This document shows, in pieces, positions 1 through 43,193 of a stretch of DNA of 43,193 bases (the first letter of the stretch is position 1; the number at the start of each line of letters is the position of its first letter). Below the pieces are notes generated by a model. It searched no databases and was not told the origin of the DNA. It saw only the letters and a list, made by a program, of their open reading frames with translations. Source of the DNA: Acidiferrobacteraceae bacterium (lineage in GTDB: Bacteria > Pseudomonadota > Gammaproteobacteria > Acidiferrobacterales > Sulfurifustaceae). The position numbers and the translations under genes are program-made. The stretch is from NCBI GenBank assembly GCA_021323795.1, contig JAJPKH010000183.1, positions 1 through 43,193 of the forward strand. Reading direction: 5' to 3'.

Positions 1-1
1 G

Positions 2-454
2 CGGCTCGGCCCGGGGCGCATCCACCACTGCATGCGCCTCATCGGCTTGGCGGAGCGTGCGCTGGAAAAGATGTGCGAGCGCACCCTCAAGCGCGTCGCG
101 TTCGGCCGGCCGATCGCGGAGCAGACCGTCACGCAGGAGCGCATCGCCGAAGCGCGCATCCTGATCGACCAGGCGCGCTTTCTGGTCCTCAACGCCGCGT
201 ACATGATGGACACCGTCGGCAATAAGGTCGCGGCGAAGGAAATCGCCATGATCAAGGTGGCGGCGCCGAACATGGCGTGCAAGGTCATCGACTGGGCGAT
301 CCAGGCGTACGGCGGCGCCGGCGTCACCGACAATTTTCTCGCGCGCGCCTACGCCGGCGCCCGCACGCTGCGGCTGGCCGACGGCCCGGATGAAGTGCAC
401 CGCAACCAAATCGCGAAAATGGAGCTGCGCGGCCACAAACTGAGCAAGCAATAG
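2..454 (+). CDS. Acyl-CoA dehydrogenase, C-terminal part (5' end outside window)
   Basis: Frame stays open to the window edge ([27 protein letters not shown]...); ACAD C-terminal helix motifs such as [43 protein letters not shown]. Confidence 0.92.
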
Positions 455-499
455 CGACCAGGGAGGGCGATTCCAAACAGCTATCAGAGGAGTCGAAGG

Positions 500-2170
500 A
501 TGTCAGATCGTCATTTCGCCCACTGGCCGAAGAACGTGCCGCGCGAGTTAGCCGTTCCCGAGACCAATCTGTTCTATAACGCGGAGGTTTCCGCGACTCG
601 CTATCCCAAGAAGCCCTACATCGTTTACTACGACACCTCCATCTCTTTTGCGCAGTTCAAAGACGAGGCGGAGCGGATGGCCGGATTCCTGGAAAAGGAG
701 CACGGCGTCAAGAAAGGCGACCGCGTGTTGCTGTTCATGCAGAACAGCCCGCAGTTCGTCATCGGCTATTATGCGATCCTGCGCGCGAACGCCGTGGTGG
801 TGCCGGTTAACCCGATGAACCTGACGAACGAGCTGCGCCACTACGTAAGTGACAGCGGCGCGACGACGGCGCTCGTCTCCCAGGAGTTGTATCCGCAAGT
901 GAAGCCGCTGATCGGCCAAGGCCTGCGGCACGTGGTGGTGGCGGCTTATTCGGACTATCTGCGGGAGAAAACCGAGCTGCGGATACCGGAGTTCGTCGCC
1001 GCGCCGCGCGCGCCGATCAGCGACGCCGGCGTGACATTGTGGAGCGACGCAATGGCGCGACGCATCGAGCCCGGCGCGCTTACCGCCGGACCGGATGATC
1101 TTTGCGTGATGCCCTACACGTCCGGCACCACCGGTCATCCCAAGGGTTGCATGCATACGCATCGCACCGTGATGTTCACGCTGGTTACCGGGAACATCTG
1201 GTTCGGCATCGATCCCGGCGCCGTCTCGCTCGCGGTGCTGCCGTTTTTTCATGTCACCGGCATGCAGGGCAGCATGAACGGGCCGATCTATGCCGCCAAT
1301 ACCGTCGTCTTGCTGCCGCGCTGGGATCGCGAAGTCGCGGCGCAATTGATTCAGCGCTACAAGATCTCCGCGTGGACATGCATTCCGACGATGGTGGTCG
1401 ATTTTCTGAGCAATCCCAAGGTCGGCGAGTACGACCTTTCCAGCTTGAGCCGCGTGAGCGGCGGCGGCGCGGCCATGCCCGAAGCCGTGGCGCAGCGGCT
1501 GCAAGACCAGTTCAACATCCGGTTCGTCGAAGGCTACGGCCTTTCCGAAACCATCGCGCCGACGCACATCAATCCTCCGGACCGGCCCAAGAAGCAATGC
1601 CTCGGCATTCCGATCTGCAATACCGAAGCGCGCGTCGTCGACCCGGCCACGTTCAAAGAACTGCCGCCGGGCGAAGTGGGCGAGATCGTGGTGCACGGCC
1701 CGCAGGTGTTCCTCGGCTACTGGAACAATCCGCGCGCCAACGCCGAGGCGTTCGTGGAGCTCGACGGCAAGAAGTTTTTCCGCACCGGCGACCTCGGTCG
1801 CACCGACGAAGACGGTTATTTTTTCATGGTGGATCGCTTGAAGCGCATGATCAACGCCGCCGGATTCAAGGTGTGGCCCGCGGAAGTCGAGAACATGATG
1901 TATCAGCATCCGGAAATTCAAGAGGCGTGCATCATCGCGGCGCGGGACGCGCACCGCGGTGAAACCGTGAAGGCGCTGGTGGTCCTCAAGCCGCAGGCGC
2001 GCGGAAAGGTGAGGGAGCAGGACATCATCGATTGGGCCAGCCGGCAGATGGCGGCGTACAAATATCCGCGCATCGTCGAGTTCGTCGATACGCTGCCCAA
2101 ATCAGCGACCGGGAAGGTCCAGTGGCGCGCTCTGCAGGAGCGCGAAATGAGCCGGACGACGAACCCGTAA
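500..2170 (+). CDS. AMP-binding long/medium-chain fatty-acid--CoA ligase
   Basis: Adenylate-forming motif YTSGTTGHPKGCMHTH, GYGLSE, FFRTGDLGRTDEDGYFFMVDRLKRMI, C-terminal KSATGKVQWR. Confidence 0.93.
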   Translation: MSDRHFAHWPKNVPRELAVPETNLFYNAEVSATRYPKKPYIVYYDTSISFAQFKDEAERMAGFLEKEHGVKKGDRVLLFMQNSPQFVIGYYAILRANAVVVPVNPMNLTNELRHYVSDSGATTALVSQELYPQVKPLIGQGLRHVVVAAYSDYLREKTELRIPEFVAAPRAPISDAGVTLWSDAMARRIEPGALTAGPDDLCVMPYTSGTTGHPKGCMHTHRTVMFTLVTGNIWFGIDPGAVSLAVLPFFHVTGMQGSMNGPIYAANTVVLLPRWDREVAAQLIQRYKISAWTCIPTMVVDFLSNPKVGEYDLSSLSRVSGGGAAMPEAVAQRLQDQFNIRFVEGYGLSETIAPTHINPPDRPKKQCLGIPICNTEARVVDPATFKELPPGEVGEIVVHGPQVFLGYWNNPRANAEAFVELDGKKFFRTGDLGRTDEDGYFFMVDRLKRMINAAGFKVWPAEVENMMYQHPEIQEACIIAARDAHRGETVKALVVLKPQARGKVREQDIIDWASRQMAAYKYPRIVEFVDTLPKSATGKVQWRALQEREMSRTTNP

Positions 2171-2200
2171 GCGCGTCGCCGGCGGTCGCTGGAACGGCGG

Positions 2201-2944
2201 TTAGTTCAGCGTCGGCGGCGAGGACGAGGCGGCGCGCGCGGCCGCGATGCGTTGCTGGACGGTCGCGATTTCGCGGTCCATCCCCAGGTTGAACTTGGTG
2301 TTGCAGTATTTCAGCAGCGGCAGGAAGCGCATCACCAGGTTAAGCGCCTCGGGCGCGATGCTTGCCGTCTTCAGGCCGCGCAGGATATCGAGCCCGGTAT
2401 TGATATGCTCCATCGCGCTTTCGAGCGTCCCGGGTCCGGTATCGGAAATCGTGATCGGTATGACTTCGGCGGCCGGTTTGACGGGAGTCGGCAGCGGCGC
2501 GGACGACGTGAGCGCCGTGGCCGTCTTGCGATATTCCGCGATCTGGTTGCGCACGCAGCTCACCAACTGATCGGCGTGGAACGGTTTCAAAATAAAATCG
2601 TTCGCGCCGCAGGCATACGCACGCTCGCGCGTGATTTCATCTTCGGCGCTGGTGATGACGATGATCGGGACTTCGCGCAGCGCCGGGTCTTCGACCGCGC
2701 GCACCTTACAGATCAAGCTGTAGCCGTCCATTTCCGGCATCTGGATATCGCTGATCACGGCTTCGATGCGGCTGTTTTGGCGCAGCGTGCGCCAGCCCGC
2801 GGCGCCGTCCCCGGCTTCGAGCACGTGGAACGACGGGCCGAGCGTGTTGAGTATCGTGCGCCGAACGACACGCGAGTCGTCGACGACAAGTACCCAAGGT
2901 TTTTCCTCGCTATCCGTTTGCGTCGTGCTCGAGGCCTGCGCCAT
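2201..2944 (-). CDS. Orphan CheY-like response regulator with uncharacterised C-terminal extension
   Basis: Receiver domain: VLVVDDSRVVRR, phosphoacceptor SDIQMPEMDG, IIVITSA, LKPF; no recognisable DNA-binding domain. Confidence 0.88.
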   Translation of the reverse strand: MAQASSTTQTDSEEKPWVLVVDDSRVVRRTILNTLGPSFHVLEAGDGAAGWRTLRQNSRIEAVISDIQMPEMDGYSLICKVRAVEDPALREVPIIVITSAEDEITRERAYACGANDFILKPFHADQLVSCVRNQIAEYRKTATALTSSAPLPTPVKPAAEVIPITISDTGPGTLESAMEHINTGLDILRGLKTASIAPEALNLVMRFLPLLKYCNTKFNLGMDREIATVQQRIAAARAASSSPPTLN

Positions 2945-3163
2945 GACCGCCTTCTCTAGGAGTTCCCGCAGCAGTAATTTGCAAGTTTTGGACCAGCCAT
3001 GTTTTTTGGACGAATCCTGGGTTTGAGTATAGACCGGGCGGTAGAAACCAGCCGACAGGCGCTTGCCGCAGAGAGGGCAGCCCGAGGCAGCCGAACATTG
3101 GGAAGCGCGCCCGGGATTGGGGGTCTTCGGCCGCGCCGGGATTCTGGCGAGAGAGGCGCGCCG

Positions 3164-4564
3164 CTACTGCTTTATTCGCTCGAATCCGTTCTCGGTGCGG
3201 GAGAACGTGACCGGCTCGTTCTTGACCCGCGTTTCCAATAATACCGGCCGGCCCCATAGCTGAAACAGGTATTTCATGGTGCGCTCGAGGTATTCGGTCT
3301 CGAGATCGCGCCCGTCGTGCTCGTGCTGGAGCCGCAGCGAGCGGTTATGGCGGAAGTCGGCGTCCACGATCCGAATGACGGGCACCGTGTTCATGCCGAC
3401 GTTGCGCAACAGCGTCTGCTTGATCGTCTCCCAATCCTCCTCGTTCGCGACACGCGAGACGACCAATTGCTGCTGGTCGCGCTTGTATTCGAACATGTGC
3501 ATTTCTTCCATGAGCTCGCGCGTCAGGAAGCGCCGCAGGAACGACACGTCGCGCTCGGATTCGCGCGCCTCGTAGATGGCCGCGTGTCCGCTCGGGCTCG
3601 ACGCGCCGCCGTTGCGCTTCTCGAGGTCCTGCCAGATCATGAAGCCCAGGTAGTAGGGGTTGATGTTGCCCACGTGGGGACGCACCACGTTGTTGTGATG
3701 CACGAGAAACTCCAGGTGCAGATCCTCGGGCAGGTCCAGGCTGTTCATGATGCGATAGTGCCAGAAGCTCGCCCAGCCCTCGTTCATGATTTTGGTTTCG
3801 ATTTGCGGAATGAAATATCGCGCCTGCGTGTGCACGATGCGCAGCAAGTCGCGCTGCCATTCGGTCAGGTACGGATTGTTATCCGCAATGAAGAGCAATA
3901 TGTCCTCTTCCGGTTCGAGCGGAATCTTGGAGAGATCCGGTTCTTTGTATTCCTTCGGCTTGTGAATGCGCTCGTACGGATCCATCGGCGGTTGCGCCGC
4001 CTCGAGGACGTGCTCGCGCTGTTCGGCGGGCGTGAGTTTCCGAATGACCGTGTGCCGCCGGCATTGCAAGGACAGCGCGTGCGCGGCGTCGAGAATCTCC
4101 TCGACCTTGGCGAGCCCGATGGACGGATCCTCGATGTAGCCGCGGATGCGATCGGCATGCAGCTTGAACAACCCGATGGTGAGCTCCGGCCGGGTGTCCC
4201 GAAACATGTAGTTGTTGCGGAAAAAATCGTTGTGTCCGTAAACGTGCGCGATGGTCAGTAACTGCAGGCACAACGAATTGTCGCGCATGAGATACGCGAG
4301 CGAGGGGTTCGCGTTGATCACCATCTCGTACGGCAGGCCGGACAATCCGTATTGGTAGAGCGTCTTGAGTTTCTCGTAAGCCTTGCCGAAGGACCAGTGT
4401 GGATACTGTGCGGGCATGCCGTGATAGGCCATGTAGCCGAGCATGTGTTCCTGATCGCAGACTTCGAATTCCTGCGGGAAGCAGCTCAAGCCGAGCTCCT
4501 GCGCCTTGGCGCGGATGCGCTCGTCCCACTGTTCGAGATCGGGGGTGGTCCAGGCGCGTCCCAT
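3164..4564 (-). CDS. SpoVR family protein
   Basis: 466 aa; HMLGYMAYHGMPAQYPHWSFGKAYEK, NEGWASFWHYRIMNSLDLPE; directly downstream of DUF444 and PrkA genes. Confidence 0.93.
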   Translation of the reverse strand: MGRAWTTPDLEQWDERIRAKAQELGLSCFPQEFEVCDQEHMLGYMAYHGMPAQYPHWSFGKAYEKLKTLYQYGLSGLPYEMVINANPSLAYLMRDNSLCLQLLTIAHVYGHNDFFRNNYMFRDTRPELTIGLFKLHADRIRGYIEDPSIGLAKVEEILDAAHALSLQCRRHTVIRKLTPAEQREHVLEAAQPPMDPYERIHKPKEYKEPDLSKIPLEPEEDILLFIADNNPYLTEWQRDLLRIVHTQARYFIPQIETKIMNEGWASFWHYRIMNSLDLPEDLHLEFLVHHNNVVRPHVGNINPYYLGFMIWQDLEKRNGGASSPSGHAAIYEARESERDVSFLRRFLTRELMEEMHMFEYKRDQQQLVVSRVANEEDWETIKQTLLRNVGMNTVPVIRIVDADFRHNRSLRLQHEHDGRDLETEYLERTMKYLFQLWGRPVLLETRVKNEPVTFSRTENGFERIKQ

Positions 4565-4566
4565 GA

Positions 4567-5754
4567 TCAGGACGCCGCCGCTTCGACCGGGCGTTCGTGC
4601 GTGAGGAACTCCTTGAAGCTCGGCCAGATGTCGTTCTTGCTTTCGATGACCGTGCTCAAGAAGTTCGGCGCGTGGATCTGGTCGAACACCTCGAGCAGGG
4701 AATTGCCGTAGGAGCCGGAGTTGAGCGGCTTGATCTCGCCGTAGCCGAACAGATTGCAGATGGCGCAGAGCTCCTCGGCCGCCTTGACGGCCTGGGCGTT
4801 GTCCTCGGTCCAGTTGTCGCCGTCGGAGCAGTGGAAGGCGTAGATGTTCCAGTGCGACGGATGGTAACGCGCCTGCACGATCTCGAGCGCCTTGTGATAG
4901 CCGGAGGAGATCATGGTGCCGCCCGATTCTCCCTTGCTGAAAAATTCATCTTCGCTGACCTCGCGCGCCTGGGCGTCGTGCGCGATGAACACCACCTCCA
5001 CGTGCTGGTAGCGGGTTTTCACGAAGCGATGCAGCAGAAAGAAGAAACTGCGCGCGAGATATTTCTTCATGGTATCCATCGAGCCCGACGTATCCATGAT
5101 GCAAAGCACCACCGCGTTCGATTGCGGGCGTATGTCGCGCACCAGCCGGCGATATTTCAAATCGTCCCGATGGAACGGGAAGCGCGTGTCGTCGGTGGTC
5201 TCGAGGTGCGTGGAGTGGGAGGCGATGGCGCGGCGGATGCGCGCGATCGCGGTGCGCCGCTTGTCGAGATGCGCGCGCACGCCCGCCTTGCGGAAGCCCT
5301 TGCGCTTGCGCGTCGCTTCGACCTGAATCTGGCGCAGGTTCTTGCGCTCGAGGTTGGGCAGGTCGAGATCCTCGAACATGATGTCGATCAGCTCTTCGAG
5401 GGTGATGTCGGTCTCGTAGTAATCGACGCCGGGTTTCTGCCCGGGGCCGCCCTGCGCCTGGCCCTCCTGTTCCGATTCGCCGATGACTTGCCCCGGCTTG
5501 GTGTCGCCGGTGCCGGTGCCGACGCCCGGCGCGTCGTCGCCGTAGATGAAGCGGTACTCCCGCAGGCCGCGGATCGGGATCTTGACGATCTTGTCGCGGC
5601 TTTGACCGATGATCGACTCCTCGGCGATGATGTCGGCGATGTTCTCGCGGATCGACTCGCGCACCTTTTGGCGATGGCGCGAGCGGTCCCGCGCGCTGCG
5701 GTCGGAGCGCAGCGTTTCCGACTCTACATACGGGCGGAATATCGACTTTTGCAT
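4567..5754 (-). CDS. DUF444 / YeaH family protein (vWA-like)
   Basis: VVLCIMDTSGSMDTMKKYLARSFFFLLHRF (MIDAS-like DTSGSM), FHCSDGDNWTEDN; between prkA and spoVR. Confidence 0.92.
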   Translation of the reverse strand: MQKSIFRPYVESETLRSDRSARDRSRHRQKVRESIRENIADIIAEESIIGQSRDKIVKIPIRGLREYRFIYGDDAPGVGTGTGDTKPGQVIGESEQEGQAQGGPGQKPGVDYYETDITLEELIDIMFEDLDLPNLERKNLRQIQVEATRKRKGFRKAGVRAHLDKRRTAIARIRRAIASHSTHLETTDDTRFPFHRDDLKYRRLVRDIRPQSNAVVLCIMDTSGSMDTMKKYLARSFFFLLHRFVKTRYQHVEVVFIAHDAQAREVSEDEFFSKGESGGTMISSGYHKALEIVQARYHPSHWNIYAFHCSDGDNWTEDNAQAVKAAEELCAICNLFGYGEIKPLNSGSYGNSLLEVFDQIHAPNFLSTVIESKNDIWPSFKEFLTHERPVEAAAS

Positions 5755-5770
5755 GATGCGGGTTCGGCGT

Positions 5771-7702
5771 TCAGTCCTTCCACAGGTTGTTGGCCGCGTA
5801 CTTGAGAATAACTTCCGCTGAATATTCGGTGTAGCCCCGCTCCAGCAGTCCTTTCACCAAGTCGCTGTACTTCTTGATCTGCTCCTCGTCGCGCGTGCGC
5901 GCCTTGGTGATGACGCGGCTCATCTCGCGCACGGAATTCATCAGCTTGCGCTCGATCGCCTCCTTCAGCGGTTCGTAGGACTTGTAGCTGACTCTTTCCC
6001 CGCGCCGGCTCTTGGCCCACAGGTACGCCATGACTTCCTGCCGGAAACCCTGCGCCGAGGACCCGACCACGGCGATTTGCTCTTCCACCGACTTCAGGAA
6101 CCCCTCGTCCGACTGCAATTCCTCGCCGGTATTGCGATCCTTCACCCGCGTCTTGTTCACGTAGGCTTCGGCGTGGTCGAGATAATTCTGGAACAGCGTT
6201 TCCGCCTGCTCCTCGAAGGAGTACACGAACGCCTTGGTGATTTCCTTCTCGAGGGTTTCGAGGTACACCTTGTGCAGCGTGTCCTGCAGGAATTCCAGGT
6301 ACTGCTTCTTCGCGTCGTCCGCGATGTCGGCGGCCTTCACCATGCGGATCAGCGATTCGCGCACGCTGACCGGCGTGATGCCCTGGGGATTTTCGGCGAG
6401 CGCGTTGTCGATCGCCTTCATGATGAAGCGCGGGCTGATGCCGAACATGCCCTCGCGCCGCGTGTCCTCCTGCAGCTCGCGCACGTTGGTACGCGCGGTC
6501 TTGCCTTTCTCGACCACTTCCTCGCTGTTGTAGAGCTTGAGCTTCGTCATCAGGTCGCACTTGTTGGTCGGCTCGAGGCGCGACAGGATCGCGAACAGCG
6601 CGGCGAACTCGAGCGTGTGCGGCGCGATGTGCGCGCGAAAGTCGGAGAGACCGAGGAGCTTCTGGTAGATCTTGATCTCCTCGGACAGCCGCAGGTTATA
6701 CGGTACCTTAACAACGACGATGCGATCGAGGATCGCCTCATTCGTCGGATCGCCGCGAAAGCGCTGCCACTCGGCTTCGTTCGAGTGCGCGACGATGCAG
6801 GTGTCGACGTAAACCGTGCCATGGCGGCCGGGCGCCGGAATGAACTTCTCCTGCGTCGCCGTGATCATCGTATGCAGATACTCCGGTTCGTTCTTGAAGA
6901 CTTCGATGAACTCGGTAATGCCGCGGTTGCCGACGTTGAAGGCGCCGTTCAAGTCGAGCGCGCGCGCATCGCCCTCGGAAAAAGTGTCGAGCTTGGAGAT
7001 ATCGACGGAGCCGATCAGCACCGACGTGTCCTGGTTGTTGGGATCGACCGGCGGAACCACGCCGATGCCGCGGCGCTCATGACGCGAGAAACCGACGGTC
7101 GTGATCGGGATGTCCTCGTAACGGCCGTGGAATTCTTCTTTGAGCCGATAGCGGCACACCGGGCACAACTCGCCCTCGACGTGAACGTTGAGCGTCTTCT
7201 CGAATTCCGGCCGCAGCTGTTTGGGAATAAGGTGCAGCGGCTCCTCGGCCATTGGACAGCCGTCGATCGCATATACCGGTGAGCTCTGTTCCAGGCCGCG
7301 TTTGACGCGCTCGATTAGAGAACTCTTGCCCGCGCCGACCGGCCCCATGAGGTAGAGCACCTGGCGGCTTTCCTCGCCGTGCAGCGAGGCGGAATGAAAA
7401 TAACGCACGAGCTGCGCGATGGTGCGCTCGATGCCGAAGAATTCGGTGTTGAAAAACGGATAGAGCTTGAGAGGCTCGTCGCCGAAGAGGCGCTTGAGCT
7501 TGGAGTCGTCGGACTCGGCGATGTCCTTGATGCCTTGCCGCGTGATCGCCTCGTAGATGCGGGCGTGTGCGAGTTTGGTGATGTCGGGATCGGCCTTAAC
7601 CTTATCGAGGTATTCGAGGAATGTTCCGCGCCAGTCGAGAGTCTGGCGGGTAGCGCGGTCTTTCTCGATGAGGTCGGTGAACGCAGACGTCTGTTGAGGC
7701 AT
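5771..7702 (-). CDS. prkA: PrkA family serine protein kinase
   Basis: 643 aa; Walker A GPVGAGKSSLIERVK, PrkA-type ISPRFIMKAIDNALAENPQG; first gene of prkA-DUF444-spoVR operon. Confidence 0.95.
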   Translation of the reverse strand: MPQQTSAFTDLIEKDRATRQTLDWRGTFLEYLDKVKADPDITKLAHARIYEAITRQGIKDIAESDDSKLKRLFGDEPLKLYPFFNTEFFGIERTIAQLVRYFHSASLHGEESRQVLYLMGPVGAGKSSLIERVKRGLEQSSPVYAIDGCPMAEEPLHLIPKQLRPEFEKTLNVHVEGELCPVCRYRLKEEFHGRYEDIPITTVGFSRHERRGIGVVPPVDPNNQDTSVLIGSVDISKLDTFSEGDARALDLNGAFNVGNRGITEFIEVFKNEPEYLHTMITATQEKFIPAPGRHGTVYVDTCIVAHSNEAEWQRFRGDPTNEAILDRIVVVKVPYNLRLSEEIKIYQKLLGLSDFRAHIAPHTLEFAALFAILSRLEPTNKCDLMTKLKLYNSEEVVEKGKTARTNVRELQEDTRREGMFGISPRFIMKAIDNALAENPQGITPVSVRESLIRMVKAADIADDAKKQYLEFLQDTLHKVYLETLEKEITKAFVYSFEEQAETLFQNYLDHAEAYVNKTRVKDRNTGEELQSDEGFLKSVEEQIAVVGSSAQGFRQEVMAYLWAKSRRGERVSYKSYEPLKEAIERKLMNSVREMSRVITKARTRDEEQIKKYSDLVKGLLERGYTEYSAEVILKYAANNLWKD

Positions 7703-7812
7703 AGTGTGTTCCTCGTCGTTTAGTTGTCGCTACATCGTCATTACCGGTCTCCGTTGTTATTGTTCGGCACCGCTGCTTTGGTTGGCACCGCCACCCACAT
7801 CATGCAGGATTC

Positions 7813-7818
7813 ATTATA
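7813..7818 (-). promoter_or_regulatory. Candidate -10 element (TATAAT, preceded by GC) for the prkA operon
   Basis: Minus strand reads AAAAAGCTATAATGAATCC about 110 nt upstream of the prkA ATG; no good -35. Confidence 0.4.
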
Positions 7819-8135
7819 GCTTTTTGCCGCGCGCACGCACGTCGCTCGCAATCGTTCGCACATACGTACACGCATTAGTCAAGATCAACATCCGGAGAAC
7901 ACTCGGGAGCGACCAGCAGCGTCCCTTAACCGGGAACCGGGACAATTCTTGGCGCTCACGCTCCGGCTTCCGCGGCGGCTGCACTTGATTTTGACCAGAC
8001 GGCGATTGTGGCGTTCCCCGCAAATGCCGACGCCTGCTTTCCGCGCCGGATAACAGTGGGCTTCCTAGTGGTGCGCGGCGGCATTCCGGTGTCTTATTCA
8101 CGGAAGGTTAGAACAGCGACCCGGACCACCGCGCA

Positions 8136-9692
8136 ATGTTTCTCTCCGAGCTGGTAAATATCTCCGCTCGCGTCGGCGCCACCGCCGGCCGGCTGGAAAA
8201 GATCGAGCTGCTGCGCGACGGGTTGCGCCGCCTGGCACCCGAAGAAATAGCGATCGGCGTGTATTACCTGAGTGGCCGGCTGCCTCAGGGGCGCATCGGC
8301 ATCGGGAGCGCGCTGCTGCGCGCGGCTCGGAACGCGCCCGCGCTGCCATCCGCGCTTTCCCTGGAGGAAGTCGATCGCGCGTTTGCGCATCTGGCAGATA
8401 CGGCGGGAAAGGGATCGAGCGCGACCCGTCGCGAGCGTTTGAGCGGCCTGTTTGCGCGCGCCACGGCTCCCGAGCGCGACTTTCTGCTGCGTCTGCTTAC
8501 GGGCGAGCTGCGGCAGGGCGCGCTGGAAGGGATCATGGTCGAGGCCGTGGCGCGCGCGGCGGAGGTCCCGATCGACGAGGTTCGCCGGGCGATGATGGTG
8601 GCGGGCGACTTGGGGAGCGTCGCGCGCGCCGCCCTCTTGGAAGGTGAGAGGGCGCTCGAGCGGTTCGGCTTGCAGCTTTTTCAGCCCATTCGTCCGATGC
8701 TGGCCCAGCCTGCCGACGATGTCGAGGAGGCGCTGGCGCGGATCGGCGAGGCGTCCCTGGAATACAAGCTGGACGGCGCGCGGCTCCAAGTGCATAAGGT
8801 CGATGGTGACGTGCGGATCTACACGCGCCGCCTCAACGAGGTCACGGCGTCGGCGCCCGAATTGGCGGACGCGGTGCGCCGTTTGCCGGTATCGCGGGTC
8901 ATTCTGGATGGCGAGGCGATTGCGCTGCGGCCCGACGGCCGTCCGTCGCCGTTTCAGGTCACGATGCGCCGCTTCGGCCGCAAACAGGATATCGACCGGC
9001 TGCGCGCCGAGCTTCCGCTGTCCGCGTTCTTCTTCGATTGCCTGCATTGCGAAGGCGAGGACCTGATCGCGCGACCCGCGCGGGAGCGTTTTCAGGCGTT
9101 ACAGTCGGTTCTTCCGGCCGGGATGGTGATCCCCCGCCGCGTGAGCGGCGATCCGCAAGTGGCGGCGGCGTTCCTCGACGAGGCGTTGGCGCGCGGCCAC
9201 GAGGGACTGCTGATAAAGTCTCTGCAGGCGCCGTACGAAGCGGGAAACCGCGGCAGCAGTTGGCGCAAGCTCAAAGGGGTGCACACTTTGGACCTTGTCG
9301 TGCTCGCCGCAGAGTGGGGTAACGGCCGGCGCCAGGGTTGGTTGAGCAATTTGCACCTGGGCGCGCGTGACCCGAGGAGCGGTCAATTCGTGATGCTGGG
9401 AAAAACCTTCAAGGGCATGACGGACCGGATGCTTGCCTGGCAGACCGAGCGCCTGCTCACCCTCGCCGTCGCGAGAGACGCTTATACCGTGTACGTGCGC
9501 CCGGAGCTGGTGGTGGAAATCGCGCTGAACGGCGTCCAGGCGAGTCCCCAATACCCCGGCGGGCTGGCGCTGCGGTTTGCCCGCGTGAAGCGCTATCGCG
9601 AGGACAAGACGCCGATCGAGGCCGATACGATCGATACGGTGCGCTCGATCTACCAAAAGGAAGCGCCGGATGGGCAAATCAAGCAGGTTTAG
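8136..9692 (+). CDS. ATP-dependent DNA ligase (DNA-binding, adenylation and OB domains)
   Basis: Nucleotidyltransferase motif I YKLDGARLQVHK, motif III-like FFFDCLH, motif IV HEGLLIKSL, motif V SSWRKLKGVHTLDLVVLAAEWG; 518 aa with a DBD-like N-terminus. Confidence 0.93.
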   Translation: MFLSELVNISARVGATAGRLEKIELLRDGLRRLAPEEIAIGVYYLSGRLPQGRIGIGSALLRAARNAPALPSALSLEEVDRAFAHLADTAGKGSSATRRERLSGLFARATAPERDFLLRLLTGELRQGALEGIMVEAVARAAEVPIDEVRRAMMVAGDLGSVARAALLEGERALERFGLQLFQPIRPMLAQPADDVEEALARIGEASLEYKLDGARLQVHKVDGDVRIYTRRLNEVTASAPELADAVRRLPVSRVILDGEAIALRPDGRPSPFQVTMRRFGRKQDIDRLRAELPLSAFFFDCLHCEGEDLIARPARERFQALQSVLPAGMVIPRRVSGDPQVAAAFLDEALARGHEGLLIKSLQAPYEAGNRGSSWRKLKGVHTLDLVVLAAEWGNGRRQGWLSNLHLGARDPRSGQFVMLGKTFKGMTDRMLAWQTERLLTLAVARDAYTVYVRPELVVEIALNGVQASPQYPGGLALRFARVKRYREDKTPIEADTIDTVRSIYQKEAPDGQIKQV

Positions 9693-9743
9693 GTGACGGA
9701 ATTGGCGGGCCATCCGGCCAATCGTGGAGAGGTGCAGGACGAC

Positions 9744-9769
9744 GCGGACCGGCCGATCGCCCGGTCCGC
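9744..9769. terminator. Hairpin between convergent DNA ligase and lon (possible bidirectional terminator)
   Basis: Perfect 9-bp inverted repeat GCGGACCGG-CCGATCGC-CCGGTCCGC; no U-tract. Confidence 0.4.
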
Positions 9770-9773
9770 GGAC

Positions 9774-12191
9774 TCAGGCCTGATACGGAGGAGCTGACGG
9801 CCTCTCGCCGCGCCGCTCCGGGGGGCGTACCCGCGGCGCGCTGCCGATTTCACCGATCGCATTGGCGATAGCCTCGTCCACCTTGTCGATCCAGACGAAC
9901 TTGAGCTTCTCGCGCGCGGCGGCGGGCACGTCCTCCAGGTCCTTCTGATTCCGCGCCGGCAGCAGTACCGTCTTGATGCCCGCACGCATGGCGGCCAGCA
10001 CTTTTTCCTTGATGCCGCCGACCGGCAAGACCAGCCCGCGCAGGCTGATTTCGCCCGTCATCGCGACGTCTTCATGCACCGTCCGTCCCGTGAGCAAGGA
10101 CACGAGCGCGATAAACATCGCCACGCCGGCGCTCGGTCCGTCTTTGGGAATCGCGCCGGCCGGCACGTGCACGTGGATGTCGCTGCGTTCGAAAATTTCC
10201 GGCTCCAGACCGAAACTGCGCGCGCGATTCTTTACCAGCGACAGCGCCGCTTGGGCGCTCTCCTTCATGACATCGCCGAGTTGCCCGGTGAGGATCAGGT
10301 TGCCCTTGCCCGGTACGCGCGACGCCTCGATGAAGAGAATATCGCCGCCGACCGGCGTCCAGGCGAGGCCGGTCGCGACGCCGGGGATGCTCGTGCGTTG
10401 CGCCACCTCACTTTCGAAGCGCTTGGCCCCGAGGATCGCGTGCAGATCGCCGGCATCGATGCGGATCTTGTCCGTCGCCCCTTCGGCGACGCGCATCGCG
10501 ACGTGACGAAACACGCGGCCGATTTCGCGCTCGAGATTACGCACGCCGGCTTCGCGGGTATAGTCGCCGATGATGGTCCGCAGCGCCTCGTCGGTGATTT
10601 CGCACTGCTCGGGTTTCAGGCCGTTCGCTTCGAGCTGCCGGCGTACGAGATAGCGGCGTGCGATCTGGAGCTTTTCTTCCTCGGTATAACCCGGGATGTC
10701 GATGATCTCCATGCGATCGCGCAGCGGTCCCGGGATCGTATCGAGCATGTTGGCGGTGCCGATGAACATGACCCGCGAGAGATCGAACGGCACGGCGAGG
10801 TAATTGTCGCGAAAGGTCGAATTCTGCTCGGGGTCGAGCACTTCGAGCAGCGCCGCGCTCGGGTCGCCGTGAAAACCCATCCCGAGCTTGTCCATCTCAT
10901 CGAGCATGAACACCGGATTGCGCGTGCCGGCCTTACGGATGCCCTGTACGACGTTGCCGGGAAGCGCGCCGATGTAGGTCCGGCGATGACCGCGGATCTC
11001 GGCTTCGTCGTGCACGCCGCCGAGCGAGACGCGCACGAACTTGCGCCCGGTCGCCCGCGCGATCGATTGGCCGAGCGAGGTCTTGCCGACGCCGGGCGGT
11101 CCGACGAAGCAAAGTATCGGGCTCTTGCCCTGCGGGTTGAGTTTGCGCACGGCCAGATACTCGAGAATGCGGCGCTTGACCTTTTCGAGGCCGTAGTGAT
11201 CCTCGTCGAGCACCTTGCGCGCCCGTTCGATATCGATCGACTCTTCGCTCAGCACCGACCAGGGCAGGGCGATCAGCCAGTCGAGATAGGAGCGGATCAT
11301 CGAATGCTCGCCGGCGCCTTCGGGCATGCGCTCCAGGCGGCTCAACTCGCGTTGCGCCTGCTCCTCGACCTCCTTCGGCATTTTCGCGTCGGCGATGGCC
11401 TTGGCGAGCTCCTCGACCTCGGCGGCTTTGGCGTCGGTTTCGCCCAGCTCCTTCTGGATGGTCTTCATCTGCTCGCGCAACAGGAATTCGCGCTGCCGCT
11501 GATCCATCGACTCCTTCGTCTGCTGACTGATTTCCTGCGTCAGCTTCAACACCTCGATGCGATGCGCGAGGAGCCGCGAAACTTTTTCGAGCCGCTCGCG
11601 CACGTCGAGCGTCTCCAGCAGCTGCTGTTTCTCCGCGGGATCGATGTCCATGAAGCTCGCGATAAGATCGGCAAGCGCGGACGCCGAGGCAGTCACCTCG
11701 ATGGCGCCGCCGAGCTCGGCCGGCACTTGCGGCAGCAGCTCGAGCGCTTCCACGGCCTGCCGCTTCAGATGCAATACGCGCGCCTCGATCTCCTTGGTAT
11801 CGGGCTCCGCAATCTCGATCGGTCGAATGCGCGCGACGAGGAAGGGATAACCCTCGAGATATTCCACGGCGCTGAAACGTCGCTGGCCTTGGCAGATGAC
11901 GTGATGCGTGCCTTCCGGCGAGGTGACGTAGCGCAGAATCGTCGCGATCGTGCCGACCGTGTGGAGATCATCCGGCCCGGGGGCATCGGTGCCCGCGTCG
12001 CGCTGCTGGATTACCCCGATCGGCCGCTCGCTGCGCATCGCTTCCTGGGCGGCGGCGATCGACCGCTGCCGGCCGACCGTCAACGGCAGGACCATGCCCG
12101 GAAACAATACCGTATGGCGCACGGGCAGGATGATGAGCGCGTCATCCGGTAGCGTCAGGGCGGGTTTTTTCGCAGTGTCTTCAGCAGCCAT
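9774..12191 (-). CDS. lon: Endopeptidase La (Lon protease)
   Basis: 805 aa; Walker A GPPGVGKTSLGQSIA, catalytic Ser region PKDGPSAGVAMFIALVSLLTGR. Confidence 0.97.
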   Translation of the reverse strand: MAAEDTAKKPALTLPDDALIILPVRHTVLFPGMVLPLTVGRQRSIAAAQEAMRSERPIGVIQQRDAGTDAPGPDDLHTVGTIATILRYVTSPEGTHHVICQGQRRFSAVEYLEGYPFLVARIRPIEIAEPDTKEIEARVLHLKRQAVEALELLPQVPAELGGAIEVTASASALADLIASFMDIDPAEKQQLLETLDVRERLEKVSRLLAHRIEVLKLTQEISQQTKESMDQRQREFLLREQMKTIQKELGETDAKAAEVEELAKAIADAKMPKEVEEQAQRELSRLERMPEGAGEHSMIRSYLDWLIALPWSVLSEESIDIERARKVLDEDHYGLEKVKRRILEYLAVRKLNPQGKSPILCFVGPPGVGKTSLGQSIARATGRKFVRVSLGGVHDEAEIRGHRRTYIGALPGNVVQGIRKAGTRNPVFMLDEMDKLGMGFHGDPSAALLEVLDPEQNSTFRDNYLAVPFDLSRVMFIGTANMLDTIPGPLRDRMEIIDIPGYTEEEKLQIARRYLVRRQLEANGLKPEQCEITDEALRTIIGDYTREAGVRNLEREIGRVFRHVAMRVAEGATDKIRIDAGDLHAILGAKRFESEVAQRTSIPGVATGLAWTPVGGDILFIEASRVPGKGNLILTGQLGDVMKESAQAALSLVKNRARSFGLEPEIFERSDIHVHVPAGAIPKDGPSAGVAMFIALVSLLTGRTVHEDVAMTGEISLRGLVLPVGGIKEKVLAAMRAGIKTVLLPARNQKDLEDVPAAAREKLKFVWIDKVDEAIANAIGEIGSAPRVRPPERRGERPSAPPYQA

Positions 12192-12200
12192 GGTATACGC

Positions 12201-12593
12201 TCACAGGCGTCGCAAATGAATCGCGATACAGCCATGCATGAATTCTTGGTGCGCCAACTCGTACAACCCCGAGGGCAGCTCGAGCCGGCGCTCGAATCGA
12301 CCGTGTGGAATTTCGAGCCGCCAGATCGTCGCGCGACGCAGTTCTTCCGGCCACGGGCGATAGCCCGTGATCCGCAGCATCCCGCAAGCGAGGCTCACCT
12401 GGACTTGATCGGGCGGCACGCCCGGAAGGGCGATCAGCAGCGCCAGCCCGGTGTCGGTTTCGAAGAGATCGACCGGCGGCTCCCAGGCGGGACCGGCGGA
12501 AGATTCCGAAGTCTGAAAGAATTGCCGCTGCAGTCGTTCCGCCCGATCGAGCAGTTCGAGCGCTTCGGCCCACATGAAGCGACGGTAACGCAT
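12201..12593 (-). CDS. Hsp20/alpha-crystallin family small heat shock protein
   Basis: Alpha-crystallin-like pattern: PPVDLFETDTGLALLIALPGVPPDQVQVSLACGMLRITGYRP ... GRFERRLELPSGLY; ends 9 nt before lon start. Confidence 0.85.
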   Translation of the reverse strand: MRYRRFMWAEALELLDRAERLQRQFFQTSESSAGPAWEPPVDLFETDTGLALLIALPGVPPDQVQVSLACGMLRITGYRPWPEELRRATIWRLEIPHGRFERRLELPSGLYELAHQEFMHGCIAIHLRRL

Positions 12594-12628
12594 AGTGGTC
12601 CCGCGAGGTCGGTAAAATCATAGGCTAC

Positions 12629-12657
12629 TAATGCGGGCGGCCGGCGCCAATATCAAC
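12629..12657 (-). promoter_or_regulatory. Candidate sigma-32 (RpoH) promoter of the hsp20-lon pair
   Basis: Minus strand GTTGATA - 14 nt - CCGCATTA compared with CTTGAAA-N13-15-CCCCATNT; about 36 nt upstream of the hsp20 ATG. Confidence 0.5.
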
Positions 12658-12958
12658 CCTCGTTCCCGAGGTGTTCCGGCGAGCCGCATTCTTCGCCGTA
12701 ATGTCATCAGGCGTAACGGCCGAAAAGCAGTCGCTTACCGCAGCTTCCTGCTTACGCGCCGCATGAGTTCGGTCATGGGTTTCGACTATACGCCTCTCGG
12801 TTCGATGAGTCGTCGCCGCGCAGTGCCGCTATCGTCGCGGCGCGAGTCTCTTTCGCCGGTCCGTATCGGTCCCGCGGTTTCCCGGCGTAGTGGTTAAGGC
12901 GAGCCGGGCAAATAGGGGCATCGCCCGGATTGTCTTGCCCACGCGGTGCGCTTTACAA

Positions 12959-13435
12959 ATGGGTATGCGAAAGCTCGCGAGCAGCAAAGCCGTGACAGCG
13001 GCGCTGGTAATAGCCATGTTGTCCGCCTGCCATTCCTTCCAAGCGCCGATGGAACAACCTATCGTGCATCTTTCCGATCTGCGGCTGCGCGACGTGCAAT
13101 TATTCGAACAGCGCTACACGCTGGCGTTGTGCGTGGAGAATCCGAATCCGCGGGAATTGCCGATTGACGGGTTGTCGTACCGGGTGCTGTTGAACAACGT
13201 CGAGTTGGGGCGCGGCGCGAGCCGGCAGTCCGTCACGATCGCGCCTTATGGGGAGAGAATTATCGAAGTCGATCTGGTCAGCAACGTGTTCTCGTTGATG
13301 CAGCGCGTCAAGGACATGGTGTCCGGCGCGGCGAAGGGGATCAACGTGTCGATCACGGGTAACATGAGTGTGGCGAACCAGCCAAGTCCGATGCCGTTTA
13401 GTTTTCAAGGCGAGTTCGGCGGCGGCCGCACGTAA
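12959..13435 (+). CDS. LEA type 2 family lipoprotein
   Basis: Lipobox signal MGMRKLASSKAVTAALVIAMLSAC; LEA-14-like NPNPRELPIDGLSYRVLLNNVELGRG. Start chosen at 12959 rather than ORF-track 12890. Confidence 0.78.
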   Translation: MGMRKLASSKAVTAALVIAMLSACHSFQAPMEQPIVHLSDLRLRDVQLFEQRYTLALCVENPNPRELPIDGLSYRVLLNNVELGRGASRQSVTIAPYGERIIEVDLVSNVFSLMQRVKDMVSGAAKGINVSITGNMSVANQPSPMPFSFQGEFGGGRT

Positions 13436-13572
13436 TATTTATATAGCCACGCGGTATAGTAGCTTCGCTCCGTTCGCGCTGCCCCCTCGTGCCGACATGG
13501 TAAGATTTGCGCGATTCTCAGAGAGCGGCGTAAGGCGGACCGCTCGCCCACTATTCTTGATAGGAGGGGTTC

Positions 13573-14232
13573 ATGGCTATACAACTTGGTGATACAGCGC
13601 CCGATTTCGAGGCGGAGACCACGGAAGGCCACATTCGGTTCCACGATTGGATAGGCAACAGCTGGGCCGTACTGTTTTCGCATCCGAAGGACTTCACGCC
13701 GGTCTGCACCACCGAGCTCGGCGCGGTCGCGAAACTCAAACCGGAATTCGACAAGCGCAACGTGAAAGTGATTGGCTTGAGCGTCGATCCCGTGGATGAC
13801 CACCGGCGCTGGGCGAAGGACATCGGGGACGCGACCGGCGCGCCGCCGAACTATCCGTTGATCGGCGATACGGATCTTAAGGTGTCGAAGCTGTATGGAA
13901 TGATTCATCCCAACGCGAGCGGCGACTCCAAGGGTCGTACCGCCGCCGACAACGCCACGGTTCGATCCGTGTTCGTTATCGGTCCCGATAAAAAAGTGAA
14001 GCTGATATTGACCTATCCGATGAGCACCGGGCGCAATTTCCATGAAGTGCTCCGCGCCATCGATTCACTGCAGCTGACCGCGAAGCACAATGTCGCGACG
14101 CCCGCCGACTGGAAGCCGGGCGAGGACGTCATTATTCCCACCTCGGTCCCCGACGACCAGGCGCGCCAGAAATTTCCGAGCGGGTGGAAGACCGTCAAGC
14201 CGTACCTCCGCGTCACGCCGCAACCCCGCTGA
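13573..14232 (+). CDS. 1-Cys peroxiredoxin (Prx6/AhpC-TSA family)
   Basis: LFSHPKDFTPVCTTELGAVAKL; only one Cys in 219 aa. Confidence 0.93.
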   Translation: MAIQLGDTAPDFEAETTEGHIRFHDWIGNSWAVLFSHPKDFTPVCTTELGAVAKLKPEFDKRNVKVIGLSVDPVDDHRRWAKDIGDATGAPPNYPLIGDTDLKVSKLYGMIHPNASGDSKGRTAADNATVRSVFVIGPDKKVKLILTYPMSTGRNFHEVLRAIDSLQLTAKHNVATPADWKPGEDVIIPTSVPDDQARQKFPSGWKTVKPYLRVTPQPR

Positions 14233-14256
14233 CATTCCGAAAAGTGCTGGTTTTCG

Positions 14257-14284
14257 ACGCCCGGCTAGCCGGGCGTTGTTTTTT
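14257..14284 (+). terminator. Rho-independent terminator of the peroxiredoxin gene
   Basis: ACGCCCGGC-TA-GCCGGGCGT (9-bp perfect stem) followed by TGTTTTTT. Confidence 0.9.
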
Positions 14285-14322
14285 CACGGAATAAAGGCAG
14301 GCGCCTCCTATCCGATTTCCAC

Positions 14323-14338
14323 TGGCATGCTTCATGCA
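14323..14338 (+). promoter_or_regulatory. Candidate sigma-54 promoter (-24/-12)
   Basis: TGGCATG-CTTC-ATGCA; GG-N10-GC spacing exact; 10 of 12 consensus positions (TGGCACG-N4-TTGCW). Confidence 0.5.
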
Positions 14339-14425
14339 CCCTACTACTATTACTCTATATAAGGAGTGATCTCACGATCACGCACTCCTATGAGAACCGG
14401 GTCATCTTATAAGGAAGCGAGGAAC

Positions 14426-15607
14426 GTGACGGCTGTACAAACGCTTTCCAACGTGGTCGGTCTCTACGCCGTCACCGAAGACGGCGTGCTAGGCGTCTAC
14501 GGGCAGGACAAGGAGTTTATAGCTGATCGGGAACTGACGGAGGCGCTCGGCGCGCAGGTGCGCCAGTTGCTCGCATCCCACCGCGCCGATGCGCACGACG
14601 ATAAGCATCGCCTGGGAGTGATTTATCGGGCGAGTGAAAAGCGCCCGTGGGGCTCGGATACATTTCTGCTGGAGCAGTCGGTGGTACGTGAAGTCTACCC
14701 CGTCAGCGGACCCCCGACGCGCGAGTTGACGGCATTCCAGAAAAAAAATCGCGAGAAAAGCATTTACCGCGCCTTGGAATTACTCATCGAGTACCGATAC
14801 GAACGGCTCCCGGACGAACCTGTTTATTGCCCCCTGCTCTATGATGGCGGCGCCTTTCTTCAGGATTGCCAGCCGGAGACAGAGGGTGCGCCGATTCCCG
14901 TGATTGAAGTCCTGAACCTCATGCCGATGATTCCGCTCGGACATCGCAATGCGCCCGCGGTTGCCAAGCTCATGAGCCGCATGCACCAGCTCATCGTGCG
15001 CAAAGACATGCGCCGCGCCGGCGTCTTTACGCTGACGGAACGGGACTATGTCACGCGCGACCAAGCGGCGGGCTCGGCGGAATTTTTCGACGCCGATAAG
15101 CGCCACGAGCGCCACCAAACACTGGAAGTCGGTATTCGTGAACGGCTGCTAACAGCGCAGCAAATGCAGCAGGTCGATCGCTTCGACCAAGTGGAGCAAT
15201 GGCTCGAGCGCCCGCATCGTCCGGCGGATGCGGCATTGCTGCGCACGTTCACGCAATTTCGTGACCTCGACAACGACCGCCTGACGTTGCTCGCGGAGAA
15301 GGCGCTGATCTACACCGCGCCCGGCGGCGCTCGTCTGCTCAATATCGGCATGAAAGACGCGTGGAATATGTACCTATTGGAGGGAACCGTGACGCTCGAA
15401 GCGGCGGATGGCGGCACGCTGCTCGTTACCGGTGGCGGCGAAAAAGCGGCGAGCCCGGTTTCATTCCTAAAACCGCGTAAGTACACCGTCACGTCGGTGA
15501 CGCCGGTGAGCTTCTTGTGGATCCATGACGCGCTGCTCGAGGCCGTGTTGACGCCATCCGGATCGCAGATGCGCCTCGCGCCCGCGTTAAAACCCTCGCG
15601 GTCGTAG
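14426..15607 (+). CDS. Uncharacterised protein with cyclic-nucleotide-binding/cupin-like C-terminal segment
   Basis: GTG start with AAGGAAGCGAGGA upstream; C-terminal beta-rich stretch APGGARLLNIGMKDAWNMYLLEGTVTLEAADGGTLLVTGGG resembles a cNMP/cupin-type jelly roll. Confidence 0.65.
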   Translation: MTAVQTLSNVVGLYAVTEDGVLGVYGQDKEFIADRELTEALGAQVRQLLASHRADAHDDKHRLGVIYRASEKRPWGSDTFLLEQSVVREVYPVSGPPTRELTAFQKKNREKSIYRALELLIEYRYERLPDEPVYCPLLYDGGAFLQDCQPETEGAPIPVIEVLNLMPMIPLGHRNAPAVAKLMSRMHQLIVRKDMRRAGVFTLTERDYVTRDQAAGSAEFFDADKRHERHQTLEVGIRERLLTAQQMQQVDRFDQVEQWLERPHRPADAALLRTFTQFRDLDNDRLTLLAEKALIYTAPGGARLLNIGMKDAWNMYLLEGTVTLEAADGGTLLVTGGGEKAASPVSFLKPRKYTVTSVTPVSFLWIHDALLEAVLTPSGSQMRLAPALKPSRS

Positions 15608-15687
15608 TCCCCTCCCGGTGCTGGCGAAGTTCGCCGGTACTGCTCACAATGCATGTCCTGTGTGCATGGCGTTCCCTGAGCGAAGCG

Positions 15688-16356
15688 ATGAACCAACGGC
15701 GCGTTTATTTCATCGAGACCGTCATATTTCTATTGATCCTGTTGCCCTCGATAGGGCTCGCGCTGGGTCCGCGCCCGGAAGATCTTAGCTTCCTCGTCGT
15801 CGCGGTGGCGGTGATTATTCACGATGTCGCCCTGACGGCGCTGGCGCTGTATTTCGTGTGGCGCAGCGGTGAAGGCATGGCCGCCGTCGGGTGGTCTGCC
15901 GTGCAGTTCGGTCGTGAAGCGGCGATAGGAGTCGCGCTGTTCATTCCGTTGTTTGTCGGTATCGCGACGCTGGAAGGGCTCCTCAACGCCCTTGGTCTGC
16001 CGACGCCGTCGGAACCGCCGTCCTATTTGCTGCCGCGCGTCGGCGTCGATTATCTCCTGGCGCTGGTATTGCTCGTCGTGGTAGCAATCGCGGAGGAGAC
16101 GATTTTTCGCGGCTATCTGCTGCGGCGCTTCACCCAGGTCGCCGGCAACCGGTTCTTGGCGGTCATTGTGTCCTCGGCGATATTCGCGCTCGGACATGCT
16201 TACCAGGGTTCGCTCGGCGTCGTCGCCGTCGGCGTCATCGGTGTCGCCTTCGCGCTGGTTTATTTTTGGCGCGGAAGCCTGATTGCGCCGATCGTCATGC
16301 ATTTCATTCAGAACTTCATCGGCCTGCTGATCGCACCGCGGTTTTTGGCGGGGTGA
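15688..16356 (+). CDS. CPBP family intramembrane metalloprotease
   Basis: Multi-pass; EETIFRGYLLRR and later ALGHAYQG motifs of the CPBP/Abi family. Start at MNQRRVYF. Confidence 0.88.
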   Translation: MNQRRVYFIETVIFLLILLPSIGLALGPRPEDLSFLVVAVAVIIHDVALTALALYFVWRSGEGMAAVGWSAVQFGREAAIGVALFIPLFVGIATLEGLLNALGLPTPSEPPSYLLPRVGVDYLLALVLLVVVAIAEETIFRGYLLRRFTQVAGNRFLAVIVSSAIFALGHAYQGSLGVVAVGVIGVAFALVYFWRGSLIAPIVMHFIQNFIGLLIAPRFLAG

Positions 16357-16395
16357 GAACGCGTCGTGGGCGCTTGTGGGTGGTTGACCCACGGC

Positions 16396-16424
16396 AAGTG
16401 ACTTTTCTTTGCTCGTGCAAAGAA
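16396..16424. repeat. Decayed copy of a dispersed palindromic intergenic repeat (tentative)
   Basis: AAGTGACTTTTCTTTGCTCGTGCAAAGAA; contains CTTTGC-TCGT-GCAAAG. Confidence 0.4.
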
Positions 16425-16454
16425 TTCAGAGACCGATTAGGGTAACGCGCGAAC

Positions 16455-16490
16455 AATCTGCCCGCGCGCGCCGTATCGCGCGGGCAGATT
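16455..16490. terminator. Strong hairpin between convergent CPBP and OmpA-family genes
   Basis: Perfect 14-bp inverted repeat AATCTGCCCGCGCG-CGCCGTAT-CGCGCGGGCAGATT; followed by GAGTTTT on plus. Confidence 0.7.
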
Positions 16491-16495
16491 GAGTT

Positions 16496-17176
16496 TTACG
16501 ATTCCGCCACAATCGGCTCGATATAGACTTCCACGCGCCGATTGAGGCGACGACCCTCGGGTGTAGCGTTGCTCGCGCGCGGCGCGCTTTCGCCGCGGCC
16601 CTCGGCGGCGAGGCGTTCGGGAATCACGCCGTGGCTGCCGAAATACTGCGAGACGGCCTGGGCGCGGCGTTGCGACAGGCTCTGGTTGTATTGCTCCGTG
16701 CCGACATTGTCGGTGTGGCCGACGACGGTGAGGTGCGTTTTGCCGTAACGGTTCACGACGTCCGAGATCTTATCCATGGTGCTGTTGAAACCGGGCTTGA
16801 TCTGCGCGGAATCGAAATCGAACGCCGTCTGGTCGGTCATCGTGACGCGTACGATGTCTCCCGGGAGCTTATCCACCTGGATGGCGCCGGCATTGCGTTC
16901 CGGCGTGAGCACTTTATCGAGATCCTGTTTCTGCTTGTCCATGTATGCGCCCACCGCGGTACCGGCGAGCCCGCCGCCGACGGCGCCGATCAGTATGCCT
17001 TTCTTCTTGTTCTTCGAGGCGAGACCCCCGACCACGGCGCCGGTGGCGGCGCCGATGATGGCCCCGCGTTGCGTGTCGGTCATCGGTTGGCGGCGGCCGG
17101 CGCTGTCGGTGGCGCAGGCGGCGACGCCGAACGCGGTGATGGCGCAGATTAAAACGGAGAGGCGAGATGGCTTCAT
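16496..17176 (-). CDS. OmpA family protein with glycine-zipper segment
   Basis: GAIIGAATGAVVGGLASKNKKKGILIGAVGGGLAGTAVGAYMDK; OmpA C-terminal LTVVGHTDNVGTEQYNQSLSQRRAQAVSQYF and GRRLNRRVEVYI; lipoprotein-like signal. Confidence 0.94.
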   Translation of the reverse strand: MKPSRLSVLICAITAFGVAACATDSAGRRQPMTDTQRGAIIGAATGAVVGGLASKNKKKGILIGAVGGGLAGTAVGAYMDKQKQDLDKVLTPERNAGAIQVDKLPGDIVRVTMTDQTAFDFDSAQIKPGFNSTMDKISDVVNRYGKTHLTVVGHTDNVGTEQYNQSLSQRRAQAVSQYFGSHGVIPERLAAEGRGESAPRASNATPEGRRLNRRVEVYIEPIVAES

Positions 17177-17305
17177 GCGTACTCCTTTCGTGCTGTCGTT
17201 GGCTCAAATATAACGTGCCCCGGGGGAGGCGGTTTACGCATCGTAGGGCGGTTTCTACAGCCGGTCGGCTGTGAGATTTTCATGAACCGCGCGCCGGCCG
17301 CGCCG

Positions 17306-18172
17306 CTAGTGCATCGATTCCTGCAGGAGCGGACGGTAGCGCCGCACGCGGTCGTCTTCGTCGCCGAGCATATGAAAGAGCGCGAGCAGGCCGTTGCGGC
17401 CGGCATTGTCGCGAAACCCCGGGTTGCGTCGGGCGATTTCCAGCAACTGCTGCATCGCCCCTTCGTAGTCATTTTTCACGACTTTGCTCGCGGCCAGCTG
17501 GTAGCGGGCGTCGAGATTCGAGGGATCGCGGCTGATCGTGCTCTCGAGGCTGCCGAGCGGCGGGGCATGCAGTGAAACGCGTATGAAGCTCAGGTGCGCC
17601 ATGAGATTACGCAGCTCGAGATCGTCGCGCACCGCCGGCGGCATGGCGCGTAGCAGCTGTTCCGCTTGCTCGAAGCGGCCGGCGAGGACGAGAAGCTTCA
17701 CCACGTCGATCGGCGTTTGGATGTTGTCGGGCTCCATCAACGCCGCTTCGGTGGCGAGCTGCAGCCCGCGGTCGGAGTCCCCGACGCCGTAGGCCTTCAC
17801 CGCTTCCGCATAAAGACGGCTCGCGCCGCGCAATGGCACGTGCTTGCTGATAAAGCTGCGCAGGCCCGCTTCGGAATCGTCGCTTTCCAGCGTGTCGACG
17901 ACTTTGGCGTCACGGTACAGCCTGATGGTGGGCACCCGCGTGATGCCCTGCTCGCGCGCGAACGGCTCGGCGTCGTCGATGTTGAAAAGCGCCAGCCGAA
18001 AACGGCCGTTGCATTGCGTCGTAAACCGGATGACGCGGGGCACGAGCATCATGCTCGGACTCACTTTGGGCGACCAATAGACGACCAATACCGGAGTCTT
18101 GGCGGAGTCTTTCAGGACGCTGTTGGAAAACGTCTCGGAACCGACGTCGACGATGTAAGCTGGGTTTGTCAT
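17306..18172 (-). CDS. Thioredoxin-fold/TPR protein (CnoX/YbbN-like) lacking the CxxC
   Basis: Trx-like N-terminus (VLVVYWSPKVSPSMMLVPRV ... GITRVPTIRLYRDAKVVDTL) then TPR-like region; start at MTNPAYIV. Confidence 0.85.
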   Translation of the reverse strand: MTNPAYIVDVGSETFSNSVLKDSAKTPVLVVYWSPKVSPSMMLVPRVIRFTTQCNGRFRLALFNIDDAEPFAREQGITRVPTIRLYRDAKVVDTLESDDSEAGLRSFISKHVPLRGASRLYAEAVKAYGVGDSDRGLQLATEAALMEPDNIQTPIDVVKLLVLAGRFEQAEQLLRAMPPAVRDDLELRNLMAHLSFIRVSLHAPPLGSLESTISRDPSNLDARYQLAASKVVKNDYEGAMQQLLEIARRNPGFRDNAGRNGLLALFHMLGDEDDRVRRYRPLLQESMH

Positions 18173-18257
18173 GAAGGACGGTAACGATACAGAAAATAGC
18201 AGCGGCAATACAAGTTCGCCACGGTATAATTGCCATGACAGTTACGAGGGCGGCTCT

Positions 18258-19334
18258 TTGAATCAGATCAACAACGTCAACGTCGCTTCGCAGGAACTGC
18301 TGCCGACGCCGGAGCAAGTCAAGGCGGCGCTGCCGTTGTCCGCGCGTGCGGAACGCACGGTGCTCGCCGGGCGCGAAACCGTGCGGCGCATCCTCGCGCG
18401 CGAGGACGCGCGCCTGTTCGTGGTGCTCGGGCCTTGTTCAATCCATGACGTGCGCGCGGCCAAGGAATACGGCCGGCGCCTGAAGACGCTCGCCGACGAG
18501 GTCGCGGACACGTTGTTTCTCATCATGCGCGTCTACTTCGAGAAGCCGCGAACGACCGTGGGATGGAAGGGTCTTATTAACGATCCGTTTATGGACGATT
18601 CCTTCCATATCGAGAAGGGCCTGCATCTCGCGCGCGAGCTGCTGCTGCATCTCGCCGAGCAAGGCGTACCGGCCGCCACCGAGGCGCTCGACCCGATCAC
18701 GCCGCAATATCTTTCGGACCTCGTGACCTGGTCGGCGATCGGTGCGCGCACGACCGAGTCGCAGACGCATCGGGAAATGGCGAGCGGCCTGTCGATGCCG
18801 GTCGGTTTCAAGAACGGCACCGACGGCAGCCTCGCCGTCGCGATCAATGCGCTCAAGTCCGTGTCGCAGCCGCACCATTTCCTTGGCATCAATCAGGACG
18901 GTCAATGCGCCGTATTTCGCACGCGCGGCAACCCGCATGCGCACATCGTGCTGCGGGGTGGAGGCGAGCGGCCGAACTACGATTCCGTCAGCGTCGCGGT
19001 GTGCGAGCGGGAGCTCGCGCGCCACGGGCTGTCGTCCAACCTCGTTATCGACTGTTCGCATGGAAATTCCAACAAAGATCCGGCGCTGCAACCGCTGGTG
19101 GCGGAAGATTGCGCGCATCAGATCATCGAGGGCAATCGTTCGATCGTCGGCCTGATGCTCGAAAGCAATCTGCACGCCGGCAATCAGCCGATTCCCAAGG
19201 ATCTGTCGCAGCTTCAATACGGCGTGTCCGTGACCGACCCCTGCATCGACTGGCCGACGACGGAAACGTTGATCCGCGCGCTGCGCGGCAAGCTGAAGGA
19301 TGTGCTGCGCACGCGCGAGGGCCGGACGGGTTGA
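18258..19334 (+). CDS. 3-deoxy-7-phosphoheptulonate synthase (class I DAHP synthase)
   Basis: LFVVLGPCSIHD, MRVYFEKPRTTVGWKGLINDPFMDDSF, PVGFKNGTDGSL, IDCSHGNSNKDP; likely TTG start at 18258 (LNQINNVNVAS). Confidence 0.94.
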   Translation: MNQINNVNVASQELLPTPEQVKAALPLSARAERTVLAGRETVRRILAREDARLFVVLGPCSIHDVRAAKEYGRRLKTLADEVADTLFLIMRVYFEKPRTTVGWKGLINDPFMDDSFHIEKGLHLARELLLHLAEQGVPAATEALDPITPQYLSDLVTWSAIGARTTESQTHREMASGLSMPVGFKNGTDGSLAVAINALKSVSQPHHFLGINQDGQCAVFRTRGNPHAHIVLRGGGERPNYDSVSVAVCERELARHGLSSNLVIDCSHGNSNKDPALQPLVAEDCAHQIIEGNRSIVGLMLESNLHAGNQPIPKDLSQLQYGVSVTDPCIDWPTTETLIRALRGKLKDVLRTREGRTG

Positions 19335-19336
19335 GG

Positions 19337-19900
19337 ATGTTCGCGGCGCTGCGCAACACGGATCGTTCATGGGGCGCGCCCGCGAAGTTATTGCACTGGG
19401 TGATCGCGGCGCTGATCTTTAACCAGTTCGTGCTCGGCTGGCTCGCGGTCACTTGGCGGTTGTCGCCGACCAAGATCGAGCTTTATGTCTGGCACAAGTC
19501 GTTCGGAATTCTTATTTTGACGTTGGTGCTGGTGCGCATCGTGTGGCGCTTGCTGAATCGCGCCCCGGCGTTGCCGCCCGATACGCCCCGCGCGGAGCGC
19601 ATCGCCGCCGGCGTCAGTCACGCCCTGCTTTACGTGCTGATGATCGTGATACCGCTGTCCGGCTGGGTCATCAACTCGGCCGGCGGCATCCCGTTCCGGG
19701 TCTTCCGGCTGTTTCCGCTGCCGTCCATCGCCGCCGCCGACAAAGGCGTTGAGGCGATCGCGAAGCAAGTGCATTTCGCTCTTTTCCTCGTGCTGGCGTT
19801 GGTGCTTGCCGTGCACATCGCCGCCGCGCTCCGGCACCACTTCATCAAGCGCAACGACGTGCTGGTACGGATGCTCCCCGGCAAAGGACTAAGACCATGA
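19337..19900 (+). CDS. Cytochrome b561 family protein
   Basis: WGAPAKLLHWVIAALIFNQFVLGWLA, YVWHKSFGILILTLVLVRIVWRLLNRAP, HALLYVLMIVIPLSGWVINSA, LAVHIAAALRHHFIKRNDVLVRMLPG. Confidence 0.92.
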   Translation: MFAALRNTDRSWGAPAKLLHWVIAALIFNQFVLGWLAVTWRLSPTKIELYVWHKSFGILILTLVLVRIVWRLLNRAPALPPDTPRAERIAAGVSHALLYVLMIVIPLSGWVINSAGGIPFRVFRLFPLPSIAAADKGVEAIAKQVHFALFLVLALVLAVHIAAALRHHFIKRNDVLVRMLPGKGLRP

Positions 19901-20457
19901 ACCGCTCCGCTCTGATACTCGGCTCCTCGATCATCGCGCTCACCGCGTCCGCGCACGCCGCGCAATGGAAAATGGACCCGGCCGCCAGCCGCCTCGGGTT
20001 TCGCGCGAGTTATGAAAATGAGGCGGCGCCGGGCGCCTTCAAGCAGTTCGACACACGCCTGCGCTTCGACCCGGCGCGGCCCGCCGACGGCAAGCTCGAT
20101 GTTACGGTACGGCTCGACAGCGTCGATATGAACAGCACCGAGATCAACGACGCGATTCGCGAGCCCGACTGGTTCGATCTCAAGCGCTTTCCGCAGGCGG
20201 AATTCCACAGCCAGGAGATCCGGCAAACGGCGCCCGGCCGCTACGTCGCGCGCGGCACGTTGAGCCTCAAAGGCTCGCAACAGCAAGTCGCGGTGGCGTT
20301 TGTGTGGGACAGCAACGGCAAGACCGCGACGATGGCGGGCGAGGTGACGCTCAACCGCGGCGCCTTCGGCATCGGCACCGGCGAGTGGGCCTCGGGAGAT
20401 ATTATCGGGCTCGATGTGAAGGTGAGCTTCGACGTGCGCTTGCAGCGCGTCGATTGA
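19897..20457 (+). CDS. YceI family periplasmic protein
   Basis: WKMDPAASRLGFRASYENEAAPGAFKQFDTRLRFDP..., VRLDSVDMNSTEINDAIREPDWFDLKRFPQAEF; 4-nt ATGA overlap with cytochrome b561. Confidence 0.92.
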   Translation: MNRSALILGSSIIALTASAHAAQWKMDPAASRLGFRASYENEAAPGAFKQFDTRLRFDPARPADGKLDVTVRLDSVDMNSTEINDAIREPDWFDLKRFPQAEFHSQEIRQTAPGRYVARGTLSLKGSQQQVAVAFVWDSNGKTATMAGEVTLNRGAFGIGTGEWASGDIIGLDVKVSFDVRLQRVD

Positions 20458-20458
20458 G

Positions 20459-21202
20459 ATGCGCGCGCGCCTGATCACGGCGGGCTTGCTGATCGTGCTC
20501 GTCGGGTGCGCGTCGCAGCCGGAAGCAACGATTCCGCCGCGGCAACCGCGCGCGGCGCCCGTGGGATTTCCCGCGGCGCTCTATGCGGAAGCGCACGCCA
20601 ACGGCGAACCGGTTTATCGCATCGAGCCCGAGCGTTCGGAGGTCGTGATCCTGGCGTACCGCGGCGGATCGCTGCGACGGTTCGGGCACGATCACGCCAT
20701 CACCAGCCGGGACGTTAAAGGATACGTGTTGTTGCCCGCCGCGATCGGGTCGGCGCAGGCGGATCTCTACGTGCCGGTCGAATCGTTGCAGGTCGATGAG
20801 CCGGCCAAGCGCGCGCAGGCGGGCTTCGACACGCAGCCGTCGCAGCAGGATATCGACGGCACGCGGCGCAACATGATGGACAAGGTATTGGAAGCGACGC
20901 GTTATCCCTTCGTGGCGCTGCGCGTGACGCCGCAGGCGGGCGAGTTGCCGCGCGTGACGCTGCAAGCGGAGGTGACGTTGCACGGAACCACGCGCACGCT
21001 GCCGGTTACGGTCCGAATCGACACGAGCGGCGAGGACACGCTCGAAGCGTCCGGTCGGTTTGCGCTGAACCAGACGGATTTCGGTATCGTGCCGCTCGCG
21101 CTGCTCGCGGGCGCCTTGCGGGTGGAGGATCGAATCGACATCGAGTTTCATCTCCACGCCGTGCGTGTCCCGCCGGCCGCGTCCTTGCCGCCGCTCGATT
21201 AA
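20459..21202 (+). CDS. YceI-like lipoprotein
   Basis: Lipobox LLIVLVGCASQ; YceI-like YRIEPERSEVVILAYRGGSLRRFGHDHAITSRDVKGYV..., GRFALNQTDFGIVPLALLAGALRVEDRIDIEFHL. Confidence 0.85.
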   Translation: MRARLITAGLLIVLVGCASQPEATIPPRQPRAAPVGFPAALYAEAHANGEPVYRIEPERSEVVILAYRGGSLRRFGHDHAITSRDVKGYVLLPAAIGSAQADLYVPVESLQVDEPAKRAQAGFDTQPSQQDIDGTRRNMMDKVLEATRYPFVALRVTPQAGELPRVTLQAEVTLHGTTRTLPVTVRIDTSGEDTLEASGRFALNQTDFGIVPLALLAGALRVEDRIDIEFHLHAVRVPPAASLPPLD

Positions 21203-21210
21203 CCGCAGCG

Positions 21211-22560
21211 TCACCCGGGTCGGCCGGCCTCTCCGGCGACCGTCTCGCTCGGCGCCGTCGTTGCTTCCGAGAGCACGAGATCGCGCCACGTGCGGCCGGC
21301 GAGCGCTTCCTCCGCGGCCGCGGTCAGCTTTTCCATCACTGCATCGACGACGCCGTCGGGGGGAAGCGGGCCGCGCTCGAGGCCGGTGGAGCGAATCGCG
21401 CGCACGATGTCGCTTAAGGGAACCGTTTCCAGCGGACGAGCCGGCAGGTAGCCGGCCGGATTGTCCCGCGTGCGGACGAGCAAACCGTGCACGCTGTACG
21501 CCGCGAGCAGCTGCTCGATGGCAAGCAGCGGATGGTGGGTTCGCCGCGCGAGCGCTTCGGCGGTCCACGGGGCGCGTCCGCTGTAGTAATGTTCGCCGAT
21601 CAGCCGCGCGATCATCAGGCCCAGCCGTTCCCGCCGGCGGTTGCTGAGCAACATGCTCTGTTCGCGTGACTCGCGCGTGACGCGCTCCGGATGCTGGTGG
21701 TAGTGCGCGATGGCGGCGCCGACGAGCAGGATCAGCCAGGAGAGATACATCCAGATAATAAAGATGATCAGGATGGCGAGGCTCGCGTAAACCGCGCGAT
21801 ATTGACCCGATCCGGCGACGAAAGCGGCGAACGCGAAGCCGGCGGTCTGCCACAGCACGCCCGCCACGGTCGCGCCGACGAGCGCCGAGCGCAGCCGCAC
21901 TTTGGTATTGGGAATGAAGACGTAGACCAGCGCGTAACCGCCGATCACCAGCAGGTACGGAACCGTCTTGGCGGCTACGGTGAGGAAGCCGTGCAGCGGT
22001 TTGAGCCACACGCTCGAGGCGAGCGAGGCGGTGACGCCGAGCGCGGTGAAGAAGAACAACGGCCCGATGACGATGACGGCGAGATAATCGCCGAGGCGGC
22101 GCACGAAACGGCGACCGCGGCGCACGTGCCAAATGCTGTTGAAGGCGAGCTCGACTTTGCGAATCAATGTCGCGCTGGTGTAGAGCAGCAGGCCGAGACC
22201 GACGGTGCCGAGCACGCCCACCCGCATCTTGGACACGAACTGCAGGATCTGATGCGTCAGCTCGACGCCTTTTTGCTCGAGCGGCGCCAGGAAGTTGAGC
22301 AGCGTCGGCTCGAGCAGATTGTGCACGCCGAAGGCCTTGAGCACGGAGAACACGACCGCGAGCAGCGGAACCAGGGCGAGCAGCGACGTGTAGACGAGGC
22401 TCATCGCCTGCAGCCGTAGCTGTCCCTGTACGACGTCGCGGGTGACGACGGCCGCGAGGCGCAGGTAGCGGATCAGCGCCGCGCGGGCGGGCGGCTGGTC
22501 ATACGGGTTGATTTCCCAGACGAAGTGCTCGAGCGTCCGGCGCCATTTGTGGAAGTTCAT
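21211..22560 (-). CDS. YihY/virulence factor BrkB family inner membrane protein
   Basis: QAMSLVYTSLLALVPLLAVVFSVLKAFGV, FIPNTKVRLRSALVGATVAGVLWQTAG, YRAVYASLAILIIFIIWMYLSWLILLVGA. Confidence 0.92.
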   Translation of the reverse strand: MNFHKWRRTLEHFVWEINPYDQPPARAALIRYLRLAAVVTRDVVQGQLRLQAMSLVYTSLLALVPLLAVVFSVLKAFGVHNLLEPTLLNFLAPLEQKGVELTHQILQFVSKMRVGVLGTVGLGLLLYTSATLIRKVELAFNSIWHVRRGRRFVRRLGDYLAVIVIGPLFFFTALGVTASLASSVWLKPLHGFLTVAAKTVPYLLVIGGYALVYVFIPNTKVRLRSALVGATVAGVLWQTAGFAFAAFVAGSGQYRAVYASLAILIIFIIWMYLSWLILLVGAAIAHYHQHPERVTRESREQSMLLSNRRRERLGLMIARLIGEHYYSGRAPWTAEALARRTHHPLLAIEQLLAAYSVHGLLVRTRDNPAGYLPARPLETVPLSDIVRAIRSTGLERGPLPPDGVVDAVMEKLTAAAEEALAGRTWRDLVLSEATTAPSETVAGEAGRPG

Positions 22561-22632
22561 GCAATGAGCATTCTTATGATTCTGTGCTTATCTTAGTACG
22601 TCCGCGCCCCTGTCGTCCGCGGGCCGATTCTG

Positions 22633-22638
22633 TATAAT
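22633..22638 (+). promoter_or_regulatory. Candidate -10 element just upstream of prfC
   Basis: TATAAT ending 13 nt before the ATG at 22652; no convincing -35. Confidence 0.35.
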
Positions 22639-22651
22639 CGCGCGCCTTGCC

Positions 22652-24226
<1,575 letters not shown>

Positions 24227-24290
24227 TATCGCCGTTTCCCGCCATTTCGCTCGCCGCCCGGGCGCCGGCAATTTGACGCCCATTCCCCGT

Positions 24291-24306
24291 TGGCACGCCG
24301 GTTGCT
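24291..24306 (+). promoter_or_regulatory. Sigma-54 (RpoN) promoter, full consensus match
   Basis: TGGCACG-CCGG-TTGCT = TGGCACG-N4-TTGCW; GG-N10-GC spacing exact; 81 nt upstream of the ATG at 24387. Confidence 0.8.
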
Positions 24307-24336
24307 TTATCAGTAGCAACCGGCCGAAGGGCCGGT
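24297..24336 (+). promoter_or_regulatory. Two overlapping, mutually exclusive hairpins at the promoter/5' leader
   Basis: GCCGGTTGCT-TTATCAGT-AGCAACCGGC (24297-24324) and ACCGGCC-GAAG-GGCCGGT (24319-24336), sharing ACCGGC. Confidence 0.7.
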
Positions 24337-24386
24337 CGACATCCGCCCTGACTGGGCTGGAACCGCCCGACCGCAAGGGGAAGCAA

Positions 24387-24944
24387 ATGGAACAGGAAGG
24401 TTTTGCGCCGATTGCCTACGACCAGCCACGATGGTGGTCGCTGTTCCTTGCCGCCGTGTTGCTCCTGGCCGCCGCGCTTTGCGCCACCGCCAAGGCGGAC
24501 GAAATGCATCTGCTCATCAACGGAAAGGCGATTCACCTCAACGAAAAGCCCGGCGTCCACTACAACGAGAGCAACTGGGGCGCGGGATTTCAGTACGACA
24601 TGGCGGACAAGCGCAGCGACTGGGTGCCGTTCGTCGCGGCTTCCGGGTTTCTCGATTCGAACCGCAACGCGTCGTATTACGCCGGCGGCGGCACGCTGCG
24701 CCGCTACTACTTCAATCTCGGCGATACCCGCATGCACGCGGACGTCGGCGGTATCGCGTTCCTCATGACGCGCAAAGGTTTCCGGAACGACCATCCTTTC
24801 TTCGGAGTGCTGCCGGCGTTCTCGCTGGGCGGCGACAAGATCTCCGTCAACATGACGTTCATACCGAAAGTCGATCCCAAGGCGGTACCGCTGTTCTTCT
24901 TCCAGTTGAAGATCAGTTTCGATCTGTTCCAGTCGAGCCGCTAG
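24387..24944 (+). CDS. Secreted, probable outer-membrane beta-barrel protein of unknown function
   Basis: N-terminal hydrophobic segment WWSLFLAAVLLLAAALCATAKA; alternating aromatic/polar strands (NWGAGFQYDM, SYYAGGGTLRRYYFNL, ISVNMTFIPKV), C-terminal FFFQLKISFDLFQSSR. Confidence 0.65.
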   Translation: MEQEGFAPIAYDQPRWWSLFLAAVLLLAAALCATAKADEMHLLINGKAIHLNEKPGVHYNESNWGAGFQYDMADKRSDWVPFVAASGFLDSNRNASYYAGGGTLRRYYFNLGDTRMHADVGGIAFLMTRKGFRNDHPFFGVLPAFSLGGDKISVNMTFIPKVDPKAVPLFFFQLKISFDLFQSSR

Positions 24945-25049
24945 CCCACAGTCCCGCGCACGACGTGCGGGTCATCGCGTCGTCCGCCCTGCGTCGCCGA
25001 GTCATGCCGGGAAGCGCAGCGTCGCGCGGCGAAACGAATACCGGTTTTT

Positions 25050-26126
25050 CTACCGCAACAAGGCGACGCTCTTGATCTGGGCGTACACCGGCATTCCGTT
25101 CTTGAGGCCGAGGTCCGAGGCGGACTTGCGCGTGATGCGGGCGAGCAAGATGGTGTCGCCGACGCGCAAGCGCACGACCACGCGCCCCGGCGCGTCCTCG
25201 GCGATCTCCTCGATCTGCGCCGCCAGCACGTTCTGGGCGCTGGTACGTTCCGGCCGGACCAGTGCCACGCTGACGTCCCGTGCATGGACGCGAAAGCGGG
25301 CTTTCGCGCCCATCGGAGCGGTGTCGCCGATGGCCGCGAGTCGTCCGCCGTTGAATTCGAGATAGGTCAATTGAAAAGCGTCATCGCGCTCCACCACCGT
25401 CGCGTCGATGACCGCGCTCGCGGTATCGCTGCGCGCGAGCGGCAAGTCGAGGCGCGTGAGCATCGCTCCGAGCGCGCCGTGGGCGCGCACGGCGCCGTTC
25501 TCCATCAGCACCATGTAGTCGCACAGCCGCGCGACTTCCTCGGCGGCGTGACTCACGTATAGGGCCGGTATCGACAGCTCCCGGTGCAGTCGCTCGAGGT
25601 ACGGCACGATATCCGCCTTGGCGGCGTCATCGAGTCCGGAGAGCGGCTCATCGAGCAGCAGCAGGCGCGGGCTCGACAACAGCGCGCGCGCGATCGCGAC
25701 GCGCTGGCGCTCGCCGCCCGAGAGGTGCTGCGATCCGCGCGGGAGCAGCGCTTTCAAGCCCAGCCACTCGACCGCCTGCCCGAACTCGATGCGGCGCTCT
25801 TTGGCCGGCGTCCGGTTCAGGCCGTACTCGAGGTTGTCCCGGACGGAAAGATGCGCAAACAAGCTCGCTTCCTGGAACACGTAGCCGATCGCGCGACGAT
25901 GCGCGGGCACGAAGTGCCGGCGCGATTCGTCCTGCCAGCATTCCCCGTCGATACAGACTTTCCCGCGCGGCGCGCGCACCAGCCCGGCGACGCAACGCAG
26001 CACGCTCGTTTTTCCGGAACCGGAAGGGCCAAAGAGCGCGGTGATGCCGCGGCTCGGCGCGGTGAATACGGCATCGAGCGCGAAGCCGCCGAGCGCCGTC
26101 TGCAGGCTCACCTCGATCTTGCTCAC
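25050..26126 (-). CDS. modC: Molybdate ABC transporter ATP-binding protein
   Basis: Walker [15 protein letters not shown], signature [16 protein letters not shown], Walker [14 protein letters not shown]-terminal TOBE domain. Confidence 0.95.
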
Positions 26127-26797
26127 CGCAATGGCTCCCAGCGGCGGTTGATCATGAAGAGCACCAGCAGCACGAGAAAGGCGAAGACCACCATGCCGGC
26201 GGATAGCGCGTGCGCATGCACGTACTCCAGCGCTTCCACATGATCATAAATCGCGACCGACAGCACCTTGGTTTTTCCCGGTATCGCACCGCCGATCATG
26301 AGAACGACGCCGAATTCCCCGACGGTGTGAGCGAAACCCAGCACCGTTGCCGTGAGGAGGCCGGGTCGGGCCAGCGGCAGCGCGACCGTGAAGAAACGAT
26401 TCCATGGCGAGGCGCGCAATGTCGCCGCGACTTCGAGCGGGCGTTCGCCGACGGCCTCGAAGGCGTTATAGATCGGCTGTACCACGAACGGCAGCGAATA
26501 AATCACCGAACCGATGACCAGACCGGCGAACGTGAAGGGCAGCGTCCCGAGCGCGAGTGTTTGGGTGAGCCAGCCACCCGGTCCATTGGGCCCGAGAAAC
26601 AGTAATAGATAAAACCCGAGCACGGTGGGCGGCAATACCAGCGGCAGGGCGACGAAAGCGGCGACCGGCTGCTTCAGCCATGAGCGCGTACGCGCGATCC
26701 ACCAGGCGATCGGCGTGCCGACCAGGAGCAGCACCGCGGTGGTGACGGCGGCGAGTTTTATGGTCAGCCAAACGGCGAGCCAGTCCGCTTCACTCAT
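26123..26797 (-). CDS. modB: Molybdate ABC transporter permease
   Basis: [48 protein letters not shown]; overlaps modC start. Confidence 0.95.
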
Positions 26798-26895
26798 GTC
26801 GACGGCATCCTGCGGTATCGGCGGTCACACGCGAATGAATTTCTCGCAAGGAAAGGCGAAAACAATTGTTATTGGAAGCAGGACCGTTCAGGGCG

Positions 26896-27660
26896 CTAAC
26901 GCGGCGTAGTGTATCCCAGTTCCTCGATAATCGAACGCGCCGGCGGCGAACGCAGGTAGTCGATAAAGGCGCGCGCGGCGGGTGCATCGGCCGCACGCTT
27001 CAGCAATACCGCCTCCTGATGCAACGGAGCGTAAAGTTCCACCGGCACCAGCCAATACGAGCCGACCTGCGCGGCGGGGAGGGCGCGGACCTGCGCCCAT
27101 GCCACGAAGCCGAGTAGCGCGTTGCCGCTGCGCACAAACTGGAACGCCTGGGTGATGTTTTCGCCTTGCACGAGACGCGGCCGCAGGCGTTCCTCGACGC
27201 CGAGCCGCCGCATCACTTGCACGGCGGCCGCGCCATACGGCGCGGTTGTCGGATTGGCGACGGCGAGGTGCGCGAAGTCGCCCTTGCGCAGTATTGCGCC
27301 GTCCTTATCGACGACGCCCGCTCGCGCGCTCCATAAAACCAGGCGGCCGGTCGCATAGATGAACCGGGTGCCGGAAACGGTCAGGCGCTCCGCTTCGAGC
27401 CTGCGCGGGTAGGCGGCGTCGGCGGCGAGCAGTACGTCGAAGGGCGCGCCGTTCTTGATTTGCGCGTAGAGCTTGCCGGTTGCACCGAAGCTCGTGACGA
27501 GCCTGTGGCCCGTGCGGCGCTCGAAGTCGGGGGCCAGGCGGTTTATCGCCTCGGTGAAATTCGCCGCCGCCGCAACGGTAACGTCCGCGGCCGTGGCCGG
27601 GCCGGGTATCAGGAACGGCGCGAGAAGCACGAACAAGAATGGGAGGAATAGGTGCGGCAT
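26896..27660 (-). CDS. modA: Molybdate ABC transporter substrate-binding protein
   Basis: Signal peptide; DVTVAAAANFTEAINRLAPDFERRTGHRLVTSFGATGKLYAQIKNGAPFDVLLAADAAYPRRL. Confidence 0.94.
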   Translation of the reverse strand: MPHLFLPFLFVLLAPFLIPGPATAADVTVAAAANFTEAINRLAPDFERRTGHRLVTSFGATGKLYAQIKNGAPFDVLLAADAAYPRRLEAERLTVSGTRFIYATGRLVLWSARAGVVDKDGAILRKGDFAHLAVANPTTAPYGAAAVQVMRRLGVEERLRPRLVQGENITQAFQFVRSGNALLGFVAWAQVRALPAAQVGSYWLVPVELYAPLHQEAVLLKRAADAPAARAFIDYLRSPPARSIIEELGYTTPR

Positions 27661-27687
27661 AACCGTCTGATTATCTCGGTAGGTAAA

Positions 27688-27726
27688 GCGGTTTCGACCT
27701 GCGGTTCGCGAAAGGGCGGAAACCGC
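27688..27726. repeat. Inverted repeat upstream of modA
   Basis: GCGGTTTC (27688-27695) and GAAACCGC (27719-27726). Confidence 0.5.
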
Positions 27727-27956
27727 CGGTTCATTCTAACCCATGGCCGAAGCAGGGAGGCGACAGCCGACGCGCCGGCGGCCGTACTCGCTTGCCGGCT
27801 CAAAAAGGCGTTGCTACAGTGGCCGCGGCATGGCGTGCTGCCGTGCGCTGATTATTAGGCGCGGGGGTTCATAAAGGTACCGGCGCGTTCATTCAGTATC
27901 GAGGGTCATGATGCGACCGGAATAGATCATCAAGCAGTCGGCGGGGAGAGAATAAA

Positions 27957-29270
27957 ATGGAATCGATGCAAGGATCGTCAGCAAACAATAGCGGTATCCT
28001 CAGGTTGGGCCGGTGGTGGCAACTGATCATCGGCATCGTGTGCATGGCGATGATCGCCAATCTTCAGTACGGTTGGACGCTCTTCGTTAATCCCATCAAC
28101 GACAAGTTCCAGTGGGGCAGGGCCGCGATTCAGGTCGCCTTCACGATCTTCGTGCTCACTGAAACCTGGCTGGTGCCGGTCGAAGGTTATCTGGTCGACA
28201 AATTCGGTCCGCGCATTGTTACTCTCATCGGTGGAGTGCTGGTCGGCATTTCCTGGACCATGAACGCCTATGCCGACTCGCTGACGCTGCTGTACATCTC
28301 CGCCGCGATCGGCGGCACCGGCGCGGGCGCGGTGTACGGCACGTGCGTCGGCAATGCGCTCAAGTGGTTTCCCGACCGCCGCGGGTTGGCCGCCGGGTTG
28401 ACCGCGATGGGGTTCGGCGCCGGCTCCGCGCTCACCGTGATTCCGATCGCCTCGATGATCAAGGGCAGCGGTTACGAGGCGACGTTCCTGTATTTCGGTA
28501 TCGGCCAGGGCGTGGTCGTGTTCCTGCTCGGCTGGCTGCTGCGCGCCCCGACCGAGGGCGAACTGCGCGCCGTGCCGAAGACGAGTCTCATCGCCGCGTC
28601 GAAAGTGCCGAACCACACGCCCACCCAGATGGTTAAGACACCGGTCTTTTGGGTCATGTATCTCATGTTCGTCATGATGGCGGCCGGCGGCCTGATGGCG
28701 ACCGCGCAACTCGCGCCGATTGCGAAGGATTTCCAGATCGCGGATATCCCCGTGAGCCTGATGGGCCTGACGCTGCCCGCGCTCACTTTCGCACTCTCGA
28801 TCGATCGGGTGTTGAACGGCGTGACGCGCCCGTTTTTCGGCTGGGTCTCGGACTGGCTCGGGCGCGAGAACACGATGTTCGTCGCGTTCTTCCTGGAAGG
28901 CGTCGGTATCATCGCGCTCAGCCACTTCGGGCGGGACCCGGTCGCGTTCGTGTTGCTGACCGGCCTCGTGTTCTTCGCGTGGGGCGAAATCTACAGCCTG
29001 TTCCCGTCCACCTGCGGCGATACCTACGGGTCGCGCTACGCCACGGCGAACGCCGGGCTGCTCTACACGGCGAAAGGCACGGCGTCGCTGCTCGTGCCGT
29101 TCACGAGCATACTCGCCGCGAGCGGCGGCTGGCATACCGTGTTCTACGCGGCGGCGGCATTGAACATCGTCGCCGCGGTGATGGCGCTGGCGGTGTTGAA
29201 ACCCCTGCGCCAGCGCATGTTGGGCGCGCCCGAGGTGGAAGCGAGCGCTATCGGAGTCGCCGCCGAGTAA
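27957..29270 (+). CDS. MFS transporter, oxalate/formate antiporter (OxlT)-like
   Basis: 12-TM; LGRWWQLIIGIVCMAMIANLQYGWTLFVNPINDKFQWGRAAIQVAFTIFVLTETWLVPVEGYLVDKFGPR. Confidence 0.87.
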   Translation: MESMQGSSANNSGILRLGRWWQLIIGIVCMAMIANLQYGWTLFVNPINDKFQWGRAAIQVAFTIFVLTETWLVPVEGYLVDKFGPRIVTLIGGVLVGISWTMNAYADSLTLLYISAAIGGTGAGAVYGTCVGNALKWFPDRRGLAAGLTAMGFGAGSALTVIPIASMIKGSGYEATFLYFGIGQGVVVFLLGWLLRAPTEGELRAVPKTSLIAASKVPNHTPTQMVKTPVFWVMYLMFVMMAAGGLMATAQLAPIAKDFQIADIPVSLMGLTLPALTFALSIDRVLNGVTRPFFGWVSDWLGRENTMFVAFFLEGVGIIALSHFGRDPVAFVLLTGLVFFAWGEIYSLFPSTCGDTYGSRYATANAGLLYTAKGTASLLVPFTSILAASGGWHTVFYAAAALNIVAAVMALAVLKPLRQRMLGAPEVEASAIGVAAE

Positions 29271-29293
29271 GAAGCGTTGTCTCGGGTTCGCGC

Positions 29294-30058
29294 ATGCGCT
29301 GGTTGAGGTTTTCCCGGCAGGACACGGCCGGGTTCGGTTTCGTCGAAGCCGACCGCGTTCGCGTCTGTCGCGGCGATATGTTCGGGGCCTACGAGCCGAC
29401 CGATCAAGCGCTCGCCTTGAGCGAGATCCAGTGGGAACCGCCTTGCGTCCCGACGAAAATGATCGCGCTCTGGAACAACTTCCACGAAGCGGCGCGGAAG
29501 TTCTCCCTCGCGCTGCCCGAAACTCCGCTGTTCTTTATCAAGAGCGCCAATTCGTTTTGCGCCCACGGCGCGACCATCCCGCCGCCCCGATCCTACTCCG
29601 GTCGCGTGCTTTATGAGGGCGAGCTGGGCATCGTCATCGGCAAGCGCGGCAAGAATATCGCGCCGGAGGACGCCGCGGCGCACATCTTCGGCTACACCTG
29701 CGTCAACGACGTAACCGCCATCGACCTGCTGAAGGCGGACCCGAGCTTCACCCAGTGGACGCGCGCGAAGAGTTTCGACGGGTTCAGCCCGTTCGGGCCG
29801 GTCGTCGCGACGGACGTAAGCCCGGCCGATTTGTCGGTGCGCACGCTCGTCAATGGCAAGGAGCGGCAGAACTACCCGGTGCGCGATATGATCTTCGCGC
29901 CGGCGCAACTGGTGAGCCTGATCTCGCGAGACACGACGCTGTCGCCGGGCGATATCATCTCGTGCGGCACCTCGGTCGGTTCCGGACCGATGCCGCATGG
30001 GGCGACCGTTGAAATCGTCATCGAGGGTATCGGCACGCTTTCGAACCGGTATGGTTAA
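29294..30058 (+). CDS. Fumarylacetoacetate hydrolase family protein
   Basis: PTKMIALWNNFHEAA, YEGELGIVIGKRGKNI, GYTCVNDVTAIDL, FDGFSPFGPVVAT, LSPGDIISCGTSVGSGPM. Start at MRWLRFSRQ. Confidence 0.92.
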   Translation: MRWLRFSRQDTAGFGFVEADRVRVCRGDMFGAYEPTDQALALSEIQWEPPCVPTKMIALWNNFHEAARKFSLALPETPLFFIKSANSFCAHGATIPPPRSYSGRVLYEGELGIVIGKRGKNIAPEDAAAHIFGYTCVNDVTAIDLLKADPSFTQWTRAKSFDGFSPFGPVVATDVSPADLSVRTLVNGKERQNYPVRDMIFAPAQLVSLISRDTTLSPGDIISCGTSVGSGPMPHGATVEIVIEGIGTLSNRYG

Positions 30059-30087
30059 CGGACGATGCATTAGCCAATGAGGATGCG

Positions 30088-31092
30088 ATGAAGATTGTCG
30101 TGGTGGGGGCGGGCGCGATCGGCGGCTATCTCGGCGCCAAGCTCGCGCTTGCCGGTGAAGAGGTCACGTTCATCGCGCGCGGCGCGAACCTTGCGGCGCT
30201 AAAAGCGCAAGGCCTGAAGCTGATCCTCGAAGACGGCACCGAGGCGCACGCGCGCGACGTGCGCGCGTGCGAAAAAGCCGCCGACGCCGGTCCGCACGAC
30301 GTCGTGCTCCTCACGTTGAAGGCGCACCAGGTAGCGGCCGTCGCCGAGAGCCTGCGCCATCTGTGCGGCGAGCGAACCGCCATCGTGACGATGCAGAACG
30401 GCATCCCGTGGTGGTATTTCCACAAGCACGGCGGCGAATACGAAGGCAAGCCCGTGCGCGCCGCCGACCCCGACGGCACGATCGCGCGCCACATCGACCC
30501 CGCACGGGTCATCGGCAGCGTGGTCTACCCGGCGGCCAACCTCGTCGCGCCCGGTGTCGTGCAGGTGATCGAAGGCAACCGCTTCAGCCTCGGCGAGCTC
30601 GACGGCTCCACCACGCCGCGGCTGCAAGCGATCGCCCAGAGCCTGATAAAAGCCGGGTTCAAGGCGCCGATCACGAACGACATCCGCGGCGAAATCTGGC
30701 TCAAGCTCTGGGGCAACCTGAGCTTCAATCCGATCAGCGCGCTGACTCACGCCACCCTCGTCGACATCTGCCGGTTTCCGCTGACGCGCGATCTCGCGAT
30801 GCAGATGATGCTCGAGGCCGAAGCGATCGCGAAGAAGCTCGGCGTCACGTTCAAAGTCAGCATCGAGCGGCGGATCGCCGGCGCGGAAAAAGTGGGCGCG
30901 CACAAGACGTCCATGTTGCAGGATATCGAGCAAGGGCGACCCATCGAGATCGAAGCGCTGGTCGGCTCGGTGGTCGAGCTCGGCGCGCTGACGCAGACGC
31001 CGACGCCCCACATCGGCGCCGTCTATGCGTGCGCCAGCCTGCTCGCGCAGACGCTGAACGCGCAACACGGCAAGCTCGAAATCGTGCGTTAG
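30088..31092 (+). CDS. 2-dehydropantoate 2-reductase family (ketopantoate reductase) protein
   Basis: Rossmann MKIVVVGAGAIGGYLGAKLALAGEEVTFIARG; KLWGNLSFNPISALTHATLVDIC. Confidence 0.92.
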   Translation: MKIVVVGAGAIGGYLGAKLALAGEEVTFIARGANLAALKAQGLKLILEDGTEAHARDVRACEKAADAGPHDVVLLTLKAHQVAAVAESLRHLCGERTAIVTMQNGIPWWYFHKHGGEYEGKPVRAADPDGTIARHIDPARVIGSVVYPAANLVAPGVVQVIEGNRFSLGELDGSTTPRLQAIAQSLIKAGFKAPITNDIRGEIWLKLWGNLSFNPISALTHATLVDICRFPLTRDLAMQMMLEAEAIAKKLGVTFKVSIERRIAGAEKVGAHKTSMLQDIEQGRPIEIEALVGSVVELGALTQTPTPHIGAVYACASLLAQTLNAQHGKLEIVR

Positions 31093-31127
31093 ATTTTTTT
31101 GAACCATAACGTCGGGAATCGTAAGCC

Positions 31128-32654
31128 ATGAGCACTGCTTCCACTGTCATCGAATTGTTGAATGCCGGCGCGCCCGCGGCGCGCGCCTTGAGCGCGCCGG
31201 GCGGCGCTCCGCTGACCTATCAGGCGCTGCGCGGTTTGGTCGCCGAGACGATCAAAACGCTCAACGGCAAGGGCATCGGCAGAAACGACCGCGTGGCGAT
31301 CGTGCTCGACAACGGGCCGGAGATGGCGACCGCGTTTCTCGGTGTCGCCGCCGGCGCCACCGCCGCGCCGTTGAATCCCGGTTATCGCGCGGAGGAATTC
31401 GAATTCTATCTGACGGATCTGAAAGCCAAGCTGCTGATCATCGAGAGCGAAAAGATTTCGCCGGCCGTGGACGTGGCAAACAAGCTCGGCATTCCCATCG
31501 CGCGGTTGCGGGCGACGCCGGAGAAAGGCGCCGGATATTTCGCGCTGGCATTCCCGCACGCGGCGCCGGCCGCGGCCGCGCGGCCCGGGCCCGGCGCGGC
31601 GGACGACATCGCGCTGGTGCTGCACACCTCCGGCACGACGTCGCGCCCCAAGATCGTGCCGCTCATGCAGCGCAACATCTGCGCCTCGGCGCACCACATT
31701 CGCCGCACGCTCGCCTTCACCGCCGCCGATCGCGGTCTCAATATCATGCCGTTGTTCCACATTCACGGACTGATCGCCGGCATTCTTTCGCCGCTTTCCG
31801 CCGGGGGCGAGGTGTGCTGCACGCCGGGATTCAACGCGCTCAAGTTTTTCGGCTGGATGGCGGAAGCACGGCCGACCTGGTACACGGGTGTGCCGACGAT
31901 GCATCAAGCCATATTGGCGCGCGCCGACAAGAACGCCGACGTAATCCAGGCGAATCCGTTGCGCTTTATCCGCTCGTCCTCGTCCTCGATGCCCCCGCAA
32001 GTAATTCGCGAGCTCGAACGCGTGTTCGGGGCGCCGGTCATCGAGGCCTACAGCATGACCGAAGCCGCGCACCAGATGACGAGCAATCCCTTGCCGCCCG
32101 GCAAGCGCAAGCCCGGGGCGGTCGGCGTGGCGGCCGGCCCGGAGGTGTGCGTGCTCGACGGCGCCGGCAACCCGGTCGCGCCCGGCGTGGTGGGGGAGGT
32201 CGCGATCCGCGGCCCGAACGTAATGTCGGGCTACGAGAATAATCCCAAGGCCAACGCCGAGGCGTTCGTGAACGGCTGGTTCCGTACCGGCGACCAGGGC
32301 GTGATGGACGCCGAGGGCTACGTCAGCATCACCGGTCGCTTGAAGGAGATCATCAACCGCGGCGGCGAGAAGGTCTCGCCGCGCGAAGTGGACGAGGTGC
32401 TCATGGACCATCCCGCCGTCGCGCAGTGCGTCACGTTCGCGATTCCCCATGAAAAACTCGGCGAGGACGTCGCCGCCCTGGTGGTGCTGCGGGAGGGCGC
32501 GACGGCGGGCGAAAAGGAGCTGCGCGACTTCGCGGCCGTGCACCTGGCCGACTTCAAGGTCCCGCGCAAGATTCTTTTCCGCAGCGAGATCCCCAAAGGC
32601 GCGACCGGAAAATTGCAGCGCATCGGGCTCGCGCAAAAACTCGGTATCGCTTAA
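31128..32654 (+). CDS. Acyl-CoA synthetase of the oxalyl-CoA synthetase (AAE3/Pcs60)-like type
   Basis: LVLHTSGTTSRPKIVPLMQRN, RSSSSSMPPQVIRELERVFGAPVIEAYSMTEAAHQMTSNPLPPGKRKPGAVG, GRLKEIINRGGEKVSPREVDEVL, KGATGKLQR. Confidence 0.85.
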   Translation: MSTASTVIELLNAGAPAARALSAPGGAPLTYQALRGLVAETIKTLNGKGIGRNDRVAIVLDNGPEMATAFLGVAAGATAAPLNPGYRAEEFEFYLTDLKAKLLIIESEKISPAVDVANKLGIPIARLRATPEKGAGYFALAFPHAAPAAAARPGPGAADDIALVLHTSGTTSRPKIVPLMQRNICASAHHIRRTLAFTAADRGLNIMPLFHIHGLIAGILSPLSAGGEVCCTPGFNALKFFGWMAEARPTWYTGVPTMHQAILARADKNADVIQANPLRFIRSSSSSMPPQVIRELERVFGAPVIEAYSMTEAAHQMTSNPLPPGKRKPGAVGVAAGPEVCVLDGAGNPVAPGVVGEVAIRGPNVMSGYENNPKANAEAFVNGWFRTGDQGVMDAEGYVSITGRLKEIINRGGEKVSPREVDEVLMDHPAVAQCVTFAIPHEKLGEDVAALVVLREGATAGEKELRDFAAVHLADFKVPRKILFRSEIPKGATGKLQRIGLAQKLGIA

Positions 32655-32690
32655 CCGGAAGCTGTCCGGGGAGAGAACAGCCGCCGCGCT

Positions 32691-33353
32691 TCACGCGCTC
32701 GTCGGCGGACTGTCGAGCCGCGCCAGCGCCTCGCGGTAGACCGCCTCGGTTTCCCGTTCCTGCCGCAGCGCGATGCCGAGATCGTGCAGCAGGCCGTCCT
32801 TTAGACCGTACACCCAGCCGTGCACGGTCAGATCCTGGCGCGCGGCCCACGCATCCTGCACGATGGTGGTACGGCACACCTGCATCACTTGCTCGATCAC
32901 GTTGAGTTCGCACAAGCGGTCCCAGCGCGCGTCTCCGGCGGGAAGCCCGGCCATCAGCGCGGCGTGTTTGTCGCGCACGTCCTCGATATGACGCAGCCAG
33001 TTGTTGATCAATCCGAGGCGTTCGCCCTCCAGCGCCGACTTCACCCCGCCGCATCCGTAGTGACCGCACACGATGATGTGCCTCACTTTCAGCACGTCGA
33101 CCGCGTACTGAATGACGGAGAGGCAGTTGAGGTCGCTGTGAACCACGACGTTGCCGACGTTGCGATGGACGAACACTTCGCCCGGCTGCAGTCCGGTGAT
33201 CTGGTTCGCCGGCACGCGGCTGTCGGAGCACCCGATCCATAGATATTCCGGCCGCTGAATGGCGGCGAGCTTGCGGAAGAAGCTCGCGTCTTGCGCGCGG
33301 GTCTTGGCCGCCCAGTCGCGATTGTTGTCGAAAAGCTTCTGCAGGTAGCGCAT
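32691..33353 (-). CDS. Beta-class carbonic anhydrase
   Basis: Zn ligand motifs CSDSRVPANQI and HIIVCGHYGCGGVKSAL. Confidence 0.96.
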   Translation of the reverse strand: MRYLQKLFDNNRDWAAKTRAQDASFFRKLAAIQRPEYLWIGCSDSRVPANQITGLQPGEVFVHRNVGNVVVHSDLNCLSVIQYAVDVLKVRHIIVCGHYGCGGVKSALEGERLGLINNWLRHIEDVRDKHAALMAGLPAGDARWDRLCELNVIEQVMQVCRTTIVQDAWAARQDLTVHGWVYGLKDGLLHDLGIALRQERETEAVYREALARLDSPPTSA

Positions 33354-33367
33354 GCCGATGCGATCGA

Positions 33368-34684
33368 TCAGTGCAGCTTGGTGCGTGGTCGCGTCGGGCG
33401 CGTCAGGAAGTCCGCGATGACCAGCAGCACCGTGCGCAGAGCGCCGAAAAGCGCGCGCTGGTGCAGTCGATAGAGGCTGCGGTAAACGATGCGCGCGATC
33501 CAGCCTTCAAGCCAGATATCCCCGGTCAGGTTGCCCATAAGATTACCCACGGTCGTGTATTCGCTCAAGGATACGAGCGAGCCGTAGTCGTGGTACACGA
33601 ATTTGCGCAACGGTTTTCCCTTCAAGCGCCGCGCGAGCGAGCGCACCAGCAGCGACGCTTGTTGATGGGCCGCCTGCGCCGTCGGAGGAACCGGCCGGTC
33701 ATGGCCGGGACGCGGACAACTCGCGCAGTCGCCGAGCGCGAAGATGTCAGGGTCGCGCGTCGTCTGCAGCGTCTGGTGCACGACCAGCTGGTTCAGGCGA
33801 TTGGTTTCGAGCCCGCCGATGTCTTTGAGAAAATCGGGCGCCTTGATGCCGGCCGCCCACACCTTGAGCGCGGCATGGACGAACATGCCGTCGTGCATGT
33901 AAAGGCCGTTCGCCGTCACGCGCGTGACCCGCTTTCCCGTGTACACGTTGACGTGCAGGCGCTTCAGCTCCTTCTCGGCGGGTTCGGACAGCCGGGCCGG
34001 CAGCGCGGGCAGGATGCGCTCCGCCGCTTCGACGAGCGTCAGTTGCACGTCTTTCTCGGGCACGATGCGATCGAAGCCGTAAGCGACGAATTGACGCGCG
34101 GTGTGGTGCAGCTCGGCGGCGAGCTCGACGCCGGTCGCGCCCGCGCCGACGATGGCGACGTTCAAGAGCCCGCTGTCCGCCGGAATGCCCTGCGTCTGCG
34201 CCCGCATGTAGGTTTCCAGCAGGCGCTGCTGAAACCGATCCGCCTCTTCGCGGTTGTCGAGAAACGTGCAGTATTCGCGCACGCCGGAAATGCCGAAATC
34301 ATTCGTGACGCTGCCGATCGCGATGACCAGCAGATCGTAGGGAACGGTACGTTCGGGAATGATGATCGATTCGTCGGCGCCGAGCGTCGGCGCGAGGTGC
34401 ACGAGCCTATGTTCGCGATCGAGGCTATGAAACCGCCCGAGGCGAAAGTCGAAACCGCGCCAGCGCGCCTGCGCGAGATAATCGAGCGCGTCTTCGTAAG
34501 AATCGAGCGTGCCCGCCGCCACCTCGTGCAGCAGCGGTTTCCACAGATGCGTCAGCGAGCAGTCGATCAGTGTGACGTGCGCGCGGTGGCGCCGCCCGAG
34601 CTTGTCGCCGAGCCGACTGGCGAGCTCGAGGCCGCCCGCGCCGCCGCCGATGACGACGATGCGGGGAAGTTGTTCCGTTGTCAT
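33368..34684 (-). CDS. Type II NADH dehydrogenase-like FAD/NAD(P) oxidoreductase
   Basis: IVVIGGGAGGLELASRLGDKLG, LNVAIVGAGATGVELAAELHH, DIFALGDCASCPRP; start at MTTEQLPR rather than 34858. Confidence 0.92.
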   Translation of the reverse strand: MTTEQLPRIVVIGGGAGGLELASRLGDKLGRRHRAHVTLIDCSLTHLWKPLLHEVAAGTLDSYEDALDYLAQARWRGFDFRLGRFHSLDREHRLVHLAPTLGADESIIIPERTVPYDLLVIAIGSVTNDFGISGVREYCTFLDNREEADRFQQRLLETYMRAQTQGIPADSGLLNVAIVGAGATGVELAAELHHTARQFVAYGFDRIVPEKDVQLTLVEAAERILPALPARLSEPAEKELKRLHVNVYTGKRVTRVTANGLYMHDGMFVHAALKVWAAGIKAPDFLKDIGGLETNRLNQLVVHQTLQTTRDPDIFALGDCASCPRPGHDRPVPPTAQAAHQQASLLVRSLARRLKGKPLRKFVYHDYGSLVSLSEYTTVGNLMGNLTGDIWLEGWIARIVYRSLYRLHQRALFGALRTVLLVIADFLTRPTRPRTKLH

Positions 34685-34870
34685 GCGTGCTTCTCGGTGC
34701 GCCGCCGTCCGCCGTTCGGGCGGCCGGTGCGTGGATAGGTCGATCGCGGGCGGGGGATCATGAATTATTGTCGTTGTTGTCGGTGTGCATCTCGAGCTTG
34801 ACGGCGCTCCTGCGGCCGCGGCGGTCGTTTTTCCTGACAATAGTAAAATGACATCCAACGCCGGCCGTAG

Positions 34871-34919
34871 GGTGCGCCGTGCGCACCAGAATATAAAAGC
34901 GGTGCGTGGGACGCACCCA
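34871..34919. repeat. Compound palindromic intergenic element
   Basis: GGTGCG-CCGTG-CGCACC (34872-34888) and GGTGCGT-GGG-ACGCACC (34902-34918), outer pair GGGTGCG ... CGCACCC. Confidence 0.75.
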
Positions 34920-35139
34920 GTGCCATTCCCTTATACGGGTTAGGTGCTCTTAGTAACCTTTGGGGAGCGTTGTCGTATCTACGAACGGCATAAACCGCGC
35001 GCCAATATATCGAGGTTCAGGCCGGTTGGGAATGCGGGACCGCATGATCGTGCGCCGGCGCGAGATGCCGGTGCGCCGTGTGTGACCGCGAGCCGGCTCG
35101 GTCGAATGCGGCGCCAGCCCGGGAAAGAAGGGCTGTGGA

Positions 35140-36336
35140 TTAACCGCGCGGGAGCGAGAACCGCACGATCGTGCCCTTGCCGGGCTCGCTTTCGAGCCTG
35201 ATCGCGCCGCCGTGCGCCTCGATGATCTGCTTGACGATGGGCAGCCCCAAGCCGATGCCCGAGCGATGTTGCGAGGCGGTGACGAACTTGTCGAAAATCC
35301 TGTCCTTGATCTCGTCCGGCACTCCCTTGCCGTTGTCCGCGACCCAGCACTCCACCTTGGCGTCCGCGGCGGCCGTGGCCCCGAGCGCCACCGTACCGCC
35401 CGGCGCGCTGTCGATCGCGTTGGAGATGAGATTTTGATAGACACGTTCGAGCAGATCGCGATCGCCGTTCAGCATCAGGTCATCCGGTATCTCGTTGACG
35501 ATCTGCGTATTGGACGTGGTGGCGAGCGAGATCAGAGCGCGGACGGCGGAATCGGCGACGGCGGCGAGATAAACCGGGGCGCGCTCGATCTTGATATTCG
35601 CCGCCGTGCGTATGTTCTGCTCTTCCTGCAAGAGTTTGGTGATCAGCGCCTGCATCTGTTCGATGTTGCGTTTGACCACGCTTTGGGTGTTCCGCACGCG
35701 CTCGCTGACGGCGGCGGTTTCCAGCTCGCGTTCGATTAGGGCGATGGCATAGTAAATAGCCGCCAGCGGCGAACGCAGGTCATGTACCAGAAATTTGAGG
35801 TACTCCTCGCGACGTTTTAGTTCGGCGCTGTCGCGCCGCTCGACATACGCCTGGACCGAGGTCTTGATGCCTTCGTCGATCAATTCACTGATCACGCGAT
35901 TGGCGTCACCAACGACGTAAAGTTGCGCGTCCTCGGCGGTTCGCACGATGCAGCGGCGCAGCAGTTTGTATTCTTCGACCAGTTGCGCCAGGTCGTACCC
36001 GTTCGCGTGCCGCTCCTTGCCGTGCGCGGCACTAAAGGCCGCCAGACGCGCGGCGGATTTATCCGGCTGACGAAGCTCTTCCGCCAATTCGTCGATCAGG
36101 ACGGGTATATGGTCGTGCAGGATGGCGCGCTCCAGATTGCGGGCGCCGGGAAGCTGCCTCACCTCGTTTTCCCAGGAAGACAGCAGCGCTTCCTTTTGCC
36201 GCTGGATCAGCGCGGCGAGCGCGTGCGGCGTAGCGATTTCCACTGAGCAGTCCTCCCGGCCGATGACGTTGACCGAACGATCCAACCGGCGATCATTCGT
36301 AATCGGTATAAGCGGATATCGAGACTTACAAGTCAT
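35140..36336 (-). CDS. Orphan sensor histidine kinase with RsbRD-like N-terminal domain
   Basis: H-box FLVHDLRSPLAAIYYAIALIE, N-box LISNAIDSAPGG, G-boxes VADNGKGVPDEIKDRIFDKF and GIGLGLPIVKQIIEAHGG; N-terminal LIQRQKEALLSSWENEVRQLPG. Confidence 0.88.
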   Translation of the reverse strand: MTCKSRYPLIPITNDRRLDRSVNVIGREDCSVEIATPHALAALIQRQKEALLSSWENEVRQLPGARNLERAILHDHIPVLIDELAEELRQPDKSAARLAAFSAAHGKERHANGYDLAQLVEEYKLLRRCIVRTAEDAQLYVVGDANRVISELIDEGIKTSVQAYVERRDSAELKRREEYLKFLVHDLRSPLAAIYYAIALIERELETAAVSERVRNTQSVVKRNIEQMQALITKLLQEEQNIRTAANIKIERAPVYLAAVADSAVRALISLATTSNTQIVNEIPDDLMLNGDRDLLERVYQNLISNAIDSAPGGTVALGATAAADAKVECWVADNGKGVPDEIKDRIFDKFVTASQHRSGIGLGLPIVKQIIEAHGGAIRLESEPGKGTIVRFSLPRG

Positions 36337-36363
36337 GTTAACACCGCGCCGCGGCATGAGGAG

Positions 36364-36394
36364 GGAAAGCACTGGAAACACTAGGGGAAAGCAC
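36364..36394. repeat. Three short imperfect direct repeats upstream of the histidine kinase
   Basis: GGAAAGCACT / GGAAACACTA / GGGGAAAGCAC in 31 nt. Confidence 0.5.
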
Positions 36395-36420
36395 GCACAC
36401 CGTCCGGCTGAGCGGCGTGT

Positions 36421-37218
36421 CTACGGCTGCGGCTGTTTTATCCAGGCGGAGATAAGGTTAACCGCCTCTTGTTCCATGCCGATGTAACCGTGCCAATGCT
36501 GCGCTTCACACGGGTCGCCGCGCGCGCCGGCGCCGCCGTTCACCAGGAGCTGCTTTTTGATCGGCGCGTGTTTCAGACCCTTCATGATGTACGGCACATC
36601 CTGCGGCCGGCAAATGGAGCAGGCGTCGTTCTCATGATGCATGACGAGCACGGGAATGTGGATCTTCTCGAGCGCCTGTGTCGGCACCGCGCCGGTCTTG
36701 TCGTAACGCGTGACGCTGGAAGTCAGCACGATACCGGCGAGCTCGCGGTCGCCGAAATCTATCGCCGCGGCCGTCGCCGATATCGTGCCGCGGCTGGTGC
36801 CGACCAGCCAGACGGGCAGACGCGCGTCTTGTTTCAGGTACGCGACGAGCCGGCCGAGGTCTTCCAGGTGCGGCCGGCTGATGCGAAACGCGTAGTCCAT
36901 GTCTTCCTTGTCGGTCGGTTTGCCCACAACCGCGACGTTGAATCCGTTGGCGGCGAAGAAGTCGCGACTGCGCACGAGAAAGTTGTTCGACCGCGGTACG
37001 CCGTTCTTCATCCCGATGCCGCCGGCGCCGCCGGGAAGCAGCACGACGGTGGCCGAGGCATCCGGCCGCTTCATGTACCAGAACGACACCGATACGCCCG
37101 GACGCGTGTCGATCTTGACCAGCCGGTCTTCGGCAAAAGTGCCGGCGCAGAACGCGAGGAGAACCACAGCGCCGAATAACGCGGCGCATTTCGCGCGCGC
37201 GGGATGGAGGACCGTCAT
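36421..37218 (-). CDS. Secreted alpha/beta hydrolase
   Basis: Signal-like MTVLHPARAKCAALFGAVVLLAFCAGTFA; VVLLPGGAGGIGM, nucleophile elbow-like WLVGTSRGTISATAAA, PVLVMHHENDACSICRP. Confidence 0.85.
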   Translation of the reverse strand: MTVLHPARAKCAALFGAVVLLAFCAGTFAEDRLVKIDTRPGVSVSFWYMKRPDASATVVLLPGGAGGIGMKNGVPRSNNFLVRSRDFFAANGFNVAVVGKPTDKEDMDYAFRISRPHLEDLGRLVAYLKQDARLPVWLVGTSRGTISATAAAIDFGDRELAGIVLTSSVTRYDKTGAVPTQALEKIHIPVLVMHHENDACSICRPQDVPYIMKGLKHAPIKKQLLVNGGAGARGDPCEAQHWHGYIGMEQEAVNLISAWIKQPQP

Positions 37219-37676
37219 AGCGCGCTGTAACCGCGCGCCATCGCGACCGCGGCGAATACCATCAGCACGACGAGCAAGGCCTGCACATGACTGATGGTGG
37301 CGATGATGCGCGCCCTGCCTGGAATCGCCACGACGCCGGCCGAGCCGCCGCGTCCGATCGCGAGACGCCAGCGAATCAACAGAATCATCGGCCAGATCTC
37401 GAGTAACAGGATGACGCCGAGGAGTATCATTTTCGTGAGGAAGAAATAATTGCCGTTGTAGTAATCGATACCTTTCTCGGTTTCGCCGAGATACCGCCAC
37501 AATCCGGTCGCGATCCAGAGCATGGCCGCGACACCCCAGAGCGTGTCGGCGCGGAAGACGCGTTGCAGCGAGCGTGCGTCGGGCACCTCGCGCAGCGCGG
37601 TGGCGCGATTGATGACGGCGCCGAGCCCGAGGCCGAGCGCAATGAGATGAAGGGCGGCGAGTGTTATCTGAGTCAT
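37215..37676 (-). CDS. DUF2214-like integral membrane protein
   Basis: Four predicted TM segments, MTQITLAALHLIALGLGLGAVINRATALREVPDARSLQRVFRADTLWGVAAMLWIATGLWRY; 4-nt overlap with the hydrolase. Confidence 0.65.
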   Translation of the reverse strand: MTQITLAALHLIALGLGLGAVINRATALREVPDARSLQRVFRADTLWGVAAMLWIATGLWRYLGETEKGIDYYNGNYFFLTKMILLGVILLLEIWPMILLIRWRLAIGRGGSAGVVAIPGRARIIATISHVQALLVVLMVFAAVAMARGYSAL

Positions 37677-38035
37677 GCGGGCGATTTTTAATATTGTGAA
37701 AGCCGCTGGCGCGGCGCGATTTGTCCCTAACGAATTACCGGAAGCGATCTCAAAATCCACGTATTGGAGATTGCTGCGTCGCGAACTCCGCTCCGTTGCC
37801 ACTGTAAGCGCGAGCTCATTATAGAGTCCTCACGACGGCGCCGCCGTGCGCTTTTGGGGGCAGGCCAATCGCCGATGCCATTGTCGTCGCCAGGCGGGTT
37901 TTTGCGCAGCACCTTGCGTCCGACCATCCCTCGCTTCCGTCCGGGGATACCGCATGGCAGCGGCGCCGCTTTCCTGTCACTCCGGTGCCCCTTGCCGCAT
38001 TTGCCGACCGGGCGGGACCGCGCGTGCCGCGATGG

Positions 38036-39625
38036 TCAAGCCGTCGCTTTCTTTTTGGCGATGGTTCCGGCAAGAGCCGTTGCCTGGCGCGCGGCCATGC
38101 CGTAAATCGGCAACGACGGATTCGCGCCGATGCTGGTCGGAAAGATCGAGCCGTCGATGATCCAAAGATTCGCCAACTGATGGTGTTTGCCCTGACTGTC
38201 GACGACCGAACGCTTCGGATCTTCGCCCATGGCGCAGCCGCCCATCACGTGCGCCGAGAACAGCTGCGCGTGCAGCGTTTTCAGCGGCAGCGCCTCGATC
38301 GCCGTTTTCGCCTCGGACCAGGAGTTGTACATGCCGGCGTCGGTATGCGCGGGCGCGACCTGCTTCGCGCCCGCCGCGAATTGGCACTCCGCCATGGACA
38401 GGTACGCGTGGCGAATGCCTTCCCACAGGTAGCGGTTCATCGGATAGTCGATGAGCGGGCTGCCGTCGTCGGCGAGCGATACCGTGGCGCCTTCGCTTTC
38501 GGGATTAAAACCGTCCCGCAGCAACGCGATCATGGCGTTGAAGTGCGGCAGGGACGCCATGAAGTCCGCGTGCGCCTGACCGAAGCGCGTGAAAATGGTG
38601 CTGGCGAGCACGGGATGTTGCGGCGCGACCTCGAGCTTGTAACCGATCTTGCCGGTGACGCCGTCGCGATAGAGAAATTGATTCGAATACGCCGACTGCG
38701 GCGCGCCGTCGAACGGATTGATCCGTTCCGGCATGATCGCCCCGCTGGCGTTGACGACGTGCAGAAACGTGCGCTTGCCGACACGATGATGCGGATCGGG
38801 CGCCTTCGAACGCAGCAGCAACGCGGGGCTGTTGATGCCGCCGCCGGCCAACACCACGTGCGGCGCTTGCACGCGCAGCTGCACGCCGGTCGGATCGACG
38901 CCGTTGTCGTTCAGCGCCATTGCGTGCACGGCGACGACGCGGTCGCCCTTGATCTCGAGGGTTTGCGCCCGCGCCCGCGTCACGAGCGTCGCACCGCGCT
39001 CGAGCGCGGCCGGCACGGTCGTGACCAGCATCGATTGCTTGGCGTCGACCGGACAACCGGTGCCGCAATAGCCCAAGTTACGGCATGCCTTGACGTTGCG
39101 ATGAATGGTCGCCGCGTGCCAGCCGAGTTTTTGCGCGCCGCGATAAAGCACGTCGTTATTCGGATTCATCGCTTCCCATCGCGCGATGTTCAACCGCTTT
39201 TCCATCATCGCGAACCACGGCGCCATTTCGTCCACGGTGAAGCCTTTGAGGCCGTAAGCTTCCGTCCAATGCGCCAGCGTTTCGGGCGGCGTGCGAAAGC
39301 AGCTCGTCCAGTTCACCGTCGTCGAGCCGCCGACCGCGCGCCCCTGCAAAATGACGATGCCTTTGTCCTTGGTGCGGCGGCCGGCGACGTCGTAATAAAG
39401 GGCGGGATAGGCCTCGCTCTCGAGCATGTGAAAATCTTTGGCGGTGTAATAGCCGCCTTCTTCGAGCAGGATCACCTTTAATCCCGCCTGCGAGAGGATT
39501 TCCGCGGTGACCCCGCCGCCGGCCCCGGTGCCGATGATCGCGATGTCCCCGCTCAACGTCCGATCCTGCGTGAGCGCGGCGGCGTTGATGACGTCCCGTC
39601 TTGCCGTCGTCTTTGACTGTGCCAT
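38036..39625 (-). CDS. GMC family FAD-dependent alcohol oxidoreductase
   Basis: IAIIGTGAGGGVTAEILSQAGLKVILLEEGGYY, QGRAVGGSTTVNWTSCFR, SAHVMGGCAMGEDPKRSVVDSQGKHHQLANLWIIDGSIFPTSIGANPSLPIYGMA. Confidence 0.94.
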   Translation of the reverse strand: MAQSKTTARRDVINAAALTQDRTLSGDIAIIGTGAGGGVTAEILSQAGLKVILLEEGGYYTAKDFHMLESEAYPALYYDVAGRRTKDKGIVILQGRAVGGSTTVNWTSCFRTPPETLAHWTEAYGLKGFTVDEMAPWFAMMEKRLNIARWEAMNPNNDVLYRGAQKLGWHAATIHRNVKACRNLGYCGTGCPVDAKQSMLVTTVPAALERGATLVTRARAQTLEIKGDRVVAVHAMALNDNGVDPTGVQLRVQAPHVVLAGGGINSPALLLRSKAPDPHHRVGKRTFLHVVNASGAIMPERINPFDGAPQSAYSNQFLYRDGVTGKIGYKLEVAPQHPVLASTIFTRFGQAHADFMASLPHFNAMIALLRDGFNPESEGATVSLADDGSPLIDYPMNRYLWEGIRHAYLSMAECQFAAGAKQVAPAHTDAGMYNSWSEAKTAIEALPLKTLHAQLFSAHVMGGCAMGEDPKRSVVDSQGKHHQLANLWIIDGSIFPTSIGANPSLPIYGMAARQATALAGTIAKKKATA

Positions 39626-39633
39626 GGCTCCTC

Positions 39634-40194
39634 CTACGCGAGCGTCGGCGGACCGCCGTAACCGATGCGCGGCCATGATTTCGGATTGCTGTACCAGCTG
39701 CCGATGACGAGATCGTGCAACGCCGTGTAGGCGGAGCGCAGCAGACCGAAGCGGCTGTCGCGCCAGTTGGAGAGGAACTTGGCGACGTCCTCGTCGGACG
39801 CCTGCTCCCACGGCTTCCAGACGCCGGCGAGCAATGCTCGCGTCACTCCCAGGTTCAGCAGATTGAACAGGTCGCGCAGCTCCTTGCGCACGCCGGGCGC
39901 GAGAAACACGCTCGTTTGATCGACACCGGCAATCACTTCGGTAATCGCCGCTTGCTGTGGTTCCGGATTTTGCGGCAGCGCGCCTTGGAGCAGGACCGGC
40001 GCGATGCGCCGCAGAATGACGGCGTCTTCGGCGGTCAGAAACGCATAAGCCCTTTCACGCGGTGTCGCGGCGAAGGCCGGCGCGAGCCAGCGGCCCGCGA
40101 GCAGTAGCGCCGCGCCCGCGACGCCGGCCTTGAGGAGCGCGCGGCGGCCCGGATTGAATGGATGCACTCGGGGGCGTGTCGATTCCGTTTTCAT
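39634..40194 (-). CDS. Gluconate 2-dehydrogenase subunit 3-like small subunit with Tat-like signal
   Basis: PGRRALLKAGVAGAALLLAGRWLAPAFA then LTAEDAVILRRIAPVLLQG; directly upstream of the GMC gene. ORF track over-extends to 40761. Confidence 0.72.
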   Translation of the reverse strand: MKTESTRPRVHPFNPGRRALLKAGVAGAALLLAGRWLAPAFAATPRERAYAFLTAEDAVILRRIAPVLLQGALPQNPEPQQAAITEVIAGVDQTSVFLAPGVRKELRDLFNLLNLGVTRALLAGVWKPWEQASDEDVAKFLSNWRDSRFGLLRSAYTALHDLVIGSWYSNPKSWPRIGYGGPPTLA

Positions 40195-40288
40195 GGTGCG
40201 CCTCGTGGTTGCGCCGTTATCGGTGGACGGATGCGCGCCAGCGTGGAGGCGTCGGCGCGTCGTTGCGGCGCGGAGGTTTTCCAGCATC

Positions 40289-41440
40289 TCATAAAGGGTC
40301 ATGAAGGACATCCTCCGCGTGGTCGGGCCTCGACGTTCCGATCGCGGTGTGGCGGCGATCGAGAAACTTGTCGAAGTGGATGTCGTACGCCGCCACGCCC
40401 GCGGCGGACAGCACGCCGGCGGCGGCATCCACCATCGCGGGCGGGCCGCAAAGGTAGGCGTGAGCGGCGCGCACGTCGAAACCCGAGCGACCGATCCAGT
40501 CCGTGACGAGGCCGCGCGCGCCGCGCCAGTCGCTATCCGGCGGTTCTTCGGAGAGCACCGGCAGAAACTCGAATCGGCCTTTCCATTGTCGTCCGATCTC
40601 GGCGATTTCGTCGAGACAGTAAAGATCCGGCTGGCGGCGGGCGCCGTAGAGGTAAAGCACGTCGCGCCGGCAATTGTCGCGCAGCGCCTGCTCGAGGATC
40701 GCCTTGATCGGCGCCATGCCGCTGCCGCCGGCGACGCACAGGATCGGCGCCGCGGCCGCATACAAATAAAAGGAGCCGTGGGGAGCGTCGAGCTCGAGGC
40801 GCGTTCCGGTCCTGTCGGTCCGGCGCAGCCACTCGCTCATCTCGCCGCCCGGCACCAGACGTACATGGAACAGCAGGACTTGTTGGTCGGACGGCGCGCG
40901 GGCAAATGAATAGGATCGCGCCGGTTCGATGCCGGCGACGCCCAATTGCGCGTACTGTCCGGCGATGTAGGTGAGCGGTTCGTCGAGCTCGACGGACAGC
41001 TCCAGGATGTCATGCGTGAGGAACCGCGTGCCGCGGATCACCGCGGCGACGACCCGCGGCTTCGGCAATACCAGGCCGAGCCGGTCGAGCACGACGTGCA
41101 CGTCGGTCTTGAGCGCGCTCTGGCACGCGAGGATATACCCGGCCTTCAGGTCCGCGGCGCTCAGCACGTAGGCGCTGTCGGTCAGGGCTCTGATTTTGCC
41201 GCTCACCAGCCGGCACTTGCAGGTCGTACAGCTGCCGACGCGGCAATTGTGCGGAAACGGAATGCCGGCGGCCAACGCCGCTTGCAGCAGCGTCCGGCCG
41301 GCGGCGACCGTGATCTCCGCGCCGAGCGGGTCGATGCGTGCGTGCAGCGGTCGGTTACGGTTTTTGCGAAATAGGTCCAGCACCGCGGGACGCCTACGGT
41401 TCGTATATAAAGACAAAGCGGCGGGCAGTCCGCCGCTCAT
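40289..41440 (-). CDS. Fused [2Fe-2S] ferredoxin / FAD-NAD(P)H reductase (XylA-like)
   Basis: Plant-type cluster CRVGSCTTC ... ACQ; FAD motif ARSYSFARAP; NAD motif PILCVAGGSGMAPIKAIL; C-terminal AYLCGPPAMVDAA. Confidence 0.92.
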   Translation of the reverse strand: MSGGLPAALSLYTNRRRPAVLDLFRKNRNRPLHARIDPLGAEITVAAGRTLLQAALAAGIPFPHNCRVGSCTTCKCRLVSGKIRALTDSAYVLSAADLKAGYILACQSALKTDVHVVLDRLGLVLPKPRVVAAVIRGTRFLTHDILELSVELDEPLTYIAGQYAQLGVAGIEPARSYSFARAPSDQQVLLFHVRLVPGGEMSEWLRRTDRTGTRLELDAPHGSFYLYAAAAPILCVAGGSGMAPIKAILEQALRDNCRRDVLYLYGARRQPDLYCLDEIAEIGRQWKGRFEFLPVLSEEPPDSDWRGARGLVTDWIGRSGFDVRAAHAYLCGPPAMVDAAAGVLSAAGVAAYDIHFDKFLDRRHTAIGTSRPDHAEDVLHDPL

Positions 41441-41459
41441 GTGCCGCCCAGCGCCCGCC

Positions 41460-42641
41460 TCAGGCGGCCGTCGGCCGCCAGTCGCTTTCGCCCATGAGCT
41501 CGGGCAGACCGCTGCGCGCGTTCTGCTCGGCCGCGAGCGCGCGTTCGGCCGGCGTCGCGTAGTGCGCGTCCCATTTTTTCAGTTTGGGAATCATCAAGCG
41601 ATGCCAGACCGGCGGAACCATGGTGATGCAGATGGTCGTCAAGTAGCCGTGCTTCAACGTCGGAGCGCCGGGATAGGGCTTGAGTTTCCAGAACGGTGCG
41701 TCGCCTTCCGCATGGTGATGCGAGTGGCGCGTCAAGTTGTACAGCGTGAAAGCGCTCACGCGCTTGTTCGTGTTCCAGGAGTGACGCGGCTCGACGGGAG
41801 CGCCGGCGACGCGCACCAGGCCGTAATGCTCGAAGTAGTTGACGAACTCGAGCAGCGAACGGCCCCATACCGCGGTGCCGAGAAAAATCACCAGGCCGGT
41901 GACGCCGCCGGCCCAGTAAAAAGCGGCGCAGTAAACCAGGCTCATGGCGATGCCGCGCGGCATGCGCGAGCGCCACGACCAGACCGAAATTCCTTTTTTC
42001 GCGAGGCGCTCGCGCTCCAGGCGCCAGGCGTTGATCGATTGTCCGACGGCCGAGCGCACGATGAACGCCCACGCGTTCTCGCCGCGCCGCGCGGTCGCCG
42101 GGTCGCGCGCCGTGCCGAGGTTGTTGTGATGGCCGTAGACGTGCTCGATCGAAAACGAGGTGTCGCAGGTCATCGCGAGCATCCAGCGGCCGACGATTTG
42201 CGCGGCCGGGCTCCAGGTACGATGCGTCAGCTCGTGTCCGATGTTCGTGCCGGCGGTCGCGACCATCAAGCCGGCCGACATCACGCCGCCCCAGAGCGAG
42301 AGCGCGCCGGTTCGTTCGCGCGCCGCGAACATGTCCCAGCCGGTCACGGACTGAATCAGCGCGCCGAGCCCGAGCCAGTCGCCGTTCGTGCCGGTCATCC
42401 ACGCGAGCGGCGCCAGCATGAGCAGCAGCACCGGCAACGAACCGTAGAGCTGCAGGTTCAGCAGCCACGTATGTCGGTATTGGGGTTCGGTGAGATCGTC
42501 GCCCGCGACGGCATCGCCGCCGATGACAAAGATCAAGCTGATGACATAACCGAGCCACATCCACCCGCCGCCGAGAACGAAGCCCGCGGCGGTGATGAGC
42601 ATCAACAGCCACATGAGGAAGTAGCGAACGTACTTGTTCAT
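41460..42641 (-). CDS. AlkB/XylM-type membrane di-iron hydroxylase
   Basis: His boxes HELTHR, EHVYGHHNN, NYFEHYG and RHSHHH; multi-TM N-terminus. Confidence 0.92.
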   Translation of the reverse strand: MNKYVRYFLMWLLMLITAAGFVLGGGWMWLGYVISLIFVIGGDAVAGDDLTEPQYRHTWLLNLQLYGSLPVLLLMLAPLAWMTGTNGDWLGLGALIQSVTGWDMFAARERTGALSLWGGVMSAGLMVATAGTNIGHELTHRTWSPAAQIVGRWMLAMTCDTSFSIEHVYGHHNNLGTARDPATARRGENAWAFIVRSAVGQSINAWRLERERLAKKGISVWSWRSRMPRGIAMSLVYCAAFYWAGGVTGLVIFLGTAVWGRSLLEFVNYFEHYGLVRVAGAPVEPRHSWNTNKRVSAFTLYNLTRHSHHHAEGDAPFWKLKPYPGAPTLKHGYLTTICITMVPPVWHRLMIPKLKKWDAHYATPAERALAAEQNARSGLPELMGESDWRPTAA

Positions 42642-42872
42642 CGTCGTCTCCTGTCTCGGTTTAGGAGGCTTTCTTTTGATTTTGCGAGACCGCGCGCCGG
42701 TCTACTTTTGAGCACGTCTCGATGAATGTCAACGCATCCAGGTGAATTTTGGTCCGCGTTGCGGAACGGGGACGAATCGTCGCGCCAGGCGGGTGGAGTT
42801 CGGACGGATCGGCTGGTGGGCTGCGAAACCAGCGTCCGCGCGCGCTAATCAGGCTATTTTCGAGCTATTCGC

Positions 42873-43046
42873 ATGTCCCTGCCTTTACAAGATATTAAAG
42901 TACTCGACCTGTCACGCGTTGAGATTCCGCACCAATCCGCGGCGCGGCCGCCGTTGTTGGGACAGCACGCCGACGAAGTGCTGCGGCGCTACTTGGGCCT
43001 GAACCGCGCGGCGATCGATGAGTTGCGGCGAAGCGGAGCGATATAA
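42873..43046 (+). pseudogene. Internally deleted class III (CaiB/BaiF) CoA-transferase: N-terminus fused in frame to C-terminus
   Basis: Direct translation MSLPLQDIKVLDLSRV | EIPHQSAARPPLLGQHADEVLRRYLGLNRAAIDELRRSGAI*; both ends typical of the family but about 350 residues missing. Too short for the ORF track. Confidence 0.8.
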
Positions 43047-43058
43047 ACGCTCCGATTG

Positions 43059-43193
43059 TTACATCGAAATCGAGCCCTTGCGAAAGTCCGCCGGCGGATA
43101 GACGGCGTTGATCAGCACCGGTAGGCCCTGCGCCGCGAGTTGTTGTGCGCGCTCGAGGCCGGGAACGATGTCGTCGTCCGCGCGCAGGCACAA
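43059..43193 (-). CDS. C-terminus of a thiamine-pyrophosphate-dependent (acetolactate synthase-like) enzyme, partial
   Basis: Translation ...LCLRADDDIVPGLERAQQLAAQGLPVLINAVYPPADFRKGSISM*; open to the window edge. Confidence 0.7.
   Translation of the reverse strand: MCLRADDDIVPGLERAQQLAAQGLPVLINAVYPPADFRKGSISM

Follow-up and report, generated by a model that had tools for sequence, protein, structure and literature searches.

A predicted sigma-54 promoter upstream of a divergent pagP gene and a c-di-GMP riboswitch in the leaders of its relatives

The locus and the sigma-54 site

The window, i.e., the whole stretch of 43,193 nucleotides analysed here, is contig JAJPKH010000183.1 of the Acidiferrobacteraceae bacterium assembly GCA_021323795.1. 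The features that concern us lie in its central part; the two neighbouring genes are taken to be prfC-like and modC-like as recognised from their sequences alone.

22652-24226, + strand: open reading frame of the upstream neighbour, presumably prfC-like (peptide chain release factor 3), ending 64 nt before the promoter
24291-24306, + strand: sigma-54 (RpoN) -24/-12 promoter element TGGCACG-N4-TTGCT, from motif match and conservation
24317, + strand: predicted transcription start (+1, within 2 nt either way), placed by sigma-54 geometry relative to the -12 C at 24305 and in agreement with a hairpin at about +3
24319-24336, + strand: predicted 5'-terminal stem-loop ACCGGCC-GAAG-GGCCGGT, from folding, at +3 to +20 of the predicted transcript
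24376-24381, + strand: Shine-Dalgarno-like AGGGGA, 5 nt before the ATG, read from the sequence
24387-24944, + strand: pagP-family gene for 185 aa with a signal peptide and an 8-stranded barrel, from Pfam PF07017, PDB entries 1mm4, 1thq and 3gp6, invariant columns and a structural model
25050-26126, - strand: open reading frame of a presumably modC-like ABC ATPase, convergent, downstream of pagP

The + strand at 24291-24306 reads TGGCACGCCGGTTGCT and agrees in full with TGGCACG-N4-TTGCW; its GG occupies 24292-24293 and its GC 24304-24305, with N10 between them. It is the sole site without a mismatch in the window, the runners-up having two mismatches. The initial annotation had described a full-consensus sigma-54 promoter that is intergenic and points at the gene starting at 24387; the match is exact, and the position agrees, as the site lies in the gap that follows the prfC-like gene (end at 24226) and is directed toward the ATG at 24387, 80 nt downstream. 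The genome also has the machinery that such a promoter calls for, with rpoN (E=3.3e-69, over the curated cut-off) and eight strong Sigma54_activat genes.

The exact match by itself is weak evidence, because the 3.35-Mb assembly contains four exact matches and a reversed control pattern gives two. This near-control count would suit a chance match of the motif, with pagP expressed from some promoter not seen here or through transcription that continues from prfC, and a simple scan found no terminator 3' of the prfC-like gene. However, a promoter scan of the region around 24291-24306 gave no sigma-70-like promoter, and terminator-like hairpins with T runs are seen by eye between the upstream gene and the promoter in relatives. 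The strongest argument comes from the upstream regions of homologues. A search of 57 genomes of the same order found 13 homologues, that of the own genome included, and a search of named genomes found 25 loci, including those from Sulfuricaulis, Candidatus Muproteobacteria, Ghiorsea, other zetaproteobacteria and further gammaproteobacteria. Once loci shared by both searches are allowed for, the scoring covers 29 upstream regions, some of which come from closely related loci and do not represent independent events. The motif occurs with at most one mismatch in 14 of them (300 permuted motifs: mean 0.04, maximum 1) and with at most two mismatches in 24, whatever the gene upstream (300 permuted motifs: mean 0.6, maximum 5). 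Conservation upstream of orthologues had been named beforehand as the refuting test of the initial annotation, and the claim came through it. The loci bearing the site span Acidiferrobacterales-like families to zetaproteobacteria, and the motif is kept while the flanks and the stretch after the site vary. Five homologues (L016, L053, L059, L061 and L069) lack a good sigma-54 site in their upstream regions.

The intergenic position and orientation of the site, the lack of a sigma-70-like promoter in the scan and above all the conservation put 24291-24306 well above chance. The explanation by a chance match is hardly credible, and on the computed evidence we take the predicted sigma-54 promoter to be genuine.

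The product as a divergent PagP

The product of 24387-24944 had been described as an uncharacterised, barrel-like orphan envelope protein. The barrel-like envelope protein stands, whereas the terms uncharacterised and orphan do not, as Pfam, a PDB search, the catalytic residues and the fold all identify a PagP. The 185-aa sequence matches PF07017 (PagP) with 49.2 bits (E=4.9e-13; cut-off 24), and the PDB sequence search matched the solved E. coli PagP (E=3e-5). The score against NF008271, the model of the E. coli-type PagP equivalog, is 46.2 bits, far under its cut-off of 155; therefore we class the protein as a divergent member of the PagP family and not as an E. coli-type equivalog.

In E. 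coli PagP, D76 and S77 are catalytic and G88 is the glycine of the hydrocarbon ruler. The PDB sequence alignment places D90 and S91 on D76 and S77, and G102 on G88. H50, which lies outside the local alignment and was assigned by reading, is likely the counterpart of H33. H50, D90, S91 and G102 are all invariant in 11 homologues. An AlphaFold2 model (mean pLDDT 82) shows eight strands, and its top PDB matches, 3gp6 and 1thq, are both PagP, with about 22% identity to the E. coli protein in the fold alignment. Strand 1 of the model starts at residue 39, right behind the signal sequence, and the amphipathic helix of the E. coli type is absent before it.

The low equivalog score, the low identity and the missing helix would also fit a PagP relative with another activity, e.g., with a different acyl donor or acceptor or with a structural role. 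We regard this as rather unlikely, as the family as a whole retains the His, the Asp-Ser pair and the ruler glycine. Judged from sequence and model, the protein is a predicted lipid A acyltransferase, a divergent PagP. Since the modC-like gene downstream is convergent, pagP is taken as a single-gene unit. In three gammaproteobacterial MAGs (L066, L067 and L070) a cspA thermoregulator (RF01766) directly follows pagP, which hints at a link to cold.

The mRNA leader in the window and in relatives

The start predicted from sigma-54 geometry, about 24317, coincides with the range 24316-24318 given in the initial annotation. A transcript from there would carry the stem-loop 24319-24336 almost at its 5' end. 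Most of the riboswitch-bearing relatives described below have a hairpin of other sequence equally far from the promoter, and this constant position lends independent support to the start site. Shuffled-sequence tests of 13 leaders, which are not independent of each other, gave a combined p of about 1.6e-8. In seven closely related, gap-free riboswitch-bearing leaders, the 8-pair stem is 100% paired and three pairs are changed on both sides (A-U/G-C/C-G); such compensatory changes are also seen in an alignment of six leaders. In the seven-leader alignment the first base of L011 was entered as T and not G, a position outside the stem that leaves the counts unaffected.

Because the inverted repeat is perfect and lies right at the start site, it could also be a DNA operator, the dyad of a repressor or an activator. 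An operator would keep its sequence, whereas here the arms differ wholly between lineages, with pairing kept and compensated in the seven leaders. We therefore read 24319-24336 as an RNA stem-loop and consider an operator unlikely. The stem-loop may stabilise the mRNA from its 5' end.

A c-di-GMP-I riboswitch (RF01051) lies between the sigma-54 site and pagP in 8 of 12 order-level homologues. The leaders with the element are those of L007, L009, L011-L014, L017 and L018, together with L054, at 60-73 bits against a gathering threshold of 35. In most of them the aptamer starts 45-46 nt past the sigma-54 site, i.e., about 35 nt past the predicted start. L054 comes from a MAG labelled betaproteobacterial (VBCA01000054), where RF01051 scores 72.7 bits in the pagP leader. 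This locus has the full unit of promoter, hairpin, riboswitch and pagP, and its protein is nested among Sulfuricaulis-type sequences, which would fit horizontal transfer or wrong binning. Single-sequence folds of the riboswitch leaders vary between relatives and give no single clear expression platform; a possible pairing of CCTCC with the Shine-Dalgarno sequence is seen by eye. The ligand of these elements is presumably c-di-GMP, with cGAMP as the alternative.

The leader in the window has no RF01051 match by cmscan, either at the gathering threshold or at E<=10, and the own genome assembly (89.8% complete) is without a c-di-GMP-I riboswitch, so that the c-di-GMP part is not directly applicable to the pagP copy of the window. 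Two leaders from a riboswitch-rich genus (g10), L008 and L010, also lack the element. On the PagP tree, the presence of the riboswitch needs five changes, at least three of them forced by well-supported branches, and the PagP of the window is placed (97/94) with a clade in which some members have the riboswitch and others do not. Because of this placement, loss and not gain of the riboswitch in the lineage of the window is a fair reading of the tree, though not proved. The hairpin of the window resembles the first stem of GEMM and was considered as a remnant of the riboswitch; this reading was dropped because no match was found at E<=10 and because its position fits the separate 5' hairpin of the relatives. 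Other Rfam families gave no more than chance-level matches in this leader.

Among 369 gammaproteobacterial genomes, 5 showed the joint pattern of promoter and riboswitch, two of these hits being known pagP loci; the pattern is thus not general. The initial annotation supposed a specific signal that switches the gene on; judging by the leaders of the relatives, this putative signal would include c-di-GMP.

Riboswitches of this class also occur before other genes of the order. Six c-di-GMP-I elements (L020, L023, L033, L041, L042 and L046) have sigma-54-like sites 13-60 nt upstream; that of L046 precedes a PilZ-like open reading frame and that of L041 a cytochrome-like one. In many genomes of the order, c-di-GMP-I riboswitches (L026, L029, L030, L031, L036, L043, L044 and L045) are directly followed by members of a recurrent lipoprotein family of about 480 aa ('IAYVKRP...GNPTD...GGDLY').

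Proposed regulation and comparison with known systems

Among the eight activators of the genome, one passes the NCBI NtrC cut-offs and one is nearest to GlrR, yet below the GlrR cut-off. Another is FleQ-like: its N-terminal FleQ domain exceeds the Pfam cut-off, and it contains the tetrapeptide LFRS, which in Pseudomonas FleQ belongs to the c-di-GMP pocket. Scans with the NtrC, FleQ and GlrR consensus sequences found no conserved activator site upstream of pagP; the NtrC and GlrR scans were no better than permutations, and the FleQ scan was slightly above them with scattered positions.

RpoN binding without activation occurs in other bacteria. With no enhancer site identified by these scans, RpoN at 24291-24306 might act as a roadblock or give basal output only, the main transcription being due to another sigma factor. 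Against this, the hairpin and, in relatives, the riboswitch stand at fixed short distances past the -12 box, as is expected if transcription starts there. We hold such a role of RpoN to be very unlikely.

The reading that we consider highly probable is an RpoN promoter that drives a single-gene unit with a divergent PagP, to which the leaders of relatives add a c-di-GMP riboswitch. An activated enhancer-binding protein would open the sigma-54 holoenzyme at 24291-24306, with transcription in the cell presumably dependent on RpoN. Transcription of pagP would proceed from about 24317, and the first structure in the mRNA, at about +3 to +20, would be a stem-loop that protects it. The outer-membrane PagP would then move an acyl chain, probably palmitate, from a phospholipid to lipid A. 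Among close relatives, pagP output would depend on c-di-GMP as well as on the activator, owing to the riboswitch about 35 nt past the start. The lineage of the window would have retained promoter and hairpin in a leader without the riboswitch, the ancestral leader having also read c-di-GMP. This arrangement suggests that the surface change brought about by PagP may be tied to a sessile state with high c-di-GMP.

Further sigma-54 sites of the genome may bear on a wider circuit. On another contig, C167, an exact site precedes a 7TM-PAS-GGDEF gene (L003/L089) by about 130 nt, and the sole close paralogue of this gene, on C141 (L090), has TGGCATGCAAGTTGCT upstream of its reading frame. Both genes belong to the own genome (G000), and their sites have 0 and 1 mismatch; the reading frames stay open for 805 and 835 aa, which suggests a further domain. 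A search of the genomes of the family with the N-terminal half of this sigma-54-driven GGDEF gene found the two copies in the own genome only. Since the other genomes of the family did not yield these genes, the idea that genes of c-di-GMP turnover share an RpoN regulon with pagP is a hint only. A more extended proposal, which we put forward tentatively and regard as doubtful, would place pagP in an RpoN/c-di-GMP regulon in which a FleQ-type activator senses c-di-GMP at the promoter and a riboswitch senses it a second time in the leader; the lineage of the window would have lost the RNA sensor while its promoter arm remained, and the two paralogous 7TM-PAS-GGDEF genes with their own sigma-54 sites would feed the loop. 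The genome has two other exact sites, one about 70 nt upstream of a gene for a secreted EF-hand protein (L004, G000:C306, 1501-1516) and one overlapping the 5' region of a gene for an ANTAR (NasT-like) response regulator (L001, G000:C93, 753-768).

Lipid A acylation sets how permeable and how stress-tolerant the outer membrane is, and what is known of pagP control comes mainly from pathogens with PhoPQ, Rcs or Bvg. Here pagP appears to be wired to RpoN in environmental bacteria that are uncultured or little studied (Sulfuricaulis, Sulfurifustis-like and Ghiorsea relatives), and in many such relatives it appears to be wired directly to c-di-GMP by a riboswitch. This would be a direct and testable molecular link between the messenger of sessile life, c-di-GMP, and outer-membrane remodelling. 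Each of the components is known. In the literature searched, which mostly did not extend to subscription journals, no paper was found to connect a c-di-GMP riboswitch with pagP, the one that names all three being a broad review, and no paper had 'c-di-GMP-I' together with 'sigma-54'. The combination of RpoN, riboswitch and pagP is apparently unreported, a provisional statement given this coverage of journals.

The protein resembles PagP of E. coli and Salmonella (PF07017; 1thq, 3gp6 and 1mm4) in its predicted 8-stranded outer-membrane barrel, its His and Asp-Ser residues and its ruler glycine, and the YNExxWGxGF and ...MTYIP... segments are conserved. It differs from them in the points already given, i.e., identity, equivalog score and N-terminal helix. 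The promoter is like known -24/-12 promoters in its full consensus and its GG-N10-GC spacing, and the genome encodes both RpoN and activators; it is unusual for sigma-54 to have a lipid A acyltransferase among its targets. The riboswitch of the nine relatives is of the known c-di-GMP-I (GEMM) class RF01051, from which the window stands apart in both leader and assembly.

Enteric pagP is under PhoPQ. RcsB and SlyA also take part in its control (PMC6106083). Enteric pagP is not known to be under a strong sigma-54 promoter, whereas pagP of the window has a sigma-54 site. The closest precedent that we found for RpoN at pagP is the dcuC/pagP spacer of E. coli K-12, which is in a list of sites bound in vitro by RpoN holoenzyme and is also bound by NtrC (PMC8743547). 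In E. coli biofilms, pagP is induced through RcsB (PMC6106083). Palmitoylation of lipid A in these biofilms resembles our proposal in that pagP is raised in sessile cells; the E. coli route runs through RcsB and osmolarity, whereas the one proposed here would run through RpoN and, in relatives, the c-di-GMP riboswitch.

Follow-up and report, generated by a model that had tools for sequence, protein, structure and literature searches.

Does a 57-codon open reading frame that reads as the start and the end of a class III CoA-transferase, joined in frame, encode a small protein, or is it the residue of a longer gene? The question is raised by a mini-ORF at positions 42873–43046 (+) of a contig from an Acidiferrobacteraceae genome. 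The window, the whole 43,193-nt stretch of DNA that was analysed, corresponds to one complete contig (C156) of a MAG that comprises 317 contigs and is 89.8% complete. Checking the ORF and its translation (MSLPLQDIKVLDLSRVEIPHQSAARPPLLGQHADEVLRRYLGLNRAAIDELRRSGAI) returned exactly what the original prediction had given, with start, frame and stop all intact. From the ORF, its translation and profile scores, we consider it probable that the mini-ORF is an in-frame deletion remnant (pseudogene) of a class III (CaiB/BaiF/Frc) CoA-transferase gene in an accessory region, and thus most likely a defunct leftover and no new small protein.

Both ends of the mini-ORF are CoA-transferase termini

We built a reference profile from 51 full-length class III CoA-transferases of related genomes. 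Residues 1–16 (MSLPLQDIKVLDLSRV; 42873–42920, 44% GC) aligned to the true N-terminus of this profile with 29.6 bits, compared with a maximum of 14.2 in 5,000 shuffles. At the true C-terminus, residues 26–57 (32 aa; 42948–43046 with the stop codon) reached 63.3 bits, where 1,000 shuffles gave at most 15.4. The original prediction had described the first ~16 residues as a CaiB/BaiF start and the last ~35 as the end of a CoA-transferase, and would have been withdrawn had the halves not been such termini; the homology search identified both as true termini, making the mini-ORF a CoA-transferase by descent. The tail also matched PDB chains of formyl-CoA transferase and succinate-hydroxymethylglutarate CoA-transferase (SUGCT) with E about 1e-3, and the NCBIfam formyl-CoA transferase models PRK05398/TIGR03253 with E about 5e-4, reaching the last profile position at a score far under the full-length cut-off. 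Pfam returned no match at E up to 10 and the PF02515 gathering score was not reached, because nearly the whole domain is missing.

Scored alongside intact members of the family, the mini-ORF is unexceptional at its N-terminus (29.8, compared with a mean of 29.8, sd 4.9) and at its C-terminus (62.8, compared with 57.3, sd 6.7). At position 33 it has Ala, where 51/51 intact relatives have Ser or Thr. With both ends this close to the norm for intact relatives, either the deletion was recent or the ends are still under constraint, alternatives that a single sequence cannot tell apart.

The catalytic interior is missing

The mini-ORF passes from profile position 20 straight to position 342 or later. 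Compared with its nearest homologue in the order, a protein of 396 aa, it lacks about 320–350 residues. In the CoA-transferase family the N- and C-terminal regions together build the large domain, and the subunits interlock; the catalytic aspartate of the large domain is Asp173 in YfdE (PMC3720670). This aspartate, on which a functional class III enzyme depends, and the small domain both fall in the deleted region. The product of the mini-ORF therefore cannot be a CoA-transferase, and we infer a loss of function. The earlier description of a missing catalytic middle within an unbroken frame ending in an intact stop codon is borne out.

All listed relatives are full-length genes

The search with the 57-residue sequence covered the order (57 genomes), the class (369) and the phylum (399), overlapping samples that amount to some 800 genomes. 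Outside the MAG about 60 homologous matches were listed, all of them within open frames 397 or more residues long. Relatives thus carry intact homologues whose interior is absent from the mini-ORF, as expected of a deletion pseudogene, and the matches listed from the order, class and phylum included no standalone mini-gene, the kind of orthologue by which a conserved microprotein would be recognised. Plasmid sequences gave matches of only 40–63%, those with a listed annotation being ordinary CoA-transferases, and the viral contigs searched gave none.

Elsewhere in the MAG, neither an intact parent gene nor an orphan middle fragment was found. Five other CoA-transferase genes are present, none a close relative of the mini-ORF. 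A class III CoA-transferase ORF of 280 residues (G000, contig C218, 5708–6550; L012) matches profile positions 1–272 only; it probably belongs to a normal short subfamily, as short forms of ~300 aa also occur in three relatives (G020, G031 and G035).

A possible route to the junction

Residues 15–24 (RVEIPHQSAA) resemble, both in the profile and in a gapped BLAST alignment, the RVEVPHPTA segment that the family carries upstream of the conserved tail, so the join may comprise two junctions instead of a single one. Codons 17–25 (EIPHQSAAR; 42921–42947) fit poorly, at −0.2 bits, when the tail is extended over them without a gap; placed on the VEVPHPTA segment, about 20 residues further upstream, they score 10.1 bits. 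The p value of the displaced match varies with the segment chosen: 0.03 for residues 17–25, 0.003 for 15–24 and 0.06 for 17–24. These codons would be a displaced VEVPHPTA if there were two deletions, or a diverged linker if there was only one; the ~10 bits gained by displacement stand against the ~8 bits that an additional free gap should bring, by our own estimate of its cost. Two in-frame deletions, the first falling between in-phase Arg-Val codons with CGCGT microhomology, are therefore suggestive only.

The proposed first junction, placed from the codons of homologues, is CGC GTT (Arg-Val) at 42915–42920 (+). Four intact homologues (L091, L092, L105 and L108) have Arg-Val at both of the corresponding places, with CGCGT at both. 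The ancestral locus would have held a full-length class III CoA-transferase gene of about 400 codons on the + strand, convergent with a TPP enzyme gene on one side and divergent from a desaturase-like gene on the other, and the interior of the CoA-transferase gene would have been lost by deletion. A first, large deletion probably joined the in-phase Arg-Val codons (CGC-GTN), bringing the N-terminal LSRV to the C-terminal RVE(V/I)PHP segment; a second, of about 60 nt, may then have removed the linker ahead of PPLLGxH. A frame stays open after deletion one time in three by chance, and always when in-phase Arg-Val codons are joined; with such codons on both sides, the large deletion would keep the frame automatically. 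An inverted repeat read from the sequence at the possible second junction (GCGGC-GCG-GCCGC, 42939–42951) may be due to chance in GC-rich DNA.

The original prediction had proposed looking for microhomology at the junction. A DNA search of 60 related genomes for close relatives gave only short stretches of about 40 nt at 83–84%, and the best homologue found, at 54% over the tail, is too distant for an alignment at the DNA level. The proposed mechanism is plausible, and we infer it, the junction and the recency of the event.

The probable remnant lies in a region that looks accessory

Downstream, the window ends within the 3′ part of a gene for a TPP-dependent enzyme (43059–43193, −), convergent with the mini-ORF, and its last 107 nt (43087–43193) overlap exactly, end to end, with another contig of the MAG (C71) that carries the rest of the gene. 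Joining the two contigs restores a complete gene for an acetolactate synthase/2-hydroxyacyl-CoA lyase-like protein of over 570 aa; among the NCBIfam matches shown for it, none reaches its own model's cut-off. Upstream and divergent is a gene for a membrane protein of the fatty-acid-desaturase superfamily (41460–42641, −; PF00487), which its histidine motifs suggest is AlkB-like. Two further upstream ORFs, 42726–42848 and 42742–43002, gave nothing in Pfam. The stretch 38000–42641 (−), beside the mini-ORF, holds an oxidoreductase cluster comprising a GMC-like oxidoreductase, a gluconate-dehydrogenase-like small subunit, a ferredoxin/FAD reductase and the desaturase-superfamily membrane hydroxylase.

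A full-length CoA-transferase had been expected beside the TPP enzyme in related genomes. Orthologues of this enzyme had no adjacent CoA-transferase in the flanks examined at nine loci from several phyla, several of the downstream flanks being short. Another family of the order has, in four genomes, a distant TPP paralogue (about 35% identity) followed by a co-directional CoA-transferase, whereas the mini-ORF and the TPP enzyme gene are convergent, a different arrangement. The closest orthologues of the enzyme (L061–L069; 54–60% identity) are found in MAGs labelled Acidobacteria, Chloroflexota, Bacteroidetes, Rhodoferax and Polyangium, a scatter across phyla that suggests horizontal spread. 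Among the relatives searched, the desaturase-like gene has no orthologue in the order; its only homologues, at 35–38%, come from a single genome of the class. The sole other genome of the genus in our set has neither an orthologue of the TPP enzyme nor the desaturase-like gene, and it is devoid of class III CoA-transferases, which gives the region the look of an accessory and probably acquired one. Accessory, acquired regions are a common setting for gene decay.

Alternative explanations

The organism might still possess the full-length gene, with the junction arising from chimeric reads or a mis-join. The fragmentation and incompleteness of the MAG, a contig end only 147 nt past the mini-ORF and the conservation of the two ends, as good as in intact genes, would all fit such an artefact. 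On the other hand, the exact 107-nt overlap between contigs points to a k-mer assembler, and a program of this kind would not be expected to fuse sequences sharing just 5–6 nt, or to collapse 1 kb across such an identity; the contig spans the junction and its break comes at least 167 nt beyond it; and the MAG lacks an orphan middle fragment. The unbroken contig favours real DNA, and we regard an artefact, for which chimeric library molecules could still account, as unlikely. Recombination between two different CoA-transferase genes, giving the head of one and the tail of another, was considered because the first 48 nt of the mini-ORF are 44% GC and the remainder 66%. Intact homologues are also AT-richer at the start (mean −4 points, minimum −22), and a fall of 19 points is seen in the neighbouring desaturase-like gene, so that the drop in the mini-ORF lies at the limit of normal variation; moreover, none of the MAG's other CoA-transferase genes is a close source. 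This origin appears very improbable.

The joined ends could instead yield an expressed small protein that might, for instance, bind the cell's other CoA-transferases. The intact start, frame and stop are compatible with this, as is the contribution of both terminal regions to the large domain (PMC3720670). AlphaFold2, run without an alignment, predicted two fairly confident C-terminal helices (residues 33–41 and 45–54), but the N-terminal part was of low confidence and the expected strand was absent; for the model as a whole, mean pLDDT was 74 and pTM 0.41. The Ala at position 33 departs from an otherwise invariant Ser/Thr, no standalone relative was listed, and no sigma-70-like promoter was found for the mini-ORF, which is weak evidence. 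Comparative support for the retained micro-protein of the original prediction is thus absent, each homologous match listed being part of a full-length ORF, and nothing beyond the open frame speaks for it. We judge retention as a microprotein highly unlikely, and its more specific form, a remnant expressed and kept to pair or interfere with the other class III CoA-transferases, slightly more so. The open frame and well-conserved ends do count against a deletion remnant, in that constraint would also produce both. Among the three options originally offered, the best fit is a precise in-frame deletion; the microprotein is highly unlikely, and an assembly collapse is less likely than the deletion given a contig that spans the junction and the lack of an orphan middle.

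Comparison with known systems

The mini-ORF serves mainly as a caution that a short ORF, clean and seemingly well conserved, may be no more than the two termini of a gene that has lost its interior; should the mini-ORF prove to be expressed and to have a function, it would be an instructive example of how internal deletion in an enzyme with an interlocked dimer can give rise to a microprotein. With class III CoA-transferases (PF02515), of which the nearest in the order is the 396-aa gene of genome G005 (L085, 8969–10159), it shares the N-terminal 16 and C-terminal 32 residues, and its tail is 54% identical to that gene over residues 19–57; unlike that gene, it lacks the ~320–350 interior residues with the catalytic Asp and small domain. 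Internally deleted bacterial pseudogenes are remnants of microhomology-mediated deletion. The mini-ORF resembles them in keeping its ends and losing its interior, in occurring in a single genome with no conserved standalone relatives, and in lying in an accessory region. It differs from typical examples in that its frame happens to survive and decay beyond the deletion is hardly visible.
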